DNA of 64,000 nt, from positions 806,001 to 870,000 of the forward strand of contig JAHBVE010000001.1 of the NCBI GenBank assembly GCA_019637675.1, written 5' to 3'. Source of the stretch: Anaerolineales bacterium. Lineage in GTDB: Bacteria > Chloroflexota > Anaerolineae > Anaerolineales > UBA11579. A program made the position numbers and the translations under genes. Positions 1-64,000 of this stretch are shown piece after piece; position 1 is the stretch's first letter; the number at the start of each line of letters is the position of its first letter. A model generated the notes under the pieces. That model did not search any database. It was not told the DNA's origin and was given only the letters and a program-made list of their open reading frames with translations.

Positions 1-1422
1 GTGGAGCGCACGCACACCACCGCCGAGGCGATCGCCGCCTACGAGGCGGCTGGCGAGCAGCCGGTGCCGGCGACCCTCGTTGGGCGTATTCGCTCTATGC
101 GCTTGATGGGCAAGCTGGCCTTCGCCCACATCGAGGATGGCTACGGCACGCTGCAGCTTTTCCTGCGCGCCGATGACTTCGGCGCCGAGGCGCTGCAGCA
201 TTTCAAAGACCACTATGACCTGGGCGATTTTGTAGAAGCACAGGGCGAGATGTTCCGGACCAAGGCGGGCGAGATATCGCTGAACGTCAAAGCGCTGCGC
301 ATGATCGCCAAGGCGATCACGCCGCTGCCGGCCGCTAAGGACGAAGTGGTGGACGGCGAAGTGGTGCGCCACGCCACCCTGGCCGACCCGGAGACCCGCT
401 ACCGCCAACGCTACGCCGACCTGGCAGTCAATCCGCAAGTGCGCGAGGTGTTCCGCACACGGGCGGCCATCCTGCGCGCGCTACGTGAGTTCCTGGACAA
501 GCACGACTTCCTGGAAGTGGAGACTCCGGTGCTGCAGCCGGTGTACGGCGGGGCGGCGGCGCGGCCGTTCGTCACGCACCACAACCAACTCAAGCAGGAC
601 TTGTATCTGCGTATCTCGTTCGAGCTGTATCTCAAGCGTCTGCTGGTGGGCGGGATCGAGCGCGTGTATGAGATCGGGCGTGACTTCCGTAACGAAGGCG
701 TAGACCGCACGCACAACCCTGAGTTCACCATGCTGGAGTTCTACATGGCGTACGCCGACTACCGGCGCGTGATGGAGTTCACCGAAGAGATGATGAACTT
801 TGTCGGCAAGCAGGTGTTGGGCGGCAGCAAGTTCAGCTACCAGGGACATGACATTGATCTGGCGAACGCCTGGCCGCGCATCTCGATCGCCGATGCAGTG
901 CACGAGTTTGCCGGGATCGACTTGAGCAAGTACCCCGACGCGGCCAGCCTGGCGACCGTCATGGCCGAGAAGAAGTACAAGGTGCGCGCCGGCGGCAGCC
1001 GCGGCAAACTGATCGAGGATCTGGTGGGCGACCATGTGGAGCCACGCCTGATCCAGCCCAGCTTTTTGTACGATTACCCGCGCGAGGTCTCGCCGCTGGC
1101 TAAGAGCCAGCCAGGCGACGCGAACACGGTGGAGCGTTTCGAAGGCTACATGGGCGGCTTCGAGATCTGCAACGCCTTCAGCGAGCTCAACGATCCGCTG
1201 GACCAGCAGGCGCGCTTCGAGGAGATGGGGCGCAGCCTGAAGGCGGACGACGAAGACCTGCACCCCATGGACGAGGACTATTTGCGGGCCATGCGCTATG
1301 GCATGCCGCCCAACGGCGGTTTTGGCATGGGCATTGACCGCATCACCATGCTGTTCACTGACCAGCCCAATATCCGCGAAGTCATCCTGTTCCCGCATTT
1401 ACGCCGCCGCGAAGGGGAGTAG
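1..1422 (+). CDS. lysS: Lysyl-tRNA synthetase, class II (5' partial)
   Basis: Charges tRNA-Lys with lysine in the cytoplasm. The visible 473 residues hold an N-terminal OB-fold anticodon-binding domain (about residues 20-110) and the class II catalytic core. Motif 2 is seen as [18 protein letters not shown] and motif 3 as [13 protein letters not shown] followed by FPHLRRR near the C-terminus. The reading frame is open from base 1. LysS proteins normally have roughly 20-30 further residues before an ERTHT-like segment, so the GTG at base 1 is probably an internal valine and the true start lies upstream of the window. The stop overlaps the next gene by one base (TAGTG), suggesting co-translation. 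Confidence 0.95.
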
Positions 1423-1634
1423 TGGCCGCGGTATCTAAGCCCGCCAAGGGGTTCCTGGCGCTGCTGTCCAACCCTGCTCGCAGTGCGCTGGAGCACGCCG
1501 GCATCACTACGCTGGCTAAGCTGGCCAAGTACAGCGAGAAAGAAATCCTGGCGCTGCATGGTGTGGGGCCAGCCTCGCTGCCGACGCTGCGCAAGGCGTT
1601 GAAGGACGCCGGGTTGGGGTTTAGGAAGGGATAG
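1422..1634 (+). CDS. Small helix-hairpin-helix DNA-binding protein
   Basis: A 70-residue protein starting with GTG that overlaps the last base of lysS. Residues about 18-66 resemble the helix-hairpin-helix fold of the RNA polymerase alpha C-terminal domain: an ARSAL/ITTLAKL segment followed by the HhH core LHGVGPASLPTLRKAL. Such free-standing domains are usually annotated as DNA-binding proteins. There is no transmembrane or catalytic signature. Its role is unknown; the overlap implies co-expression with lysS but not a shared function. Confidence 0.75.
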   Translation: MAAVSKPAKGFLALLSNPARSALEHAGITTLAKLAKYSEKEILALHGVGPASLPTLRKALKDAGLGFRKG

Positions 1635-1635
1635 G

Positions 1636-1665
1636 CACCCCTCACCCCGCGCAGCTTTCGCTGCA
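1636..1665. repeat. Dispersed repeat, CCTCACCCCGCGCAGC family
   Basis: The segment starting CCCCTCACCCCGCGCAGCTTT directly after the HhH gene matches the left arm of a near-perfect palindrome at 27751-27786. Here the right arm has diverged. Confidence 0.6.
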
Positions 1666-1749
1666 CGCCGCCGATACGACTATTCCCAGCCCATTTGTCG
1701 TGCATCCTGAGCCAGCAGAGCCGCGTAGCGGCTCTGCGTATAAATCCAG

Positions 1750-1798
1750 ATTGCTTCGGTCGGCCGCATTGACATGCGGCCATCCCTCGCAATGACAG
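1750..1798. repeat. Palindromic repeat family R2, partial copy
   Basis: A right-half copy of the dispersed element: GATTGCTTCGGTCGGCCGC, an inner hairpin (GGCCGCATTGACATGCGGCC) and the family end CCTCGCAATGAC. Related copies occur at 7184, 20144, 21237, 27803, 35477 and 57690. Confidence 0.75.
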
Positions 1799-1826
1799 GC
1801 TCGTAGTGCGCTCCCAGCGATACGCA

Positions 1827-1950
1827 GTCATTCCGACTGAGTGAAACGAAGGAGGAATCCTTTAGGACAAAATGAAGTCTCCAATGACCTAAAGGATTCC
1901 TCCTCGCGCTAGCGCCGCTTTGCGGCGCTAGCCAGCTCGTTCGGAATGAC
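1827..1950. repeat. Palindromic repeat family R2, full-length divergent copy
   Basis: A 124-base element with terminal inverted repeats GTCATTCCGA / TCGGAATGAC. Inside are an IR around AAGGATTCCTCC (GGAGGAATCCTTTAGG / CCTAAAGGATTCCTCC) and a hairpin GCGCTAGCGCCGC / GCGGCGCTAGC. The same length and layout as the copy inside the gcvT-like gene support one mobile or formerly mobile palindromic family. Confidence 0.7.
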
Positions 1951-1989
1951 AGACCAGCAGAGAAGCGTCTAGCAACCTCGCTTCTCTGC

Positions 1990-1995
1990 TATAAT
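1990..1995 (+). promoter_or_regulatory. Putative -10 box of the serS T-box transcript
   Basis: A perfect TATAAT lies about 190 bases before the T-box antiterminator, giving a leader of roughly 245 bases before serS. I see no convincing -35 box. Confidence 0.6.
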
Positions 1996-2001
1996 CACAC
2001 C

Positions 2002-2231
2002 AGCCTGCGGAACTACGCGAGCACACTCTCTCCCAGCAAGCTGCCGGATGATGCAAGGCAGCAGAGAGCCGCCGCCCTCCACTCCGCCCGCGGTGCAATG
2101 CCGCAAATGGCTTGCCGAAAGGCAACGGGTTCGCCCGATAGCGCGAGCACATGAGGTGTGCGCCACTACGGCGCACATGAATGCAGGTGGCACCACGGCG
2201 CCCCCGTCCTGCAAAAGGATGGGGCGTTTTT
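2002..2231 (+). promoter_or_regulatory. T-box riboswitch (tRNA-Ser sensing leader) upstream of serS
   Basis: The leader ends in a textbook T-box antiterminator. Helix A1 is GCAGG (2183-2187) paired with CCTGC (2208-2212). The seven-base T-box bulge is TGGCACC (2188-2194). Helix A2 is ACGG (2195-2198) paired with CCGT (2204-2207). The competing terminator is CGCCCCCGTCC (2199-2209) with GGATGGGGCG (2217-2226) followed by TTTTT. The variable base in TGGC is C, complementary to a G discriminator as expected for tRNA-Ser. Upstream, a long hairpin (CTCTCT...GCTGCC / GGCAGC...AGAGAG, about 2026-2068) is a candidate for Stem I. I could not fix the specifier codon; a TCC lies near 2031. Uncharged tRNA-Ser should stabilise the antiterminator and raise serS expression. 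Confidence 0.9.
2199..2231 (+). terminator. T-box regulated intrinsic terminator
   Basis: GC-rich hairpin (CGCCCCCGTCC / GGATGGGGCG, loop TGCAAAA) followed by a T run. It is mutually exclusive with the T-box antiterminator because both use 2199-2209. It sits 16 bases before the serS start. Confidence 0.9.
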
Positions 2232-2246
2232 CGTTAAGGAGCGAAG

Positions 2247-3521
2247 ATGTTGGACATTAATCTCATTCGTGAAGAGCCTGAGCTGGTCAAGGCCAGCCTG
2301 GTGAAACGCAACATGGACCCGGCGCTGGTGGACCTGGCCGCCGGGCTGGATGAGCGCCGGCGTGACCTGCTCCAAGAGGTCGAGGCGCTGAAAGCGGAGC
2401 GCAACGCGGTCTCCAAAGAGATCAGCGCCATGCAAGACAAGGCCGCGAAAGACGCCCGCATTGCAGAAATGCGTGTCGTTGGCGACAAAATCGCCGCGCT
2501 CGATGCGGAATTGGCTGCAGTGGATGCCGATTTTGAAGCAGCGATCTCCGTCATCCCCAACCTGGTCGAGGACAAAGTGCCGGCCGGCGGTGAGGAGAAC
2601 AACATCGTCGCCAAGGAGTGGGGCGATAAGCCCAAGTTCAGCTTCGAGGCCAAGCCGCACTGGGAGCTGGGCGAGCAGCTGGGCATCATTGATTTCGATG
2701 CCGGCGTACGGGTCACTGGCAGCCGCTTCTACGTGCTCAGCGGCGCCGGCGCCCGCCTGCAGCGGGCGCTGATCGCCTGGATGCTGGACCTGCACGCCCG
2801 CCAGGGCTACACCGAGAAATACACGCCCTTCATGGTCAAGGGTGAGACCCTCTACGGCGCCGGGCAGCTACCCAAGTTCAAAGAGAACTTGTACAAGGAT
2901 GCCGAGGAAGATCTGTACATGATCCCGACCGCCGAGGTGCCGCTGACTGGCCTGCACATGGGCCAGATACTGGCCGAGGAGCAGCTGCCGCTGCGCTACA
3001 CGGCCTATTCGCCGTGCTTCCGCCGCGAGAAGATGAGCGCCGGGCGGGATGTGCGCGGCATCAAGCGCGGTCACCAGTTCGATAAGGTAGAAATGTACAA
3101 GTTCACCACGCCCGAGCAGTCTGAGGCCGAGTTCGAGCAGATGGTGGCCGACGCCGAGGCGACCTGCCAGGCGCTCGGCCTGCCGTATCGCCTGCTGCTG
3201 AAAGCAGCCGGCGATACCAGCGAGTCGGCCCATATCAGCTACGACATCGAGATCTGGGCGGCCGGGTGCAACGAATGGCTCGAAGTTTCGTCTATATCTC
3301 GTGTAGGAGACTTTCAAGCCCGCCGGGCGGCGATCAAGTATCGTCCCCAGGGTGAAAAGGGCAGCCGCTTCTTGCATACCATCAACGGCTCCGGCCTGGG
3401 CCTGCCCCGCACACTGATCGGCGTGCTGGAGAATTACCAGCAGGCGGACGGCTCGGTGGTGGTGCCCGAGGTGCTGCGGCCCTGGATGGGCGGCATTGAG
3501 AAACTCACCGCGGGTGAGTAA
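2247..3521 (+). CDS. serS: Seryl-tRNA synthetase
   Basis: Charges tRNA-Ser (and tRNA-Sec where present) with serine. The 424 residues are full length. The N-terminal long helical hairpin (about residues 25-100) binds the tRNA-Ser variable arm. The class II core shows motif 2 as FRREKMSAGRDVRGIKRGHQ and motif 3 as GSGLGLPRTLIGVLENYQ. The start ATG follows the Shine-Dalgarno AAGGAG with suitable spacing and begins MLDINLIREEPE, typical of the family. It is preceded by a T-box leader, so expression should respond to uncharged tRNA-Ser. Confidence 0.97.
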   Translation: MLDINLIREEPELVKASLVKRNMDPALVDLAAGLDERRRDLLQEVEALKAERNAVSKEISAMQDKAAKDARIAEMRVVGDKIAALDAELAAVDADFEAAISVIPNLVEDKVPAGGEENNIVAKEWGDKPKFSFEAKPHWELGEQLGIIDFDAGVRVTGSRFYVLSGAGARLQRALIAWMLDLHARQGYTEKYTPFMVKGETLYGAGQLPKFKENLYKDAEEDLYMIPTAEVPLTGLHMGQILAEEQLPLRYTAYSPCFRREKMSAGRDVRGIKRGHQFDKVEMYKFTTPEQSEAEFEQMVADAEATCQALGLPYRLLLKAAGDTSESAHISYDIEIWAAGCNEWLEVSSISRVGDFQARRAAIKYRPQGEKGSRFLHTINGSGLGLPRTLIGVLENYQQADGSVVVPEVLRPWMGGIEKLTAGE

Positions 3522-3549
3522 CTCGGTAAGTGTCTCCTCAGGAGGTTAA

Positions 3550-4068
3550 GTGAGTGAATTCACTGAAGTGCTGATGCGCTTCTTCCAGATCGGCCTGCCG
3601 TTCCTGTTGATGTTGGTGGGCCTGTTTGGCTTGATCATCCCCGTCTTTCCGGGCGGTGTCATCATCTGGATCGGCGCGCTGCTGTATGGCATCGCGGCTG
3701 GGTTCAGCACCTGGGGCTGGGTGTTCTTCATCATCATCACGTTATTGATGATCGCCTGCTCGCTGGTGGACAACGTGCTGATGGGTAAAGAGGCCCTGCG
3801 CAGCGGGGCCTCGTGGTGGAGCCTGTTCTGCGCCGCCACAGCGGGCGTGCTGGGCACGCTGTTCGTGCCGCCGTTCGGCGGGCTGATCGGCGCGCCGCTG
3901 GGCCTGGCCGTCTCCGAATGGTGGCGGCACCGCGACTGGAGCCGGGCGTTCAAGACCACGCGCGGCCTGGTCGTAGGCTGGGGCTGGTCGTTCCTGGCGC
4001 GCTTTGGCATAGGCATCGTCATGATCTTTGTGTGGGGCCTGTGGGTATGGAGCAACGCCGGCCTCTAG
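3550..4068 (+). CDS. DUF456 family integral membrane protein
   Basis: A 172-residue hydrophobic protein with about four or five membrane segments and the family pattern of a Gly/Pro-rich loop (IPVFPGG), then a cytoplasmic SLVDNVLMGK-type segment and a C-terminal GFPPFGGLIGAPLG-like stretch. The start is GTG preceded by GGAGG five bases upstream. It lies 28 bases after serS. The family has no established function. The next gene starts inside its 3' end (22-base overlap). Confidence 0.85.
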   Translation: MSEFTEVLMRFFQIGLPFLLMLVGLFGLIIPVFPGGVIIWIGALLYGIAAGFSTWGWVFFIIITLLMIACSLVDNVLMGKEALRSGASWWSLFCAATAGVLGTLFVPPFGGLIGAPLGLAVSEWWRHRDWSRAFKTTRGLVVGWGWSFLARFGIGIVMIFVWGLWVWSNAGL

Positions 4069-5081
4069 CCTTCGCGCTGTGCGGCGCATTGCTGGCGCTG
4101 CTGGCTGCCTGCGCACCGGCGCCGGAGGGCGGCAACCCGGTGCAGACGGCCATCGCCGCCACGTTGACGGCGCGGCCGTTCAGCACGCCGCCGACTGCGA
4201 CCCAGGCGCCGCCCACGCCGACGCCTACATTCGAGCCGGGCGGGCGGCCCCGTGGCAAGATCGTCTACGTGTGCCAGTACAGCAAGCAGTCGGGGCGCAA
4301 CCAGATCTGCATCATGAACGCAGATGGCAGTGACCCGCGCACCCTGACCCAGGGCGGCCAGTACGATGACTTCTTTCCGTCGATCACGCCGGATGGGCAG
4401 TATGTGCTGTTCGCTTCCAACCGCACTGGGCGTTACCAGATCTACGAATACCAGCTGGCCAGCGATCAGCTGACCCAGCTCACCGAGTTCACCAACATCA
4501 GCGCCTTTGCGCCCACGGCTTCGCCGGACGGCCGCTGGATTGTGTTCTACGCCACGCGTGACGGGCAGACCTACCCAGCCAGCCACAGCATCTGGGTCAT
4601 GGGGCGGGATGGCACGGGCGCGCTGCAGCTCACCCAGCGTACGGGCGGAGGCTGGGACCCAGTGTGGTCGCCGGATAGCACCCGCATCCAGTTCGCCGGC
4701 GAGGTGAATGGCTTCCCGCAGCTGTTCGTAATGAATGCGGATGGCTCGCAACTCAGCCAGGTGACGAGGCTGAGCGGCTTGCGCGGGCGCAACGACTGGT
4801 CAGTGAACGGCCTGCTGGCGACCTACCTGGGCGGCTCGTGGGATCGGGATATCTACGTGTTCGACACGCAGGGCGAGAACGTGGTGCAGCTGACGGATGG
4901 CGGCAACAACCTGGCGCCCAGCTTCTCGCCGGATGGGCAGTGGCTCACGTTCATGTCGTATCGGGATAACCCGCGCCAGGACCTGGGCTGCGAGATCTAT
5001 GTGATGCGCGTGGATGGCACGGATGCCCGCCGCCTGACCAGCAACGATATCTGTGACTGGCAGCCGCGCTGGGGGCCGTAG
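4047..5081 (+). CDS. TolB-like beta-propeller lipoprotein (PD40/WD40-like repeats)
   Basis: I start this 344-residue protein at the ATG giving MEQRRPLAF, because it places a clean lipoprotein signal at the N-terminus: a hydrophobic stretch ending LLAAC. A Thr/Pro-rich linker (PTPTPTF) follows. The rest is five or six PD40 propeller blades marked by repeated SPDG(R/Q), MNADGS and LTQ motifs. It resembles the TolB C-terminal propeller but lacks the TolB N-terminal domain. It is probably an extracytoplasmic, lipid-anchored binding protein. The open frame extends upstream, but that extension runs inside the DUF456 gene and is Arg-rich shadow sequence. Confidence 0.85.
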   Translation: MEQRRPLAFALCGALLALLAACAPAPEGGNPVQTAIAATLTARPFSTPPTATQAPPTPTPTFEPGGRPRGKIVYVCQYSKQSGRNQICIMNADGSDPRTLTQGGQYDDFFPSITPDGQYVLFASNRTGRYQIYEYQLASDQLTQLTEFTNISAFAPTASPDGRWIVFYATRDGQTYPASHSIWVMGRDGTGALQLTQRTGGGWDPVWSPDSTRIQFAGEVNGFPQLFVMNADGSQLSQVTRLSGLRGRNDWSVNGLLATYLGGSWDRDIYVFDTQGENVVQLTDGGNNLAPSFSPDGQWLTFMSYRDNPRQDLGCEIYVMRVDGTDARRLTSNDICDWQPRWGP

Positions 5082-5096
5082 TTCGCTTACGCTGGC

Positions 5097-5612
5097 TTAT
5101 TCTGCTTCTTCGAAATGCATATGCAGCTCGCCGGCGGCGTTGTAGGTGTACAACGCCCACAGCGGCGCGCCACCGGGCGGCACGGCCAGCACCTTCGGCA
5201 ACAGGGTGGGGATGTCCTCCACCATTTGCAGATCGCCCAGCTCAGCCACTTTGACCCACTGCAGCGTACCCTCGCTGGATTGGCGCAGCGCGCCGTCCTG
5301 CGGGGCTGGCCCGCAGAACACGCTCATGTGGATGCCCACGGCCGGGTCGCCGGTGTCGATCGTAACGTTTGCGCATAGCCACAGACGCTGCGGGTGCAGG
5401 CCAGACTCTTCCTCGATCTCACGATAGGCCGCGGCCAGCACGCTCTCGCTGCGCTCGACATGCCCGCCCAGGCCGTTGTACAGGCCGGGAAACACGGGGC
5501 GGTCATCGGCGCGCTTCATGAGCAGCACTTCATCGCCACGGGTCAGGAACACGAGCACACGCGGGATGACCTGGTAGCGGGTCTTGTTGAACTTTTGAGG
5601 ATTATTGGTCAT
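5097..5612 (-). CDS. Nudix hydrolase
   Basis: A 171-residue protein with an intact Nudix box: GGHVERSESVLAAAYREIEEE continuing SGL, matching GX5EX7REUXEEXGU. It should hydrolyse a nucleoside diphosphate linked to another moiety in a Mg-dependent manner; the substrate cannot be told from sequence. I chose the ATG (MTNNPQKF) over a GTG three codons upstream, because the GTG falls inside a dispersed repeat. It converges with the TolB-like gene. Confidence 0.9.
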   Translation of the reverse strand: MTNNPQKFNKTRYQVIPRVLVFLTRGDEVLLMKRADDRPVFPGLYNGLGGHVERSESVLAAAYREIEEESGLHPQRLWLCANVTIDTGDPAVGIHMSVFCGPAPQDGALRQSSEGTLQWVKVAELGDLQMVEDIPTLLPKVLAVPPGGAPLWALYTYNAAGELHMHFEEAE

Positions 5613-5617
5613 AGAGT

Positions 5618-5723
5618 CCACAGATGAACACAGATAGCAACCGATGAAAACAGATGCTAGTTAATAATAATTTGCAATTCGCTATCCGTGTTTATCGACT
5701 TTAGCATCGGTGTTCATCTGTGG
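5618..5723. repeat. Palindromic repeat family R1, full copy
   Basis: Inverted repeats CCACAGATGAACACAGAT (5618-5635) and ATCGGTGTTCATCTGTGG (5706-5723) flank an AT-rich core containing GTGTTTATCG. The same structure occurs at 25348-25429, with single arms at 9012 and a variant at 39476. Confidence 0.8.
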
Positions 5724-5730
5724 AAGATAC

Positions 5731-7149
5731 CTAGTCAGAAAGATCCTTCACTTCTTCCTGCTCGGCTTCTTTACCGAAGTAGAAGCTGCGCTGCGGGGCT
5801 ATCTTGGCTGCGTTGGTGGTCTGGTCAACGTAGCGGCGCGTGCCGGCCAGCGCCAACAGCTCGAACAGCGTGGCGAACTGCTGCTCCCAGGCGGCGGTGA
5901 TCTTGTCGCGGTCTTCGGCGCTCAGATCCCACATCGCTTCTTTGAACGGCCCGATGGCGCGCTTGCGGTTCTCGTACAGGAACTGCTCGTTGGTGTGGTT
6001 GGCCTTGCGGTCCACGCTGTAATGCTTGTTGACGTAGGCGTAGATGGCGCTCAGGTATGGTTTGGGCAAGCGTTCGAAGACCATGTTCTGGAAGTTGGTG
6101 GCCAGGTGCACTTCGCAGGCCTCGGCTTCCACGAACTTGCCGAAGGCGTCCTGCGGCAGGGTGCTGGCGCCGTGCTGCACCGCGCCGGCGTAGCCGTAGC
6201 TGCGCGCCACGCGGCTGAGCTGCAGCAGGGTGTCAAAGTCCACCTTGACCTGGGCCACGCTGCCATCCGGCAGCACCACGCCGCCGTGCGAGGTGCCGGT
6301 CTGGATGCTGATCTTGCTCAGCCCTTCCAGGCCATCGCCCTTGGCGGCCAGGGCTTCCTGGTAGCCGTCCACATAGGCGCGCAGCTCCTCCTCGGTGGAG
6401 TTCTGGCTGCCCACCTCGCCGATCTCGCCGCCGATGGATACGCTAACCCCAGCCGGCTCGTGCTTGCGGATGAACTGGGTGAAATGGGCCGAGAGCTCGG
6501 CGTTCATGGCCTGCTGGGCACGCTCGCCATCCAGGTGAATGTCGACAAGGGTCGAGGTGTCAACGTCAATGTTGAAGAAGCCGGCCTGCAGCGCCTCAGC
6601 GGTCAGTTCCTCCACCGCGGCGATCTCTTTGTCAGCATCCTGCTTGTAGCGGGAAGCGGAAATCTGGAAATGGTCGCCCTGGATGAAGACCGGCCCGCGG
6701 TAGCCCTCGGCCACGGCGGCGCCTAGAATGTTGGCGGCGTATTCGGCCGGGCGCTGGGCGGTGTAGCCGATCTCGGAGCGGGCGATCTCGAAAATGAAGG
6801 CGCCAGCCTCCATGCGCTTGGCCACACGGAAGACGGCGCGGGCGGCCTCGTAGGCCAGCACGCGCAGGTTCATGGCCGGCACGGTGAACGTGGGCGGCAC
6901 CTCGCCGCGGCCACGCGCCATGTACAGTTCATGGATGCTGGCAGGGATGGCGCCCAGCTCCAGGGCGATCAGACGCACCAGGTAGCGCGCCCAGGCCTGC
7001 TCGGTCTCGTTGCCGAGGCCGGCCAGACGCACCAGCTGGCCGATGTTGCTGCGCACAGCGCTTTCGTCTGCAATGTGAACGGCGCCGTTGCTGTAATGAG
7101 CGGCGGAACCGAGGGCGGATTGGATGGAGGAGGGGGCTTCAGCAGTCAT
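5731..7149 (-). CDS. Class II aldolase (fructose/tagatose-bisphosphate aldolase-like)
   Basis: A 472-residue protein with class II aldolase features: a zinc-ligand region FIQGDHF, the DVDTST segment, GGEIGEVG, QTGTSHGG and QHGASTLP near the sugar-phosphate site. It would cleave or form a hexose bisphosphate through a metal-stabilised enolate. It is longer than the usual 280-350 residues, with extra sequence at both ends, as in the long aldolase-like subgroup. The substrate is not certain. A TATAGT-like -10 box lies about 14 bases before the ATG. Confidence 0.8.
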   Translation of the reverse strand: MTAEAPSSIQSALGSAAHYSNGAVHIADESAVRSNIGQLVRLAGLGNETEQAWARYLVRLIALELGAIPASIHELYMARGRGEVPPTFTVPAMNLRVLAYEAARAVFRVAKRMEAGAFIFEIARSEIGYTAQRPAEYAANILGAAVAEGYRGPVFIQGDHFQISASRYKQDADKEIAAVEELTAEALQAGFFNIDVDTSTLVDIHLDGERAQQAMNAELSAHFTQFIRKHEPAGVSVSIGGEIGEVGSQNSTEEELRAYVDGYQEALAAKGDGLEGLSKISIQTGTSHGGVVLPDGSVAQVKVDFDTLLQLSRVARSYGYAGAVQHGASTLPQDAFGKFVEAEACEVHLATNFQNMVFERLPKPYLSAIYAYVNKHYSVDRKANHTNEQFLYENRKRAIGPFKEAMWDLSAEDRDKITAAWEQQFATLFELLALAGTRRYVDQTTNAAKIAPQRSFYFGKEAEQEEVKDLSD

Positions 7150-7183
7150 GATGGGCTGATTTTACTATAGGCCCAGTCCCTAC

Positions 7184-7279
7184 GTCATTGCGAGCCACAG
7201 ACCGCTTGCGGCTTGTGCTGAGCTTAGTGCCAGACTGTTTCGGTCAGCCGCATTAAGATGCGGCTTCTCTCGCAATGAC
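7184..7279. repeat. Palindromic repeat family R2, copy
   Basis: A 96-base element from GTCATTGCGAGCC to CTCTCGCAATGAC, containing inner hairpins CCGCTTGCGG and GCCGCATTAAGATGCGGC. It lies between two divergent genes. Confidence 0.8.
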
Positions 7280-7317
7280 AATGGGAAATGTTTACAAATT
7301 GCATATATCATCTGTCG

Positions 7318-7323
7318 TATAAT
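7318..7323 (+). promoter_or_regulatory. Putative -10 box for the DUF/SPFH operon
   Basis: TATAAT sits about 40 bases before the ATG at 7363, leaving a conventional leader with the Shine-Dalgarno GAGGTGAAAC. Confidence 0.6.
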
Positions 7324-7362
7324 CATTTCGATGTACGTTAACCGTGCAGAGTGAGGTGAAAC

Positions 7363-7887
7363 ATGAGCGATTTGTTTGACCAAGTAACTGCAGATCAAGA
7401 CCCTTTTCGCAGGCTGGCCAGCAAGCTACCCGGCTTTTCTGGCTATATTGAGCGAGAGAACCGCCGCGCGGCTGACAAGATCCTGCGTGAAGCTCTGGCT
7501 GACCGCTTTGAGGCCATCCGCAAGCAGCTGAGCAATGTCCAGAAGGACCTGGCATCGGCTCAGGAGCTGAGCTACATTGACGACCTGGAAGGGGCTGCTA
7601 CCAAGATGCAGACCTTCATTGACAAAGTGCGCACCGCCGCCTACGGCAACAGCAGCTTCTTTGAGGCGATCAAGATCAACGAAGATGAACTGGCCAGTTT
7701 GTACGAATATGACCTGGCGCTGTTGACCCACGCTGACGATATTGAGCGCGGCGTGCAGAATGTGGCTGCCTCGGTGGGTACGGACGGCATGGAAGCCGCT
7801 GTGCGCCACGTGGTCACGCAGAGCCGTGACCTGGTGGCCGCGTTCGACCAGCGCAGTGAAGTGATCACTGCTCAGCCGGCGGAGTGA
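7363..7887 (+). CDS. Conserved hypothetical protein in SPFH operon
   Basis: A 174-residue, largely alpha-helical, acidic protein with no signal peptide or transmembrane segment. I do not recognise a named family. The N-terminus has an amphipathic region (FRRLASKLPGFSGYIERENRRAADKILRE) and the rest reads as a helical bundle (ADRFEAIRKQLSNVQKDL). It ends 24 bases before the SPFH gene and is preceded by its own TATAAT box. The shared operon suggests that the two proteins act together, possibly at a membrane. Confidence 0.75.
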   Translation: MSDLFDQVTADQDPFRRLASKLPGFSGYIERENRRAADKILREALADRFEAIRKQLSNVQKDLASAQELSYIDDLEGAATKMQTFIDKVRTAAYGNSSFFEAIKINEDELASLYEYDLALLTHADDIERGVQNVAASVGTDGMEAAVRHVVTQSRDLVAAFDQRSEVITAQPAE

Positions 7888-7911
7888 CCGGCCTCAAGAG
7901 GAGACTAGACC

Positions 7912-8943
7912 ATGGCTCGCATTTTTGACGTAATTGAATACCCCAATGAGATGAAGGAAGAGATCGTGCATCGCTTCCCTGAGAGCGGTGCGGGTGACTT
8001 CCGCATCGGCTCGCAGGTGATCGTGCGCGAATCGCAGAGCGCGGTCTTCTTCCGTGACGGCAAAGCGCTGGATGTGTTCAAGCCCGGCCGCCACACCATC
8101 GCCACCGCCAACGTGCCGCTGCTGGTCGACCTGATCGGCAAGGCCTTCAACGACCGCAGCCCCTTCACGGCTGAGGTCTACTTCGTCTCCCGCCGGGAAT
8201 TTTTGGACCGCAAGTGGGGCACTCCGCAGCCGATCGTGATGCAGACCCCCGGCGTTGGCCTGGGCTGGCTGCTGCTGCAGGGCTTCGGCACGTATGCCTA
8301 TTCTGTGGAAGATCCGCAGCAGTTCGTGACCCAGGTGGTCGGCACGCAGGGCGTGTACGACACTGTGGACATCGAGAACGACCTGCGCTCCCGCCTGCTG
8401 CGCTCCTTCTCTGACCTGCTGGGTGAGATGAAGGGCAAGTACACCACGGTGCAGGACATCATCGGCAATCAGGAAGAGATCAGCGCGGCTGTGCGCGCCA
8501 AGGCCCAGGATGATTTCGAGGCCCGTGGCCTGACCTTGAAGGCGTTCGTGATCGCCAACATGACCCCTTCGGCCACCACGGCCGAGGCGCTGCGCAGCAT
8601 GGGCCTGCTCGACTCGGCCACCTACACGCAGCTGCAGGCGGCTGACGCCATGCGCGAGGCGGCCAACAACCCCAGCGGCGGCGCGGGCCTGACGGCTGGC
8701 ATCGGCGCCGGCGTGGGTATCGGCCAGGTGATGAGCGAGGCGCTGAAGGGCGCTGGCACCACGGCCGCAGCGGCCGCCGCCAGCATGCCGGACGTGATGA
8801 CGACCGGCGAAGCGGCCAGTATCCTCAAGGTAACAGAAGCGGACATCGTGGCCGCCATCGAAGCCAAGGAGCTGAGCGCCAAGAAGGTGGGCGGCAGCTA
8901 CCGCATCACCAAGTCCGCCATGGAGAAGTTCCTGGGCGGATAG
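7912..8943 (+). CDS. SPFH domain protein with C-terminal excisionase-type HTH
   Basis: A 343-residue protein. Residues about 20-240 form an SPFH/band-7 domain of the YdjI (virion core-like) type: RIGSQVIVRESQSAVFF, the FKPGRHT segment and EAEVYFV-like strands. A Gly/Ala-rich linker (GAGVGIGQV...AAAAAAS) follows. The last 48 residues form an excisionase-like DNA-binding module (TTGEAASILKVTEADIVAAI ... GSYRITKSAMEKFLGG). In YdjI-type proteins the C-terminus is usually a zinc ribbon, so this swap is unusual. It follows a helical hypothetical protein and ends at a strong terminator. It may be a membrane-microdomain or stress scaffold. Confidence 0.85.
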   Translation: MARIFDVIEYPNEMKEEIVHRFPESGAGDFRIGSQVIVRESQSAVFFRDGKALDVFKPGRHTIATANVPLLVDLIGKAFNDRSPFTAEVYFVSRREFLDRKWGTPQPIVMQTPGVGLGWLLLQGFGTYAYSVEDPQQFVTQVVGTQGVYDTVDIENDLRSRLLRSFSDLLGEMKGKYTTVQDIIGNQEEISAAVRAKAQDDFEARGLTLKAFVIANMTPSATTAEALRSMGLLDSATYTQLQAADAMREAANNPSGGAGLTAGIGAGVGIGQVMSEALKGAGTTAAAAAASMPDVMTTGEAASILKVTEADIVAAIEAKELSAKKVGGSYRITKSAMEKFLGG

Positions 8944-8961
8944 ATTGCCTGGATGCAAAAC

Positions 8962-9000
8962 AAAAAGGCCGCAGCGAAAGCTGCGGCCTTTTTTGTTTTT
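8962..9000 (+). terminator. Intrinsic terminator after SPFH gene
   Basis: Perfect stem GGCCGCAG / CTGCGGCC followed by TTTTTTGTTTTT; A-rich on the other side, so possibly bidirectional. Confidence 0.9.
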
Positions 9001-9011
9001 GCTGTGTTCAT

Positions 9012-9030
9012 CCACAGATGAACACAGATG
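9012..9030. repeat. Repeat family R1, single arm
   Basis: CCACAGATGAACACAGATG, identical to the arm at 5618; no matching inverted arm follows here. Confidence 0.65.
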
Positions 9031-9044
9031 CGTTTTTCTGCGGA

Positions 9045-10226
9045 CTACTTCCTCTCCACAAACCTTGCTTCCTCCGCGGTGACCTCGCCGCGCTCGCGCC
9101 AGGCGAAGCGGTGGGCGTATTTGTTCGGCTTGCCTTCCACCACGTCGGCGGTGACTTTGCCGATCAGGGGTGTGAACTTGAAGGCGTGCCCGCTGCCGCC
9201 GGCGCTGACCACGAGGCCGGGACGCTCCGGGTCTTGGTCGATCCAGAAATCCCCATCGAAGGTATCGCTATAGAAGCATAGGCGCTCAAAGGTCCGCGGC
9301 GCGTCTTTCAGCCCGGGCAGCGATTCGGCAAAGAATTTGCGGAACATGGCCTCGGTGCCTTCAGGCATGAAGCGCGGCAGGGTGGGGTCCATTGGCCAGC
9401 CTGGGCCGTGGTTGGCCAGCTTGAGCGTACCGTCCGCCTGGGCCGGGAAACCGTACCAGCCGGTCTTGCCCACATCGGCCGTCCACACCGGGAACAGCGG
9501 CGGCTGGTAGCGGGCCAGCTCGGCGGCTGGCACCTGGAAGTGCATCACCGGCTGAGCAGTGGACCAGATCACGTTCTGCAGCCAGGGCAGCAGCGTGCTG
9601 GTCCAGGTGCCGGCGCACACCACCACCGTGTCGGCCAGGTGCTCGCCGCCGTCGGCGGTGCGCACGCCAATGACCCTTTTGCCGTCCTGGATGAGTTCGG
9701 TGAAGCGCGCCCCTTCGATGATGTTGACGCCGGCGGCGCGGGCGCGGGCCGCCAGCAGGGTGACGACGCGGCCACTGGGCGACCAGCCGCCCTGCGGGTT
9801 CAGGTAGCCATCCGGGTACATGGCTGCGTTCCAGGCGGGGTAGCGCTTGCTGATCTCGGCGGAGTTCAGACGCTCGATGGCGTGGCCGCGTTTGAGCAGC
9901 AGCTGGTAGCTCTCGTATTCAAAATCGCCCGGCCCCATGCCGTCCAGCGTGAAGTACAGTACGCCAGTTTCATGGAAGACGGCTTCGCCCAGCTCCTGGT
10001 TCCATTGGCGCCACAGCGCCAGCGATTCTTCCATCATCTCCATGTAGAACTCATCGCGGCCATAGTCCATGCGGATGACCTTGCTGATGTCGGTGGATGC
10101 AGCGTCCGGGTGCGGCACCGGGCCGGGCTCGAGCAGGGTCACGGCGTGGCCGCGGCCGCGTAGCTCCAAGGCGGTGTTGATGCCAAAGGTGCCGCCGCCG
10201 ACGATGAGGATGTGGGAGGTATTCAT
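9045..10226 (-). CDS. FAD-dependent amine/amino-acid oxidoreductase (DAO superfamily)
   Basis: A 393-residue flavoprotein with the N-terminal dinucleotide-binding motif ILIVGGGTFGINTALELRGR and a DAO-type C-terminal flavin-contact region (GSGHAFKFTPLIGKV). The segment TDISKVIRMDYG resembles sarcosine, N-methyltryptophan and fructosyl-amino-acid oxidases, so an oxidase or dehydrogenase of a secondary amine or Amadori compound is likely. The exact substrate cannot be inferred. It ends convergently with the SPFH operon. Confidence 0.8.
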   Translation of the reverse strand: MNTSHILIVGGGTFGINTALELRGRGHAVTLLEPGPVPHPDAASTDISKVIRMDYGRDEFYMEMMEESLALWRQWNQELGEAVFHETGVLYFTLDGMGPGDFEYESYQLLLKRGHAIERLNSAEISKRYPAWNAAMYPDGYLNPQGGWSPSGRVVTLLAARARAAGVNIIEGARFTELIQDGKRVIGVRTADGGEHLADTVVVCAGTWTSTLLPWLQNVIWSTAQPVMHFQVPAAELARYQPPLFPVWTADVGKTGWYGFPAQADGTLKLANHGPGWPMDPTLPRFMPEGTEAMFRKFFAESLPGLKDAPRTFERLCFYSDTFDGDFWIDQDPERPGLVVSAGGSGHAFKFTPLIGKVTADVVEGKPNKYAHRFAWRERGEVTAEEARFVERK

Positions 10227-10259
10227 TGTGGATGGATTTTAATCAAAAAGTCAAACCCT

Positions 10260-10299
10260 GGTCACTTGGTCAGTTAGTCGACTAGCTGACCAAGTGACC
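10260..10299. repeat. Near-perfect 40-base palindrome (repeat family R3)
   Basis: Arms GGTCACTTGGTCAG (10260-10273) and CTGACCAAGTGACC (10286-10299) are exact inverse complements around the palindromic core TAGTCGACTA. Related GTCAGTTAGTC/GACTAGCTGAC sequences lie near 20117, 24870 and 29130. Confidence 0.85.
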
Positions 10300-10314
10300 A
10301 GTCAACTAATCGAC

Positions 10315-10824
10315 CTATTTCTCTAGCTGTGGAATCTTTTCCCCAGCGCGGATGGGGACGCTGAGCCGGTTCTCGGCGGGCGGGATGGGGCAGTTCCACA
10401 TTTCGTTGTAAGCGCAGTACGGGTTGTAGGCCAGGTTGAAATCGATCAGGAACTTGCCATCCGGCAGCTGCTCTGGGTCCAGGTAGCGGCCGGCGCCATA
10501 GGTCTCGGTACCAGCCAGCGAGTCGACGAAGAGCAGGAAGTAGCCATGCGGGCTGGAGAACAAGGTCAGCTCGGCGGTTTGGCCTTCCACTTCGAAGGCG
10601 AAGCGGCCGTAGCGTTTGTAGCTCTTCACGTCGCCGGTGGAGGTAGGCATCTCGAGCATGGTCTGCTCGGCAAACGGCTCGATCTCGACTTCCAGGCGCA
10701 GGGCCGGATTCTCGGGGAAGTAGCTCAGCGCGGTGAAACTTTCGCGCTGCTCCGGGGTCAGGGGTGATTGCGGGCTGCTGGCAAAGAACTCGTCTTTGCC
10801 GGCGCGATACTCCTGTAGAGACAT
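10315..10824 (-). CDS. DUF1684 family protein
   Basis: A 169-residue cytoplasmic protein carrying the DUF1684 hallmarks: an FFA..PQSPLTPEQR N-terminus, then YKRYGRF..EV, LLFVDS...ETYGAGRYLD and the conserved C-terminal DFNLAYNPYCAYNE..NCPIPP signature. I start it at the ATG giving MSLQEYRAGKDEFF because AAAGGAG lies six bases upstream; a longer in-frame start 19 codons upstream lacks a ribosome site. The biochemical function of the family is not established. Confidence 0.88.
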   Translation of the reverse strand: MSLQEYRAGKDEFFASSPQSPLTPEQRESFTALSYFPENPALRLEVEIEPFAEQTMLEMPTSTGDVKSYKRYGRFAFEVEGQTAELTLFSSPHGYFLLFVDSLAGTETYGAGRYLDPEQLPDGKFLIDFNLAYNPYCAYNEMWNCPIPPAENRLSVPIRAGEKIPQLEK

Positions 10825-10890
10825 AACGACTCCTTTAAAAACTACTGGCCGGTTTCCCGGCCAGTAGTGTAACTCAGTCAAATTGAGGAG

Positions 10891-11943
10891 CTAGCTGAAC
10901 AGCCCCACCACATACGGCGTTGCCAGGTTGAGCAGCAAGCCCAGGGTGAAGAATTCGCCGGCCTTGCGGTTGAACAGCATCGCCCAGCTGACGTACCACA
11001 GCGGCCACACGGTCCAGCCGGCAGGGGCTTTGGCCGGCTTGGGCTCGGAGTAGGCCTTCCAGGTCTGGCGCAGGCGCGGGATCGCCAGGAAGGTCAGCAG
11101 CACCCACGGGCCGGTGTACTTCAGGAACACCATCGCCAGGATCAGAATGTAGAAGATGATGAAGGTGACCTTGTTGAGCTGCAGTGAGCGCTTCTCGCCC
11201 AGCAGCACCGGCACCGAGTTCACGCCCACTTTCTTGTCAGGCTTGATCTTGTCGATGTGCTTGCCGATCAGCACCGAGGCCACGATCAGGCCATACGGCA
11301 GCGAGAGCACCCAGATGGCGGGCGAGATGACGCCCGAGGCGGCGAAGGCCGTGCCGCCGATCATCAACGGCCCCCACACGATCAGCGCAGTCAGCTCGCC
11401 CAGGCCGGCGCGCTTGAGCACGCTGGTGTAGAGCAGGCTGAGCAGCAAACCGGCCACGGCGAAGGCCACGATCAGGATGCCGCGCTGGCTGAAGAGGTAC
11501 AGCATGATGGCGAGGTCGACCAGGTTGAGCAGCCCCGCGGCCAGCAGCAGGCCCTTGGGAGTGGTCAGACCGCCCAGGATGGGGTGGGTGCTGTATTGGG
11601 CACGCGGATAGTCCTCGGTGTCCACGCCCTGGCGAACGTCAAAGTAGTCGTTCAACAGGTTGTTGGAGGCGTGCGCAGCCACAACGCCGATGACGGCGAG
11701 GATGCCCAGCAGCCAGTTCACATTGCCGATGCCCACCTGCTCGGCGGCGATGAGCAAGCCTAGCATGCCGGAGGTGAAGGACATCGAGAACACGCAGGCG
11801 CGCGAGATCACCAGCCAGCGGGTGAGACCATCTGCGAGTTCCAGTTGGGGGATGTTGCAACCGTTCAGCACTGTCTGCCAGCGCTTGACCAGAGGGATGG
11901 GGTGGTTCTTTGCGGCCTTGCGCGCCGCAGCTCGTGTTGCCAT
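10891..11943 (-). CDS. UbiA-family prenyltransferase (MenA-like)
   Basis: A 350-residue integral membrane protein with about eight or nine helices. The first Asp-rich motif is NNLLNDYFDVRQGVD and the second is the DKIKPDKKVGVNS region; these bind Mg-prenyl diphosphate. The layout is like MenA, which prenylates 1,4-dihydroxy-2-naphthoate in menaquinone synthesis, but other UbiA substrates cannot be excluded. The N-terminus is basic. It is divergent from the ECF sigma gene. Confidence 0.8.
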   Translation of the reverse strand: MATRAAARKAAKNHPIPLVKRWQTVLNGCNIPQLELADGLTRWLVISRACVFSMSFTSGMLGLLIAAEQVGIGNVNWLLGILAVIGVVAAHASNNLLNDYFDVRQGVDTEDYPRAQYSTHPILGGLTTPKGLLLAAGLLNLVDLAIMLYLFSQRGILIVAFAVAGLLLSLLYTSVLKRAGLGELTALIVWGPLMIGGTAFAASGVISPAIWVLSLPYGLIVASVLIGKHIDKIKPDKKVGVNSVPVLLGEKRSLQLNKVTFIIFYILILAMVFLKYTGPWVLLTFLAIPRLRQTWKAYSEPKPAKAPAGWTVWPLWYVSWAMLFNRKAGEFFTLGLLLNLATPYVVGLFS

Positions 11944-12020
11944 TAGAGCTCCTTGAATGAAGGTAGAACTTCTTGTGAAGTTCGTAATTAGTGAAATTAT
12001 ATAACAAAGTGGGGTGTGGG

Positions 12021-12623
12021 ATGGAACCTGTGAATGGGGAGCGGGGTAGTATCAGTAGCTTGGACCAAGCCAATTTAGTTGAACTGGCCCGCCGCGGCGA
12101 TCAGACCGCCTGGGCAGAACTCGTGCGCCTGCACAAGGAGGCTGTGTTTCGCCTGGCCTACCTGCACTTGGGCGACGCTGCCGATGCGCAGGATGCCGCG
12201 CAGGATTGTTTTGTGCGCGCCTACAAGCACCTGGGCCGCTTTGATGCACAGCGGCCGCTGCGGCCCTGGTTGCTGCGCATCGTAGCCAACCTGGCGCGCA
12301 ACCGCCAACGCAGCGCCAGCCGCTATTGGGCCGCCCTGCAGCGGGCCGCCCGCCAGCAGCCGCAGGCGGCCGAAGGCCCGCAGGCGGGCAGCGAAGCCGC
12401 CCAGCAAGCGCATGAGCTGTGGAGCGCGGTGCGCAGGCTGCCGGCGGCAATGCAGAATGTGATCTACCTGCGCTATTTTCTGCAGCTCTCGGTGGAGGAG
12501 ACGGCCCAGGCGTTGGACCAGGCGGCCGGCACGGTGAAATCACAGACCCATCGGGCTCTGCAAAAATTGCACGCCATCATTCGTGCGGAGTTTCCGCAGT
12601 TGGAGGAGGATCGCCATGGATGA
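12021..12623 (+). CDS. ECF-type RNA polymerase sigma factor
   Basis: A 200-residue sigma-70-family protein. Region 2 is seen as EAVFRLAYLHLGDAADAQDA...FVRAYKHLGRF, and region 4 as LPAAMQNVIYLRYFLQLSVE...GTVKSQTHRALQKL. Start chosen at MEPVNGERG; an upstream ATG ten codons earlier overlaps the promoter region and lacks a ribosome site. It overlaps the next gene, a membrane-anchored putative anti-sigma factor, by eight bases, the usual arrangement for a sigma/anti-sigma switch. Confidence 0.92.
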   Translation: MEPVNGERGSISSLDQANLVELARRGDQTAWAELVRLHKEAVFRLAYLHLGDAADAQDAAQDCFVRAYKHLGRFDAQRPLRPWLLRIVANLARNRQRSASRYWAALQRAARQQPQAAEGPQAGSEAAQQAHELWSAVRRLPAAMQNVIYLRYFLQLSVEETAQALDQAAGTVKSQTHRALQKLHAIIRAEFPQLEEDRHG

Positions 12624-13386
12624 CCGCAAGCTGGCTCATCTTGAAGATTCGTTGCAGCAGGCCGGGCGCATTTTGGCCTATCCGGCTACGCCGGATCTGG
12701 CCGCCGCGCCCCGCGGAGCGCAACCCGCGGCCCGCAGGCCGCGGCCCGCGCTGCGGCTGACCTGGGCCGCCGCAGCCGTGCTGGCGCTGGCCGCCAGCCT
12801 GCTGGCCGTGCCGGATGTGCGTGCCCGCGTGCTGGAGTTCCTGCAGGTTGGCGGCGTGCACATCAACCTGCCGGCCGAAGGCGCTTCCAAGTTCTTCTCG
12901 ACAAAGCGGCTGGCCAAGGCGCTGGAGCAATATGGCGAGATCGTGCCGCTGGCAGACCTGCAGGGCATCGTTTCGCTGGCGCAAGCGCGCCGCCAGGCTG
13001 GCTTCGAGATCGGGCTGCCCAACTATCCAGCTGGGTTGGGGGAACCTGATCGTGTGTACTTGCAAGGAGACGAGGGGGAGCGCTATGCCATCCTGGTATG
13101 GCTCGATCCGGATGATGCAGATCGTGTGGATATGGCTCTGTATATTCTTGGGCCTGGCGTGCAACTCAGCAAGACGCAGCCGGATGCGGTTGAGCGGCTA
13201 TGGGTTCACGACAGCCTGGGCGCGTTGGTGCTCGGCAACCATTTCCTGGAAACCCACGCCGGAACTTCAGCAGGTGTGCTGGTTCAGGCGCCAGCCCTTA
13301 TCTGGCAGCTTGGCGAACTCACCTATCGGCTTGAGGCCAATCGGCCTGTGCCTGAGCTGTTGCGCATCGCAGAGTCGATCGACTAG
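12616..13386 (+). CDS. Putative membrane-anchored anti-sigma factor
   Basis: A 256-residue protein that starts within the sigma gene, after GGAGGAGG. The N-terminal ~45 residues are cytoplasmic and Pro/Arg-rich. One transmembrane helix follows (LTWAAAAVLALAASLLAV, about residues 48-66). The C-terminal ~190 residues are extracytoplasmic and resemble the DUF4367-type sensor seen in anti-sigma proteins. No zinc-binding HxxxCxxC anti-sigma motif is visible, so the assignment rests mainly on context and topology. Confidence 0.7.
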   Translation: MDDRKLAHLEDSLQQAGRILAYPATPDLAAAPRGAQPAARRPRPALRLTWAAAAVLALAASLLAVPDVRARVLEFLQVGGVHINLPAEGASKFFSTKRLAKALEQYGEIVPLADLQGIVSLAQARRQAGFEIGLPNYPAGLGEPDRVYLQGDEGERYAILVWLDPDDADRVDMALYILGPGVQLSKTQPDAVERLWVHDSLGALVLGNHFLETHAGTSAGVLVQAPALIWQLGELTYRLEANRPVPELLRIAESID

Positions 13387-13392
13387 CGCAAG

Positions 13393-13424
13393 AAAAAAAG
13401 AGCGGCACATGCCGCTCTTTTTAT
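13393..13424. terminator. Bidirectional intrinsic terminator
   Basis: Stem GAGCGGC / GCCGCTC with A and T tracts on both sides, between two convergent genes. Confidence 0.9.
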
Positions 13425-14065
13425 TTCTTGCGCAGCGAGCTGTATAGCAGCCAGGCGCCGCCGGCGATCAGCATCAGCGGCCCGACGATGGCCCAGCTTT
13501 GCTCGGTGCCGAGAGCCAGCATCAGGCCGAAGATGAACAGCGGGATGCCTGGGTAGATGCCCCAACTAAGCTGTTGGCCGCCGCTCTTGATCGTGGACAG
13601 CAACATGAACGTGAGGCCCAGACCGATGAACAGCAAGCCAGCCGGCTGGAAGGACAGCTCGCCTGGAAGGGATTCAAAGTACGACACCGCGGCCAGCGAA
13701 AGCATGACCCCGCTGGGAATGATCGCCCACCACATCTCGCGGTTGGTAATGTAGACCGAGGCGAAACCGAGGCTCATGGATGCCAGGAAGATCGGCCCGC
13801 TCAGAGTCTCGCCGACCTCGGGCATAAAGGTGCTCAGCAGGCTCGATACCGCCAGCCCCGAGATGAAGAAGCCCACCATGGCGGCCCACCAGCGCTTAGT
13901 GTTGGTGAAATAGACTGAGAAGAGGGCGATGGCGGCGATGGCCAGCAGCGCGCCGAACAAGCCGCTTCGCGCAGAGCCGGGGATAAGTCCAAATTGCTCG
14001 AGCGCCAGAAAGGCGCCGGCCAGAATAAGAATGAGTCCAAGGATGTTGCGGCTGTCTTTGAGCAT
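13421..14065 (-). CDS. Polytopic membrane protein (LiaF/DUF5668-like)
   Basis: A 214-residue hydrophobic protein with about six to eight short helices. The N-terminal ILGLILILAGAFLALEQFGLIP resembles the repeat in LiaF-like/DUF5668 membrane proteins (G-x-I-L-I-x-x-G). No catalytic motif. A TATAAT box (14084-14089) and a GGAGG ribosome site precede the ATG. Function unknown; related domains occur in envelope-stress modules. Confidence 0.65.
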   Translation of the reverse strand: MLKDSRNILGLILILAGAFLALEQFGLIPGSARSGLFGALLAIAAIALFSVYFTNTKRWWAAMVGFFISGLAVSSLLSTFMPEVGETLSGPIFLASMSLGFASVYITNREMWWAIIPSGVMLSLAAVSYFESLPGELSFQPAGLLFIGLGLTFMLLSTIKSGGQQLSWGIYPGIPLFIFGLMLALGTEQSWAIVGPLMLIAGGAWLLYSSLRKK

Positions 14066-14083
14066 GGAGCCTCCGTCTGATTG

Positions 14084-14089
14084 ATTATA
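14084..14089 (-). promoter_or_regulatory. Putative -10 box of the LiaF-like gene
   Basis: TATAAT on the minus strand, 18 bases before GGAGGCTCC and the ATG: a conventional short leader, in contrast to the leaderless-type genes nearby. Confidence 0.6.
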
Positions 14090-14116
14090 CGCTCAGGCGG
14101 CCAGCAGGTTTCAGCG

Positions 14117-14848
14117 CTAACTGACCCGCCCGAAGGCGTAGAAGGTGGGCACATGCAGCTGGCGCGTGCCGGCTGCCCAGGCGGCCGCGTCGAGCACCAG
14201 CCAGCGCTCCAGCTCCTGAGCGGGCATGTGCCCGCTAAGGTCGGCGCGCAACGTAGCGGCTTCGCCCTCAGCCGCCGGGCTGCTGGTTTGTAGCAGCCCG
14301 CTGTCTACAAGCTGCAGCCCGGCCGCCGCGAACAGCGCCGGCAGGCGGCCCCCTACTGTGGGGTCAGCGCCGCGGGCGCGCAAGGCTTCGCTCTGGGCGC
14401 GGCCCAGCGGCGCGAGTTCGTTGGGCGCGTCGGTGCGCTGGCTGTAGTCAGGCTCGGCCAGGGCCAGTACCGCGCCGCCGCGGCGCACCACGCGGCGCAT
14501 CTCGGCCAGCGCTTGCGCCGGCTGGGCAACCCACAGCAGCACGAAGTGACAGAAGGCAATGTCGAAGGACGCGTCCGGGTAGGGCAGGGCATGTGCATCA
14601 CCGGCAGTGAGCTCGGCCGCGGGCGCGTGTTGCCGAGCCAAGGCCAGGGCGTCGCGGTCAATATCCAGCCCGGCCAGCTGGCCGCCAGCCGGCATGCTGA
14701 GCGTGCTGAGGATCGCGCCTGTGCCGCAGCCCACCTCCAGCACGCGGCGCGCATTGTGTAGCCCGGCGGCCGCCAGCAGGTGGCGGCGCGCCGGCGCGGT
14801 CCAGGCGGCTTGCTGGCTATAGCGCTGGTGGGCGAGGGCTGGCTGCAT
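14117..14848 (-). CDS. SAM-dependent methyltransferase
   Basis: A 243-residue class I methyltransferase. Motif I is VLEVGCGTGAILSTL, the acidic loop is LAGLDIDRDAL, and motif II/post-motif is AGDAHALPYPDASFD. It belongs to the UbiE/Methyltransf_11 type; the substrate is unknown. I start it at MQPALAHQRYS because a perfect TATAAT lies seven bases before this ATG, suggesting a leaderless message; the longer open frame upstream runs into a hairpin. Confidence 0.85.
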   Translation of the reverse strand: MQPALAHQRYSQQAAWTAPARRHLLAAAGLHNARRVLEVGCGTGAILSTLSMPAGGQLAGLDIDRDALALARQHAPAAELTAGDAHALPYPDASFDIAFCHFVLLWVAQPAQALAEMRRVVRRGGAVLALAEPDYSQRTDAPNELAPLGRAQSEALRARGADPTVGGRLPALFAAAGLQLVDSGLLQTSSPAAEGEAATLRADLSGHMPAQELERWLVLDAAAWAAGTRQLHVPTFYAFGRVS

Positions 14849-14855
14849 ACCTGAG

Positions 14856-14861
14856 ATTATA
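14856..14861 (-). promoter_or_regulatory. -10 box, leaderless-type promoter
   Basis: TATAAT seven bases before the methyltransferase ATG. Confidence 0.6.
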
Positions 14862-14896
14862 TGAGCACGCATCCATATGGAGCGCAGCTTTAAATG

Positions 14897-14927
14897 CAAG
14901 AGGCGCAGGTTTTGCCTGCGCCTCTTG
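14897..14927 (-). terminator. Hairpin after the secreted protease
   Basis: Thirteen-base perfect stem CAAGAGGCGCAGG / CCTGCGCCTCTTG just past the protease stop codon. The T tract is weak, so termination efficiency is uncertain. Confidence 0.6.
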
Positions 14928-14950
14928 TATGTGACAGAGTTGGGTGAAGG

Positions 14951-17900
14951 CTACGGAGTGATATTGATCGAGCGGATGTTGCTCCAGGCACTCCAGTTGC
15001 CGGCAGCATCCATGGCGCGCACTTTCCAGTACAACACGCCTATCGGGGGAGTGTAGTTGTTTGGTTTGTACGTGGTGACAGTGATCCCGCCATACTGCTG
15101 CACAGCCGTGTCGAAGGCAATTGATGGCGAGTACTGGATCTGATAACGCACCGCTCCCACAGATGGCTTCCATTGCACTTGTGGAAGGCCGCGTGAAGTG
15201 GAGCCATTGGCCGGCGAGGATAACTTTGGAGGCAGTGGCGCCGTGCGGTCCACGGTGAATTGGCGAACAGTGCTCCAAGGACCCGCTTCGCCGTTCACAT
15301 TCCGTCCGCGTACTCGCCAGTAATACGTTCCATCGGTCACCAAGCTGGAGTCTGTGTGGGTAAGCACCCCAGAGGCCAGTGTAGTGTTGACCGCGAGCGG
15401 AGCTTGGAACTGGGGCTTGTTGCTGACCTGGATCTGATAGGTGTCACCATGTGCCACGGCTGTCCAGTTGAAGGTTATGTCTGGCAGGTTGAGGATGGCG
15501 CTGTTGGCTGGCGTCTTCAAATTGGGCGCAGCCGTAACGAGCTTCGGCAGGATCGTAATGGACCGAGGAGTGCTCCAGGCGCCCCAGTTGCCAGCCGCAT
15601 CCACTGCACGCACCTGCCAATACAGCGTACCCAGCGGCGGGGTGTAGTTTGCCGGTGGCTTGTACGTATTTGCAGTGATGCCACCGTACTGCTGCACAGC
15701 AGTATCAAAGTCTACTGAAGGCGAGTACTGGATCTGATAGCGCAACGCGCCGACAGGCTTGCTCCATTTAACTTGCGGAACGCCGCGCGAGTTGGCTCCA
15801 TCGGCTGGCCCAGTTGGGTTCGGGGCAGTGGGCGCAGTGCGGTCAACGATGAATTTGCCGGTAGTGCTCCAGGGGCCGGCTTCGCCGTTCACATTCCGTC
15901 CGCGTACCCGCCAGTAGTAAGTGCCCTCGGCCAGGCCAGAGTCTGTCAGCGTAAGCACCCCGGAGCCTAGCGTCGTGTTGACCGTATGGGGCGTCTTGAA
16001 CTGGGCGTTGGTGTTGATCTGGATGTGATAGGTATCACCCTGTGCAACGGCTGCCCAGTTGAAGACAATGCTTGCCAGGTTCAAAGAGGCATTGTTGGCT
16101 GGGGTTGTCAGCTTGGGTGCTACTGTGACCAGCTTTGGCAGAATGGTGATCGAGCGAGCATTGCTCCAGCCGCTCCAGTTTCCAGCTGCATCCACCGCGC
16201 GGACCCGCCAATACAGTGTGCCCAACGGCGGGTTGTAGCCGGTTGGCTTGTAGGTGGTCGTCTTGATGCCGCCGTACTCCTGGACTGCCGTGTCAAAGGC
16301 TGCAGAAGTGGAGTACTGGATCTGATAGCGGACTGCGCCAACAGGCTGCTGCCATTGAACTTGGGGGACGCCGCGTGATGTGGCGCCATTGGCTGGCGAA
16401 GTTAGCTTGGGCGCGGTTGGAGGAATGCGATCCAGTGTGAAAGTGCGGACTGTGCTCCATGGGCCAGCATATCCGAGGTTGTTCATACCGCGTACGCGCC
16501 AGTAATACACGCCATCCGCTAGGGCAGACGGCGGCGTATACGTGAGTACTGCCCCTTGCTTGGATCTTACGATCTGTGTGAAACCCGCATCCGACGCTAG
16601 CTGGAATTGATACGTAGCCGCGTTGGCCGCTGAATTCCAGGTGAAGGCCGGCGTTGGATTGGTTGTGAATATATTGTTGGCCGGCCCGGTCAGCGAAGGC
16701 TGCGCGGCGGGGGCTCCCGTGCCAGTAATGATCGTTATGGTAAAGCTGGTTGCATTCTGTGAATCAATCCGAACGCGGATTTTTGCCGCTGAGTCAGTAA
16801 ACGTTTCACCTACTACCCACTGTCCGCCTGCATCGCTTGGATCTCCGTTATTGTCTGCATCAACTACATGTGCTGGCTCATTTCGGCCTGTATTGACATG
16901 AGCAATGACTACTGCCTGTCCAGGTATGCCCAGGTCATAACCGATTAACTGACGGGCTTCTACAGTGTAGTAGTTTGTGCTCGACCCATTAATGGGGATG
17001 CGGGCCATCAAATATCTGTTGGAATTGTTAGTAGGTTGGGCGAGTCTATCAAGCGTGATAGTGACTTCACCATTCGATGGTGGAACGAATATCTTGCTAC
17101 TGGGTATCCAGCCTAATCTTTGTTTATGGTATGCCAGGGTATGTGGAGCTACACAGCCATATGTTGGATCATTTACGAAGCACCAGACGCCTCCCATCAC
17201 ATCCCAACCCCCAGCTATGGAATGAGGCAGGCCAAAAGAGTGTCCCATTTCGTGGGCAGTGATTACTTGCGTGTGGCTCCACAAAGGCATCCAGGTCATC
17301 GGCCAGTTCTTAGTGACACCATCTAGTGTCATCCATTGACTGGCGCCGCCCCAGGCACAACATCCGAGATTTTGATTGAAGAAGATGTTAATGCCTGCAA
17401 AGGCAGCAAAATTCACACTGCTATTCGCAACATTGGTGCAATCCTCGGCCATCAGCCACCAATTGAGCTCCCCATTGAGCACATATGAAGCTAAGGGCTT
17501 AGGGAGATTGAACCAACCGGCCGAATCCGAACCAGAGATGTTCATGGCGTTGTAAGAGAGTTCTCTCCAGTAGCTACTGAGACGTGGATAAGTGTCATCT
17601 AGTAGGCGTGTGTAATAAGCGCGTGGATTGGGGGTGTTTCCATGATTCGAGAAACGGCATAGAAGATTTATGTAGGGTTTTGTTCCAGTTACGGCTGCTG
17701 AGACATCCCCAGAAGCGGCCTGTGGTCCAAAACTCACCAATGAAAGCGAGCTCACTTGTAAGGCGCCCCCGCCCTCGCCACCCTCTGCTGAAGCATTCAT
17801 TGATTGCTGACCCATCCAGGTACCGGAAACGGTTACATTTGCACCTTGTAGTCTGGTCTCACCACCAGCAGACACAACTAGATTTGGGTGTATCAAGAGT

Positions 17901-18343
17901 TGCGTGTGGTTGCCATCTTCCTCAGTTATCGAGAAGATCTTGCGCTCGTTGTTATCGGCATCATCTCCCCAGATAATGGAAAAATACCCTGTGAGAGTAA
18001 GAGGTTGCCCCATGCCATAGACTTGCAGACCGTCTTTGTCGGGGGTAGATGTCGCCGTTTGAGTAGCCGTGCCAGTTGTAGTAGCCGTAAGAGTGGCGTT
18101 AATGGTGGCGGTTGGCTCTTCCGTAGTGGCTTCAGGAGTTTCCGTTGGCGTTGAGCTATCCGGGGTTGCACTTGGTTCAGGCGTATTCGTGTAGGTCTCG
18201 GTAGCTGTTGGAGTCGGCGTGTCGCCAGGGTCCTGAGCCAGTGCCACGCTGGGGAATGCCCCGAGCGAAATGATTACACCCAAGATCAGGGATACATAAA
18301 GCAACGCCTTAGAAAAGGAAATAGTCTTTGAAGCCGATGTCAT
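14951..18343 (-). CDS. Secreted metzincin-like metalloprotease with tandem Fn3-like repeats
   Basis: A 1130-residue exported protein. A signal peptide (about residues 1-36, ending SVALAQ) is followed by a Thr/Pro/Glu-rich linker (about 37-100). The catalytic domain carries the zinc motif HEMGHSFGLPH (His364, His368, His374) and a downstream WDVMGG that fits a Met-turn. Cysteines (CCAWGG, NLLCRF) suggest disulphides. From about residue 538 to the end are alternating Fn3-like modules in roughly 200-residue units (YYWRVRG, GPWST, LYWRVRAVDAAGNW). Start MTSASK follows AGGAGG; an open frame continues far upstream as Arg/His-rich shadow of the opposite gene. Probably an extracellular or surface protease. 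Confidence 0.85.
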   Translation of the reverse strand: MTSASKTISFSKALLYVSLILGVIISLGAFPSVALAQDPGDTPTPTATETYTNTPEPSATPDSSTPTETPEATTEEPTATINATLTATTTGTATQTATSTPDKDGLQVYGMGQPLTLTGYFSIIWGDDADNNERKIFSITEEDGNHTQLLIHPNLVVSAGGETRLQGANVTVSGTWMGQQSMNASAEGGEGGGALQVSSLSLVSFGPQAASGDVSAAVTGTKPYINLLCRFSNHGNTPNPRAYYTRLLDDTYPRLSSYWRELSYNAMNISGSDSAGWFNLPKPLASYVLNGELNWWLMAEDCTNVANSSVNFAAFAGINIFFNQNLGCCAWGGASQWMTLDGVTKNWPMTWMPLWSHTQVITAHEMGHSFGLPHSIAGGWDVMGGVWCFVNDPTYGCVAPHTLAYHKQRLGWIPSSKIFVPPSNGEVTITLDRLAQPTNNSNRYLMARIPINGSSTNYYTVEARQLIGYDLGIPGQAVVIAHVNTGRNEPAHVVDADNNGDPSDAGGQWVVGETFTDSAAKIRVRIDSQNATSFTITIITGTGAPAAQPSLTGPANNIFTTNPTPAFTWNSAANAATYQFQLASDAGFTQIVRSKQGAVLTYTPPSALADGVYYWRVRGMNNLGYAGPWSTVRTFTLDRIPPTAPKLTSPANGATSRGVPQVQWQQPVGAVRYQIQYSTSAAFDTAVQEYGGIKTTTYKPTGYNPPLGTLYWRVRAVDAAGNWSGWSNARSITILPKLVTVAPKLTTPANNASLNLASIVFNWAAVAQGDTYHIQINTNAQFKTPHTVNTTLGSGVLTLTDSGLAEGTYYWRVRGRNVNGEAGPWSTTGKFIVDRTAPTAPNPTGPADGANSRGVPQVKWSKPVGALRYQIQYSPSVDFDTAVQQYGGITANTYKPPANYTPPLGTLYWQVRAVDAAGNWGAWSTPRSITILPKLVTAAPNLKTPANSAILNLPDITFNWTAVAHGDTYQIQVSNKPQFQAPLAVNTTLASGVLTHTDSSLVTDGTYYWRVRGRNVNGEAGPWSTVRQFTVDRTAPLPPKLSSPANGSTSRGLPQVQWKPSVGAVRYQIQYSPSIAFDTAVQQYGGITVTTYKPNNYTPPIGVLYWKVRAMDAAGNWSAWSNIRSINITP
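15240..16470. repeat. Tandem ~590-base coding repeats in the protease gene
   Basis: Equivalent segments, such as TGCTCCA followed by the GCTTCGCCGTTCACATTCCG block, recur at about 15271, 15869 and (diverged) 16453, so units are 584-598 bases long. The last two are nearly identical over long stretches, indicating recent duplication or gene conversion. Confidence 0.75.
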
Positions 18344-18444
18344 GCGCTGTCCTCCTGGCGACTTAGACAATTTATAATTCATTAAAGTGCCTATATCAAG
18401 CAGATATGGACGGCATTTGCCCCTCAGTTGAGGGTGGGTTGGCG

Positions 18445-18450
18445 TATACT
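18445..18450 (+). promoter_or_regulatory. -10 box, leaderless-type promoter
   Basis: TATACT seven bases before the ATG of the radical SAM gene. Confidence 0.55.
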
Positions 18451-18457
18451 TACATCT

Positions 18458-20083
18458 ATGGCGCTCGATATACGTTCCGCTTCCGTCAATAAGCTCTGGC
18501 AGGGGGTGCGCAGCGACACCGCCAACTTCCTGGCCGCCTTTTCCCAGCCTGAAAAACCCCGCCTCGGGTTGCATACCTACGACATTGCCATGGCCAATGG
18601 CCGCAGTATGCGTATTCACCTGCGCATCGAGCCCAGCGGCAACGGCGTCATGTTCGTGGATGTGACCGATGTGGTGCACCTCAATCACACCGCGGCGCTG
18701 ATGGCCAAGATGGCGCTCGACGGTGTGCCGCGGGCGCAGGCGCGGGCGCGCATCGGCGGCTGGCACCCGGATGCGCCGCTGGCACAGATCGAGCGCGAGC
18801 TGCAGCAGATCTACGACATGGTGGAAGGCTTTGCCCACCCGGACGGCGACTGCCCGACCTGCGAGCTGAGCGATACCCTGGAAATGTCGCCCATGTTCAG
18901 CGTGGAAGTGAATGCGCCTTACAAGGTGGACATAGCGCTGACCTATGGCTGCAACAACGAGTGCCCGCATTGCTACAACGAGGCTGACCGCCTCAACATG
19001 CCCTCGCTGCCGCTGGCGGATTGGTACGCCGTGCTCGACCGCCTGGCCGAGTTGGGCGTGCCGCATCTCATCCTCACCGGCGGCGAGGCGACCCTGCACC
19101 CGGACCTGCCGCAAGTCATTCGCTACGCCGACCAGCTCGGCATGGTGGTGGGACTCAACACCAACGGCCGCCACATCGCCCACAACGAATACATGCAAGA
19201 GCTTGCCGAAGCCGGCTTGAACCATGTGCAATTCACGCTCGACTCCAGCCGGCCGGATGTGCACAACGCCATGATGGGCGCAAAGGCCTGGCACCAGACC
19301 GTGCAGGGTATCGAGAACGCCATCGCCAGCCGTGTGCATGTGATCACCAACACCACGCTGATGCGCGCCAACATGGGCCATGTGGAAGAGATCATCGAGT
19401 TCCTTTATTCACTGGGCATCCGCACCTTTGCGATGAACGGCCTGATCTACTCCGGTGGCGGCTTTGCGCACTCCAACGCCATTGATGAGAAAGAGATGCC
19501 GGCGTTGCTGGTGCGCGTGCGCGATAAGGCCCGCGAGCTGGGCATGCGCTTCCTGTGGTACACGCCCACTGAATACTGCCGCATGTCGCCGGTTGAGTTG
19601 GAGATCGGCGCCAAGCGCTGCAACGCCGGCGAGTACTCGCTGTGCATCGAACCGAATGGCAATGTGCTGCCGTGCCAGTCGTATTACGTTTCGACCGGCA
19701 ATATTCTGCACGACCCGTGGGAGCAGATCTGGGATGGCGAGCTGTTCCGCAGCTTCCGCTACCGCGAGCTGGATCCCAAGGGCTACGGCCTGCCCGAGAA
19801 GTGCTGGACCTGCCCTGACCTGCCGCTGTGCGGCGGCGGCTGCCGTATCGAGCGCGAAGCGCGTGACGGTGTGCGCGTGGCCGAGGGCAGCGGGGGCGGC
19901 TGCTCAGGCTGCAGCGGCAGCTGCGGCACCGGCAGCTCTGCGCACCAGGTCAAAGGGCATTCGCACACGGCCGGCTATATTCCGGCGGGAGGCTTTACCC
20001 CTTCGCCCAGCACCACGCGCACCAAGACGCGCGCCAGCGGCAACTTTGACATGATCGGTCTGGATGAGATCGGCGTTCAGTAA
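18458..20083 (+). CDS. Radical SAM/SPASM enzyme with PqqD-like N-terminus
   Basis: A 541-residue protein. Residues about 40-110 resemble a PqqD/RiPP-recognition fold (IHLRIEPSGNG, then DVVHLNHTAALMA). The radical SAM cluster motif CNNECPHC has Cys165, Cys169 and Cys172, followed by the SAM-binding LTGGEATLHP. The SPASM domain shows CNAGEYSLC and then the four-Cys signature CWTCPDLPLCGGGC. The C-terminus is Gly/Cys-rich (GGGCSGCSGSCG). This architecture is typical of peptide-modifying enzymes. It is followed by a membrane protein homologous to the DUF2207 cytoplasmic domain, and a Cys-tail DUF2207 protein lies nearby on the other strand, a likely partner or substrate (inference). Confidence 0.92.
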   Translation: MALDIRSASVNKLWQGVRSDTANFLAAFSQPEKPRLGLHTYDIAMANGRSMRIHLRIEPSGNGVMFVDVTDVVHLNHTAALMAKMALDGVPRAQARARIGGWHPDAPLAQIERELQQIYDMVEGFAHPDGDCPTCELSDTLEMSPMFSVEVNAPYKVDIALTYGCNNECPHCYNEADRLNMPSLPLADWYAVLDRLAELGVPHLILTGGEATLHPDLPQVIRYADQLGMVVGLNTNGRHIAHNEYMQELAEAGLNHVQFTLDSSRPDVHNAMMGAKAWHQTVQGIENAIASRVHVITNTTLMRANMGHVEEIIEFLYSLGIRTFAMNGLIYSGGGFAHSNAIDEKEMPALLVRVRDKARELGMRFLWYTPTEYCRMSPVELEIGAKRCNAGEYSLCIEPNGNVLPCQSYYVSTGNILHDPWEQIWDGELFRSFRYRELDPKGYGLPEKCWTCPDLPLCGGGCRIEREARDGVRVAEGSGGGCSGCSGSCGTGSSAHQVKGHSHTAGYIPAGGFTPSPSTTRTKTRASGNFDMIGLDEIGVQ

Positions 20084-20109
20084 AAAAGCTGAACCACAAA
20101 GAGCACAAA

Positions 20110-20140
20110 GAAAAGCTAGTCTATTAGTCAGCTAGTCCTG
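20110..20140. repeat. Repeat family R3, degenerate copy
   Basis: CTAGTCTATTAGTCAGCTAGTC, related to the palindrome at 10260. Confidence 0.45.
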
Positions 20141-20143
20141 ATC

Positions 20144-20194
20144 GTCATTGCGAGGGAAGGTTGCATGGCAATGCAGCCGACCGAAGCAATCCCC
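20144..20194. repeat. Palindromic repeat family R2, half copy
   Basis: From GTCATTGCGAGG to GAAGCAATCC, with inner hairpin GGTTGCATGGCAATGCAGCC. Confidence 0.7.
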
Positions 20195-20219
20195 ATGCTG
20201 TTCGCCATCTTTCAGCCCG

Positions 20220-20225
20220 TATAAT
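20220..20225 (+). promoter_or_regulatory. -10 box, leaderless-type promoter
   Basis: TATAAT exactly six bases before the ATG at 20232. Confidence 0.65.
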
Positions 20226-20231
20226 CGTTGC

Positions 20232-21233
20232 ATGCTTGCCGCTTTCGAAGCCAACATAATCTTGCGCATAGCCACAGCTGCCGTGTTCACGGCGTTGCTG
20301 TGGCTATTGTTCTTACAGCTGGCTCGCGGCCAGGGCAAGATATTCTTCGCCGCCCTGGCCGCCGGGCTGCTGGCTGTGTTCGCTTATTCGCCGCTGGCGC
20401 AGGCGCTGGCCTTCGTGCCGCTGCTGGGCTTGCTGACGTGGGCCGCCTGGCGCCGGCGGCAGGCGGCTGGCTACCAGCCCGCCGTCGCCCGCATCGAGGG
20501 CGGCGGGGTCAAGCGTGGCCTTACGCCGCCCGAGGCGGCCGTGCTGCTGGGGCGGCCGATCAATATTACGTTGACCCTGCTGCTGTTCGAGTTGCTGCGC
20601 AAGGGCATCCTGCGCCAAACGAACGGCGAGCCTTTTACCGTCGAGGTCACCGAGGCCTTCCGCGCGCACGGGTCGGCCCTGACCGCCCAGGAGCGCGGCG
20701 AGCGCCGCCGCCTGGCCGCCCAGGCCATCAACGCCGCCCTGCACGCCTTCGAAGAGCCCTTCCTCGAGATCATCGAGAGTCATCCCGGCGTACCGGTGCG
20801 TGCACTCGACCTGGGCGTGGCGGTGCAGCCGCTGGTGCGCTATGTGGCCGGGCGGGCGGGGGGCTACAGCCTCGACGAGACGCGGGTCTACTACGACCTC
20901 ATCATCGATCGTGCCCCCAAGGAAGCTCGCAGTGACGGCAAGCTGACCTTTGACCGTGAGCGCATCTTCAACCGCAATCTGGGCTGGGTGCTGCTGGGCG
21001 CAGACTTCGTCACTGTGCTCGACCAGCCAGATTATTCCTATGTGCCGCAGTGGCTGCGCAAGCAGCCGGTGCCACTGGGCAACCGCACCTTCGCCCGCTG
21101 GGTGCAAGCCGTCTACGCCGAGCTCGACGGCGTGGTGGACGAACGCGACGTCCAGCTCGAACTCGGCGACGAGAACGACGCGGTGACCGCCGCGCTGCTA
21201 GGTGATATTCGCAGAACTACGTTTTACGGCTAA
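20232..21233 (+). CDS. Membrane protein related to the DUF2207 cytoplasmic domain
   Basis: A 333-residue protein with two or three N-terminal helices (about residues 5-70) and a soluble C-terminal domain. The segment GGVKRGLTPPEAAVLLGRP matches GHGIKRGLTAPEAAILLEQP of the Cys-tail DUF2207 protein at 23174-24862. A second shared block (VYYDLI ... ERIFNRNLGWVLLG) aligns with VEFYKKI ... EAFDENLEWTMLD. It lacks the extracellular domain and the Cys tail. It follows the radical SAM gene by 148 bases but has its own TATAAT six bases before the ATG. Function unknown; the paralogy ties it to the radical SAM/DUF2207 locus. Confidence 0.8.
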   Translation: MLAAFEANIILRIATAAVFTALLWLLFLQLARGQGKIFFAALAAGLLAVFAYSPLAQALAFVPLLGLLTWAAWRRRQAAGYQPAVARIEGGGVKRGLTPPEAAVLLGRPINITLTLLLFELLRKGILRQTNGEPFTVEVTEAFRAHGSALTAQERGERRRLAAQAINAALHAFEEPFLEIIESHPGVPVRALDLGVAVQPLVRYVAGRAGGYSLDETRVYYDLIIDRAPKEARSDGKLTFDRERIFNRNLGWVLLGADFVTVLDQPDYSYVPQWLRKQPVPLGNRTFARWVQAVYAELDGVVDERDVQLELGDENDAVTAALLGDIRRTTFYG

Positions 21234-21236
21234 CCC

Positions 21237-21291
21237 GTCATTGCGAGGAGCACCCGGACGGCGTCAGCTGTTCGGAGCGGACGAAGCAATC
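21237..21291. repeat. Palindromic repeat family R2, half copy
   Basis: GTCATTGCGAGGAGC to GACGAAGCAATC directly after the stop codon of the preceding gene. Confidence 0.7.
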
Positions 21292-21363
21292 TGGGGTTTG
21301 ATTTAGTAGTGGCTGACTTACATCCTACAGCACAGATTAGGCACCGAGGAAGTGGGAGAATTT

Positions 21364-22002
21364 ATGGATGAAACTGCTCTGATCTTAGGGGGTGTAAACG
21401 CTCGGACAATACCGAACCCCGAGGAACTTCTGCTCGCTTACCGCAACGAGATCGGGGGTGATTACTATGACTATCAACCCGTAACGCAACGTGACATGCT
21501 AGTTCCAGAGGATTTGGCTGTCACGCTTGCCTTCAATTCCAATGTGAGTTGGCGCGCGTTCCGCAGTATGAAGAATCATGCCGCGGATGTTGAGCTTTCC
21601 AAGCTGCCCGATAAACCACTGCACAACACGATCTCTACTGAGCGCGACCTTATTGCAAATGTCATAGTTGCTTTGATTGAATGGCCGGGTTTTGGCTCAT
21701 CAGTCGCAACCAAGGTGCTTCACAAAAAGCGGCCTGAACTGATTCCTGTTCTGGATAACCAGTCCATCTATTCCGCATATCTCAACCCGCAATGGCCAGC
21801 CGAGCACATCAAACCCTACACAGTGTATAGCTATGCACTGATTCGCGAAGCACTAGAGAATGTGTTCTTGGATGTGAGCCGCGCCGAGAACTTGCCGATA
21901 TGGGAAAAACTGAGAAGGCTGGAGCCAGCCTTCTCACGAATTGAACTATTTGACTGCGTATGGTTTATGTATTTCCTTGCTAACCAGCAACGCCTGCGCT
22001 AG
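21364..22002 (+). CDS. Hypothetical protein, possibly DUF6308-like
   Basis: A 212-residue soluble protein. It contains a central LHKKRPELIPVLDNQSIYSAYL motif, like small proteins often labelled DUF6308, but I am not sure of this match. No catalytic signature is recognised. GGGAG precedes the ATG. The base composition and codons are clearly more AT-rich than those of the flanking radical SAM and DUF2207 genes. It sits between the two halves of that locus and may be a later insertion. Confidence 0.6.
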   Translation: MDETALILGGVNARTIPNPEELLLAYRNEIGGDYYDYQPVTQRDMLVPEDLAVTLAFNSNVSWRAFRSMKNHAADVELSKLPDKPLHNTISTERDLIANVIVALIEWPGFGSSVATKVLHKKRPELIPVLDNQSIYSAYLNPQWPAEHIKPYTVYSYALIREALENVFLDVSRAENLPIWEKLRRLEPAFSRIELFDCVWFMYFLANQQRLR

Positions 22003-23174
22003 CTTGGTTTCCAAATCGCGTCCCACGCATCCCGCACAAAATTGCCCAGCACCTTGTTCGTGCCCTGGCCGGGCAGCACGTCGCCGTCTGGCTCCACGTA
22101 GAGCCAGGCCTTGTGCGCAGGCTTCGCCTGTGCGGGAGTTTGCTCCGCAAACTCCGCGAGTTCTAAGGCCACCGGGTTGAGCGCCGAATACGGCACCGGC
22201 AGGTCCCATACCAGCGGCAAGTTCAGCGCGTTGGCGTGGTCGCGGGCGGCGTGCAGCGCCTCGCTGAGCGAAGTATCCGCTTCGCTCAGCGAGAGGGCGC
22301 GGATGCCGCTGCCGGAGAGCTTGTCGATCAGGGCATTGGCCTGGGCGGCGTTGTCCTTGGTCAGGGTCAGGTGGGCGGCGATGAAGATGTCATCGTTCAG
22401 CACTTCACGCCAATAGGCAAAACTGGCCAGCGAGTCCCAGGTCTGCGTGCCGCTGGGTTGCAGCACGATCATGGCGTGGTCCAGGCCCGCATCCAGTAGG
22501 GTCTTGAGGTAGCGCGTATCGGTCAGCTTGTGGCCGTCGGTCACCAGGCCGGTCACCAGGCCGCGGTCCTCGGCGTGCTGCAGCAGCTCGGCCAGGTCTT
22601 CGCGCAGGGTCGGCTCGCCGCCGGTGAAGGTGATGTGCGGGATGCCGGCCGCATACGCTTTGTCGATCACCTGCTTCCACTCCTCGGTGGTCAGCTCGCG
22701 CTCGACCCGCTTGCTGGGCGCGGCATCCGTAGGCGCGCCCTCGGGCAGGCGGTAGGTCAGGGCAATATCCAGGCGATAGGGCGCGCTCAGATCCTCATAC
22801 GGCGTGGCGCGGTCGATATCAAGATAGGTGACCGGGTCCAGGTCGGGCGTTTCGATCAGGGTCTGGATGGTCTTGGCGAACTCGGCGTAATCCTCGGCGG
22901 CGTGCTTCTTGTCGGTGCTATAGCGTTTGGCTACCTGCTCAGCGACCTGCTCCGGCGGGGTGAGACGGATGAAGTGCCAGGCCATCTCCGTGGCGGTCTG
23001 GTTGAGGTGCAGCACGGTGCTGGCGTTAATGACCAGCAGGCCTTCGCCGCCCGGCTCGACGCGCAGGTGCAAGCGGTAGTGGTTGGGGTGGCTGGCGGGC
23101 GAGGTGTACGAGAACAGCCCGGGTTCCAGAGGCTGGGCCTTTTCGCCGCCGCGCAGTTTGTCTAGAAAGCCCAT
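21999..23174 (-). CDS. Cysteine-free radical-SAM-fold pseudoenzyme with PqqD-like N-terminus
   Basis: A 391-residue homologue of the radical SAM protein at 18458. The N-terminal PqqD-like region is shared (YRLHLRVEPGGEG, then TVLHLNQTATEMA) and the core keeps FTGGEPTLREDL. Where the active protein has LTYGCNNECPHC, this one has LTYRLPEGAPTD. The SPASM part keeps YVEPDGDVLPGQG but has lost its cysteines. There is no Cys in the whole protein, so it cannot bind an Fe-S cluster. Its ATG overlaps the stop of the Cys-tail DUF2207 gene (TAATG), so the two are translationally coupled. Likely a substrate-binding or scaffold partner (inference). An Arg-rich upstream extension of the frame is shadow of the Cys tail. 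Confidence 0.85.
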   Translation of the reverse strand: MGFLDKLRGGEKAQPLEPGLFSYTSPASHPNHYRLHLRVEPGGEGLLVINASTVLHLNQTATEMAWHFIRLTPPEQVAEQVAKRYSTDKKHAAEDYAEFAKTIQTLIETPDLDPVTYLDIDRATPYEDLSAPYRLDIALTYRLPEGAPTDAAPSKRVERELTTEEWKQVIDKAYAAGIPHITFTGGEPTLREDLAELLQHAEDRGLVTGLVTDGHKLTDTRYLKTLLDAGLDHAMIVLQPSGTQTWDSLASFAYWREVLNDDIFIAAHLTLTKDNAAQANALIDKLSGSGIRALSLSEADTSLSEALHAARDHANALNLPLVWDLPVPYSALNPVALELAEFAEQTPAQAKPAHKAWLYVEPDGDVLPGQGTNKVLGNFVRDAWDAIWKPS

Positions 23175-24862
23175 TAGCGGCCTCCACCGGCGCAGGCGCA
23201 GGCACAGCCGGCGCAGGCGCACGCACACGATGAGCCCCCGCCGCTGAAGCCGCCACCGCCGCTGCTGGCGGTGGGCGGGGGCGGCGGGTTGGTGACCTTG
23301 GTCACGCCGCCGGTAAAGTCAGACAGGTTGCCGACCACGCTGCTGGCGAAGCTCTGCACGCCGCCGACCACCGAGGCGGCAAAGTCGCCGCCGGGCAGGG
23401 TGGGCAGCGAGGGGCTGCCGGTGCTGCGGGTGGGCGAGCTGCTGCTGCGCCCAACGCTGGGTGCGGATGCGGTCTTGCCGGCGGTGTTGTAGGCCGGGTT
23501 GTAGCCGCCGTACCAGCGCGGCAGGTAGACTGGGCCGTCGGCGAACACATCCCGCGTGCGGCGGTCGTAGTTCGGGTCCAGCATGGTCCACTCCAGGTTC
23601 TCGTCAAAGGCTTCGCTCTTGACCTGCGGAGTGTCGGCCGCCTCGACCTCTTTCCAGGCGTCGGCGGTGATCTTCTTGTAGAACTCGACCGTTTCGCGCT
23701 TGCTGAAACCGCGCATCTTGTTGGCCACGCCGCGCACCATACGCACCATCATCTGCTGCAATTCACGGCGGCGCTTGGCCTTGTCGCTCTCGGCGAAGGC
23801 GTTGAGGAAATCGTTCTCGTATTCCTTCAGGCCGGTGGGCTGCTTGGTGACGCGGGCCACATCCAGCGGGTCACGTTTCACCACTTCGGCGGCGCCCTTC
23901 TTGACCACCGAGAACATGATCATAGTGAGGATCTTGTCCATCGGCTGCTCGAGCAGGATGGCGGCTTCGGGCGCGGTGAGGCCGCGCTTGATGCCGTGCC
24001 CCTCGACCGAGATCTTGGGCGGCAAATACTTGAGCTTGCGGCTGCGCTCAGAGCGCACCGCGATCACAACAATGAAGGTGAATACGCCTGCGAAGCACAA
24101 GCACACCAGCAGGCCGATGACCACGTCAGGGTCGATGCCGTAGCGCTGCCAGAAGGTGGGCGTGGTCACTGTGCCGCTGGCCACATAGCGGGCCGGGAAG
24201 GATGCGCCGAACAAGTAGTCTCGCCCGGCGCTGGCCGTGGTGTTGCGCCAGGTGTAGGTGATGCGGCCGGAGTTGTCTACGCCGGTGACCGGGCTATCCG
24301 GGAAGCCGGGGTGGCCGGCGGTGTGCCAGCGCGGCTCGCTGGGCTGCACGCCCGGCGGCAGGTGGAAGACTACGGTGATGTCGCTGCTGCCGTTGACGAA
24401 GTCAGAGTCGAAATAGTTGGGCATGAACAACGCGCTGGCGTAACTGGAGTCGTTGTTGTCTTCGTACAGCACGTTGCGCACATTCGTGGCGCTCATGCGC
24501 ACGGTGCCGGTCTGCCCGGGCTGGATGGCGTTGGCGCCCAGCCCCAGCTCTACGCCGTTATCCACATAGGGAGAGTAGGCGATGTGCGTGATCGGGCGGC
24601 CGTCAATGGATGCGCTGATGTTGGAGATGGAATAGCTGCTGTTCGGCAGGCCGACGTCTACATAGTCGATCGGGTCGGCATAGCTCTCATTGCGGAAGGT
24701 GATCTCATACGTCACGCTGAGCGTGCCGTTGGTCTCCCAGTACACGTCTACGCGCTGGGTTGGCACCTGGAAGGCATAGGTCTGCGCATACGCCACGCTG
24801 AGCGGGACCAGCGCAACCAATACAACGAGCGTGAGTAGCAGTAATTGGCGTCGGACTTTCAT
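23174..24862 (-). CDS. DUF2207 membrane protein with symmetric Cys-Ala C-terminal tail
   Basis: A 562-residue protein. It has a signal peptide (residues 1-26), an extracytoplasmic beta domain (about 27-240), one transmembrane helix (about 247-270), a cytoplasmic domain with GIKRGLTAPEAAILLEQP (about 290-307), and a low-complexity Ser/Pro/Gly region. The tail is GGGGFSGGGSS, then (Cys-Ala)3-Gly-(Cys-Ala)3-Gly3-Arg, with Cys546, 548, 550, 553, 555 and 557. DUF2207 proteins commonly end in Gly-rich tails, but this regular Cys-Ala pattern is striking. By topology the tail should lie in the cytoplasm, accessible to the two radical SAM-like proteins of this locus. It is coupled to the pseudoenzyme by a one-base overlap. 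Confidence 0.9.
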   Translation of the reverse strand: MKVRRQLLLLTLVVLVALVPLSVAYAQTYAFQVPTQRVDVYWETNGTLSVTYEITFRNESYADPIDYVDVGLPNSSYSISNISASIDGRPITHIAYSPYVDNGVELGLGANAIQPGQTGTVRMSATNVRNVLYEDNNDSSYASALFMPNYFDSDFVNGSSDITVVFHLPPGVQPSEPRWHTAGHPGFPDSPVTGVDNSGRITYTWRNTTASAGRDYLFGASFPARYVASGTVTTPTFWQRYGIDPDVVIGLLVCLCFAGVFTFIVVIAVRSERSRKLKYLPPKISVEGHGIKRGLTAPEAAILLEQPMDKILTMIMFSVVKKGAAEVVKRDPLDVARVTKQPTGLKEYENDFLNAFAESDKAKRRRELQQMMVRMVRGVANKMRGFSKRETVEFYKKITADAWKEVEAADTPQVKSEAFDENLEWTMLDPNYDRRTRDVFADGPVYLPRWYGGYNPAYNTAGKTASAPSVGRSSSSPTRSTGSPSLPTLPGGDFAASVVGGVQSFASSVVGNLSDFTGGVTKVTNPPPPPTASSGGGGFSGGGSSCACACAGCACACAGGGR

Positions 24863-24863
24863 T

Positions 24864-24925
24864 AGTCAACCCTGTCTATTGGTCGGTTGGTCAGTAGCTG
24901 ACAGCTTATGGCTGAAAGCTGTCCG
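24864..24925. repeat. Repeat family R3, degenerate copy
   Basis: GTCTATTGGTCGGTTGGTCAG, then AGCTGACAGCTTATGGC and GAAAGCTGTC inverted segments, between two same-strand genes. Confidence 0.45.
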
Positions 24926-25279
24926 CTACCACTTGGGCGCTTCTTCGATCTGGTAGACCGCGCCGCAGTAGGGGCAGGTGACGTTGAGCGCGCCGCCCAC
25001 CAGGGCCACGTTCTTGTCGCTCAGGGCGCCGCCACATTGCTGGCACAGGAACTTCTCCAGCTTGACGTCGCCGGTCAGGTCTACGTTGTAGGTCACCTTT
25101 TGCTCGCCGGGGGCGGCCAGCTTTTGGTTGGCGTACCACATGAGGCCAAAGCCCAGGCCCACGGTGATGAGGCCGGTGAGCAGGTTGCCCCAGCTGGTTT
25201 GGGTGCCGAAGGCGGCCCAGATGAAGAGCACGCCAAAGAAGATCAGGATCCAGGATGCAATTTTTGCGATCGATTTCAT
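24926..25279 (-). CDS. Small membrane protein with C-terminal zinc ribbon
   Basis: A 117-residue protein. Two transmembrane helices (about residues 5-25 and 30-50) are followed by a soluble domain with two CxxC knuckles, CQQCGG and CPYCGA, spaced like a zinc ribbon. A Shine-Dalgarno TAGGAGC precedes the ATG. It lies upstream of and in the same direction as the DUF2207/pseudoenzyme pair, with a 63-base gap, so it may belong to that transcription unit. Function unknown. Confidence 0.75.
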   Translation of the reverse strand: MKSIAKIASWILIFFGVLFIWAAFGTQTSWGNLLTGLITVGLGFGLMWYANQKLAAPGEQKVTYNVDLTGDVKLEKFLCQQCGGALSDKNVALVGGALNVTCPYCGAVYQIEEAPKW

Positions 25280-25347
25280 GTCTGCGCGCTCCTAGAAAAC
25301 AAGTTTAGCCGATTTTGCTGGATGGAAACATCCACAGATAACCTCAT

Positions 25348-25429
25348 CCACAGATGAACACAGATATTAAAACGGATGAATATGATTTTTGTTCGTATTT
25401 ATCGCCTTTGCATCTGTGTTCATCTGTGG
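25348..25429. repeat. Palindromic repeat family R1, full copy
   Basis: Arms CCACAGATGAACACAGAT (25348-25365) and ATCTGTGTTCATCTGTGG (25412-25429) are exact inverse complements. The core (AAAACGGATG ... GTATTTATCGCCTTT) matches that of the copy at 5618-5723. A further CCACAGAT lies just upstream at 25332. Confidence 0.85.
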
Positions 25430-25466
25430 AGAGAATCCCCCGAAACCTTCGCCAAGACCGCCCGTA

Positions 25467-25472
25467 TATAAT
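25467..25472 (+). promoter_or_regulatory. Putative -10 box of the AIM24-family gene
   Basis: TATAAT about 43 bases before the ATG. The leader carries GATGGATACTTGTCCATC, a small hairpin, and GACGAGGAG as ribosome site. Confidence 0.55.
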
Positions 25473-25515
25473 CGGATGGATACTTGTCCATCCCGATATA
25501 GAGACGAGGAGTCAT

Positions 25516-26262
25516 ATGCCAAACGAAATTTCCTACAAGATCCACGGGGATGACCTGCAGCTGCTTGAGATCGAGCTGGACCCGGGCGAGGCGGTGCGCG
25601 GCGAAGCCGGCACCATGACCTTCATGGAAAGCGGCGTAGAGATGCAAACCGGCGTGGGCGGCATCTTCAAGGGCCTGAAGCGTATGTTCACCGGGGAGAG
25701 CTTCTTTATCTCCACCTTCACCAACACCAGCCAGGCCATCTCACATGTGGCCTTCGCCGCCCCGTACCCCGGCAGCATCCTGCCCATCAACCTGAGCGCT
25801 GAGGGCGGCAAGTTCATCTGCCAGAAGGATTCCTTCCTGTGCGCCGACACCAGCGTCGAGATCGAGATCGCCTTCACCAAGCGGCTGGGCGCGGGCCTCT
25901 TCGGCGGGGAGGGTTTCATCCTGCAGCGCCTGGAGGGCAGCGGCATGGCCTGGGTGCATGCCGGCGGCACGCTGATCGAGAAGACCCTGGCGGCGGGCGA
26001 GACCCTGCGGGTGGATACCGGCTGCCTGGTGGCGTTTGCGCCCTCGGTGGATTACGACATCAAGATGATGAAGGGCTTCACCAACGCCCTGTTCGCCGGC
26101 GAAGGCCTGTTCCTGGCCCAGCTGACCGGGCCGGGCAAGGTGTACTTGCAGAGCCTGCCGCTCTCACGCCTGGCCGACCGCATTCTGGCGGGCGCCAAGC
26201 GCAGCGGCAACAAGTCTGGCGGCGTGGCCAGCGATGTCATCGGCGGGCTCTTCGGCGGCTAG
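25516..26262 (+). CDS. AIM24/TIGR00266 family protein
   Basis: A 248-residue beta-rich protein of the family related to yeast Aim24. It begins EISYKIHGDDLQLLEIELDPGE and carries the typical MTFMES..EMQT segment, LSAEGGKFICQKDSFL and a Gly-rich end (GGLFGG). The family is thought to form trimeric beta-helical scaffolds; its role is unknown. The ATG follows GACGAGGAG. An open frame extends 54 codons upstream across a repeat and is not used. Confidence 0.9.
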   Translation: MPNEISYKIHGDDLQLLEIELDPGEAVRGEAGTMTFMESGVEMQTGVGGIFKGLKRMFTGESFFISTFTNTSQAISHVAFAAPYPGSILPINLSAEGGKFICQKDSFLCADTSVEIEIAFTKRLGAGLFGGEGFILQRLEGSGMAWVHAGGTLIEKTLAAGETLRVDTGCLVAFAPSVDYDIKMMKGFTNALFAGEGLFLAQLTGPGKVYLQSLPLSRLADRILAGAKRSGNKSGGVASDVIGGLFGG

Positions 26263-26296
26263 GGCAGTGGGGTAGAATCTGGGCAACGGAGCAGCC

Positions 26297-26674
26297 ATGG
26301 CCAAAACCTTCAACCCGCGCATTTACAAGATCACCTTCGCCAGCGTGTACCCTATGTACATTCAGAAGGCGGAGAAGAAGGGCCGCACCAAGGCCGAGGT
26401 GGACAAGATCATCTACTGGCTGACCGGCTACAACAAGAAGCAGATGGACGCGCAGATCAAGCGCGAGACCACCTTCGAAACTTTCTTCGCTGAAGCGCCG
26501 GGGATGAACCCGGCCCGCGAGCTGATCACGGGCGTGGTGTGCGGCGTGCGGCTGGAAGAGATCGAGGACCCGCTGATGAAGGAAATGCGCTACCTGGATA
26601 AGCTGGTGGATGAACTGGCCAAGGGCAAAGCGATGGAGAAGATATTGCGCCAGCCCGCCGAGGCCGTGGGCTAA
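26297..26674 (+). CDS. DUF2200 family protein
   Basis: A 125-residue basic protein with strong family features: [20 protein letters not shown], then [17 protein letters not shown]. It is 34 bases after the AIM24 gene, with its own TAGAAT-like box and a GGAG ribosome site, and it ends at a strong terminator. No biochemical function is established for this family. Confidence 0.9.
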
Positions 26675-26679
26675 GATTA

Positions 26680-26713
26680 AAAAAGAGCCGCTGAAAGCGG
26701 CTCTTTTTTTTTT
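26680..26713 (+). terminator. Intrinsic terminator after DUF2200 gene
   Basis: Perfect stem GAGCCGCT / AGCGGCTC followed by ten T residues. Confidence 0.92.
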
Positions 26714-26732
26714 GTTTTACCTGTTCTAACGA

Positions 26733-27707
26733 TTACTCGCTAGAGAATACCCCAGTCAAAGGGGCCGGTGGACTAGTAGGGCTAAAGTCGATTTCAACAA
26801 TGCTGTAGTCAAACCCTGGGACATGACGTGGGATAAAGACGTATCCAGCATTATCTTCTTTTACAATACCATATACTCTTCCATGTGTATCATTATATGT
26901 TCCAAACACAGCAACTAACCCATCTGAAACTTTGTATGGGTATACAGTGTAAAAACAATCATTACACTTTTCCATTAATTCTTGAGGAATTGATGAAGAT
27001 TCGAAAAAGTAGGCTTCCCGATTCAACGGATCATCTAGCTTCGTATTATTAACATAGATCAATCCACGCATACCAGATTTTGCAACCCAAGCAAGAGACT
27101 CTCCTACAACACCACCCAATATCCCTGTTGCCATTTTGCCGACATCATCAAACCTTGCATAAGGGGAACTCCACTTTATATCCTGATAAACAATACCTTG
27201 ATAATCACTTCCTTCAGAGTACATTCCGTTCAATATAACTTTTGTTAGTGCCAGAATGTTCATCGCCAACTTATCCCTGGGTGACGAGTTAGTATCGACA
27301 ACATATAAATCACAGCTCTTGAAATTCTCAACATCCAGCTGTGTTGGATGAGGCACTAAGTATTTCTTGTCATCCTCCGTAACAACACTGGCGTAATACG
27401 TTAAATCAGATTGACCGAGTACACTCAAATCACATTCAGGTAGTTTCTCTACAGTGATGCCTTCCAGGCTCGGTAGGGGAGGCAGCTCGTAAGGGAATTC
27501 TGTTGCGGTTGGAACTAATGTTGCCGTAGGCTCAGGGGTAGGAGTAGAGGACGCTTCCGCCGTCGCGCTGGGCGCGATTGTTTGCGTAGGTTCAGCCGCC
27601 GGGCTGCTGCAGGCTGCCAGCGCAAGCGCCAGCAGCCCCAGCGCGGCCAAACGGGCGGGCAGGGCGGTTGGCTTGTGTGGGGTAAACGGCGGGCGGGTGG
27701 CCTTCAT
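26733..27707 (-). CDS. Lipoprotein of unknown function with Thr/Pro linker
   Basis: A 324-residue lipoprotein. The signal ends LALAACSS (lipobox LAAC at about residue 33), followed by a Thr/Pro/Ala-rich spacer (about 35-75). The mature domain has no family I recognise; it holds four cysteines (PECDLS, KSCDLY, EKCNDCF) that could form disulphides. The part of the gene coding for the mature domain is markedly AT-rich, unlike its GC-rich 5' end and its neighbours, suggesting transfer or domain replacement. A TATAAT lies about 35 bases before the ATG. Confidence 0.75.
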   Translation of the reverse strand: MKATRPPFTPHKPTALPARLAALGLLALALAACSSPAAEPTQTIAPSATAEASSTPTPEPTATLVPTATEFPYELPPLPSLEGITVEKLPECDLSVLGQSDLTYYASVVTEDDKKYLVPHPTQLDVENFKSCDLYVVDTNSSPRDKLAMNILALTKVILNGMYSEGSDYQGIVYQDIKWSSPYARFDDVGKMATGILGGVVGESLAWVAKSGMRGLIYVNNTKLDDPLNREAYFFESSSIPQELMEKCNDCFYTVYPYKVSDGLVAVFGTYNDTHGRVYGIVKEDNAGYVFIPRHVPGFDYSIVEIDFSPTSPPAPLTGVFSSE

Positions 27708-27750
27708 ATAACTCCCTTGTGTGGCAATTTTAGTGATTATAAACTTCAGC

Positions 27751-27786
27751 CCTCACCCCGCGCAGCTTTGCTGCGTGGGGTGAGGG
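27751..27786. repeat. Dispersed palindrome, CCTCACCCC family
   Basis: CCTCACCCCGCGCAGC / GCTGCGTGGGGTGAGG forms a near-perfect hairpin. The left arm recurs at 1636. Confidence 0.75.
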
Positions 27787-27802
27787 AGCGGTAGCCCATA
27801 TC

Positions 27803-27915
27803 GTCTTTGCGAGCGGTGCGCTACGAAGTAGCGCGAGCGAAGCAATCCCCAACCCGGTTTGCAAATAGACTTGGGGATTGCTTCGTCACTCACTGCGTTC
27901 GTTCCTCGCAATGAC
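27803..27915. repeat. Palindromic repeat family R2, full copy
   Basis: A 113-base element with terminal GTCTTTGCGAG / CCTCGCAATGAC, an inner hairpin GTGCGCTACGAAGTAGCGC, and the pair GAAGCAATCCCC / GGGGATTGCTTCG. It is the closest relative, in layout, of the copy inside the gcvT-like gene. Confidence 0.9.
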
Positions 27916-27944
27916 AAGAGAACGAAGCTTAGTGATCGATTTTC

Positions 27945-29075
27945 CTATCGCTCTTCCACCGGCACCCATTTGCGATCATCCACGCCCGTGTACTCCGACT
28001 GCGGGCGGATGATGCGGCCCTCGGCGCGCTGCTCGAAGCAGTGCGCCAGCCAGCCGCCCACACGGCTGACCGCGAAGGTGGGCGTGAAGAGCGGGATGGG
28101 GAAGTCGAGCCCGTGCAGCAGCAGGGCGGTGTAGAACTCCACGTTGGTCTGCAGATTGCGGCCGGGCTTGTACTCCTCCAGCAGGCGGATGGCGGTCTTC
28201 TCCACGTCCTGCACCAGGTTGTACAGCGCCATGTCACCGTCGGCTTCGTAGAACTCGTGGGCGGCTTTGGAGAGCACATCGGCGCGCGGGTCACGCACCT
28301 TGTAGACGCGGTGGCCGAAGCCCATCAGCAGCTCGCCCGCCTCCAGTTTCTTGCGCAGCACGCCTTCGGCGTTCTCCGCCTTGCCGATCTCGAACACCAT
28401 GTCGAGCGCCGGGCCGGGCGCGCCGCCGTGCAGCGGGCCTTTGAGGGCGCCGATGGCGCCCACAATGGCCGAGACGAAATCCGTGCCGGTCGACATGATC
28501 ACGCGGGCGGTGAAGGTGGATGCGTTGGAGCCGTGATCGATCACGGTATTGAGGTAAGTTTCCAGGCCGCGTACGCGGGCGGCGCTGGGCGCTTTGCCCT
28601 CGAGCATATAGAGATAGTTGGCGGCATGGCCCAGGCTGGGGTCTGGCGGGATGGGGTCTTTGCCATTGGCCAGGCGCCAGGCGGCGGCCACGATGGTGGG
28701 GAAGCTGGCCAGCAGGCGCTTGGCCAGCCATTCGTCAGTGTCGCCTGCGGGCGCGTCGAGGCCTAGCGTGCCGGTGGCCATGCGCAGCGCGTCCATCAGG
28801 TCAAGCGTGGGGCTGGCGCTGGCTTTCAGCAGCGCCAGCGTCGCGTCGGGCAGGGCGCGCAGCTCAGCCAGCGACTGGGTGAAGGCGTGCAACTCGCCGG
28901 CGGTGGGCAGCCTGTCGAACCACAGCAGATACACCATCTCTTCGAAGGTGGCGCGGCTGGCGATCTGTTCGAGCTTGAAGCCTGCGATGACCAGCTCGCC
29001 GGCCTGGCCGTCTACTTTGCTCTTGTTGGTTTGCACGGCAACGACGCCTTGCAAGCCAGGTATATATGTGGACAT
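27945..29075 (-). CDS. Citrate synthase
   Basis: A 376-residue enzyme that condenses acetyl-CoA with oxaloacetate (or a related acyl-CoA) in the TCA cycle. Catalytic regions seen are DHGSNASTFTARV, GPLHGGAPG and GFGHRVYKVRDPRADVL. The length fits the short, dimeric CitZ/PrpC type, so 2-methylcitrate synthase activity cannot be excluded. Start at MSTYIPGLQG, preceded by TAGGAG; a longer start six codons upstream is possible. Confidence 0.93.
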   Translation of the reverse strand: MSTYIPGLQGVVAVQTNKSKVDGQAGELVIAGFKLEQIASRATFEEMVYLLWFDRLPTAGELHAFTQSLAELRALPDATLALLKASASPTLDLMDALRMATGTLGLDAPAGDTDEWLAKRLLASFPTIVAAAWRLANGKDPIPPDPSLGHAANYLYMLEGKAPSAARVRGLETYLNTVIDHGSNASTFTARVIMSTGTDFVSAIVGAIGALKGPLHGGAPGPALDMVFEIGKAENAEGVLRKKLEAGELLMGFGHRVYKVRDPRADVLSKAAHEFYEADGDMALYNLVQDVEKTAIRLLEEYKPGRNLQTNVEFYTALLLHGLDFPIPLFTPTFAVSRVGGWLAHCFEQRAEGRIIRPQSEYTGVDDRKWVPVEER

Positions 29076-29119
29076 GGGGGATGCTCCTATCAAGGTAAAG
29101 ACCGGTAGTGTGCGCCTAT

Positions 29120-29190
29120 TCTAGCGCAATTGACCAATAGACCAATCGACTATCGACGGGTCTATTTGTCAGTTAGCCGATTGGTAGCGT
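29120..29190. repeat. Repeat family R3, degenerate copy
   Basis: GACCAATAGACCAATCGACTA and TTAGCCGATTGGT, with related GTCAGTTAG, between divergent genes. Confidence 0.5.
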
Positions 29191-29194
29191 GACG

Positions 29195-29200
29195 TACAAT
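29195..29200 (+). promoter_or_regulatory. -10 box, leaderless-type promoter
   Basis: TACAAT nine bases before the MFS ATG. Confidence 0.5.
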
Positions 29201-29209
29201 CAGGGCCGC

Positions 29210-30463
29210 ATGCACAACCTCTCCGTGCCGCGCTTGCTCGCCATCGCGTCCTTCGGCTTCGCCCTCACGCTGTTCAGCAACACGCTCGACCCGGCGCTGT
29301 ATGGCTACAAAGTGCTGCAGCTCGCGCCCGATAATCCCAACACGCTGCTGGGTTTCAGCACCGCCGCCGGCTCGCTGCTGGTGCTGCTGATGGGGCCGCT
29401 GGTCGGCCTGCTGTCTGACCGCACCCGTTCGCCGCTCGGCCGCCGGCTGCCATACTTCCTGATCGGCGTGCCGCTCATGATCGCCGGCCTGTTCACCGTG
29501 GGCCTGGCGCCGGCAGTGTGGGTCTTCGTGCTGGGCGTGCTGCTGTGGCGCTTTGGCGACAACATCATCTTCGCCCCGTGGGAGGCGCTGTACGCCGACC
29601 GGGTGCCCGCGGCCCAACGCGGCCTGGCCTCCGGCCTGAAATCGCTGACCGAGATCCTGGCGGTGCTGCTCGGCCGCCTGGCCGCCGGCGAGCTGCTATC
29701 GCGTCAGCTCCAGCTGGGCGATGCGGCCATCTATGCGGCCATGGCTGTGCCGGTGGCCGGGCTGCTGCTGGCGCTGCTGTTCACCTGGCTGGGCATGCGC
29801 GATGAGCCCTATGAGCAGGGCGAGCCGGTGCGCGAGCCGCTGCTCAAGACGTATATAGACAGCTTCCGCTTCGATTGGCGCGGCCAGAGCGCGTTCCGCT
29901 GGTGGTTCGCGAACCGCTTCCTGTTCTGGGTCGGCTTCGTCACGCTGAGCCAGTTCCTGCTGCTGTTCGTGGTGGATGTGGTCGGCCTGCCCGAAGCCGA
30001 CGCGCAGCGTTACCTGGCGCGCCTCTCGCTCGTGCTGGGCGGGGCGATCCTGGCGGTGGCGGTGCCCTCCGGCCGCCTGGCCGACCGCTTCGGCCGGGCG
30101 CCGGTGGTGATCGCCGCCTGCCTGATGGCCGCCCTCGGCACCACGCTGGTGCTGTTCTTGCGCGATCTCAACTGGCTGACCCTGGCGGCCGGCCTCATCG
30201 GCTGCGGGGCGGGTACGTATCTCTCGGCCAACTTTGCCCAACTCACCGACATCGTGCCCAAGCCCGAGGCGGGCCGCTACATCGGCCTGGCCGGCATTGC
30301 CGGCGCGGCCGGCGGCACGGTGGCGCGCTTGCTGGGCGGCCTGCTGATCGACCCGCTCAACACGCTGACCCCAGACGGCACCTTGGGCTATTTGGCATTG
30401 TACGGGCTGGCCGCGATATTGTTCGTGGCCGCGGCCTGGGTCGCCAGCTTTAGAGCCCGCTGA
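29210..30463 (+). CDS. MFS transporter
   Basis: A 417-residue protein with twelve predicted membrane helices. The loop 2-3 signature is GLLSDRTRSPLGRRLPYFL, as in MFS members of the SLC45/GPH-like or PucC-like groups, and a second DRFGRAP motif appears after helix 8. The substrate is not inferable; sugars or porphyrin-type ligands are both possible. Start at MHNLSVPRLL, nine bases after a TACAAT box. Confidence 0.88.
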   Translation: MHNLSVPRLLAIASFGFALTLFSNTLDPALYGYKVLQLAPDNPNTLLGFSTAAGSLLVLLMGPLVGLLSDRTRSPLGRRLPYFLIGVPLMIAGLFTVGLAPAVWVFVLGVLLWRFGDNIIFAPWEALYADRVPAAQRGLASGLKSLTEILAVLLGRLAAGELLSRQLQLGDAAIYAAMAVPVAGLLLALLFTWLGMRDEPYEQGEPVREPLLKTYIDSFRFDWRGQSAFRWWFANRFLFWVGFVTLSQFLLLFVVDVVGLPEADAQRYLARLSLVLGGAILAVAVPSGRLADRFGRAPVVIAACLMAALGTTLVLFLRDLNWLTLAAGLIGCGAGTYLSANFAQLTDIVPKPEAGRYIGLAGIAGAAGGTVARLLGGLLIDPLNTLTPDGTLGYLALYGLAAILFVAAAWVASFRAR

Positions 30464-30474
30464 TTCTTCGCAAA

Positions 30475-30508
30475 CAAAAAAAGCCCTTTCGCAAGAAAGG
30501 GCTTTTTT
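30475..30508. terminator. Intrinsic terminator between convergent genes
   Basis: Stem AGCCCTTTC / GAAAGGGCT with flanking A and T tracts; probably serves both strands. Confidence 0.92.
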
Positions 30509-30521
30509 GATTCGGGTCAGC

Positions 30522-31388
30522 TTAGTAGCCGGGGCTGTTGCAGGTGTCGATATCGCCGGACTGCAAGCCATCTTGCAACGCGGCCAGACGCTGCTCGGAG
30601 GAGCCGTGCGTCCACGCATCCGGCACGATGTAGCCTTGGGTCTGCTGCTGAATGCGGTCGTCGCCGATCGAAACGGCCGCATCCAAGGCCTGGATGATGT
30701 CCTGCCGCGTCAGGCTGGCGATGTAGCCGGTCTCGGTGGCATGGTGCATCCAGATGCCGGCCAGACAATCGGCTTGCAGCTCGGTGAACACGATCTCACT
30801 ATCCGGGCCGGTGTCACGGATCATGCCCGAGGTGTTGAGCACGCCGAACAGGTTCTGGACATGATGGCCATATTCGTGGGCCAGCACATAGGCGGTCGCC
30901 AACGGGCCGCCGCGCGCGCCCAGGCGCGCCATGATGGTATCGAAGAAGGACAGGTCAACGTAGACCATCTGGTCACGCGGGCAGTAGAAGGGGCCAGATG
31001 CGCTGGATGCGAAGCCGCAGGCCGCCTCGGTTGAGCCGGAGAACAGCACGGTCTGGGCGGGCACATAGTTCATGCCGTAGTCGGGCAGCTCACTGGCCCA
31101 GAAAGCCTGGATGCTGTTGACGAAGCCTACCAGCTGGCAATCCTCGCGCTGGTTGGCGTCCGCGCCGGTCTGGCACTCCGAGGCCAGGTCCGCCGCATCC
31201 TGATAGTAGCCATCCGGCTGACCGCCACTCCCCAGCAGGGCCGAGGGGTCAACCCCCAACAACATGGAGACCAACAGCACCAGCAGGCCGATACCGCCGC
31301 CGCCCACCACCACCGTGCGCCCCATGCTGCGGCCGCGGCGGTCTTGTACCTGAGACGGGTCTAGCCGTTTTTGATCATTGAATGACAT
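30522..31388 (-). CDS. YpfJ-type neutral zinc metallopeptidase
   Basis: A 288-residue membrane-anchored protein. One transmembrane helix (about residues 25-45) follows a basic N-terminus, DRRGRSMGRTVVVGGGG, typical of the family. The catalytic motif HEYGHHVQNLFG is followed by the third-ligand region LQADCLAGIW. Four Cys residues could pair outside. It is probably an extracytoplasmic zinc protease of unknown substrate. Confidence 0.92.
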   Translation of the reverse strand: MSFNDQKRLDPSQVQDRRGRSMGRTVVVGGGGIGLLVLLVSMLLGVDPSALLGSGGQPDGYYQDAADLASECQTGADANQREDCQLVGFVNSIQAFWASELPDYGMNYVPAQTVLFSGSTEAACGFASSASGPFYCPRDQMVYVDLSFFDTIMARLGARGGPLATAYVLAHEYGHHVQNLFGVLNTSGMIRDTGPDSEIVFTELQADCLAGIWMHHATETGYIASLTRQDIIQALDAAVSIGDDRIQQQTQGYIVPDAWTHGSSEQRLAALQDGLQSGDIDTCNSPGY

Positions 31389-31424
31389 TCAAACGCTCCA
31401 TTGCGATCAGTAATAGGTGGATAG

Positions 31425-31952
31425 TTATACCGCGCCGGGCAATTGCTCAAGGTCCAAACGCCACACGTTGCAGGTGATGGGATTGCCCTTGGGATACTCG
31501 TACCCGCTGACGCCGAGCAGCTCGAAGCCGGCCTTGCGGCACACCGCGTTCGAAGCCAGGTTCTCGACGGTGGGATAGGCGAAGAAGTAGCGATGGCGCT
31601 GCTGCGCATGCGCCATCGCCGCGGCGGCCAGCGTAGCTCGCGTGGCAAGGCCGTGGCCTTGCCACGCCGGCACCACGGCCCAGCCGGTCTCCCAGGCGGG
31701 CTGGCCTTCATGCGCGTGCTCCCAATAGCCCACTGTGCCGGCGGGCTGCTGCTGCGGCCCGGCCAGGATGACGAACATGGCGTCGCGGTCTGAGTCCAGC
31801 AGTGCAACATAGCGGGCGTGGCGCGCCTGCAGCTTGTCTTCGCTTTCGGGGCCGCCCAGGTATGCGGTCATTTCGGGCGTGCCGAGGGTGGCGCTCAAGA
31901 GATCAAGATCGCCTTCGCCGTAAGGGCGCAGGCTGACCTCGCTTTGGGTCAA
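31425..31952 (-). CDS. GNAT family N-acetyltransferase
   Basis: A 175-residue protein of the RimJ/RimL-like type: the N-terminus SLRPYGEGDLDLLSATLG, the acetyl-CoA loop VPAWQGHGLATRATLAAAA, and ENLASNAVCRKAGFELLG are characteristic. It would acetylate an amine; the substrate is unknown. The start is TTG, and TTGA overlaps the stop of the upstream flavoprotein gene by four bases, so it is the last gene of a four-gene coupled operon. Confidence 0.85.
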   Translation of the reverse strand: MTQSEVSLRPYGEGDLDLLSATLGTPEMTAYLGGPESEDKLQARHARYVALLDSDRDAMFVILAGPQQQPAGTVGYWEHAHEGQPAWETGWAVVPAWQGHGLATRATLAAAAMAHAQQRHRYFFAYPTVENLASNAVCRKAGFELLGVSGYEYPKGNPITCNVWRLDLEQLPGAV

Positions 31953-33547
31953 GGCTGCTCCTGCAGCGCTTGCTGCGCGGCCAGCAGGCCGGGCAGGCCG
32001 GTCAGCCCGCCGCCGGGGTGACCGCCCGCGCCGCAGATGTACAGCCCACGCGGGCCATGTCCGCCCAGGCGGTAGCCAAGGCGGTAGCCTATGCTGCCAG
32101 GCACCGGGCGGTTGAGCAGCAATTGATCCAGCCCCATCTGGCCGTGCATCTCGCTGCCGCCGGCCAGGCCGTACTCGCGTTCGTAGTCCAGCGGAGTGAT
32201 GACGCGGCGATCCTCCACCAGTGTGCGCAGGCTGGGCGCATACTCAGCCAGCATATCGAGCACCATGTCGCCCATGCGCTCGCGTTCGGCATCCCAGTTG
32301 CTTTCCGCCAGCGCGTACGGCGCGTAGCGCACCGTGACGGACAGCGTATGTTTGCGGGTTGGCGCCAGCGAAGCATCCAGCAAGCTGGGGATGCGGGCGA
32401 TCAACACCGGCGCGGCCGAGAGGCGGCCGTGCTTGGCATCGTCGTAGGCCTGCTCGGCATAGTCCAGGCTGGGGCTGATGATGATGTCGCCCTGCAGGCG
32501 GTCGGCCTGGCCGACCGCGCCGAGGAACTGCGGCACGCCGCCCAGAGCGAAGTGCACCGTCGCGCTGCTGCCGCGCAGCTTGAGGCTGCGGAAGCGGCGA
32601 TACAGCCGCGGCTCCAGTTGGGCCGGGCCAAGCAATTTCAGGAAGGTGGTGTGCGGGTCCGCGTTGGAGAGCACCTGGCGCGCCGTGATGTGCTCGCCAT
32701 TTTCAAGCTCCACGCCGGCCACGCCGCCATCGGCGGTCAGGATGCGTGCGACGCCCGCGCCGGTGCGGATGCTGACGCCAAGCTCGCTGGCTTCTTTCGC
32801 CAGGCTCTCGCTGACCGTGCCTACGCCGCCGCGCACCAGGCGCTGCAGGTTGCCACCCATGTGCTGGTACAGCAGCATGAAGGCGGTGCCGCTGGCCCGC
32901 GGCCCCTGCATGATGCCGGTTGTGGCATACGCCGCATACAAGCCCTTGATGCCTTCATCTTCAAAATGCTCATTGAGCCAGGTGGCCGCGCCCATGGGCA
33001 GCACGCGCATGAAATCCATCATGTCCCGGGCGCCCAGGCGGCGCAGTTGCAGCGCCAGGCCGGCCCAGGCCATCAGCAGGCGGGCCGGATTCTGGGTCAG
33101 GCTGGGCGGGCGCAGATGCGCCATTTTGGAGAGCACGCCGGCGAAGCGTTCCAGTTGGCGGGCAAACTCCCAATACGCCTTGGCATCTTTGGCCGAGCGG
33201 GTCGCCAGTTCCATGGCGGTGCGCTCCGTGTCGCGCCAGATGGTGATGCCGCTGCCGTCCGGCTGCGGGGCGAAGGCCCGCACGGCGGGCTGCACGAAGT
33301 CCGGCGGGTGCTGGCGGAACAAGCCGAACACATCCGCCGGCAGCAAGTTCGCATTCGGCGCCCCGGTGTTGAAGCGGAAGCCGGGGATCAGCTCCTCGGT
33401 GCTGGCCGCGCCGCCCAGCTGGGCACGGCGCTCGAGCACCAGCACGCGGCGGTGGGCACGCGCCAGCGTGAGCGCCGCCACCAGGCCGTTGTGCCCGCCG
33501 CCGATGATGATGGCGTCGTAGGTTTGCGGGTCGGCGTGGGCGCTCAT
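31949..33547 (-). CDS. PYROXD2/phytoene-desaturase-like flavoprotein (copy 2)
   Basis: A 532-residue NAD(P)/FAD-dependent oxidoreductase. The N-terminal Rossmann motif is YDAIIIGGGHNGLVAALTLA with ERRAQLGGAAS, and the C-terminal FAD motif is YICGAGGHPGGGLTGLPG. It is closely similar in layout to the adjacent upstream gene, indicating tandem duplication. Such enzymes oxidise or desaturate lipids or carotenoids, but many are uncharacterised. Start at MSAHADPQ: the ATG overlaps the preceding stop (ATGA). The frame stays open upstream as shadow. Confidence 0.87.
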   Translation of the reverse strand: MSAHADPQTYDAIIIGGGHNGLVAALTLARAHRRVLVLERRAQLGGAASTEELIPGFRFNTGAPNANLLPADVFGLFRQHPPDFVQPAVRAFAPQPDGSGITIWRDTERTAMELATRSAKDAKAYWEFARQLERFAGVLSKMAHLRPPSLTQNPARLLMAWAGLALQLRRLGARDMMDFMRVLPMGAATWLNEHFEDEGIKGLYAAYATTGIMQGPRASGTAFMLLYQHMGGNLQRLVRGGVGTVSESLAKEASELGVSIRTGAGVARILTADGGVAGVELENGEHITARQVLSNADPHTTFLKLLGPAQLEPRLYRRFRSLKLRGSSATVHFALGGVPQFLGAVGQADRLQGDIIISPSLDYAEQAYDDAKHGRLSAAPVLIARIPSLLDASLAPTRKHTLSVTVRYAPYALAESNWDAERERMGDMVLDMLAEYAPSLRTLVEDRRVITPLDYEREYGLAGGSEMHGQMGLDQLLLNRPVPGSIGYRLGYRLGGHGPRGLYICGAGGHPGGGLTGLPGLLAAQQALQEQP

Positions 33548-35142
33548 TGCAACACCTTGCCGGCGTCCTTGAGGATCTCGATGGCGGCTAGGCGGCCAGG
33601 CGCCCCCGTGATGCCGCCGCCGGGGTGCGTGCCGGAGCCGCACTGGTAGTAGTTGGCGATGGGAGTGCGGTACTGGGCGTAGCCCGGCGCCGGCCGCAGG
33701 AAGAACAACTGCGAGAGGCTGAGCTCGCCCTGGAAGATGTTGCCACCGCTCAGGCCGATGGTCTGCTCAATATCCCACGGCGAAAGCACCTGGCGGTGCA
33801 GGATCAGCTGTTTCAAGTTCGGCATGTATTCGCTCAGCGTGTCCACCACCGCATCGCCAAAGGCTTCGCGCTGGCTGTTCCAGTCGCCCTCGGCCAGTTG
33901 GTAGGGCGCGTACTGCACGAAGCACGACATGACGTGCTTGCCGGGCGGCGCCATGCCCGGGTCAATGGCCGAGGGGAAGATGATGTCAACATACGGCTTC
34001 TTGGCGAAGCGGCCGTACTTGGCTTCGTCGTAGGCGCGCTCGATGTAGTTCACGCTGGGGCTGATCGAGATGGCCCCGCGCATATGCTCGCCGTAGCCGG
34101 GCAGGCAGCTCAGCTCCGGCATGGCGTCGAGCGCTAGATTCACTTTGCCAGACGAGCCATAGCTATCGAACTTGCCGACGCGATCCACCAGATCGCTGGG
34201 CAATTCGTTCTGGTCCACCAGCTTGAGGAAGGTCAGCTTCGGGTCCAGGCTGGAGATGATGCGCTTGGCGTAGATCTCATCGCCGTTCTCCAGCGCCACG
34301 CCCACGGCGCGGCCGTTGCGGGTGATGACGTGCGCCACGCGCGCTTCTGTGCGCAGCTCGGCGCCCAAGGCGCGGGCCGAGCTGGCGATGGCTTCGGCCA
34401 CGCCGCCGGTGCCGCCGCGGGCAAAGCCCCAGGCGCGGAACACGCCGTCGATCTCGCCCATGTAGTGGTGCAGCAGCACATAGGCGCTGCCGGGCGAACG
34501 CGGGCCGAGGAAGGTGCCGATGATGCCGCTGGCCGAGAGCGTCGCGATCAGCGGGTCCGTCTCGAACCACTCCTCGAGGAAATCGGCCGAGCTCATCGTC
34601 ATCAGTTTGGCGAGGGTGTAGATGTTCTCCTCGCCCAGGCTGAGGAAGTGCTTGCCCAGCTTGAGCAAGGCCAGCAGCTCGCGCGGATCGAACGAGGTCG
34701 GGTCGGGCGGGCGGATACTGAGGATGTACTTGACCGCCTTGGCCATGTGATACATGGCGTAGCTGTACTCGCGGTAGGCCTCGGCGTCACGGGTCGAGAA
34801 CTGGCTGATGTTGCGGAAGGTTGCGGCTGAGTCCGGCCCGCGGTAGATGTAGCGACCATCGGGGAGCGGGGTGATGGTCGATTCGAGCGGCAGGATGGCG
34901 AGGCCGTGACGCACAAGCTCCAGCTCGCGGATGATCTCGGGCCGCATTAGGCTGACCACGTACGAGAACACGCTGAACTTGAAACCAGGATAGATCTCTT
35001 CGCTCACCGTCGCGCCGCCGAGGACGTGGCGCTGCTCCAGCACCAGCGTTTTCAGGCCGGCGCGGGCCAGGTAGGCCGCGTTGACCAGCCCGTTGTGGCC
35101 GCCGCCGATCACGATGGCGTCATAGGATGTGGAGTTAGCCAT
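33544..35142 (-). CDS. PYROXD2/phytoene-desaturase-like flavoprotein (copy 1)
   Basis: A 532-residue flavoprotein with YDAIVIGGGHNGLVNAAYLA, EQRHVLGGATVSEE and the C-terminal CGSGTHPGGGITGAPG. It has the same length and segment order as the next gene. It overlaps the GcvT-like gene by eight bases and the next gene by four, so the operon is tightly coupled. The pairing with a folate-binding GcvT-like protein suggests oxidative metabolism of a methylated or amine compound (inference), though carotenoid or lipid chemistry is also possible. Confidence 0.87.
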   Translation of the reverse strand: MANSTSYDAIVIGGGHNGLVNAAYLARAGLKTLVLEQRHVLGGATVSEEIYPGFKFSVFSYVVSLMRPEIIRELELVRHGLAILPLESTITPLPDGRYIYRGPDSAATFRNISQFSTRDAEAYREYSYAMYHMAKAVKYILSIRPPDPTSFDPRELLALLKLGKHFLSLGEENIYTLAKLMTMSSADFLEEWFETDPLIATLSASGIIGTFLGPRSPGSAYVLLHHYMGEIDGVFRAWGFARGGTGGVAEAIASSARALGAELRTEARVAHVITRNGRAVGVALENGDEIYAKRIISSLDPKLTFLKLVDQNELPSDLVDRVGKFDSYGSSGKVNLALDAMPELSCLPGYGEHMRGAISISPSVNYIERAYDEAKYGRFAKKPYVDIIFPSAIDPGMAPPGKHVMSCFVQYAPYQLAEGDWNSQREAFGDAVVDTLSEYMPNLKQLILHRQVLSPWDIEQTIGLSGGNIFQGELSLSQLFFLRPAPGYAQYRTPIANYYQCGSGTHPGGGITGAPGRLAAIEILKDAGKVLQ

Positions 35143-36454
35143 TCGGCAGCGCTCGTTTCTGGGCTGGGTTGTAGAAAGGTATCTTGGTTACCGTGGCGTT
35201 GGCGCGCTTGCGCACATACTCCACCGTGATCTCGAATTCAAGCTGGCTGCCGAGCGCGGCGTGCTCGCTGCGCACGGTGGCCAGGGCAATGTACTTCTTC
35301 AGGATGGGCGAGAACACCATGCTGGTGGCCTGGCCCACATGCTCCTCGCCGGCGTAGACCGGTACGGCAGTGCGGCTGGCGCGGCCCGCCACCTGGGGCG
35401 GCAGGTTGGCTTCGCCAAACAGCCGCTCCAGGTCGTACCAGTTGACTTCGAGGCCAACCAGGCTGCGCCCGGATTGTCTTTGCGAGGGATGCGCTACGGA
35501 GTAGCGCGACCGAAGCAATCCCCGGTCTGACTGTGCTTCAGAGTTTTGGCTTGGGGGTTGCTTCGTCGGCTGCACTGCGTGCAGCTCTCCTCGCAAAGAC
35601 GCTTCTTGCTGCAAGGCTTGCTTGCCGATGAAGTCAGCCTTGTCCAGGTCCACCGCCCAGCCCAGCCCGATCTCGTACGGGCTGCTTTGCTGCTCGGTGA
35701 TGCGGGCGTGCAGCGTGCTGCTGTAGTCCACCTCGATCAGCAGCAGGCCAGCTTCTACTCGCAGAATATCCAGCGCGGCCAGGCCCAGCGGCAGAATGCC
35801 GTAGCCCGCGCCGGTTTCCATGATGCTGTCCCACAATGCGGGAGCATGTTCGGGCGCGATCCACAGCTCATAGCCCAGGTCGCCCGTGTAGCCGGTGCGC
35901 GTGATCGTCAGCGGGGCGCGGTTGAACTCGGTCTGCAGCAGGTTGTAGTAGCGCAGGCCGCCCAACTTCGTCTTGGGCAACAGCGACTGCAAGATGGCGT
36001 AGCTGTTGGGGCCTTGCAGCGCCAGCGCCGCCAGCTCGGTCGAAACATCCCGCAGCTCCACATCCAGCCCGTAGCCGACGTCTTGCAGCCAGCGCAGGCT
36101 GGGGTCGGCCGCCGTCAGCCGGAAGTGCTGCGGCCCCAGGCGCGCCAGCGTGCCGTCGTCGATCACCTTGCCGTCTTCGTCGCACCAGGGTGTGTACAGC
36201 ACCTGGCCCACGCGGCTCTTGGCCACGTTGCGGGTCACCATGCGGTCTAGCAGGCGTTCGGCGTCCGCACCGAGGATCTCGTATTTGTAGAGTGGGGAAG
36301 CGTCCATCAGCCCGGCCGCGTTGCGCACGGCGTAGTATTCGACTTCGTAGCTGGGGCCGTAGGTGATGGCGGAGAAGTAGCCTGACCAGTCTCGCCACTC
36401 TTGGGAGGTGCACAGGGCAGCGGTGCGGCTATACAGTGGGGAGGGGATGGGCAT
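35135..36454 (-). CDS. GcvT-like folate-binding aminomethyltransferase carrying an in-frame repeat
   Basis: A 439-residue member of the GcvT/sarcosine-dehydrogenase C-terminal family. Seen are YYAVRNAAGLMDASPLYKYE, LALQGPNSY, RTGYTGDLGYELWI and LGLAALDILRVEAGLLLIEVD, followed by a barrel domain. It should transfer a one-carbon unit to tetrahydrofolate. Between GKQALQQEAS and SGRSLVGLEV lie about 41 residues absent from ordinary GcvT proteins. They are encoded by a palindromic repeat (35477-35600) also found between genes, and the frame is preserved. A perfect TATAAT sits six bases before the ATG. First gene of a four-gene operon. Confidence 0.88.
   Translation of the reverse strand: MPIPSPLYSRTAALCTSQEWRDWSGYFSAITYGPSYEVEYYAVRNAAGLMDASPLYKYEILGADAERLLDRMVTRNVAKSRVGQVLYTPWCDEDGKVIDDGTLARLGPQHFRLTAADPSLRWLQDVGYGLDVELRDVSTELAALALQGPNSYAILQSLLPKTKLGGLRYYNLLQTEFNRAPLTITRTGYTGDLGYELWIAPEHAPALWDSIMETGAGYGILPLGLAALDILRVEAGLLLIEVDYSSTLHARITEQQSSPYEIGLGWAVDLDKADFIGKQALQQEASLRGELHAVQPTKQPPSQNSEAQSDRGLLRSRYSVAHPSQRQSGRSLVGLEVNWYDLERLFGEANLPPQVAGRASRTAVPVYAGEEHVGQATSMVFSPILKKYIALATVRSEHAALGSQLEFEITVEYVRKRANATVTKIPFYNPAQKRALPNG
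35477..35600. repeat. Palindromic repeat family R2 inserted inside the gcvT-like gene
   Basis: Terminal inverted repeats GTCTTTGCGAGG (35477-35488) and CCTCGCAAAGAC (35589-35600) are exact complements. Inside are the hairpin ATGCGCTACGGAGTAGCGC and the pair GAAGCAATCCCC / GGGGGTTGCTTCG, the same order as the intergenic copy at 27803-27915. It is translated in frame as about 41 residues. Confidence 0.92.
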
Positions 36455-36460
36455 GTGCGG

Positions 36461-36466
36461 ATTATA
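36461..36466 (-). promoter_or_regulatory. -10 box, leaderless-type promoter
   Basis: TATAAT exactly six bases before the ATG of the gcvT-like gene. Confidence 0.65.
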
Positions 36467-36544
36467 AATCTAGTAATCAGTGAGCAGTGAGGAGTGAAAC
36501 TGGTAATTGGTGATTACCAATTACCATCTCTCTTTACCCGTTAC

Positions 36545-36578
36545 AAAAAGCGCCCCCGCACATGCGGAGGCACTTTTT
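36545..36578 (-). terminator. Terminator downstream of tRNA-Asp
   Basis: Hairpin GTGCCTCCGCA / TGCGGGGGCGC on the minus strand followed by TTTTTG, four bases past the tRNA 3' end. Confidence 0.75.
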
Positions 36579-36581
36579 CTG

Positions 36582-36657
36582 CGGTCTCGACGGGATTTGA
36601 ACCCGCGGTCTCTGCCTTGACAGGGCAGCGTGTTGAACCAGGCTACACCACGAGACC
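36582..36657 (-). tRNA. tRNA-Asp (anticodon GUC)
   Basis: Reading the minus strand, the acceptor stem GGTCTCG pairs with CGAGACC, the D-arm region is GTGTAGCCTGGTTCAACAC, the anticodon loop CTGTCAA gives GTC between CTGCC/GGCAG, and the T-arm is GCGGGTTCAAATCCCGT. The discriminator is G, as for tRNA-Asp. CCA is not encoded. Confidence 0.96.
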
Positions 36658-36719
36658 GTTAACGGCAGGAGTTTATCACATGCCAAGAGGCATAGTCAAG
36701 GTGATACCATTTCCGGCGC

Positions 36720-38321
36720 ATGGCGCAGCCCAACCGCCTCTATTTCACCGCCGTGTTGGCCCTGCTCTCGGTGGCGCTGTTCGCCGCGCTGTGGCTGCCC
36801 AACGCCACCGCCTCACAGGATCTCGGCATGGTGCTGGCCTTTGAGCCAGACGAGGTCATCCCGTTCCCCTATCTGCAGGACATGTTGCAGCCGCGTGACA
36901 GCCTGAAGCATACCGTCGCCAACTTCTTCGCCTACGAGTACTACTTTTACGGCTTTCCATATTTTGCTTACTCAGCGTTCTTGTTGCTGCCGTTGAAGTG
37001 GCTTGGCCAGTTGGACAACATCCCATTGGTGATGGCAGTGCTGCGCAACTTTGTCAGCGTGTTCCCTATGCTAGCTTCGATCTGGCTGCTGGTCTATCTG
37101 CACACGCGCTTCAACGATTACCGTGCCATCGTGCTGTTCGTCTTCCTCGCCCTGGTGCCCGGCGTGATGTACAACAACTTCTGGTGGCATCCTGACAGCA
37201 TGGCGATCCTGTTCGCCATGCTGACCCTGTTCTTCCTGATGAGAGATGACCTGCGTTTCGGGCGCAACTTTTACCTGGCCGCGGCGGCCTGCGGCCTGAG
37301 CGCCCAGACCAAGCTGATCGGCGTGTACTTCTTTTTGGCCGTGCTCGTGTATCTGTGGCACGGCTACCGGGCCGGCCGCGGCCTGCGCCAGCTGCTGCTG
37401 GCCGCCGCCGGCTTCCTGGCCGTGATGGTGGCCGCGTTCTTTGCCAGCAACCCGATCCTGCTGTATGCCGGGGCGCGCAGCACCTACTTCAACACGCTCA
37501 GCGCGCAGTCCGGCCTGATGGCCGAAGGCTTCGAGCTGCAATACGCCAAGGGCCTGCCCGAGGTCACTCGCATGCTGCGCGACAACTTCGGCGGCTGGCT
37601 GCTGCTCGCCGCCAGTGCGCTGGCGGCTGGTTACGCCGCCGTCCGGCGGCCGCAGCCGTTGCTCTACCGTCTCATCCTGGCTTGGGTACTGCCGCTGGCG
37701 GTGTACGTGTTCGGCTTTTCGATCGTCAAGTACCAGTACTGGCTGCCGGCGGCGCTGCCGCTGCTCTCGTGCCTGGTGATAGCGTTGCCGCACAGCCGCG
37801 CCCAGGCCGCCGAATGGTGGGGGCGCCAGCGGGCATGGGCGCTGTTGGCCGTCGGCGTGCTGGCTGTGTGGGCCTTCAGCGCGGCCGGCATGCTGCCGCA
37901 TACGCTTGCCATCTACCGCAGCCAGCTGACACGGCAAGCTAGCCATCCGGCCCTGGCTTTCTATGCTGAGGCGCGGGCACAGCTGGAAGCGCTGCCGCCC
38001 GCCGCGTACCACGTGTATGCGGATGTCAATCTGTACATCCCGGAGAGCTCGGGATGGGTGCGCAGCGCCCAGTTCGAAACCCTGACCTATGAATACATCG
38101 CCAGCCACGGCTTTGACCTGCTGTTCCTCAGCCAATCACGCATCCTGGATTATTTGAACGAGGACGCGGTGGGCACGAACCCGGAGCAGCTGGCGCTCAG
38201 CCGTGAGTTTTACGCGGCAGCCAATGCCGGTGAGCTGGATGGGTTCAGGCTTGTGTTCCGCAGCAATACGGGGCTGGTGTTCGTGAGCGATGGTTTGTAC
38301 GCGCAGTATTTTGGGGAGTAG
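36720..38321 (+). CDS. GT39/ArnT-like membrane glycosyltransferase
   Basis: A 533-residue protein with about ten or more membrane helices and a C-terminal extracytoplasmic domain. Acidic residues in the first periplasmic loop (FEPDEVIPFPY) match the catalytic Asp/Glu region of GT-C transferases that use polyprenyl-phosphate sugars. HPDSMAILFAMLTLFF is the typical second loop. The acceptor and sugar are unknown. A TACCAT-like box lies nine bases before the ATG. Confidence 0.75.
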   Translation: MAQPNRLYFTAVLALLSVALFAALWLPNATASQDLGMVLAFEPDEVIPFPYLQDMLQPRDSLKHTVANFFAYEYYFYGFPYFAYSAFLLLPLKWLGQLDNIPLVMAVLRNFVSVFPMLASIWLLVYLHTRFNDYRAIVLFVFLALVPGVMYNNFWWHPDSMAILFAMLTLFFLMRDDLRFGRNFYLAAAACGLSAQTKLIGVYFFLAVLVYLWHGYRAGRGLRQLLLAAAGFLAVMVAAFFASNPILLYAGARSTYFNTLSAQSGLMAEGFELQYAKGLPEVTRMLRDNFGGWLLLAASALAAGYAAVRRPQPLLYRLILAWVLPLAVYVFGFSIVKYQYWLPAALPLLSCLVIALPHSRAQAAEWWGRQRAWALLAVGVLAVWAFSAAGMLPHTLAIYRSQLTRQASHPALAFYAEARAQLEALPPAAYHVYADVNLYIPESSGWVRSAQFETLTYEYIASHGFDLLFLSQSRILDYLNEDAVGTNPEQLALSREFYAAANAGELDGFRLVFRSNTGLVFVSDGLYAQYFGE

Positions 38322-38369
38322 CCCACGTTGTTTTTGCTTTCCTGCCTGCCCAGATTAGGTCAGCATTGA

Positions 38370-38418
38370 ATCAGTAGGGGCGGGTCTTAGACCCGCCCCT
38401 ACGCGATCCTGTACTGAT
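38370..38418. repeat. Repeat family R4, copy 1
   Basis: ATCAGTAGGGGCGGGTC / GACCCGCCCCTACGC hairpin followed by GATCCTGTACTGAT. Confidence 0.8.
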
Positions 38419-38449
38419 TTCCTGCCTACTGGTATGAGTGCAGCACCGT

Positions 38450-38497
38450 ATCAGTAGGAGCGCAGCATGCTGCGCCCCTACGCAATCCTGTATTGAT
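38450..38497. repeat. Repeat family R4, copy 2
   Basis: ATCAGTAGGAGCGCAGCATG / CATGCTGCGCCCCTACGC hairpin followed by AATCCTGTATTGATT; the same layout as copy 1, 80 bases downstream of it. Confidence 0.8.
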
Positions 38498-38503
38498 TTT
38501 TTG

Positions 38504-39448
38504 CTATCCGGCCAACTTCTCGAAATCTTCCGGGTTGCCCAACGCGATGCCGACTGCTTCGCCGTCGATGCGCTTGAGCAGCCCGGCCAGCACATTGCCC
38601 GTACCCAGCTCCACGAAGGTGACCACTCCGGCGGCACGCAGCGCCTGGATCGTCTCGGTCCAGCGCACGCGGCTGGTGAGCTGGGCCTGCAGGTCGGAGC
38701 GCAGGGCGGCCGCATCCGCCAGCGGGGCGGCGCTCACATTGCCGATCAGCGGAGTCTGCGGGTCAACAATGTTGGCGGCGGCCACGGCTTCGTTGAAGCC
38801 GGCCTGCGCTGTACCCATCAACGCCGAGTGGGCCGCGATGCTCACCGGCAGCGGCAAGGCGCGCTTGGCGCCAGCCGCCTTGGCGGCCTCCATGGCGCGC
38901 GTCACAGCGCCCGAATGACCGCTGATCACCACCTGGCCCGGGCAGTTGTCGTTGGCTACTTGCACCACTTCGTCCGCCGTGCTGGCCTGCGCGCAGATCG
39001 CATCCAGTGCGGGGATGTCCAGGCCCAGGATGGCGGCCATGCCGCCCGGCTGCTGGGCGCCGGCCTCTTTCATCAGCTCGCCGCGGCGGCGCACCAGGCG
39101 CAGCGCCGAGGGATAGTCCATGGCGCCGGCAGCCACGGCGGCGCTCAGCTCGCCCAGGCTGTGGCCGGCCACATAGGCCGGCCTGAAGCCGGGCTGCAGC
39201 ATCTGGAACACGCGCAGCGCCGCCACCGAGTGCACCAGCAGGGCCGGCTGGGTATTCACCGTATCGTTGAGCTCAGCTTCGGGGCCGTCCCAGGCCAGCG
39301 TGGAGAGGCGGATGCCCAGCGTGGCATCCGCCTCTTCAAAGACTTGCCGGGTTTCGGGGTAGGCGGCGGCAAGCTCCTTGCCCATACCCACTTTCTGTGA
39401 GCCCTGGCCGGGGAAGAGGAAGGCGGTGGTCTTAGGATCGAGTGTCAT
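38504..39448 (-). CDS. fabD: Malonyl-CoA:ACP transacylase
   Basis: A 314-residue enzyme that loads malonyl groups onto acyl carrier protein for fatty acid synthesis. It has the N-terminal FLFPGQGSQKVGMG, the active-site serine in GHSLGEL, and the VQVANDNCPGQVVISG segment, all typical. A TACAAT box lies nine bases before the ATG. rpmF is the next gene upstream in the same direction, a neighbourhood common in bacterial fab clusters, but a terminator and a repeat separate them. Confidence 0.95.
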   Translation of the reverse strand: MTLDPKTTAFLFPGQGSQKVGMGKELAAAYPETRQVFEEADATLGIRLSTLAWDGPEAELNDTVNTQPALLVHSVAALRVFQMLQPGFRPAYVAGHSLGELSAAVAAGAMDYPSALRLVRRRGELMKEAGAQQPGGMAAILGLDIPALDAICAQASTADEVVQVANDNCPGQVVISGHSGAVTRAMEAAKAAGAKRALPLPVSIAAHSALMGTAQAGFNEAVAAANIVDPQTPLIGNVSAAPLADAAALRSDLQAQLTSRVRWTETIQALRAAGVVTFVELGTGNVLAGLLKRIDGEAVGIALGNPEDFEKLAG

Positions 39449-39457
39449 AGTGGGCAG

Positions 39458-39463
39458 ATTGTA
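39458..39463 (-). promoter_or_regulatory. -10 box, leaderless-type promoter
   Basis: TACAAT nine bases before the fabD ATG. Confidence 0.5.
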
Positions 39464-39475
39464 AGGCGAATCAGC

Positions 39476-39535
39476 CGCAGATGGACGCGGATGAACACAG
39501 ATCCTTGGTTTTATCTGCGTCCATCCGCGGCAAAG
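39476..39535. repeat. Repeat family R1, variant copy
   Basis: CCGCAGATGGACGCGGAT, GAACACAGAT, then ATCTGCGTCCATCCGCGG: an inverted pair related to the R1 arms. Confidence 0.65.
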
Positions 39536-39542
39536 AATTAAA

Positions 39543-39572
39543 CAAAAGACCCGCCATTCGGCGGGTCTTTTT
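39543..39572 (-). terminator. Intrinsic terminator after rpmF
   Basis: Stem GACCCGCC / GGCGGGTC with AAAA and TTTTT flanks. Confidence 0.88.
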
Positions 39573-39586
39573 GTAAGCGTGCTCGA

Positions 39587-39772
39587 TTACTCGCGCTCTA
39601 CCTTTACGACCTCGCGGCCCTTGTAGTAGCCGCAGTTAGCGCATACCTGGTGGGGCAGGCGCATTTGGCCGCAGTTGGAGCAGGTGACCGTGTTGCGGGC
39701 CTGCAGCGCGTCATGGGCGCGGCGGCGGTCGCGGCGGCCCTTGGAATGCTTGCGTTTCGGAAGCGGTGTCAT
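39587..39772 (-). CDS. rpmF: Ribosomal protein L32 (zinc-binding form)
   Basis: A 61-residue basic protein of the large ribosomal subunit. It begins with TPLPKRKHSKGRRDRRRAH and carries two zinc knuckles, CSNCG and CANCG, so it is the zinc-binding C+ form. It is full length. The start is ATG. Confidence 0.97.
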   Translation of the reverse strand: MTPLPKRKHSKGRRDRRRAHDALQARNTVTCSNCGQMRLPHQVCANCGYYKGREVVKVERE

Positions 39773-39882
39773 TTCAGTTGATCTCTCTATCTAGTCAATT
39801 CACAAAACCGCCTGCGGTTAGGCAGGCAGGGGCGGAGTATAGCGGGTAGTCTGGCCTTTGTCAAATCTGATGGCGGGCAATT

Positions 39883-40794
39883 TTACTCCCTATCCAGCCC
39901 CTCGTCCTCGTAGCTGGCCACGTCGCCGATCGACTCCAGGTGCGTGAACACGGTGACGTCGCCGCTCAGGGCAGCCCGCACCGCCGCCTCCACGCGCTCC
40001 AGCAGGCGGTGGCCACGCGCCACCGTCCAGCCGCCGGGCACCAGCACATGCAGCGAAACGAAGCTGCGCGCCCCTGACTGCCGCGTGCGCAGGGCGTGGT
40101 ATTGCACGCCCTGCGGCAGCTGGCCCTCGATGGCGGCCTGCACCGCCGCCAACTGCTCGGGCGGCAGGGCCGCGTCCAGCAGGCCGGCGGCCGATGTGCG
40201 CACGATCTTGACCCCGCTGAAGGTGATGTTGGCCGCCACGACCAGCGCAATGACGGGGTCGAGCACTTGCCAGCCGCTCAGCGCCACCAGGCCCACCGCG
40301 GCCAGCACGCCAGCCGAGGTCCACACATCGGTCATCAGGTGTTGCGCATTGGCTTCCAGGCTGGCCGAGTTGTGCGTGCGGGCCGCCCGGCGCAGCACCT
40401 GCGCCACGCCCAGGTTGATGACCGAGGCCAGCACGGAGACGGCCAGACCCAGCCCGATCGATTCGATGGGCTTGGGATATATCAGCCCCTGGATGGCGCT
40501 GTAGGCAATGCTGCCGGCTGCCAGCAAGATCAGCACACCTTCGATCACGCTGGAGAAGTATTCGGCCTTGGTGTGGCCATAGGCGTGCTCTTCGTCCGGC
40601 GGGGTGGCGGCCAGGCTCAGCATGCCCAACGCCATCACTGCGCCCGCCAGGTTCACCAGCGATTCCAGCGCATCTGACAGCAGGCCCACTGAGCCGGTGA
40701 CCCAGTAGGCAGTCGCCTTCAGGCCGATCGTGACCACCGCTGCGGCGATCGAGAGCCAGGCGTAGCGGGTCAGGTTAGGGCGGCTGGAATTCAT
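39883..40794 (-). CDS. Cation diffusion facilitator transporter
   Basis: A 303-residue protein with six membrane helices and a C-terminal cytoplasmic domain. The metal-site regions are [15 protein letters not shown] in helix 2 and [17 protein letters not shown] in helix 5, which carries HxxxD. It should export Zn2+ or another divalent metal in exchange for protons. The C-terminal domain includes [16 protein letters not shown] and ends [17 protein letters not shown] lies six bases before the ATG. Confidence 0.92.
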
Positions 40795-40800
40795 CGCACG

Positions 40801-40806
40801 ATACTA
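40801..40806 (-). promoter_or_regulatory. -10 box, leaderless-type promoter
   Basis: TAGTAT exactly six bases before the ATG of the CDF transporter. Confidence 0.5.
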
Positions 40807-40854
40807 CTAGCGAAAAGACAATTAGGAAATTGCAAAAGCGATATTTACGTTTGC

Positions 40855-41938
40855 CTAATTGCCCACTTGGCTGCGCAAATACGCTTCAATAAATCCATTC
40901 AGCCGGCCATCCAACACGGCCTGGCTGTTGCCTTCTTCGTATTCGGTGCGGTGGTCTTTCACCAGTTGGTAGGGGTGCAGCACATACGAGCGGATCTGGC
41001 TGCCCCATTCAGCCTTTTGATACTCACCGCGCAGCTGGGCCAGCTCCTGGGCCTGCTCAGCTTCCAGCACTTCCAGCAGGCGCGCTTTCAGCACTCGCAT
41101 AGCGTTGTCGCGGTTCTGGGCCTGCGAGCGTTCGTTCTGGCAGCTCGCCACGATGCCGGTGGGGATATGCGTGATGCGCACGGCGGTGTCGTTCTTCTGC
41201 ACGTTTTGGCCGCCCGCGCCGCCGGAGCGGAAGGTGTCGATGCGCAAGTCGTTCGGGTTGATCTCCAACTCTACGTCGTCCACCTGGGGCAGCACTTCCA
41301 CCTGGGCGAAGGAGGTGTGGCGGCGCCGGGCCGAGTCGAACGGCGAGAGCCGCACCAGGCGGTGCACGCCTTTCTCCGGGCGCAGGTAGCCGTAGGCGTA
41401 CGGCCCGCTCACTGCGATCGTGACGCTCTTGATGCCGGCTTCCTCGCCCGCGGTCGAGTCGATGATCTCGGTCTTGTAGCCCTCTTCCTCGGCCCAGCGC
41501 AGGTACATGCGCTGCAGCATGGCCGCCCAATCCTGCGAATCCGTGCCGCCCGCGCCCGCATTAATGCTCAGCAGGGCATTGCCGTTGTCGTACTCGCCAG
41601 ACAGCAGGGTGCGCAGCTCGCGCTGGTCCACCTCGCGCTCCACCGCTTCGGCCTCGGTTGCCAACTCGGCGCGCAGGCTTTCATCGCCCAGCTCGGCCAG
41701 CTCGCGGTTGTCGCTGATGCGCTGCTCCAGCTTGCGCCAGCTCTCTACCTGCTCACGCAGGGCGGCGACGCGCTTCATCAGTTGTTGGGCTTGGGTTGGG
41801 TTATCCCATAGGTCGGGAGCCGCGGCTTGCTGCTCCAGATCGGCTAGTTCGGCTTCTTGTTTGGGCAGGTCAAAGACGCTCCAAGAGGGACTGGATGCGT
41901 TCCTGGGCGTGGGTAAGGCGTTCGACGATGTCTTGCAT
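40855..41938 (-). CDS. prfB: Peptide chain release factor 2, with programmed +1 frameshift
   Basis: Terminates translation at UGA and UAA. The zero frame begins at the ATG at 41938 and reads 22 codons to an in-frame TGA at 41872-41870. The context GGAG-CGT-CTT-TGA-C reproduces the classic prfB slip site: a Shine-Dalgarno-like GGAG three bases before CTT TGAC. After a +1 shift, reading continues DLPKQEAELADLEQQ into the main frame to 40855. RF2 hallmarks are the SPF recognition motif (RLSPFDSARRR) and GGAGGQNVQK for hydrolysis. A TATAAT sits six bases before the ATG. Expression should be self-limiting through the frameshift. Confidence 0.95.
41869..41879 (-). promoter_or_regulatory. prfB programmed +1 frameshift site
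   Basis: On the minus strand GGAG, CGT, CTT, TGA, C. The ribosome slips from CTT to TTT-like pairing and reads GAC instead of stopping. Confidence 0.93.
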
Positions 41939-41943
41939 AAGCT

Positions 41944-42008
41944 AATTATAGCTATAAGCCTTAAGCTTTAAGCTTACGGCTTATAGCTTATGGCGAATAG
42001 CTATAATT
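41944..42008. promoter_or_regulatory. Mirror-symmetric divergent promoter between prfB and moaC
   Basis: Arms AATTATAGCTAT (41944-41955) and ATAGCTATAATT (41997-42008) are exact inverse complements. Each holds a TATAAT pointing outwards, six bases from the respective ATG. Inside, ATAAGCC / GGCTTAT and TTAAGCTTTAAGCTTA extend the symmetry. Confidence 0.75.
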
Positions 42009-42013
42009 CAAGT

Positions 42014-42493
42014 ATGGCTAAACTTTCGCATATCGACCCGGCCGGCAATGCCCGCATGGTGGATGTGGGTGACAAGGATGTGACCGAACGCAGCGCAGTC
42101 GCGGCGGGCGAAGTGCGCATGCTGCCGGAGACGCTGGCCCTGGTGCGCGCTGGCCAGCTCAAGAAGGGCGATGTGCTCACCGTGGCGCAAGTAGCTGGCA
42201 TCCAGGCCGCCAAGCGCACCGCCGAGCTGATCCCGTTCTGCCATCCCTTGCCGTTGGAGCACATCTCGCTCGAGTTCGAGCTCGACGATGCGCTGCCGGG
42301 CATCCGCATCCGCGCCACGGCCCGCACTATGGGCAAGACCGGCGTCGAGATGGAAGCGCTGACCGCCGTCTCCGTGGCGGCCCTCACGATCTACGACATG
42401 GCCAAAGCCGCCGAGAAGAGCATGCACATCCAAAACATCCGCCTGGTCAGCAAGACTGGCGGCGCCGGTGGGGATTATATAGAGGCGGACTGA
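42014..42493 (+). CDS. moaC: Cyclic pyranopterin monophosphate synthase
   Basis: Second step of molybdenum cofactor synthesis: it turns the MoaA product into cyclic pyranopterin monophosphate. The 159 residues begin [21 protein letters not shown] and contain the active-site segment [15 protein letters not shown] and the C-terminal [10 protein letters not shown]. Start chosen at MAKLSHID, six bases after TATAAT. It is first in a coupled operon with a small basic protein, a MoaD-MoaE fusion and a threonine synthase-like enzyme. Confidence 0.96.
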
Positions 42494-42666
42494 TGGCTGA
42501 AACCAAATGGACCCGCCGCGATGAGAAGCAGCGTAAAAAGAAGCACGGCATGCGCGTGACCGGGCGCAGCATCTTCACCCTGCAGGCAGTTCAGAAGAAA
42601 AAGGCTGACCAAGCCAAGAGCAAGCCGAAGACCAAAGCGCGCGCCAAGAAGAAGACCGCCAAATGA
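42493..42666 (+). CDS. Small, very basic protein of 57 residues in the moa operon
   Basis: Starts [20 protein letters not shown], continues with RVTGRSIFTLQAVQKKK and ends in a Lys/Ala-rich tail (KARAKKKTAK). Its ATG overlaps the moaC stop (TGATG) and its stop overlaps the moaD-E start (ATGA), which strongly supports translation. More than a third of residues are Lys or Arg. It has no recognised domain; nucleic-acid or ribosome binding is a guess. Confidence 0.75.
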   Translation: MAETKWTRRDEKQRKKKHGMRVTGRSIFTLQAVQKKKADQAKSKPKTKARAKKKTAK

Positions 42667-43382
42667 GCGCGGTGACCGTGCTGTTCTTCGCCACCTTGCG
42701 TGACAAAGCCGGTGTGGCACAAACTCAACTGGAGTTGCCCGCCGGTGCGGATGTGGCCGCTTTCAAGCAGACCCTGTTCGCCAAGTTCCCGCAACTGGCC
42801 GCCCACGCCGGCGCAATGCTGGTTGCTGTAAACAAAGAGTACGCTTTCGACGCTGATCCGGTGCCGGATGGCGCCGAGATCGCCCTGTTCCCGCCGGTCA
42901 GCGGCGGCTCAGGCGATGATGTGCCGACCCACTTCACCATCACCGAAGACGCGCTGGATCTCAACGCCATGCTGGCCAGCATCACGCTGCCCACCACTGG
43001 CGCGGCCTGCTTCTTCAGCGGCATGGTGCGCGGCGAAACGCATCGCACCATACCGCATCAGACCCAGCACTTGGTCTACGAAGCGTATGTGCCCATGGCC
43101 GAGGCCAAGATGCAGCAAGTCGCCGCCGAGATTCGCCAGCGTTGGCCGCAGGTCGAAGGCATCGCCATTGCCCAGCGCATCGGCACACTGCTGCCCGGCA
43201 CGCCCACGGTGCTGATCGCCTGCACCGCCGGCCATCGTGACAGCGGCGTGTTCGAAGCGGCCCGCTACGGCATTGACCGCCTGAAGGAGATCGTGCCGAT
43301 CTGGAAGAAAGAGTTCGGCCCCAACGGCGGAGAGTGGGTCGAAGGCGAGTACCTGCCCACCCAGACGGACAAACAAGCATGA
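42663..43382 (+). CDS. MoaD-MoaE fusion (molybdopterin synthase)
   Basis: A 239-residue fusion. Residues 1-82 are a ThiS/MoaD-like ubiquitin fold ending FPPVSGG (Gly81-Gly82), the motif that carries the thiocarboxylate. Residues about 88-239 are MoaE: GAACFFSGMVRGETH, LVYEAYVPMAEAKM, RIGTLLPGTPTVLIAC, and the lysine-containing VPIWKKEFGPNG. As a fusion, the MoaD double-Gly is internal, so cleavage would be needed to expose it, as known for mycobacterial MoaX. Coupled by four-base overlaps on both sides. Confidence 0.92.
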   Translation: MSAVTVLFFATLRDKAGVAQTQLELPAGADVAAFKQTLFAKFPQLAAHAGAMLVAVNKEYAFDADPVPDGAEIALFPPVSGGSGDDVPTHFTITEDALDLNAMLASITLPTTGAACFFSGMVRGETHRTIPHQTQHLVYEAYVPMAEAKMQQVAAEIRQRWPQVEGIAIAQRIGTLLPGTPTVLIACTAGHRDSGVFEAARYGIDRLKEIVPIWKKEFGPNGGEWVEGEYLPTQTDKQA

Positions 43383-44482
43383 CTACTTATGCCTGCACCA
43401 ATTGCCGCCGCCCGTATCCTGAGAGCGGAGCCCCGTTCCGCTGCCCGCATTGCGGCGGCGTGTTTGGCGTGCAGGGCGGCCTGGCCTACCAGCCGGATGA
43501 GGGGCACAGCGGGCTGTGGCGTCACCGCGCCAGCTTCGGCTTGCCGGATGCCGCCGAAGCCGTGAGCCTGGGTGAGGGGGATACGCCGTTCGTGGAAGGC
43601 GCTGCGTTCGGCAAGCGGCTGGCTTTCAAGCTGGAGTATCTCAGCCCCACCAGCTCCTATAAAGACCGCGGCAGCGCGCCGCTGCTCAGCTTCCTCAAAG
43701 CGCGCGGCGTCACCGAAGCGCTCGAAGATTCGTCCGGCAATGCCGGCGCATCCTTCGCAGCCTATGCGGCCCGCGCCGGCGTGAAGGCCCGCGTGTACGT
43801 GCCAGACTATGCGTCTGGGCCAAAGCGCGCTCAGATCGAAGCCTACGGCGCCGACCTGGTCAGCATTCTTGGCCCGCGCTCAGAGGCCGCCAGCGCCGTG
43901 CTGCGCGCCGCCGAGGGTGGGGCGGTTTATGCCAGCCACGCCTACATGCCGTTCGGCCTGCCCGGGATCGCCACGATCGCTTTCGAACTCTACGAGCAGC
44001 TGGGCAACCAGGCGCCGGGCAGCATCATCGCCCCGGTAGGCCATGGCAGCTTGCTGCTTGGCATTGCGTTGGGCTTCGAAGCGCTCAAGGCTGCCGGGCG
44101 CATCGAGCGCCTGCCGGTCCTGATCGGTGTGCAGGCCCGCGCCTGCGCGCCGCTGTGGGCGCTCACGACCCAAGGTCCCGCGGGCCTGGCCTGGGTCACG
44201 GAAGGCCAGACCCTGGCCGAGGGCGTGCGTGTGCGCCAACCGCTGCGCGGCGATGAGCTGCTGCGCGCCGTGGAGGCAAGCGGGGGCAGCTTCCTGGCCG
44301 TAGATGAGAGTGAGATCCTGCCCGCCCGCGACGCACTGGCTCGTGCAGGGTTATTTGTAGAGCCAACATCTGCCATTGTGTGGGCAGGCCTGGGGCAGCT
44401 TTCCACCCTGGCCGATTTCGCCAGCCAGATACCCGAGCCGGTTGCGCTCATCCTTACCGGCTCCGGGTTAAAAGCGCTTTAG
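43379..44482 (+). CDS. Threonine synthase-like PLP enzyme
   Basis: A 367-residue fold-type II PLP enzyme. The N-terminus is a zinc-ribbon-like segment (CTNCRRPYP ... CPHCGG). The PLP lysine lies in SPTSSYKDRGS, followed by EDSSGNAGASFAAYAA and, near the end, ILTGSGLKAL. This fits threonine synthase (O-phosphohomoserine to threonine), although cysteate synthase-like paralogues look similar. It overlaps the MoaD-E gene by four bases (ATGA), an odd operon partner. Confidence 0.82.
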   Translation: MTTYACTNCRRPYPESGAPFRCPHCGGVFGVQGGLAYQPDEGHSGLWRHRASFGLPDAAEAVSLGEGDTPFVEGAAFGKRLAFKLEYLSPTSSYKDRGSAPLLSFLKARGVTEALEDSSGNAGASFAAYAARAGVKARVYVPDYASGPKRAQIEAYGADLVSILGPRSEAASAVLRAAEGGAVYASHAYMPFGLPGIATIAFELYEQLGNQAPGSIIAPVGHGSLLLGIALGFEALKAAGRIERLPVLIGVQARACAPLWALTTQGPAGLAWVTEGQTLAEGVRVRQPLRGDELLRAVEASGGSFLAVDESEILPARDALARAGLFVEPTSAIVWAGLGQLSTLADFASQIPEPVALILTGSGLKAL

Positions 44483-44501
44483 AGAGGAACAGAGGTCTAG
44501 C

Positions 44502-45734
44502 ATGGAAAAAGTCGTCATTACCGGCATGGGGACCGTTAATCCACTCGGAAACTCCGTGGAGCAAACCTGGGAGAACGCCACCAAGGGCGTCTCTGGCATT
44601 GGCCCCATCACCTGCTTTGACCCTGAGAACTTCCTGGTCAAGATCGCCTGTGAGGTCAAGAACTTTGACATCACCGAGTACATCGACGCGCGTGAAGCGC
44701 GCCGTCGTGACCGCTACCAGCTGTTCGGCACGGCGGCTTCGGCCCAGGCCATCAAGCACTCCGGCCTCGAGATCAACGAGGGCAACGCCGCCCGCGTTGG
44801 CAGCATCATCTCGGCTGCCATCGGCGGCCTGACCGCCATGGAAATCGGCATTGTGGATGTGCATACTGACAGCCCGCGCCGCGCCAGCCCCTTTCTCATC
44901 CCCATGATGATGCCCAACGGCTCGGCCGGCCTGACCAGCATTGACCACGGCGCCAAAGGCCCGGCGCTGTCCGTGGCCTCGGCTTGCGCTTCCGGCCAGG
45001 ATGGCATTGGCCTGGCGTGGACCCTGATCCGCGCTGGCGTCATCGATGCCGCCTTTGCCGGCGCGGCCGAAGCCACCATTACGAAAGTGGCCGTGGCCGC
45101 CTTCGACCGCATGCAGGCTATGTCGCGCAAATCCCTGGGCGAGGCGACCCCGCGCCCGTTCGACAAGAACCGTGACGGCTTCCTGATGGGCGAGGGCTCG
45201 GCGATCTTCATGCTGGAGAGCGAGAGCCACGCCAAGAAGCGCGGCGCCAACATCATCGCTGAGCTGGCGGGCTACGCCTCCTCGGCGGATGCCAGCCACA
45301 TCACCGCGCCGTCGGAGACAGGGGCGGGCGGCGCCCAGGCCATCAAGCAGGCCCTGGACTCGGCCGGCGTCAACCCAGACGAGGTCGGCTACATCAGCGC
45401 CCACGGCACCGGCACGCCGCTCAACGATGCGTCTGAGACGGCCGCCATCAAGTCAGCCTTCGGCCAGCAGGCCTACAACATCCCGATCTCGTCCACCAAG
45501 TCGATGACCGGCCACATGATGGGCGCCACCGGCGCGCTCGAGGCCATGTTCTGCGCGCTGGCCATTCGGGATGGCATCCTGCCGCCCACCATCAACTACG
45601 CAGAGCCTGACCCGGTCTGTGATCTGGACTACATTCCCAACAAGGCCCGCGAGTCCAAGATCAAAGTCGCCATCAGCAACGCGTTCGGCTTCGGCGGGCA
45701 TAATGCCGTCCTCGTTTTGCGAAAATACGAATAA
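44502..45734 (+). CDS. fabF: 3-oxoacyl-[acyl-carrier-protein] synthase II
   Basis: A 410-residue condensing enzyme that elongates acyl-ACP with malonyl-ACP. It begins VVITGMGTVNPLGNSVEQTW. The Cys-His-His triad is seen in SVASACASGQDGIG, SAHGTGTPLND and TGHMMGATGA. The C-terminal SNAFGFGGHNAVLVL is typical. The start ATG lies after AGAGGAAC. It precedes rnc and smc, a gene order common in bacteria (fab, then rnc, then smc). Confidence 0.96.
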   Translation: MEKVVITGMGTVNPLGNSVEQTWENATKGVSGIGPITCFDPENFLVKIACEVKNFDITEYIDAREARRRDRYQLFGTAASAQAIKHSGLEINEGNAARVGSIISAAIGGLTAMEIGIVDVHTDSPRRASPFLIPMMMPNGSAGLTSIDHGAKGPALSVASACASGQDGIGLAWTLIRAGVIDAAFAGAAEATITKVAVAAFDRMQAMSRKSLGEATPRPFDKNRDGFLMGEGSAIFMLESESHAKKRGANIIAELAGYASSADASHITAPSETGAGGAQAIKQALDSAGVNPDEVGYISAHGTGTPLNDASETAAIKSAFGQQAYNIPISSTKSMTGHMMGATGALEAMFCALAIRDGILPPTINYAEPDPVCDLDYIPNKARESKIKVAISNAFGFGGHNAVLVLRKYE

Positions 45735-45747
45735 AATACACGCCTTA

Positions 45748-45812
45748 GGGAACTAGCGGACCGCCAGCTACCCACATCCCGTTGTGGGGTGGCTAGCGCT
45801 CCTTCAGTTCCC
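45748..45812 (+). promoter_or_regulatory. Long hairpin in the rnc leader
   Basis: Outer pair GGGAACT (45748-45754) / AGTTCCC (45806-45812); inner stem GCCAGCTACCCAC / GTGGGGTGGCTAGC. It ends just before the GGAAGGAG ribosome site of rnc. It could be a double-stranded RNase III substrate for autoregulation (inference from E. coli rnc) or a processing site. Confidence 0.6.
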
Positions 45813-45830
45813 GGAAGGAGTTGCCTGGGT

Positions 45831-46562
45831 ATGCACAATGACCCTGAGCGAACACAAGAACGGGAAGACCCCCAAAGTTTTGCCGCACGCTTAGCGTTGC
45901 CTATCAAAGATTCACGCTTGTTGCTGCGCGCCTTGACGCACCGCTCGTTCCTGAATGAGAATCCCCAGGCGCTGGAAGACAATGAGCGCCTGGAATTTTT
46001 GGGCGATGCGGTGCTCGATTTTGTCGTCGGCGCCTGGCTGTACCAGCACTTCCCGGAGATGAACGAAGGCGAGATGACCCGCCTGCGGGCCAGCCTGGTC
46101 AGCACGGAGCGACTGGGGGAGTTTGGCCGCCAGATCCAGATCAACCGGGCTCTGCGCATGGGCCACGGCGAGGAAGAAGGCGGCGGCCGCACGCGCACCT
46201 CCATGCTGTGCAATGCCTTCGAAGCGCTGGTGGGTGCGCTGTATCTCGACGGTGGGATTCCGGCCGTAGACCAGTTCCTGGCGCGCTTGCTGCCCAGTGC
46301 CGTCCAGCAGATCGTGGCCAGCGAGAGTGACCGCGACCCCAAGAGCCTGCTGCAGGAATGGGCGCAGGCGCGCGGCTACGGCGCACCGCAGTACAAGATC
46401 GTGGCTGAACATGGGCCTGACCACAGCAAGGAATTTCTGGTGCAGGTGCATGTGAACGGACGGGCAGTCGCCAAAGGCGAAGGCCGCAGCAAGCAGGCGG
46501 CCAGCAAAGCGGCAGCCCGCGAAGCGTTGATTTTGCTAGAACAAGAAGAAATGGGTCGCTAA
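45831..46562 (+). CDS. rnc: Ribonuclease III
   Basis: Cleaves double-stranded RNA in rRNA maturation and mRNA turnover. The 243 residues have the RNase III signature NERLEFLGDAVLDFVVGAWL, acidic catalytic residues in the NAFEALVGALYLDGG segment, and a C-terminal double-stranded RNA-binding domain (DPKSLLQEWAQARG to the end, with SKQAASKAAAREAL). Start at MHNDPERT, after GGAAGGAG. The leader contains a long hairpin. smc follows five bases after the stop. Confidence 0.96.
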   Translation: MHNDPERTQEREDPQSFAARLALPIKDSRLLLRALTHRSFLNENPQALEDNERLEFLGDAVLDFVVGAWLYQHFPEMNEGEMTRLRASLVSTERLGEFGRQIQINRALRMGHGEEEGGGRTRTSMLCNAFEALVGALYLDGGIPAVDQFLARLLPSAVQQIVASESDRDPKSLLQEWAQARGYGAPQYKIVAEHGPDHSKEFLVQVHVNGRAVAKGEGRSKQAASKAAAREALILLEQEEMGR

Positions 46563-46567
46563 CACGC

Positions 46568-49500
46568 GTGAAGACACTACGACTAAAGTCCCTTGAATTG
46601 AACGGCTACAAAACCTTTGCCACCGCGCAGAACTTTGAGTTTGGCGCGCCCATCACCGCCGTGGTGGGGCCGAATGGCTCGGGCAAATCCAACATTGCAG
46701 ATTCCTTGCGCTGGGTGCTGGGCGAGCAATCCTACGCCTTGCTGCGCGGCCGCAAGACCGAAGACATGATCTTCGCCGGCTCTGAGTCGCGTGCCAAGTC
46801 CGGCATGGCCAGCGTCACCATCACCTTCGATAACAGCGAGGGCTGGCTGCCGGTCGATTTTGCCGAAGTGGCCGTGACCCGCCGCGCCTACCGTGACGGG
46901 CAGAACGAGTACCTCATCAACAACCAGAAGGTTCGCCTGAAGGATGTGAGCGAACTGCTGGCCGCCTCCGGCTTGTCTGAGCGCACCTATACCGTCATCG
47001 GCCAGGGCCTGGTGGATGCCGCCCTGACCCTGAAATCAGATGAGCGCCGCCGCCTGTTTGAAGAGGCGGCCGGCATCGGTCTGTACCGTGACCGCAAAGA
47101 GCAGTCCCTGCGCCGCCTGGACACCACCATGCGCAACCTGGAACGGGTCGAGGACATCCTGGCTGAGCTCAAGCCGCGCCTTCGCAGCTTGCAGCGCCAG
47201 GCTGAGCGCGCCGAGGAATTCTCCACCTTGCGGGCCAGCTTGCGCGACACGCTGCGCGAGTGGTACGGATACCACTGGAACAAATCGCAGATCGAAATGC
47301 GCCAGCTGCGCCAGGATGCGGATTTGCATGAGCAGAATCTGGCGCAAGCGCGCCAGAAACAAGCGCAACACAGTGAAGAAGTGAATAAGCTGCGCAGCAG
47401 GACGCAAGAGCTGCGCGTCCAGCTAAATGAATGGCACCGCAAGCTGGCCGAGCTGCACGCCGGCCGCCAGGGCGCCAGCCGTGACCTGGCCGTGGCCGAT
47501 GAGCGCGAGCGTGCTCTCGGCGAGCGCCGCCAGGCGCTGGAAGAAGAGCGCCGTCGCGTCGAAGGCGAGTTGGCTGGCCTGCAGGCCCGCTTGAAAGAGG
47601 CCGAGCAAGACGCCGCCCGCTATGAAGAAGAGGGCGCCGAAGCCCAAAAGAAGCTGGATGAAGCCCGTGCCGAGCTGCAAACCAAGCAGGGCGCCCAGCA
47701 TGAGAAGGATGTCAAGACCCGCGCCGCCCGTGAGCGCGTAGTGGAGCTGCAAGCCCAACTCGCCAACTCGCGTGCCCAGCGCGAAATGCTGATCGCCAGC
47801 CTGGACCGCAAGCAAGCCGAGCTGGCTGAGCTGGCTGGCACCATCACCAAAGTACAGGGCGATATTGCCGAGCAGACCGAGGCCACCCGCCAGCTGGGCA
47901 GCAAGGTCACGGCGGCCGAAGGCCGCCTGGCCGAGCAGCAGCGCCTGCTGGAGCAGGCGGCTGCCGAGGTGGCCCGGCTGCAGGAGCAGCTCAAGCAGCA
48001 AGAGGCTGCCCGCAGCCAGCTGCAGGGCCGCCAGGCGCGTTTGGCGGCCGAGATCAGCGCGTTGGAAGAAGCCAATGCGGCCGGCTTCGCCGAGGGCGCC
48101 AAGCTGCTGCTGCAAGCTGCCAAAGAAAAGGGCATGCAGCTTGGCAAAGGCACCCTTGGGCGCGAGTTGCGTGTAGCCGCACAGTACGAAGCCGCCATTG
48201 CCGCCGCCCTCGGCGCCTATGCCGACGGCGTGATCGTAGATGACCCGGAGGCCGCGCTCGGCCTGCTCGAGAGCGGCGAAGCGTCGGCTGCGTTATTGCC
48301 CCTCAGCGGGCTCAAGGCGGCCGGCCGCCTGAACGTCCAGCCCGGCAACGGCCTGGTGGGCGTTGCCGCGGATCTGGTCGAAGCTGCGCCGGAGCTGCGT
48401 CCGGCGGTGGAATTATTGCTGGGCCGCGTGCTGGTAGCCGAGAGCCGGGGGGCGGCCCGCCGCCTGCTCGGCGAATATACCGAAGCCAGCCAGGTGGTCA
48501 CCTTGCGCGGCGAAGTCTTCCACCGCGCCGGCACCATCGAGGTGCGCGCCGCCAAAGCCGCCGCGGCGCTGGCCCGCCCGCGCCAGGAGCGTGAACTGCG
48601 CGCCGAGCTGGAGCAGGCCGCTGGTCAGCTGGCCGCGCTCGAAGCCGAGTTGACCAAGCTGACCGATGGCGTCGCCGAAGGCGAACTGGCCCGCCAGGCG
48701 GCCGTGCGCGAAGTGGAGCAGGCTCAAGCCGGGGTGGAAGCTGCCCGTCGCGAGGTGCAAGGCCAGGAGATGGAAGCCGGCCAGCTGCAACGCCAGTTGG
48801 ACTGGTTCATGACCCAGCAGCGCACGCTGCAAAGCGAGCAGGCGGCCGGCGAGGAAACCATCGCTACCCTGAACGCCAAAGAAGCCGACCTGGCTACACA
48901 GATGACCGCCGCTGAGGCCGAGTTCGAGAACGAGATGGCCATCGCGGTAGAGGAGCCGGCCGAGGAATTGCATGCCCAGGTGGCTCATTGGGAAATGCGC
49001 CTGGCCGTGGCTCAACGCGCTCAGCAAGAGGCCCAGCGCCGCGTGACTGAGCGCTTACAGCAACTGCAGCGTGCCGAGAGCCAATTGGCTTCGCACCAGG
49101 AACGTGTACAGGAGCTGGAGCAGCAGGTGCAGGCCATCGGCGCCGAGAAGCACAACCTGAGCCAGCAAGAGGGCCAGGTGGGCGTAGAGATCGAGAGCCT
49201 GCAGGTGCAGATCGAGCCCACCGAGGCCGAGTTGGCTGCGGCCGACGCGGCCCAGCTGGAAGCGCAGACCAACGAAACCGCAACGCTCCAGGCGCTCAGC
49301 GCGGCCGAACGCAACCATACCCAGGCGCAGATCTTGCTGGCACGCCAGCAAGAATCGCTCGAAACCTTGCGCGGCCGCATTGAAGATGACTTTGGCCTGG
49401 TCAATTTCCAGTACGATGAGATCGTCTCTGGCCCCACGCCGCTGCCCCTGGGCGAGCTGGTCGAGAAGCTGCCCATGGTCGAGACCCTGGCGCCTGAGCT

Positions 49501-50161
49501 GGAAGAGACCCTCAAGCAGCAACGCAACCAGATCCGCCGCCTGGGCGCAGTCAACCCTGAGGCGCAAAAAGAGTACCTGGAGATCAAAGAGCGCGTCGAG
49601 AGCATGGAAGCCCAGGTGATCGACCTGCGCTCCGCCGAGGGCGACCTGAAGCAAGTCATCGCCGAGCTTGACGTAATGATGGAGAAGGAGTTCCAGGTCA
49701 CCTTCGAGAAGGTGGCAGCGGAATTCAAGGTGATATTCAGCCGCCTGTTCAACGGCGGTTCAGCCAGCCTGCTGCTGACCGAGGCCGGCACCGAGAGCGG
49801 CCAGACCGGCATCGACATCGAAGCCCGGCTGCCCGGCAAGCGCACGCAGCGCCTGGCGCTGCTCTCCGGTGGCGAGCGCAGCCTGACCGCCGCTGCGCTG
49901 GTGTTCGCGCTGCTCAAGGCGTCGCCCACGCCGTTCTGCGTGATGGACGAGGTGGACGCCATGCTGGACGAAGCCAATGTGGGCCGCTTCACCGAAGTGC
50001 TGCGTGAGCTCAGCCAGGAGACCCAGTTCGTCGTGATCACGCACAACCGCAACACCGTGCAGGTGGCGGATGTGATCTACGGCATCACCATGGGACGTGA
50101 CACCGCCAGCCAGGTGATCAGCCTGCGTCTGGACCAGGTGGACGAGCGTTATTCACGTTAG
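46568..50161 (+). CDS. smc: Chromosome partition protein SMC
   Basis: An 1197-residue ATPase that compacts and segregates the chromosome with ScpA and ScpB. The Walker A motif is GPNGSGKSN (about residues 33-41). Two long coiled coils flank a hinge domain (about 505-680, EAANAAGFAEGAK to the GRVLVAES region). The C-terminal ABC signature is LLSGGERSLTAAAL, and Walker B is PFCVMDEVDAMLDEAN. The start is GTG, five bases after rnc. scpA lies at 57.7-58.5 kb in this window. Confidence 0.97.
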   Translation: MKTLRLKSLELNGYKTFATAQNFEFGAPITAVVGPNGSGKSNIADSLRWVLGEQSYALLRGRKTEDMIFAGSESRAKSGMASVTITFDNSEGWLPVDFAEVAVTRRAYRDGQNEYLINNQKVRLKDVSELLAASGLSERTYTVIGQGLVDAALTLKSDERRRLFEEAAGIGLYRDRKEQSLRRLDTTMRNLERVEDILAELKPRLRSLQRQAERAEEFSTLRASLRDTLREWYGYHWNKSQIEMRQLRQDADLHEQNLAQARQKQAQHSEEVNKLRSRTQELRVQLNEWHRKLAELHAGRQGASRDLAVADERERALGERRQALEEERRRVEGELAGLQARLKEAEQDAARYEEEGAEAQKKLDEARAELQTKQGAQHEKDVKTRAARERVVELQAQLANSRAQREMLIASLDRKQAELAELAGTITKVQGDIAEQTEATRQLGSKVTAAEGRLAEQQRLLEQAAAEVARLQEQLKQQEAARSQLQGRQARLAAEISALEEANAAGFAEGAKLLLQAAKEKGMQLGKGTLGRELRVAAQYEAAIAAALGAYADGVIVDDPEAALGLLESGEASAALLPLSGLKAAGRLNVQPGNGLVGVAADLVEAAPELRPAVELLLGRVLVAESRGAARRLLGEYTEASQVVTLRGEVFHRAGTIEVRAAKAAAALARPRQERELRAELEQAAGQLAALEAELTKLTDGVAEGELARQAAVREVEQAQAGVEAARREVQGQEMEAGQLQRQLDWFMTQQRTLQSEQAAGEETIATLNAKEADLATQMTAAEAEFENEMAIAVEEPAEELHAQVAHWEMRLAVAQRAQQEAQRRVTERLQQLQRAESQLASHQERVQELEQQVQAIGAEKHNLSQQEGQVGVEIESLQVQIEPTEAELAAADAAQLEAQTNETATLQALSAAERNHTQAQILLARQQESLETLRGRIEDDFGLVNFQYDEIVSGPTPLPLGELVEKLPMVETLAPELEETLKQQRNQIRRLGAVNPEAQKEYLEIKERVESMEAQVIDLRSAEGDLKQVIAELDVMMEKEFQVTFEKVAAEFKVIFSRLFNGGSASLLLTEAGTESGQTGIDIEARLPGKRTQRLALLSGGERSLTAAALVFALLKASPTPFCVMDEVDAMLDEANVGRFTEVLRELSQETQFVVITHNRNTVQVADVIYGITMGRDTASQVISLRLDQVDERYSR

Positions 50162-50242
50162 ACTTGTTTGCAACCTTTTTGTTGCACTTGCGTAAATATT
50201 CAGATGGGCGCTTTCGCTCAGTGATTAGAGACGAGGTGAAAC

Positions 50243-50440
50243 ATGTATAACGCTTCTGGGCGGCCGCTGCGCCGCTCCCGTACTGACCGAATATTCGCCG
50301 GCGTGTGCGGTGGGTTGGGGGCCTTCTTTGGCATCAACACGTTCTGGTTCCGCCTGGCGTTCGTAATTGCGTTCCTGCCGGGCGGCGTGCCTGGGCTGCT
50401 GTTGTATTTCCTGGCCTGGCTCATCATCCCGGCTGAATAA
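50243..50440 (+). CDS. PspC-domain membrane protein
   Basis: A 65-residue protein. The basic N-terminus RPLRRSRTDRIFAGVCGGLG and then FFGINTFWFRLAFV, FLPGGVPGLLLYFLAWLIIP define the PspC domain with two membrane segments. It is stand-alone, with the ribosome site GACGAGGTG. PspC domains act in envelope-stress sensing; here no PspA or PspB is seen nearby. Confidence 0.92.
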   Translation: MYNASGRPLRRSRTDRIFAGVCGGLGAFFGINTFWFRLAFVIAFLPGGVPGLLLYFLAWLIIPAE

Positions 50441-50458
50441 GCCGGGCGTACGACGCAT

Positions 50459-50495
50459 AAAAAAAGCCGCTCCCATTGGGAGCGGCTTTTTGTTT
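50459..50495. terminator. Intrinsic terminator between pspC and PPIase genes
   Basis: Stem AGCCGCTCCC / GGGAGCGGCT with A7 and T5 flanks; probably bidirectional, since the genes converge. Confidence 0.92.
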
Positions 50496-51736
50496 TACAG
50501 CAGGGGGATGTCTGGTTTATCCGGCGTCGCTGCTTTCCAGCGCTCGCCAATGATCTCCCAGGTGTACTTTTCACGCAGCCCAGCCAGGTAGTCGTTCAGC
50601 ACAACGTAGACACGCTGGTTGAACTCTTCCTCGCTTACTGGCTGTTCCTGGTGGCCCAGCACGCGGATGATGTGCCAGCCAAAGTCAGTTTGCACTGGCT
50701 GGCTGGTTTGGCCAACCCGCAGGCTGAACACAGCCTCGGCAAACGGCGCAACCATGCGCTCACGGTTGAACCAGCCCAGATCGCCGCCGATACCTCGGTT
50801 GGACATATCCGTGGAGACATCCGCCGCGATAACTGACCAGTCCTCACCAGCTTCCAGGCGGTCGAGCACATCCTGAGCTTCTTCCTCCGTGGCGACGAGG
50901 ATGTGGCGAGCCCAGACCTGGTCCTCCGTGCGGGGCACGTCGCCTTCGAGGCGCTGGCGGAAGGCCTGGCGCAGCAGGCCGGCATAGATCGCCTCACGGA
51001 TGGCTTGCTCGCTGAGCTGGGCGTCCGCGCTCTGGCTGCTCAGGTACTGAGCCAGCAGTTGGCGATAGCCTTCCTCGGTGACAGGCGTGGAGGTGGGGGC
51101 CGGCGTGCCGGTGGGCAGCGGCGGCAGGGTGGCGGTTGCCGTGGGCGGCACTTCGGAGGTGGGTGTGGCGCCGATCAGCTCCAGTTGCAAAGCAGTATAG
51201 GTGGCCGTGGCGTACGGCGTGCGGGTCGGCACGCTGGTGGGCGTGCCATCTGGGAAGTAGCCGAAGAATGAGCGCAGCTCGTGCTCTACGTCGGCTTCGC
51301 TGACGGTGATACCCATCTCAGCAGCTTCGAGCTTGAGCAGTTCGTCATCGATCAGCTCGTTGAGCGTGTTCTCGCCAGTGACCAATGGGTCCAGCTCTTG
51401 CTGCAGGCCCAGCAGTTGAACATAGATCTGCTGTTGGAAGGTCGGGTCCATCACCATGCTTTGCATCTGGTAATACTGCAAGAAGGTATTCACCAGGCGG
51501 GCGCGGTTAAGGCGCACACGTTGCTGGTACTGCTCACCGGTGATGGTGACGCCTTCTACTTCAGCCAGAGCCTGGCGCGGGATGATGAAATTTTGATGGA
51601 TGATGGAATAACCTACCAGGCCGACCACCAGCAGCACGATGGCGATCGTGCCGATGGTCAGCAGGCGGCTGAGGAACTGGTCACGCTCGGCGCCGACCAG
51701 ATTTTTGGGAGTGAGGTTGAAGGATTTACGAGCCAT
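50495..51736 (-). CDS. Membrane-anchored parvulin-type peptidyl-prolyl isomerase
   Basis: A 413-residue protein. One N-terminal transmembrane helix (LLTIGTIAIVLLVVGLVGYSI, about residues 25-45) precedes a SurA-N-like helical domain, a Thr/Pro-rich insert (about 165-230) and a rotamase domain (about 275-375) with ARHILVATEEEAQDVLDRL, GGDLGWFNRERM and TDFGWHIIRVLG. It should help fold exported proteins, like PrsA. It is 26 bases after ssb, in the rpsF-ssb operon. Confidence 0.9.
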   Translation of the reverse strand: MARKSFNLTPKNLVGAERDQFLSRLLTIGTIAIVLLVVGLVGYSIIHQNFIIPRQALAEVEGVTITGEQYQQRVRLNRARLVNTFLQYYQMQSMVMDPTFQQQIYVQLLGLQQELDPLVTGENTLNELIDDELLKLEAAEMGITVSEADVEHELRSFFGYFPDGTPTSVPTRTPYATATYTALQLELIGATPTSEVPPTATATLPPLPTGTPAPTSTPVTEEGYRQLLAQYLSSQSADAQLSEQAIREAIYAGLLRQAFRQRLEGDVPRTEDQVWARHILVATEEEAQDVLDRLEAGEDWSVIAADVSTDMSNRGIGGDLGWFNRERMVAPFAEAVFSLRVGQTSQPVQTDFGWHIIRVLGHQEQPVSEEEFNQRVYVVLNDYLAGLREKYTWEIIGERWKAATPDKPDIPLL

Positions 51737-51762
51737 GCTGTACTTTCTGCGAGATAGATTTC

Positions 51763-52179
51763 TTAGAAGGGGAACTCGTCTTCTTCGCCTTCGGGGTACG
51801 TATCTTCAGGGAAGCTGGCCTCGGCTTCAGGCTCCAGCTTGTCGCGGCGCTCGCTCAGCATCAGAATCTCGCGCGCCACAACTTCCACTATGCTGCGCGG
51901 GTTGCCTTGCTCGTCCTTCCAGCGCCGGGTCTTAAGCCGTCCCTCTACATAGACCTGCTGGCCCTTTTTCAAGTACTGGTTGGCGAACTCAGCCAGGCCA
52001 GCCCAGGCCACGACTTTGAACCACTCGGTCTCGCTGCGCTTTTCGCCCTCGGCCGTGGTCCAGCTTTGGCTGCTGGCCAGGCTGAAGCTGGCTACCGCCC
52101 GGTTGCCGGGCGTGTAGCGCAACTCAGGGTCTCGGCCCAGGTGGCCGATGAGCATCACTTTGTTGAGGCCGCGGCTCAT
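51763..52179 (-). CDS. ssb: Single-stranded DNA-binding protein
   Basis: A 138-residue OB-fold protein: LNKVMLIGHLGRDPELRYTP, then FSLASSQSW, TEWFKVVAWAGLAEFANQYL and GQQVYVEGRLKTRRW. The acidic C-terminal tail ends DEFPF, matching the partner-binding tip. It is 18 bases after rpsF. The usual third member of this operon, rpsR, is absent; a PPIase gene takes its place. Confidence 0.96.
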   Translation of the reverse strand: MSRGLNKVMLIGHLGRDPELRYTPGNRAVASFSLASSQSWTTAEGEKRSETEWFKVVAWAGLAEFANQYLKKGQQVYVEGRLKTRRWKDEQGNPRSIVEVVAREILMLSERRDKLEPEAEASFPEDTYPEGEEDEFPF

Positions 52180-52197
52180 AGCGCCTTTGGGGAGAGG

Positions 52198-52488
52198 TTA
52201 GTCCTCGTCCACCGCCACGATCAGGAAGCGCATGACGGATTCTTGCAGGCGGAACTGGCGTTCCAGCTCAGCACACGAGGCAGGGTCCATTTCGGTGTGC
52301 AGCTGCACATATTGGCCTTCAGACTGCTTCTTGATGGGGTAGGCCAGCTTGCGCTTGCCCCACACATCGGTCTTTTCGATCTTGCCGCCGGCGTTGCTGA
52401 TCCAGCCCTGGACTTGTTCGTTGAGGGCCTTGAAGGCTTCACCGTCAAGGTCGGGGTGGGCGATAAAGGTTACTTCGTACTTGCGCAT
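52198..52488 (-). CDS. rpsF: Ribosomal protein S6
   Basis: A 96-residue small-subunit protein. It begins MRKYEVTFIAHPDLDGEAF, contains DVWGKRKLAYPIKKQSEGQYV and RQFRLQESVMRFLIV, all typical. AAGGAG lies before the ATG. A TAAAAT-type box lies about 65 bases upstream. First gene of rpsF-ssb-PPIase. Confidence 0.96.
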   Translation of the reverse strand: MRKYEVTFIAHPDLDGEAFKALNEQVQGWISNAGGKIEKTDVWGKRKLAYPIKKQSEGQYVQLHTEMDPASCAELERQFRLQESVMRFLIVAVDED

Positions 52489-52787
52489 CTAAACTCCTTC
52501 TCGTGGGCAAGCCCTCAGCTGCGCGGCCAAGAGCGAGTTGATTAAAAGCGTGGAATTTTAGCACAAATGCACGGGATTAGTGAGCAGTGGCTAATGGGAG
52601 TATCAGCCGGGTTTCAACTCCTTGACGCCTGCCCCCAGTTCCAACACCGTGAAGCCTGCCTGTGCTATAAGGCCGCATGTAAAAGCAACAGGGAGGCTAA
52701 GTTGCTAATAATATATTCTGACCCCCACCCATACCCGCGCAATAATAACTTTGCCCGGGCGGCATGCTGAATTGCCGGTTGCTTCGC
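52489..52787. other. Intergenic region with no recognised gene
   Basis: About 350 bases lie between rpsF and the peroxidase gene. It holds the rpsF leader (to about 52560), a GTGAGCAGTGGCTAATGG segment similar to one at 36480, and an AT-rich stretch near 52700. I see no convincing ORF or RNA gene; a small RNA cannot be excluded. Confidence 0.5.
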
Positions 52788-52832
52788 CAAAAAAAAAAGA
52801 CCGGCAACCGCAAGAAAGCGGTTGCCGGTCTT
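52788..52832 (-). terminator. Strong terminator after the peroxidase/beta-helix gene
   Basis: Thirteen-base perfect stem GACCGGCAACCGC / GCGGTTGCCGGTC followed by about eleven T on the minus strand. Confidence 0.95.
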
Positions 52833-52841
52833 GGTTGCGTA

Positions 52842-55085
52842 CTAGCTCACCAGGCCGATCAGGAAGTTGAGCGCATTCCAGTACATGTTATACGCCCAAT
52901 CGCTCCAGCTCGAGCTAGGCAACAGGGGCGGGAAGAGCTTCAGGCCCTCTTCGGGCTGGTCAACCCGCAGGCCGGCGCCGCTGACATCCCACAGGATGTC
53001 AGAACCCGGCACGCCCAGCTGGGCCAGGAACGGGTCAGGCTGCTGGCCGTTGTTGCTCATCTGGTTGCTGTGGATGTAGATGTTCTCCGGCCGGTCGCCT
53101 ACGTCGATCTCATCCTTGTCAAAAGCGATCGTCAGGCTGAAGATGCCGATGCCGCCGGTGTTGTTGTCTTTCACAACGTTGTTGTAGACCTCAACATTGT
53201 CCGAGGCGATCAGGGCGATGCCGGTGCCGGGCGGCATGATCGCCGCCGCCGTGCCTTCTTTGGCAAAGTTGCTGTGGTTGTTGGCTTCGATCAGGTTGTC
53301 GTACACCAGGGTGTCAAGCGAGACACGCGAGGTGAGGTGCGGCAGCAACACAACCAGAATGCCGCAGGTGTTGTTGTAGGCATGGTTGCCGTACAGTTCA
53401 GTGTTGACGGTGTTCTCAGCTTCGATGCCCAGCACATTGCCGTGCACGATGTTGTGGCGGATGACCACGTTCTCGCTCTGGCCGGCGTAGATGCCAGCGT
53501 CATCTGCGCCGGTCACCTCACTATATTCGATCAGTACGCCGGTGCTTTGCACCGGGTAGAGGCCGTAGGTGCCGGTGTTCTCGGCGTAGATGTGGTGCAT
53601 GTGGACATTGGTCACGCCTTCTACGATGATGCCGTTGTCCGTGTAGTTCTTGACGGTCAGATTGCCGATCTCGAAGTTGTTGCCAGAGGCGATGACCGCC
53701 TCGGTCAGCTTGCCTTGACCATCAAGAACAGGATTCTGTCCGGCATCGTTGGGCACGCCCAGGATGGTGATGTCGTTTAGGTCGATCACGACGCGCTCGT
53801 TATACACGCCATAGGGGATCAGCACCGTATCGCCCGAGCGGGCGCGGTCTACGGCAGCCTGGATGGTTTCGCCAGCCTGCACTTCGATCTGCTGCCCGCT
53901 GCCGCTGCCCACGGATTCGCCGCTGGGGTTGGCGTTGGTCTCGGCTGCGGTCTCGCGCTCCACATTCCTGAGGGGCGAGACGACCGGCAGGCCGGAAGGC
54001 ACTTCACGCGGGATCTCGGGCAGGTTGCTCTCGTCGGTCAGGCTGTAGAGGAACGCGATCAGGTCGGTCTTTTCCTGCTCGCTAAGTTGAAAGGCGCGGA
54101 TCAGCGGGTCAACATTTTCAACGCCATCGGCGCGCCCGCCACCCGCAGCGTAGAAATCGATCACTTCTTCCAGGCTGGAGAAGATGCCGTTGTGCATGTA
54201 GGGCGCACTCAGCACGATGTTGCGCAGGGTCGGCACCTTGAAAGCGCCATCCGGCGCATCGCCCACGGCCGAGCGGCCCGGGTCGTGCTCCTGGCCGTCC
54301 AGGTCAGCCACACCGGTGATGCGGAAGGTGTCATTGGCGAAGGTGGGCGCGCTGTGGCACTCAAAGCAGCGCGTGGCCGCCGAACGGAAGATGGCAAAGC
54401 CGCGGCGCTGGCTGGCGGTCAGTGCGTCCAGCTGGCCGGCCGCATAAGAGTCGAACGGGCTGTTGTTGCTGATGAGCGTGCGCTCGAAGGCGGCCAGGGC
54501 GCGCTGCACATTGAGGATGCTGACGGCTTCGCCGGGGAAAGCTGCATCGAACAGTTCGACGTAGGCGGGGATGGCGGCCAGCTCAGCTTCGAGGCCAGCG
54601 CGGTCGCTGACCTGCATTTCATTCGGGTGCTCGAGCGGCACCAGCACCTGATCTTCGAGGGTGGCGGCGCGACCGTCCCAGAAGAAGTGGGCGTTATAGG
54701 CCACGTTCCACAGGCTGAGTGCATTGCGTTCCACTTCACCATTGGCGCCCTGGGCCAGTTGCATGCCATCCGAGAAACCCAGGTCGGGATGGTGGCAGCT
54801 GGCGCAACTCATCTCATTGTTGTCGGAGAGCACGGGGTCGAAGAACAGCAGGCGGCCCAACTCCACTTTCTCGGGGGTCTGCGGGTTGTCGGTTGGCGAG
54901 TTGAGTTCGGGGAAAGCGCGCAGCAGGCCGGTGGTGGAAGGCTGCACCGAGCTGGCGCCTGCGCCGTAGACGGCCGGCAGCTCATCGCGCGGCACGGGCG
55001 TAAAGGCGGCCACGGCCAGAGCGATCACCAGCGCAGCCAGCAAGACGCCCAGAATGCGCAGGATCCAGGTAAGGACGGTTTTCAT
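52842..55085 (-). CDS. Di-haem cytochrome c peroxidase (MauG-like) fused to a parallel beta-helix
   Basis: A 747-residue exported protein. An N-terminal membrane anchor or signal (about residues 5-28) precedes a bacterial cytochrome c peroxidase domain. The two haem sites are CASCHHPD (Cys94, Cys97, His98) and CFECHSAP near residue 250, with the partner segment SAPYMHNGIF. After a linker (about 370-405), residues about 405-690 form a right-handed beta-helix: ETIQAAVDRARSGDTVLIP is the entry, then many N/G-rich rungs such as NVVIRHNIVHGNVLG. Peroxidase plus carbohydrate-type beta-helix in one chain is unusual. A cytochrome c gene lies just upstream in the same direction. Confidence 0.9.
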   Translation of the reverse strand: MKTVLTWILRILGVLLAALVIALAVAAFTPVPRDELPAVYGAGASSVQPSTTGLLRAFPELNSPTDNPQTPEKVELGRLLFFDPVLSDNNEMSCASCHHPDLGFSDGMQLAQGANGEVERNALSLWNVAYNAHFFWDGRAATLEDQVLVPLEHPNEMQVSDRAGLEAELAAIPAYVELFDAAFPGEAVSILNVQRALAAFERTLISNNSPFDSYAAGQLDALTASQRRGFAIFRSAATRCFECHSAPTFANDTFRITGVADLDGQEHDPGRSAVGDAPDGAFKVPTLRNIVLSAPYMHNGIFSSLEEVIDFYAAGGGRADGVENVDPLIRAFQLSEQEKTDLIAFLYSLTDESNLPEIPREVPSGLPVVSPLRNVERETAAETNANPSGESVGSGSGQQIEVQAGETIQAAVDRARSGDTVLIPYGVYNERVVIDLNDITILGVPNDAGQNPVLDGQGKLTEAVIASGNNFEIGNLTVKNYTDNGIIVEGVTNVHMHHIYAENTGTYGLYPVQSTGVLIEYSEVTGADDAGIYAGQSENVVIRHNIVHGNVLGIEAENTVNTELYGNHAYNNTCGILVVLLPHLTSRVSLDTLVYDNLIEANNHSNFAKEGTAAAIMPPGTGIALIASDNVEVYNNVVKDNNTGGIGIFSLTIAFDKDEIDVGDRPENIYIHSNQMSNNGQQPDPFLAQLGVPGSDILWDVSGAGLRVDQPEEGLKLFPPLLPSSSWSDWAYNMYWNALNFLIGLVS

Positions 55086-55171
55086 CAGTGTTGATCTCCT
55101 CTTCTCTTGTACTGCTAACTATAAGAGATAACAGCTCTGCTGTTATCTCTTATAGCAATAACCCTTGGCGT

Positions 55172-55552
55172 CTATTTAAGTGTCAGCATGAAGGCGATGA
55201 TGGCGTCCATCTCTTCGCCGGTCAGCGTGGTGCCCCAGGTACTCGGCATCAGATTGTCGAAGCCGGGCACAAGATATGCGCCGGGATCGAGGATCGATTC
55301 GATCAAATAGTCGTGCGCGCTCATGCCCTCAATGCGGGTTTCGGCGCGGGTGGCGATACCTGCCATCGCCGGACCGACGATGGCAGCCTCACCCACGATG
55401 CTGTGGCAAGCGCCGCAATATTGGCTGAACAGGCGTTTGCCCGCGGCTTCTTGCGGGCTGAGCTCGACGGTTGGCGTGGTGGGAATACTCGTGTCCGGCG
55501 GGCCACCGCAGGCAGCCAACAGGCTGGCTGCGATAAGGCCGAGGGTTACCAC
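55172..55552 (-). CDS. Lipoprotein-type cytochrome c
   Basis: About 126 residues. A short hydrophobic signal ends LLAACGG (lipobox), followed by a mono-haem cytochrome c fold: CGACHSIVGE, the conserved ILDPGAYLVPGFDNLMPSTW with the axial Met, and DAIIAFMLTL. I start it at a GTG that overlaps the end of the E1 gene by seven bases. The frame stays open upstream, but no better start is visible, so the N-terminus is uncertain. It may pass electrons to the downstream peroxidase (inference). Confidence 0.8.
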   Translation of the reverse strand: MVTLGLIAASLLAACGGPPDTSIPTTPTVELSPQEAAGKRLFSQYCGACHSIVGEAAIVGPAMAGIATRAETRIEGMSAHDYLIESILDPGAYLVPGFDNLMPSTWGTTLTGEEMDAIIAFMLTLK

Positions 55553-57645
55553 TTGAGCAAGTCTTCGATGCGTGTTCGTAATGCCTCCACACTGGGGATG
55601 ATGGTGTTCATCAAAGCGATGTTGTAGGGAATGAGCGCATCCGGCGTAGTGATGCGTGAGACCGGCGCGTCGAGGTAGGCAAAGGCGTCCTGCGCCACCG
55701 TGGCGGCGATCTCGCCGCCGAAGCCGCCGGTGTGCGTGTCCTCGTGGGCGATCAGGCAGCGCCCAGTCTTGCGCACCGAAGCCAGCACGGCTTCGCGATC
55801 CCACGGCGAGACGGTGCGCAGATCGAGGATCTCCACTTGGCCGGCGAAAGGCTCGGCGGCCTCAAGGCAGCGGTGGACCATCTCACCCCAGCTTACGACG
55901 GTGAGCTGGCTGCCGGGCTGCAGGATGGCGGCCTGGCCGAAGGGCAGGGCGTAGTCATCGCCCGGGTAGGGGCGGCGCGAGGGCGGCGTATCGTACAGAG
56001 CGCGGTGCTCGAGGAAGATGGTGGGATCCTGCCCGCGCAACGCGGCGCGCAGCAGGCCAACCGCATCGGCGGCGTTGGACGGCATGGCCACGCGCCAGCC
56101 CAGGCTGTGGGCATAGATGGCCTCGCCGGAGACGGAGTGCCACGGATCGCCGGTCTTCTTGCTGTAACCAACCGGAATGCGGATCACGACCGGCGCGGCG
56201 AACTTGCCGTTGGTGCGCCAGCGCACCCAGCCGGTGTCGTTGATCTGCTCGGTGGCGGGGTCAGCGTATTTGCGGAACTGGATCTCAGGCAGCGGGGTCA
56301 GCCCGGCGAAGGCCATGCCGGCGGCGCGGCCGATGATGCCTTCTTCGGAAAGCGAGGTGTCGAAGACGCGGGCGATGCCGTATCTCTTTTGCAGGTCGAG
56401 CGTGACGCGGTGCACGCCGCCGCGCGGGCCAACATCCTCGCCGAAGACGAGTAGGCGCGGATTGTGCTCCAACTCCACTTCCATAGTGCGGCGAATGGCC
56501 TCGGACATGTTGATGCGCGGCCCGCTTTCGGCGGCTTCGTTGACGAAGACAGGGGCGGGCTTGTTGAGGGCCGGTGGCACCTGGGCGCGGTATTCTCCGC
56601 TGCCGAACAGGTGCAGCGTGCCGGTCATGCTGGCCGGCTCCGGGTTCTGCTCGGCGGCGGCAAGCTGGGCGCGCACATCGTGCTCGACCTCGGCCTTCAA
56701 GCCGTCCCAGTCAAACTTGGCGCCTAGGTGCTTGCGCAGCGTCTCGATAGGATCGCGGCTGCGTTCCTCTTTGAGTTGCTTGTCGCTCTTGTAGGCGGTC
56801 TGGTCTTCGCCGAAGGTGTGGCCGGTGAGGCGCGGCACATTGAGCTTGAGCAAGGCCGGGCCTTTGCCGGAGCGCACGTGGCTGATCGCGTCCGCGATCA
56901 GGCTGGCGGCCTCGGCTGGCTGCGTGCCGGAACCGGTGGTCAGTTTGAGATTCTTGAAGGATGCCAGGTTGGCGCTGATGTCGCCGCCCGGGGTCTGGTA
57001 GTGGCGCGGTACGGAGATGCCGTAGCCGTTGTCCTCGATGAAGAACAGCATGGGCAGTTCCAGCGTGGTGGCGATGGTGAGGGCCGCCCAGAAGCCATTG
57101 GTGGCCACAGATCCGTCGCCGCCCAAGGCTACTGCGATGGCGCCCTTCCAGTCCTTGTCCTTGAGCTCGTTCTGGTAGAAGGTGACCGCCTGCGCCCAGC
57201 CCGCGGCGGGCGTGTACTGCGCGCCCACATCGCCGGAGGAGGGCAGCACGGTGACGCCGCGGCGCGGCGGCAGGCTGTATACCACGCCGACATCGCGGCC
57301 CTCAGAGGGCGAGCCGGTGCGGGCCATGTCGGCGGCGAAGGCTTCCTGCGGCGTGAGGCCAGCGGCGAGCATGAAGGGGCGCGAGCGGTAGTACACCGTG
57401 GCGGCGTCGTGCCCCTGGGTCAGTTGCAGGCCGAGTAGGATCTGCGATAGTTCGTGCCCTTTGGAGGAGAACTGGTAGGTTACCTTGCCAGCTGGAGCCA
57501 GCTCCTGCTCTTCGATCTCGTCAATGGTGCGCGAGGTGAGCAGCAGGCGGGCGACGTGCGCCCAGTCTACTGCGGGCGTAGTGGCGCGCGTTGCCTTTTT
57601 ACTAGGGGATTTAGTTTTGGCAGTTTTTTGTTTCTTTGGAGGCAT
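55546..57645 (-). CDS. Fused alpha/beta E1 of a 2-oxo acid dehydrogenase (TPP)
   Basis: A 699-residue fusion. The E1-alpha part (about residues 30-330) has the TPP motif GGDGSVATNGFW and EDNGYGISVP. The E1-beta part (about 375-699) shows VFGEDVGPRGGVHRVT, EGIIGRAAGMAFAG and QDPTIFLEHRALY. It would decarboxylate pyruvate or a branched-chain 2-oxo acid and pass the acyl group to an E2. The basic Lys-rich N-terminus is probably flexible. E2 and E3 are not in the window. Confidence 0.9.
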   Translation of the reverse strand: MPPKKQKTAKTKSPSKKATRATTPAVDWAHVARLLLTSRTIDEIEEQELAPAGKVTYQFSSKGHELSQILLGLQLTQGHDAATVYYRSRPFMLAAGLTPQEAFAADMARTGSPSEGRDVGVVYSLPPRRGVTVLPSSGDVGAQYTPAAGWAQAVTFYQNELKDKDWKGAIAVALGGDGSVATNGFWAALTIATTLELPMLFFIEDNGYGISVPRHYQTPGGDISANLASFKNLKLTTGSGTQPAEAASLIADAISHVRSGKGPALLKLNVPRLTGHTFGEDQTAYKSDKQLKEERSRDPIETLRKHLGAKFDWDGLKAEVEHDVRAQLAAAEQNPEPASMTGTLHLFGSGEYRAQVPPALNKPAPVFVNEAAESGPRINMSEAIRRTMEVELEHNPRLLVFGEDVGPRGGVHRVTLDLQKRYGIARVFDTSLSEEGIIGRAAGMAFAGLTPLPEIQFRKYADPATEQINDTGWVRWRTNGKFAAPVVIRIPVGYSKKTGDPWHSVSGEAIYAHSLGWRVAMPSNAADAVGLLRAALRGQDPTIFLEHRALYDTPPSRRPYPGDDYALPFGQAAILQPGSQLTVVSWGEMVHRCLEAAEPFAGQVEILDLRTVSPWDREAVLASVRKTGRCLIAHEDTHTGGFGGEIAATVAQDAFAYLDAPVSRITTPDALIPYNIALMNTIIPSVEALRTRIEDLLKW

Positions 57646-57689
57646 GTCCTACTGTTCCCTGATTAGACTGAAGTACATCAAACATCCAC

Positions 57690-57741
57690 ATTGCTTCGTC
57701 CGCTCCGACGGCGGACACCGTCAGATGCTCCTCGGAATGAC
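57690..57741. repeat. Palindromic repeat family R2, half copy
   Basis: ATTGCTTCGTCCGCTCCGAC to CTCCTCGGAATGAC, the right half of the element. Confidence 0.6.
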
Positions 57742-57745
57742 GGTG

Positions 57746-58525
57746 CTACTCGGTGAACTCCAGTTCGAACTCCAGAGACTCGTTCCAATTGTCATCACGG
57801 CGGAGCTCGATCTCCTCGAACAGATCCTCCTGCTTGGCGGCGATGCGGTAGCGACGTACCAGCTCCAGCATGGCCAGGAAGGTGACGACTACATGCAGGC
57901 GGTCAGGGGTCTTGGCGACCAGCTCACGGAAGGTGGTCACGGTCTTGTTGCGCAATACATCAGCGATGGCCTTGATCTTCTCGCGGATAGTGACCCGCGG
58001 GGCGGCCACGACGGTGCGCAGCGGGGCACGCGCATCCGCCTTGGCGTAGACCTTCATGGCGGCGCGGTACACATCTTCGGCGGTCATGCCGCTCAGGTCC
58101 AGGCGGCCTTCTACTTTTGGCGGCGGAGCCATGCGCAGGTAACTCCGCAGCGCGCCGTCCTGGCGCAGGGTCAGCATGCTGGCCAGCTCCTTGAAACGCT
58201 TGTACAGTAGTAGCTGCTGCACCAGCGCTTCGCCGGGGTCTTCTTCGTCTGGCTGGCGCACGACCGGGCGCGGCAGCAGCGCCTCAGACTTGATCTGCAT
58301 CAGGCGGGCGGCAACCACGATGAACTCAGACACGCGCTCGGCCTTCAGCTCTTGCAAGGTGCGCATGTAGGCCAGGAACTGATCAGTCACCTGGGCGAGG
58401 GCGAGCTTGGTGATGTCAAGCTCGGCGCGTTCGATCAGCTGGAGCAGCAAGTCCAGCGGGCCCTGGTATACCGGTGTGTCTACGGTGTAGGGTTGGGGGG
58501 CGTCTCGGTGAAGAAGGGAAACCAC
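57746..58525 (-). CDS. scpA: Segregation and condensation protein A
   Basis: A 259-residue kleisin that bridges the SMC heads. The N-terminus VDTPVYQGPLDLLLQLIERA binds the SMC neck; EFIVVAARLMQIKSEALLPR and the C-terminal winged-helix (KTVTTFRELVAKTPDRLHVV, then FLAMLELVRRYRI) are typical. The start is GTG, six bases after a perfect TATAAT, so the message is probably leaderless. scpB is not in the window. Confidence 0.94.
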   Translation of the reverse strand: MVSLLHRDAPQPYTVDTPVYQGPLDLLLQLIERAELDITKLALAQVTDQFLAYMRTLQELKAERVSEFIVVAARLMQIKSEALLPRPVVRQPDEEDPGEALVQQLLLYKRFKELASMLTLRQDGALRSYLRMAPPPKVEGRLDLSGMTAEDVYRAAMKVYAKADARAPLRTVVAAPRVTIREKIKAIADVLRNKTVTTFRELVAKTPDRLHVVVTFLAMLELVRRYRIAAKQEDLFEEIELRRDDNWNESLEFELEFTE

Positions 58526-58531
58526 GCGGGC

Positions 58532-58537
58532 ATTATA
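58532..58537 (-). promoter_or_regulatory. -10 box, leaderless-type promoter
   Basis: TATAAT exactly six bases before the GTG start of scpA. Confidence 0.65.
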
Positions 58538-58606
58538 CTCCTGAGGGTAAGATAGCTTTACGCGGTGAAGTCTGGAAGGTATAGCAAATCAACAATGGAG
58601 CCTGAC

Positions 58607-58966
58607 ATGATCAACGAACCCATTCACGTAACTGACGAAGCCTTTGAGAAGGCCGTCTTGCAGTCTGAAACCCCGGTAGTGGTAGATTTCTGGGCGCCGT
58701 GGTGCGGCCCATGCCGCGCGGTGGCCCCGATCCTGGACAAATTTGCCGGCGAGTATGCAGGCAAAGTAGTGATCGCCAAAGTGAATACTGACGAGAACCC
58801 GCAGTGGGCCGGCCAGTTTGATGTGCGCGGCATCCCCACCATGCTGTTCGTCGCCAACGGCAAGCTGGTGCACCGACAAGTTGGCGCGCTGCCCGAGCCG
58901 ATGCTGCGCGAGCTGTTCGACCAGTTTGTGGATGTAGCCGCCAAGCCGGCCGCAGACGCAAACTAG
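58607..58966 (+). CDS. trxA: Thioredoxin
   Basis: A 119-residue cytoplasmic dithiol reductant. The active site is WCGPC (Cys33, Cys36), and the cis-proline is in GIPTMLFV. Start at MINEPIHVTD because GGAG lies six bases upstream; an ATG four codons earlier is possible. It ends in a strong terminator and stands alone. Confidence 0.96.
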   Translation: MINEPIHVTDEAFEKAVLQSETPVVVDFWAPWCGPCRAVAPILDKFAGEYAGKVVIAKVNTDENPQWAGQFDVRGIPTMLFVANGKLVHRQVGALPEPMLRELFDQFVDVAAKPAADAN

Positions 58967-58981
58967 CAAGTCTTACCAATC

Positions 58982-59013
58982 AAAAGGCCGAGCGTATGCT
59001 CGGCCTTTTTGTT
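58982..59013 (+). terminator. Intrinsic terminator after trxA
   Basis: Stem AAGGCCGAGC / GCTCGGCCTT followed by TTTTG. Confidence 0.93.
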
Positions 59014-59021
59014 TAAGCCTT

Positions 59022-59027
59022 TACAAT
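59022..59027 (+). promoter_or_regulatory. -10 box, leaderless-type promoter
   Basis: TACAAT seven bases before the GTG at 59035, immediately after the trxA terminator. Confidence 0.5.
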
Positions 59028-59034
59028 CTGACTT

Positions 59035-59751
59035 GTGATCCTTACTGGAGCCATCCTCGGCCTGCTGTCTGGCCTCGTCATCAATTACCTGGCCGATGTG
59101 CTGCCCGCCGAACGCAGGCTGGCGCAGCCTGCCTGGTGGCCGCTGACAGCGCAAGCTGTGGGGGAGTATGTTCACTCGCCGCGCAAGTTTGTAGTGCATG
59201 TGGTCATGCTGTTGGTGAGTATTTATGTATTCCAAGATCCCCCGGCAGACTTTTCTCCTTATTTGCTGACCTTCGTCCTGGGTTACTTCACACTCGTTAC
59301 GGTGATCGATATTGAGCACCGGCTGGTGTTGCATATCGTCAGCATCGCCGGGGCTTTGACGCTGGGTGCGATCGGCATCCAGCGGCATGAGCTGGTCCCT
59401 ACGTTGCTGGGTGGGGTGGCTGGCTTTCTGTTGATGCTGGGCATGTACTTCTCCGGCGAGTTGATCGGGCGTTTGCTGGCCCGCCTGCGCAAGCAGAGTT
59501 GGGAGGAGACGGCGCTGGGCTTTGGCGATGTCAACCTGGCGGGCGTGATCGGCCTGCTGATGGGCTGGCCGGCCGTCATGCCGGCGTTGTTCGCCGGCGT
59601 GCTGCTGGCCGGCGTGTATAGCTTGATCCTTGTGTTCATCAGCCTGGTGCGTGGGCGCTATTCCATGTTTGCGTCCATCCCGTATGCGCCATTTTTGTGC
59701 GCTGGGGCGGTGCTGGTGATGCTGCTGGGTGTGTATAACGTATCTCTATGA
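59035..59751 (+). CDS. Prepilin peptidase-like membrane protein (A24 family)
   Basis: A 238-residue protein with six or seven membrane helices. The aspartyl protease positions are visible as TVIDIEHRLVLH and GFGDVNLAGVIGLLMGW. The family's N-terminal methyltransferase domain is shortened: no zinc-binding cysteine motif is present between the first helices. It would process type IV pilin-like leaders, though no pilin is seen here. The start is GTG. Confidence 0.82.
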   Translation: MILTGAILGLLSGLVINYLADVLPAERRLAQPAWWPLTAQAVGEYVHSPRKFVVHVVMLLVSIYVFQDPPADFSPYLLTFVLGYFTLVTVIDIEHRLVLHIVSIAGALTLGAIGIQRHELVPTLLGGVAGFLLMLGMYFSGELIGRLLARLRKQSWEETALGFGDVNLAGVIGLLMGWPAVMPALFAGVLLAGVYSLILVFISLVRGRYSMFASIPYAPFLCAGAVLVMLLGVYNVSL

Positions 59752-59770
59752 TCTGTATGCGAGGTGAGCG

Positions 59771-61240
59771 ATGAGTGACGAAAAAGACACGAAGGCTGAA
59801 GCCAAGAGCGAGCCCAAGCCCGCTGAGGAACAGCGGGTAGAGACCCAGCATAGTGTCACGATCGGCGGCAAGCAGGTCAAGTACACCGCCATTGCCGGTA
59901 CGCTGGTGCTCAAGGAAGAAGACGACGAAAAAGGCGAGCACAAGCCCAAAGCTTCCGTGTATTACACCGCCTATCTTGCTGAGCAGCCCAAGGGCGCCAA
60001 GCCGCGGCCGCTGACCTTCTCGTTCAACGGTGGGCCGGGCTCCTCCTCGGTGTGGCTGCACCTCGGTGTGCTTGGCCCGCGCCGTGTGGATATGCCACTG
60101 GATGATTCGATGCCGCGCCCTCCGTTCGACCTGGTGGATAACGAATACAGCATCCTGGCGGAGACTGACCTGGTGTTCATTGACCCGGTGACCACCGGCT
60201 ACAGCCGCCCGGTGCCCGGCGAAGCCGCCAAGCAGTTCCACGGCTTCCAGAAGGATCTCGAGACGGTGGGCGAGTTCATTCGCTTGTTCACTACGCGCCA
60301 TCAGCGCTGGAGCTCGCCCAAGTTCCTGATCGGCGAGAGCTACGGCACCACGCGGGCGGCAGCGCTCTCGGGCCATTTGCAAGACCGGCACGGTATGGCG
60401 CTCAACGGCATCATGCTCATCTCGTCTGTGCTGGAATTCTCGACTTTGCTGTTCAATGCAGGCAATGATCTGCCGTATATATTGTTCCTGCCCACCTATG
60501 CGGCCACAGCTTGGTATCACAAGCAGCTGGGTGCGGATCTGCAGAAGGACCTGAGCAAGACGCTGGCCGAAGTGCGCCGCTTTGCCTCCGGTGAATACGC
60601 CGCAGCCCTGTTCCAGGGTGATAGCCTGCCGGTCGAACAGCGCCAGCAGATCGCCGCCAAGCTGGCTGCCTACACTGGCCTCTCGGCGGAATATGTGGAG
60701 CGCAGCAACCTGCGCATCGAGATCCATCGCTTCACGAAGGAACTGCTGCGTAAGGAACGAAAGACCGTGGGCCGGCTGGACTCGCGCTATGTGGCGTCTG
60801 ACCGGGATGCGGCGGGCGAGAACTATGAGTTCGATCCCAGCTATGCCGCCATCCAGGCCGCCTTCACCGCGGCGCTGAACCAGTATGTGCGTGCTGAGCT
60901 GGAATTTGAGAGCGATCTGCCGTACGAGATCCTGACCGGCCGCGTCCACCCCTGGAGTTACAAAGAGAACGAGAACCAGTATCTGAATGTAGCCGAGACT
61001 CTACGCCAGGCGATGGTGATCAACCCGGCTCTGAAAGTGTTCGTTGCCAATGGCTATTACGACCTGGCAACGCCGTTCTACGCTACAGAATACACCTTCA
61101 ACCATTTGCAACTGGCGCCGGAGTTGCGCGGGAATATCTCAATGGAATACTACGAAGCGGGGCACATGATGTACATCCACGAGGCCTCGCTCAAGGCTCA
61201 GTACAAGCACTTGGTGGAGTTTATCAAGCGCTCGCTGTAG
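59771..61240 (+). CDS. Serine carboxypeptidase-like peptidase (S10 family)
   Basis: A 489-residue alpha/beta hydrolase. The oxyanion region is FSFNGGPGSSSVWLHLG and the nucleophile serine is in IGESYGTTRAAAL. The acid and histidine lie in NGYYDLATPFYAT and EAGHMMYIHEASL. The N-terminus is a charged Lys/Glu/Pro-rich stretch without a clear signal peptide, so it is probably cytoplasmic. Its last 17 bases overlap the opposite-strand P-loop gene. GAGGTGAG precedes the ATG. Confidence 0.9.
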   Translation: MSDEKDTKAEAKSEPKPAEEQRVETQHSVTIGGKQVKYTAIAGTLVLKEEDDEKGEHKPKASVYYTAYLAEQPKGAKPRPLTFSFNGGPGSSSVWLHLGVLGPRRVDMPLDDSMPRPPFDLVDNEYSILAETDLVFIDPVTTGYSRPVPGEAAKQFHGFQKDLETVGEFIRLFTTRHQRWSSPKFLIGESYGTTRAAALSGHLQDRHGMALNGIMLISSVLEFSTLLFNAGNDLPYILFLPTYAATAWYHKQLGADLQKDLSKTLAEVRRFASGEYAAALFQGDSLPVEQRQQIAAKLAAYTGLSAEYVERSNLRIEIHRFTKELLRKERKTVGRLDSRYVASDRDAAGENYEFDPSYAAIQAAFTAALNQYVRAELEFESDLPYEILTGRVHPWSYKENENQYLNVAETLRQAMVINPALKVFVANGYYDLATPFYATEYTFNHLQLAPELRGNISMEYYEAGHMMYIHEASLKAQYKHLVEFIKRSL

Positions 61241-61580
61241 CCAGAAAGTCCAACACGCGCTGCAGCACTTCTTCCTGCGGTAGTTCGTCGGTGCTGATCT
61301 CGAAGTCGGCGTGCTGGCGGGCGTGGGCCAAGCGCGTCTGCTGCTCGGCATAGTCGCGCTCCAGCCATTGCAGGCCGCGGGCGACGGTGTTGGGATATTC
61401 AGTGTGTAGATAAAGCAGGATGTCTGGGGGATCGATCAGCTGCCACATACGCGGCGCAAACGAATGTTCCTGGGCGATCTGGTTGGCGGGGTATCCCGCT
61501 TCGTGTAAGCCGCGCACCAGGGTGGATTTGCCCGATTTGCATGGGCCAACCACTCCAACGCGCGGCTTGGTACTACTCAT
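61224..61580 (-). CDS. Small P-loop NTPase-like protein
   Basis: A 118-residue protein with the Walker A motif GVVGPCKSGKSTLV at the N-terminus and DPPDILLYLHTEYP as a possible Walker B/strand. It resembles small kinases or GTPase-like proteins but lacks clear NKxD or lid signatures. It ends convergently, overlapping the S10 gene by 17 bases. TAGAAT lies six bases before the ATG. Substrate unknown. Confidence 0.75.
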   Translation of the reverse strand: MSSTKPRVGVVGPCKSGKSTLVRGLHEAGYPANQIAQEHSFAPRMWQLIDPPDILLYLHTEYPNTVARGLQWLERDYAEQQTRLAHARQHADFEISTDELPQEEVLQRVLDFLATASA

Positions 61581-61586
61581 GACCGT

Positions 61587-61592
61587 ATTCTA
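61587..61592 (-). promoter_or_regulatory. -10 box, leaderless-type promoter
   Basis: TAGAAT exactly six bases before the ATG of the P-loop gene. Confidence 0.5.
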
Positions 61593-62300
61593 TCTTGACC
61601 CTAGCGGCAGGTGGACTGACATGCGCCGCACCTGGTCGCCTGGCGTATCTTCGCGCACGCCTACGACCAGGATGCTGATGTCGTCGCCGGGGCGGTTGCT
61701 CTCCAGCGTCAAGGCTTCGGCCATCAGGCCGTCGGCCACGGCTTGCGGGGCGGAGCCGGCGTCCACCAAGCGGCTGAACGCGGCGGGAATGTCCATTGGC
61801 TGGCTGCTGCGCTCGCCGGCGAAAGGCAAGCCATCGGTGAAGACCGCGATGGTGAGGCCGGGCTGTAGCTCCAGCTGGGTCAGCACCGGGCGGGTCTCGC
61901 GGCGCAGGCCCACCGCGTCGCTGCGCTCGTCGAGCGTGCGCACGGTTTTGTCCTGGTAGACCAGCACGGGCAGCGGGTTGTTGCGCGTGATGAGCAGGCA
62001 GCGATTCTCGAGCTCGATTGAGACGATGTTAAGGGTGGACTGCACCTGGCCGTTGCGATGGGTGTAGAGGTAATCGGAGGCGGCGCGGGCCGCGGCGCCA
62101 TCTCGCACCCCTTCGGCCAGCAGGGCGACGACCTTGCGCACCACCATGGTGGAGATGAACTTGGCGCTCTTGCCGGAGCGCTGGCCGTCAGCCAGCACGA
62201 CCGACATGCCGCCGCTGGGGCGCTCCACGACTTCGAGCGTATCGCCGCTTTCGGACATGGCGTACTTGTTGATCTTGGCTACGCCGATCTGAATTTCCAT
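61590..62300 (-). CDS. SpoIIE/PP2C-type serine phosphatase
   Basis: A 236-residue stand-alone catalytic domain. The PP2C elements seen are MSVVLADGQRSGKSAKF (an altered form of the usual DGxG metal site), LCLITRNNP-like strands, IAVFTDGLP and RPGDDISILVVGV. It would dephosphorylate phosphoserine/threonine, for example on an anti-anti-sigma factor, but no STAS protein is nearby. The metal site replaces DGMG-type residues with DGQR, so activity is worth checking. TACAAT lies eight bases before the ATG. Confidence 0.82.
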   Translation of the reverse strand: MEIQIGVAKINKYAMSESGDTLEVVERPSGGMSVVLADGQRSGKSAKFISTMVVRKVVALLAEGVRDGAAARAASDYLYTHRNGQVQSTLNIVSIELENRCLLITRNNPLPVLVYQDKTVRTLDERSDAVGLRRETRPVLTQLELQPGLTIAVFTDGLPFAGERSSQPMDIPAAFSRLVDAGSAPQAVADGLMAEALTLESNRPGDDISILVVGVREDTPGDQVRRMSVHLPLGSR

Positions 62301-62308
62301 CGGGATGG

Positions 62309-62314
62309 ATTGTA
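62309..62314 (-). promoter_or_regulatory. -10 box, leaderless-type promoter
   Basis: TACAAT eight bases before the ATG of the phosphatase gene. Confidence 0.5.
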
Positions 62315-62337
62315 AAAGAAAATCGGGCGTCCGGCCC

Positions 62338-63003
62338 TTAGCTCAGCTGACGAAGGGCGGAGAGGAGATCACGAGGGACCGCGTGGCGAGCTTGCGGATT
62401 GAGCCAGATGACGGAGTCGTCTGGGCGATGTAGCAGGATGCCGCTGAGGCGCGGGTAGCGCTTGTTGAACTCGGCGGCGTCGGCAAAGCTGCGCTTGCTG
62501 AAATAGGCGTCATCTTTGCGGCTGGCAGCGGCATGCAGCTCGGCCGTGGCCGCCAGCAGTTGGGCTTCGGTGTACCCTGCGCCGGCGGCCAGCCAGAGCA
62601 GATTGATGCTGCCGGCTGGCAACTGGCCGATCTTCTCGCAAATGATGGCGGGCAAGCGGGCCGGGTCATCCGGCAGCCGGCGGACTTCTACGTTGAACGA
62701 AGTGTGCCCCTTGAAGCGCACCGTGAAGTCCGGCCCGCGCTGTTTGGCTGCGGCGTAGTGCTCGTACTCCACATCGAAGCGCTGCTCGCGTACCAGGAGC
62801 GCTGCGGCGCGCAGCTCGGCATGCAGGTCATCCAGTGCGCCGGCGTGGCGGGCATTGTTGAATTTGGCGCGAATTTTGTTGCGGTACTCATGTGCAAAGG
62901 CGCGGAAGCGGCGGGAACTGCGCAGCCAGCCTTCAAATTCGGTGTAGAAGGCTGGCTGCTTGCTGCCAAAGATCGCCTCCAGCAGTTCGCTTGTCGCGCT
63001 CAT
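62338..63003 (-). CDS. Hypothetical protein, possible nuclease fold
   Basis: A 221-residue soluble protein. No family is recognised. The segment RGPDFTVRFKGHTSFNVEVRR has the spacing of a PD-(D/E)xK nuclease core (PD ... ExR in place of ExK), and a preceding long helical region is Arg-rich. This is only a hint. Its ATG overlaps the stop of the methyltransferase gene (ATGA), so the two are co-translated. Confidence 0.65.
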   Translation of the reverse strand: MSATSELLEAIFGSKQPAFYTEFEGWLRSSRRFRAFAHEYRNKIRAKFNNARHAGALDDLHAELRAAALLVREQRFDVEYEHYAAAKQRGPDFTVRFKGHTSFNVEVRRLPDDPARLPAIICEKIGQLPAGSINLLWLAAGAGYTEAQLLAATAELHAAASRKDDAYFSKRSFADAAEFNKRYPRLSGILLHRPDDSVIWLNPQARHAVPRDLLSALRQLS

Positions 63004-63626
63004 TGCGGGCGGCACACAAGCAGCATGACCTGTGAGCCTGGCAGCGCCACGCGCTTCTCCTCAACATCGAAGCCCGCCTGGCGGATGAGGGCGCTGAAGC
63101 GCCCGTCCCATTCTCCGGCTTGGCTGGTGATTCGGAACAGGGCGGCCGCCAGCCGCTCCAGCAGGTTGCGGCCAGTGATCCAGGCGACCGGCAGCAGCAC
63201 CAGGCTGCCGGTCGCCGCCAGCGCACGGCGGGCTTCGGCGAGCGTATTGGCCTGCACGATGTACTCGGTGGGGAAGGTGGCGACGATGTGCTGGAAGGCG
63301 CCGCTGCGGAATGGCAGCTGGCACCCGTCTGCGCGCACCAGCAGCGGAGTGCGTTTAGCGGCGGCCAGGCGGCGGGCGGCGAGGCGACCCATTTGGGCGC
63401 TGAGATCGATGCCAACGGGCTCCAGCCCCTGATTGCGCATAGCCACTTGGAGATGACCGGGGCCGTGACCAAGTTCCAGAACGCGGCCACGTGCGCTCAA
63501 CTCCGGTAGGATGCTGTTCACCCAGCTGCGCCAGCGGCCCAGCGAAACCAGCCAGGCTATGGCGTCATAGCTCCATGCCAGAGGCTGGTAGAGCAGGTAG
63601 AAGAAGACGCGCAGCAGCAACTGCAT
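63000..63626 (-). CDS. SAM-dependent methyltransferase
   Basis: A 208-residue class I methyltransferase. An N-terminal hydrophobic stretch (LLLRVFFYLLYQPLAWSYD) precedes motif I VLELGHGPGHLQVAM, the acidic loop VGIDLSAQM, and ADGCQLPFRSGAFQ. A C-terminal hydrophobic helix (GSLVLLPVAWITGRN) may contact the membrane, suggesting a lipid or quinone-like substrate (inference). It starts two bases past the mgtE stop and is coupled to the next gene. Confidence 0.83.
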   Translation of the reverse strand: MQLLLRVFFYLLYQPLAWSYDAIAWLVSLGRWRSWVNSILPELSARGRVLELGHGPGHLQVAMRNQGLEPVGIDLSAQMGRLAARRLAAAKRTPLLVRADGCQLPFRSGAFQHIVATFPTEYIVQANTLAEARRALAATGSLVLLPVAWITGRNLLERLAAALFRITSQAGEWDGRFSALIRQAGFDVEEKRVALPGSQVMLLVCRPQ

Positions 63627-63628
63627 TG

Positions 63629-64000
63629 CTACAACTGCGGCAAGATCCAGGCGGCCAGCGTGAAGTAAATGATCAGGCCAGTTGCATCGATTAGGGTGGA
63701 CATGAACGGGCCGGAGATGATGGTGGGGTCAATGCCCATCTTGTCCGCCAGCATGGGCACCATGGCGGCGACGGAGTTGGCCCAGATGCAGATGATGGCG
63801 ATGGTCAGCGCCACCGTGATAGCCAAGTGCCAGTCGACCCCCCATAGCAAGGCGCGCGCATAGCCGACGACACCCAGCAGGACGCCGAGGGCGATGCCAG
63901 TGCGGAACTCTTTCCACAGCACCCACCAGAGTTCGCTGCGCTTGACTTCGCCCAGCGCCATGCCGCGGATGACCGTGGCCACGGTTTGCGAACCGGCGTT
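63629..64000 (-). CDS. mgtE: Magnesium transporter MgtE (5' partial, C-terminal membrane domain)
   Basis: The open frame continues past the window end. The visible C-terminal portion is the MgtE channel domain. It starts NAGSQTVATVIRGMALGE, matching the GNxGxQ motif, and includes VAMIPMLADKMGIDP-like and GPFMSTLIDATGLIIYF helices, the family's Mg2+ pathway. An internal start at 63982 is not the real one. MgtE imports Mg2+ and is gated by its missing N-terminal CBS domains. Confidence 0.93.
   Translation of the reverse strand, partial: NAGSQTVATVIRGMALGEVKRSELWWVLWKEFRTGIALGVLLGVVGYARALLWGVDWHLAITVALTIAIICIWANSVAAMVPMLADKMGIDPTIISGPFMSTLIDATGLIIYFTLAAWILPQL

Follow-up and report, generated by a model that had tools for sequence, protein, structure and literature searches.

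A Putative Membrane-Tethered, RiPP-Like Modification Cassette for Cys-Ala Protein Tails in Bacteria and Asgard Archaea

Radical SAM/SPASM maturases are known chiefly for small released peptides and cofactors. The sactipeptide- and ranthipeptide-related maturases SkfB, SuiB and CteB act on small leader-core peptides that are cleaved. RRE-bearing SPASM enzymes of this fold have peptides as substrates, and RRE domains in RiPP systems are docking modules for such substrates. A repeat-bearing protein can also be accompanied by dedicated radical SAM genes, as in the His-Xaa-Ser system (HxsA/HxsB/HxsC/HxsD). As for partner proteins, GeoRSP is paired with a cluster-less protein of the radical SAM fold, and a DVU_1556-family methyltransferase accompanies the radical SAM protein TrsS, although we know of no tail protein in the DVU_1556/TrsS case. 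According to PMC12452194, the TIGR04222 membrane proteins have low-complexity, Cys-rich C-terminal tails, which are linked genetically to MNIO and are predicted to be modified.

Here, we describe a gene cassette that would extend the logic of the RiPP maturases to a membrane-protein tail. In our reading, which we consider probable, it is a membrane-tethered, RiPP-like modification cassette acting on a Cys-Ala tail. The nearest published idea is the TIGR04222/MNIO system as presented in the accessible passages of PMC12452194, with which the cassette shares the combination of a Cys-tailed membrane protein and a RiPP-type modifying enzyme. In those passages, the TIGR04222 system has MNIO and PME-type 2 partners and Ser/Gly/Cys tails that are predicted to be periplasmic, and a pairing with radical SAM enzymes was not found there. 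The present cassette has instead a radical SAM/SPASM enzyme (rSAM), a pseudo-radical-SAM protein (psRS) and a methyltransferase (MT), the (Cys-Ala)n tail is predicted to be cytosolic, and the association is close to absolute. Like SkfB, SuiB and CteB, rSAM has the SPASM clusters and, by prediction, the fold and the RRE-type N-terminus; unlike in those systems, a membrane protein of 500-700 aa carries the putative core as its C-terminus.

The locus was analysed in a 64-kb stretch of DNA from a Chloroflexota bacterium, the whole stretch being called the window, and its features are as follows:

14117..14899, minus strand: MT, methyltransferase of the cassette, SAM-dependent and of class I (Methyltransf_11)
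18458..20083, plus strand: rSAM, radical SAM/SPASM enzyme of the type II clade
20232..21233, plus strand: DUFb, relative of the type II tail proteins, without tail and without ectodomain
21999..23175, minus strand: psRS, pseudo-radical-SAM protein with a PqqD-like RRE and 0 Cys
23174..24862, minus strand: tailP, membrane protein of 562 aa (ORF and predicted structure)
23177..23227, minus strand: Cys-Ala tail of tailP, residues 546-562 (CACACAGCACACAGGGR), with the stop codon at 23174-23176
23228..23392, minus strand: pre-tail segment of tailP, residues 491-545, candidate leader/docking element
24926..25279, minus strand: Znr, small membrane protein with a zinc ribbon at the C-terminus, upstream of tailP

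A first-pass annotation of this DNA had noticed a membrane protein ending in (Cys-Ala)3-Gly-(Cys-Ala)3-Gly3-Arg, and this tail is real, the ORF at 23174-24862 on the minus strand ending in SSCACACAGCACACAGGGR*. It had further described a coupling to a radical-SAM-fold protein with a PqqD-like N-terminus, a complete radical SAM/SPASM enzyme nearby, and a membrane protein homologous to the cytosolic domain of the tail protein, all of which we recover. The tailP stop and the psRS ATG overlap in TAATG, and psRS matches Radical_SAM at 3e-11 and PqqD at 1e-6. The complete enzyme, rSAM, matches Radical_SAM at 8e-28 and SPASM at 1.5e-11, its PqqD-like N-terminus being seen by predicted fold only, and DUFb is 28% identical to the cytosolic domain of tailP over 216 aa (E 5e-16). 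The rSAM and DUFb genes lie convergently to tailP/psRS, less than 5 kb away, and a large secreted-protein gene is located between MT and rSAM.

The 562-aa ORF of tailP, with the C-terminal end ...TNPPPPPTASSGGGGFSGGGSSCACACAGCACACAGGGR*, is predicted to consist of, in this order, a signal peptide, a β-sandwich ectodomain, one transmembrane helix, a cytosolic helical domain, a pre-tail helix and the Cys-Ala tail. In the AF2 model, the ectodomain comprises residues 31-223, and the transmembrane segment 245-278 is followed by the inside-positive stretch RSERSRKLK, so that the tail is predicted to be cytosolic, in the same compartment as rSAM. The model continues with the cytosolic domain (297-454), a disordered part, an isolated helix (491-524) and the disordered tail. 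This pre-tail helix is predicted with confidence, and F516, T521, T524, N525, P526 and P528 are kept among relatives. The Gly/Ser linker between the pre-tail motif and the tail is variable in both length and sequence.

The tail is under purifying selection. At the 17 C-terminal codons of tailP, pairwise comparisons inside the genus, the pairs not being independent, gave 334 synonymous differences against 0 nonsynonymous ones, and in the alignment the ectodomain and the cytosolic domain are conserved along with the tail. It should be kept in mind that most rows of this alignment were picked by the tail pattern, so in these rows the CACACAGCACACA columns are invariant by construction; the pattern did not include GGGR or the pre-tail motif. 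When loci were fetched via the neighbouring psRS, i.e. not chosen for the tail, the tail was found intact in all relatives with the tail gene covered.

The label 'DUF2207' that the first-pass annotation had attached to tailP could not be upheld. The Pfam gathering score is not reached, and tailP matches no Pfam family at E<=1, DUF2207 (PF09972/PF20990) included. DUF2207_C was matched in 2 of 42 tailP relatives with a sub-threshold best E of 0.15, and a relative of the HSAC type (see below) gives 21.6 bits against the DUF2207 cut-off of 24.4. For TIGR04222, tailP scores 13.8 bits (E 0.034), below the cut-off of 43, and 7/42 relatives are weakly similar to this profile (best 3e-4). Because of the missing Pfam match and the sub-threshold TIGR04222 score, tailP is, as judged from sequence profiles, a remote relative of DUF2207/TIGR04222 only, and assignment to either family was rejected. 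Fold comparisons show a similarity of the ectodomain to the N-terminal β domain found in M1 aminopeptidases and ribophorin. A membrane peptidase was rejected as well, since the M1 match covers the length of the non-catalytic β domain only. In place of the His-Xaa-Ser repeat tail that marks HxsA, tailP has a Cys-Ala tail.

Concerning the enzyme, the window rSAM has the motif CNNECPHC, with C165, C169 and C172 present in 43/43 sequences, and a Radical_SAM match of 98 bits against a cut-off of 29.5. The SPASM set of cysteines is complete (C388-x12-G401-x4-C406 and C449-x2-C452-x5-C458-x3-C462) and present in at least 42/43. The protein thus combines CxxxCxxC, a Radical_SAM match and the Cx9-15Gx4C ... 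Cx2Cx5Cx3C pattern of the radical SAM/SPASM enzymes. The predicted structure has a winged-helix, RRE-like N-terminus, a partial barrel, the SPASM domain and a disordered, Gly/Cys-rich C-terminal extension. Its closest folds are SuiB, SkfB, CteB and PqqE, so the predicted fold is that of a RiPP maturase. Pfam gives no PqqD match for the window rSAM, the RRE there being assigned by predicted fold, while scores above the PqqD cut-off are obtained for psRS (29.4) and for the type I (31.6), archaeal (29.9) and HSAC (30.8) rSAM enzymes.

The closest sequence of solved structure is SkfB (1.4e-31), followed by PqqE with a nearly equal score, and the top NCBIfam scores are those of NirJ/PqqE-type profiles, which counts against a settled chemistry. 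The scores against the NCBIfam equivalog cut-offs are, in bits, 122/381 for PqqE, 78/300 for SkfB, 105/400 for GeoRSP and 89/265 for the mycofactocin maturase. With every score under its curated cut-off, assignment of rSAM to any known radical SAM equivalog was rejected. HxsC profiles are also among the weak matches to the enzyme. The Hxs system is alike in having a repeat protein and a dedicated radical SAM enzyme, but the repeat is another one and the present enzymes fall far under the Hxs cut-offs.

Lacking any cysteine, the partner psRS cannot act as a radical SAM catalyst, and the idea of a second catalyst was discarded for this reason. CxxxCxxC is present in only 1/45 of its relatives. 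Judged by its name, the TIGR04347 pseudo-SAM/SPASM family is alike in being a cluster-less partner of the radical SAM fold, but its score of 61/525 bits is, like that of GeoRSP, far under the equivalog cut-off. The named family closest to MT is the DVU_1556-family methyltransferase, which at 80 bits against a cut-off of 155 is a lead only. The usual gene order is Znr-tailP-rSAM-psRS-MT for type I loci and Znr-rSAM-psRS-tail-MT for type II loci.

We then consider how these genes are inherited in a sample of 400 Chloroflexota genomes, with a threshold of E<=1e-70 for the rSAM query. The tail pattern matched 28/400 genomes and the reversed-pattern control 0/400; together with the synonymous-only codon variation, this rules out that the tail is a product of chance or low complexity. 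The rSAM query also matched 28/400, and the two sets of genomes are identical. Assuming independent genomes, the chance of such an agreement is about 1e-43, but p-values of this kind overstate independence because the genomes are related by descent. Among the close relatives of the positive genomes, those without the tail or without rSAM are without both. For MT and psRS, 28 negative Chloroflexota genomes were used as the control set. MT is present in 27/28 positive and 0/28 control genomes, and in the single positive genome without it (L236) the locus is at a contig end. At ortholog strength, psRS is found in 28/28 positive genomes versus 1/28 controls (G153, a lone psRS), two further weak control matches being HSAC enzymes. 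The tail thus co-occurs with both radical SAM genes, which is the check that the first-pass annotation had proposed for its reading.

A scan of GTDB contigs gave at least 119 loci with the tail. Each of the 119 matches listed has the tail in frame, and it forms the protein end everywhere except in Hungatella, where extra residues follow GGGR. Besides Chloroflexota, the matches listed include MAGs of Aminicenantes, Pirellulales, Zixibacteria, Coatesbacteria, Fermentibacterota, Armatimonadetes, Hydrogenedentota, Acidobacteriota, Deltaproteobacteria, Hyd24-12 and Edwardsbacteria, and also Asgard archaea. Tails without rSAM, which the first-pass annotation had named as evidence to the contrary, are not common: among the matches listed, rSAM adjoins the tail gene in 79 of the 87 loci with enough flank. 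Six of the other eight are accounted for, two by the layout of the window family, three by a strong ortholog at another place in the same genome, and Hungatella by an rSAM on the other side. In the seemingly tail-only Asgard and Hungatella cases, rSAM turned up when the search was extended to the remainder of the genome. In the cultured Bacillota species Hungatella hathewayi, rSAM is directly joined to a shorter tail protein, and MT was not found near the locus. The Asgard tails include CACACACACACAGGGR and CACACACVSCACACAGGGR, which leaves (Cys-Ala)3-Gly3-Arg as the near-constant stretch. The first-pass annotation had not recorded the partners MT and Znr, nor the HSAC sister system or the reach into archaea.

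Among 119 Asgard genomes, strong rSAM orthologs occur in 27 and are present in 21 of the 22 genomes with a CACACA tail (Fisher 5e-17). Six genomes, all MAGs, have a strong rSAM and no detected tail, two of these enzymes being at contig ends, and one genome (G476) has a tail and no detected rSAM. A second Asgard enzyme group, with ca 30-37% identity to rSAM, is found in 18 genomes and pairs with tails of His-Ser/Asp-Ala-Cys repeats (HSAC) in 17/19 cases (2e-17), the paralogs concerned being 30-33% identical. Crossover between enzyme group and tail type was seen in none of the 119 genomes. Three of the Chloroflexota genomes likewise contain the HSAC pair, G070 having it in addition to the CACACA pair, and the sampled HSAC enzymes from bacteria and archaea together form one clade (100/100). 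The enzyme clade is thus paired with the tail type. From the co-inheritance, this pairing and the fold, the tail can be inferred to be the substrate of rSAM. The first-pass annotation had read the tail in the same way, which the co-occurrence supports, the modification itself and its chemistry being putative.

It is also conceivable, though unlikely, that the tail functions unmodified, in binding a metal or an Fe-S cluster or as a redox element, and that rSAM and MT act elsewhere, on a small molecule or another protein site. Alternating cysteines would fit metal handling, and the zinc-ribbon partner Znr precedes tailP in 71 of the 75 type I loci tested. However, an enzyme clade that follows the tail sequence, CACACA or HSAC, is difficult to reconcile with this option. 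In addition, Ala and GGGR are fixed, which is more than Cys binding alone needs, and the predicted SuiB/SkfB/CteB fold with its RRE is that of a peptide-acting enzyme type.

Clustering of the neighbours of 35 diverse loci yielded as widely recurring families only the tail protein, rSAM/psRS, the methyltransferase and the zinc-ribbon protein; the next family, a phosphate-type ABC ATPase, occurs in 4/35 loci. No recurrent protease or transporter/exporter was found among these nearby genes. This speaks against another option, that a small cofactor or peptide is released from the tail by cleavage, as with PQQ and mycofactocin, the tail being its precursor and the membrane protein the carrier. PqqE and the mycofactocin maturase are indeed among the NCBIfam profiles closest to the enzyme, and the nearly fixed C-terminus could be the released fragment, but the ectodomain and the cytosolic domain are conserved together with the tail, and we regard release, too, as improbable. 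With no recurrent protease or transporter among the neighbours, we infer instead that modification takes place in the cytosol on the still attached tail, and that the product stays with the membrane protein. An accessory role of the tail, either as a donor of sulfur, clusters or electrons to the enzyme or as a scaffold for membrane localisation of the cassette, the latter a role that the RRE-bearing pseudo-enzyme psRS could itself play, is very improbable, considering that RREs generally dock peptide substrates in RiPP systems and that tail type covaries with enzyme type.

Returning to modification of the attached tail as the preferred reading, the following course can be envisaged. The pre-tail helix and the conserved TNPxP motif would constitute a built-in leader in front of the cytosolic Cys-Ala tail, on which the RRE domain of rSAM would dock; in clades with psRS, the RRE of this catalytically dead protein would dock there as well. 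Using its radical SAM and SPASM clusters, rSAM would then modify the Cys-Ala units. Cys-to-Ala thioether cross-links are perhaps the likeliest product, a speculation by analogy that is favoured by the Cys-Ala spacing and the kinship to SkfB and CteB. Ala is known as a thioether acceptor in ruminococcin C. MT would carry out an additional methylation step, whose target is a matter of speculation, as is the physiological role of the cassette. The product would remain on the membrane protein, with the ectodomain facing outside.

For neither the tail protein nor the specific group of the enzyme do NCBIfam and Pfam contain a family that is matched above its cut-off, and the tail-rSAM pairing was found described neither in these databases nor in the titles, abstracts and passages searched in the open-access literature. 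What emerges is apparently a widespread and undescribed modification at the cell membrane. A more far-reaching proposal, to which we give slightly less than an even chance, is a modification class in bacteria and Asgard archaea in which a dedicated rSAM clade for each tail type (CACACA or HSAC) cross-links cytosolic Cys-rich repeat tails, these being kept on the membrane protein as a functional element, e.g. sensory, redox or metal-handling. If true, protein-bound modification at the membrane would be carried by one inherited cassette from Anaerolineae to Asgard archaea, underpinned by an almost invariant tail of 16-21 residues and by enzyme clades that change along with the kind of tail. The recent proposal that Cys-tailed membrane proteins serve as substrates of enzymes, made for TIGR04222 with MNIO, would be extended to a second, unrelated enzyme chemistry. 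Targets for mass spectrometry exist in the cultured hosts Ornatilinea, Bellilinea, Levilinea, Leptolinea and Hungatella.

The window itself is a hybrid of the two locus types. In the tree, its rSAM falls inside the type II clade, while tailP and psRS are of type I. The genome, ca 93% complete, has one tail and one rSAM-family enzyme at the threshold used, so the type II enzyme probably serves the type I tail. DUFb, next to this enzyme, is 41% identical over 286 aa to a type II tail protein (L045).

Between the methyltransferase gene and that of the radical SAM/SPASM enzyme, the window encodes a large secreted protein with Ig-like domains (14951-18343, minus strand), which has a weak metallopeptidase match. 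The methyltransferase is a near neighbour of the radical SAM enzyme in the related loci L095, L104 and L189. A DUF6308 protein (21352-22002, plus strand) lies between the two convergent gene pairs of the window. AIM24/TIGR00266 and DUF2200 proteins (25516-26674, plus strand) adjoin the cassette; AIM24 is found near the tail gene also in L155, a related locus. The window radical SAM enzyme itself carries a Gly/Cys-rich disordered C-terminal extension (19884-20083, GGGCSGCSGSCG...), a feature common to a minority of its relatives.

In Hungatella hathewayi from the human gut (L203:458-2982, minus strand), the radical SAM enzyme and the tail protein are directly joined, and the GGGR of the latter is followed by AGCSQKDFYNSIHVPKEIPKI. 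One type II locus (L234:10656-14346, plus strand) has two tail proteins in tandem, the first block of one tail being shortened (CACAGCACACACAGGGR). In some families, type I operons contain an insertion between the radical SAM enzyme and the cysteine-free pseudo-radical-SAM protein (L031:8688-9692, L035:8839-10431), which is either a 334-aa membrane protein or a CDP-alcohol phosphatidyltransferase together with a lipid A-type acyltransferase. A solitary pseudo-radical-SAM gene, with neither tail nor radical SAM gene nearby, occurs in a Chloroflexota genome (G153, L226:2601-3743, minus strand), and is possibly a remnant left by cassette loss.

A sister system is present in Chloroflexota and Asgard archaea, in which membrane proteins related to the Cys-Ala-tailed one have (His-Ser/Asp-Ala-Cys)n tails and a distinct SPASM enzyme clade adjoins them or is near. 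At the bacterial loci, an undescribed partner of 390-480 aa comes next.

Loci of the His-Ser/Asp-Ala-Cys sister system
L227:7093-8808, minus strand, sister system
L228:4804-6642, plus strand, sister system
L230:4052-5794, minus strand, sister system
L274:3427-5592, minus strand, sister system
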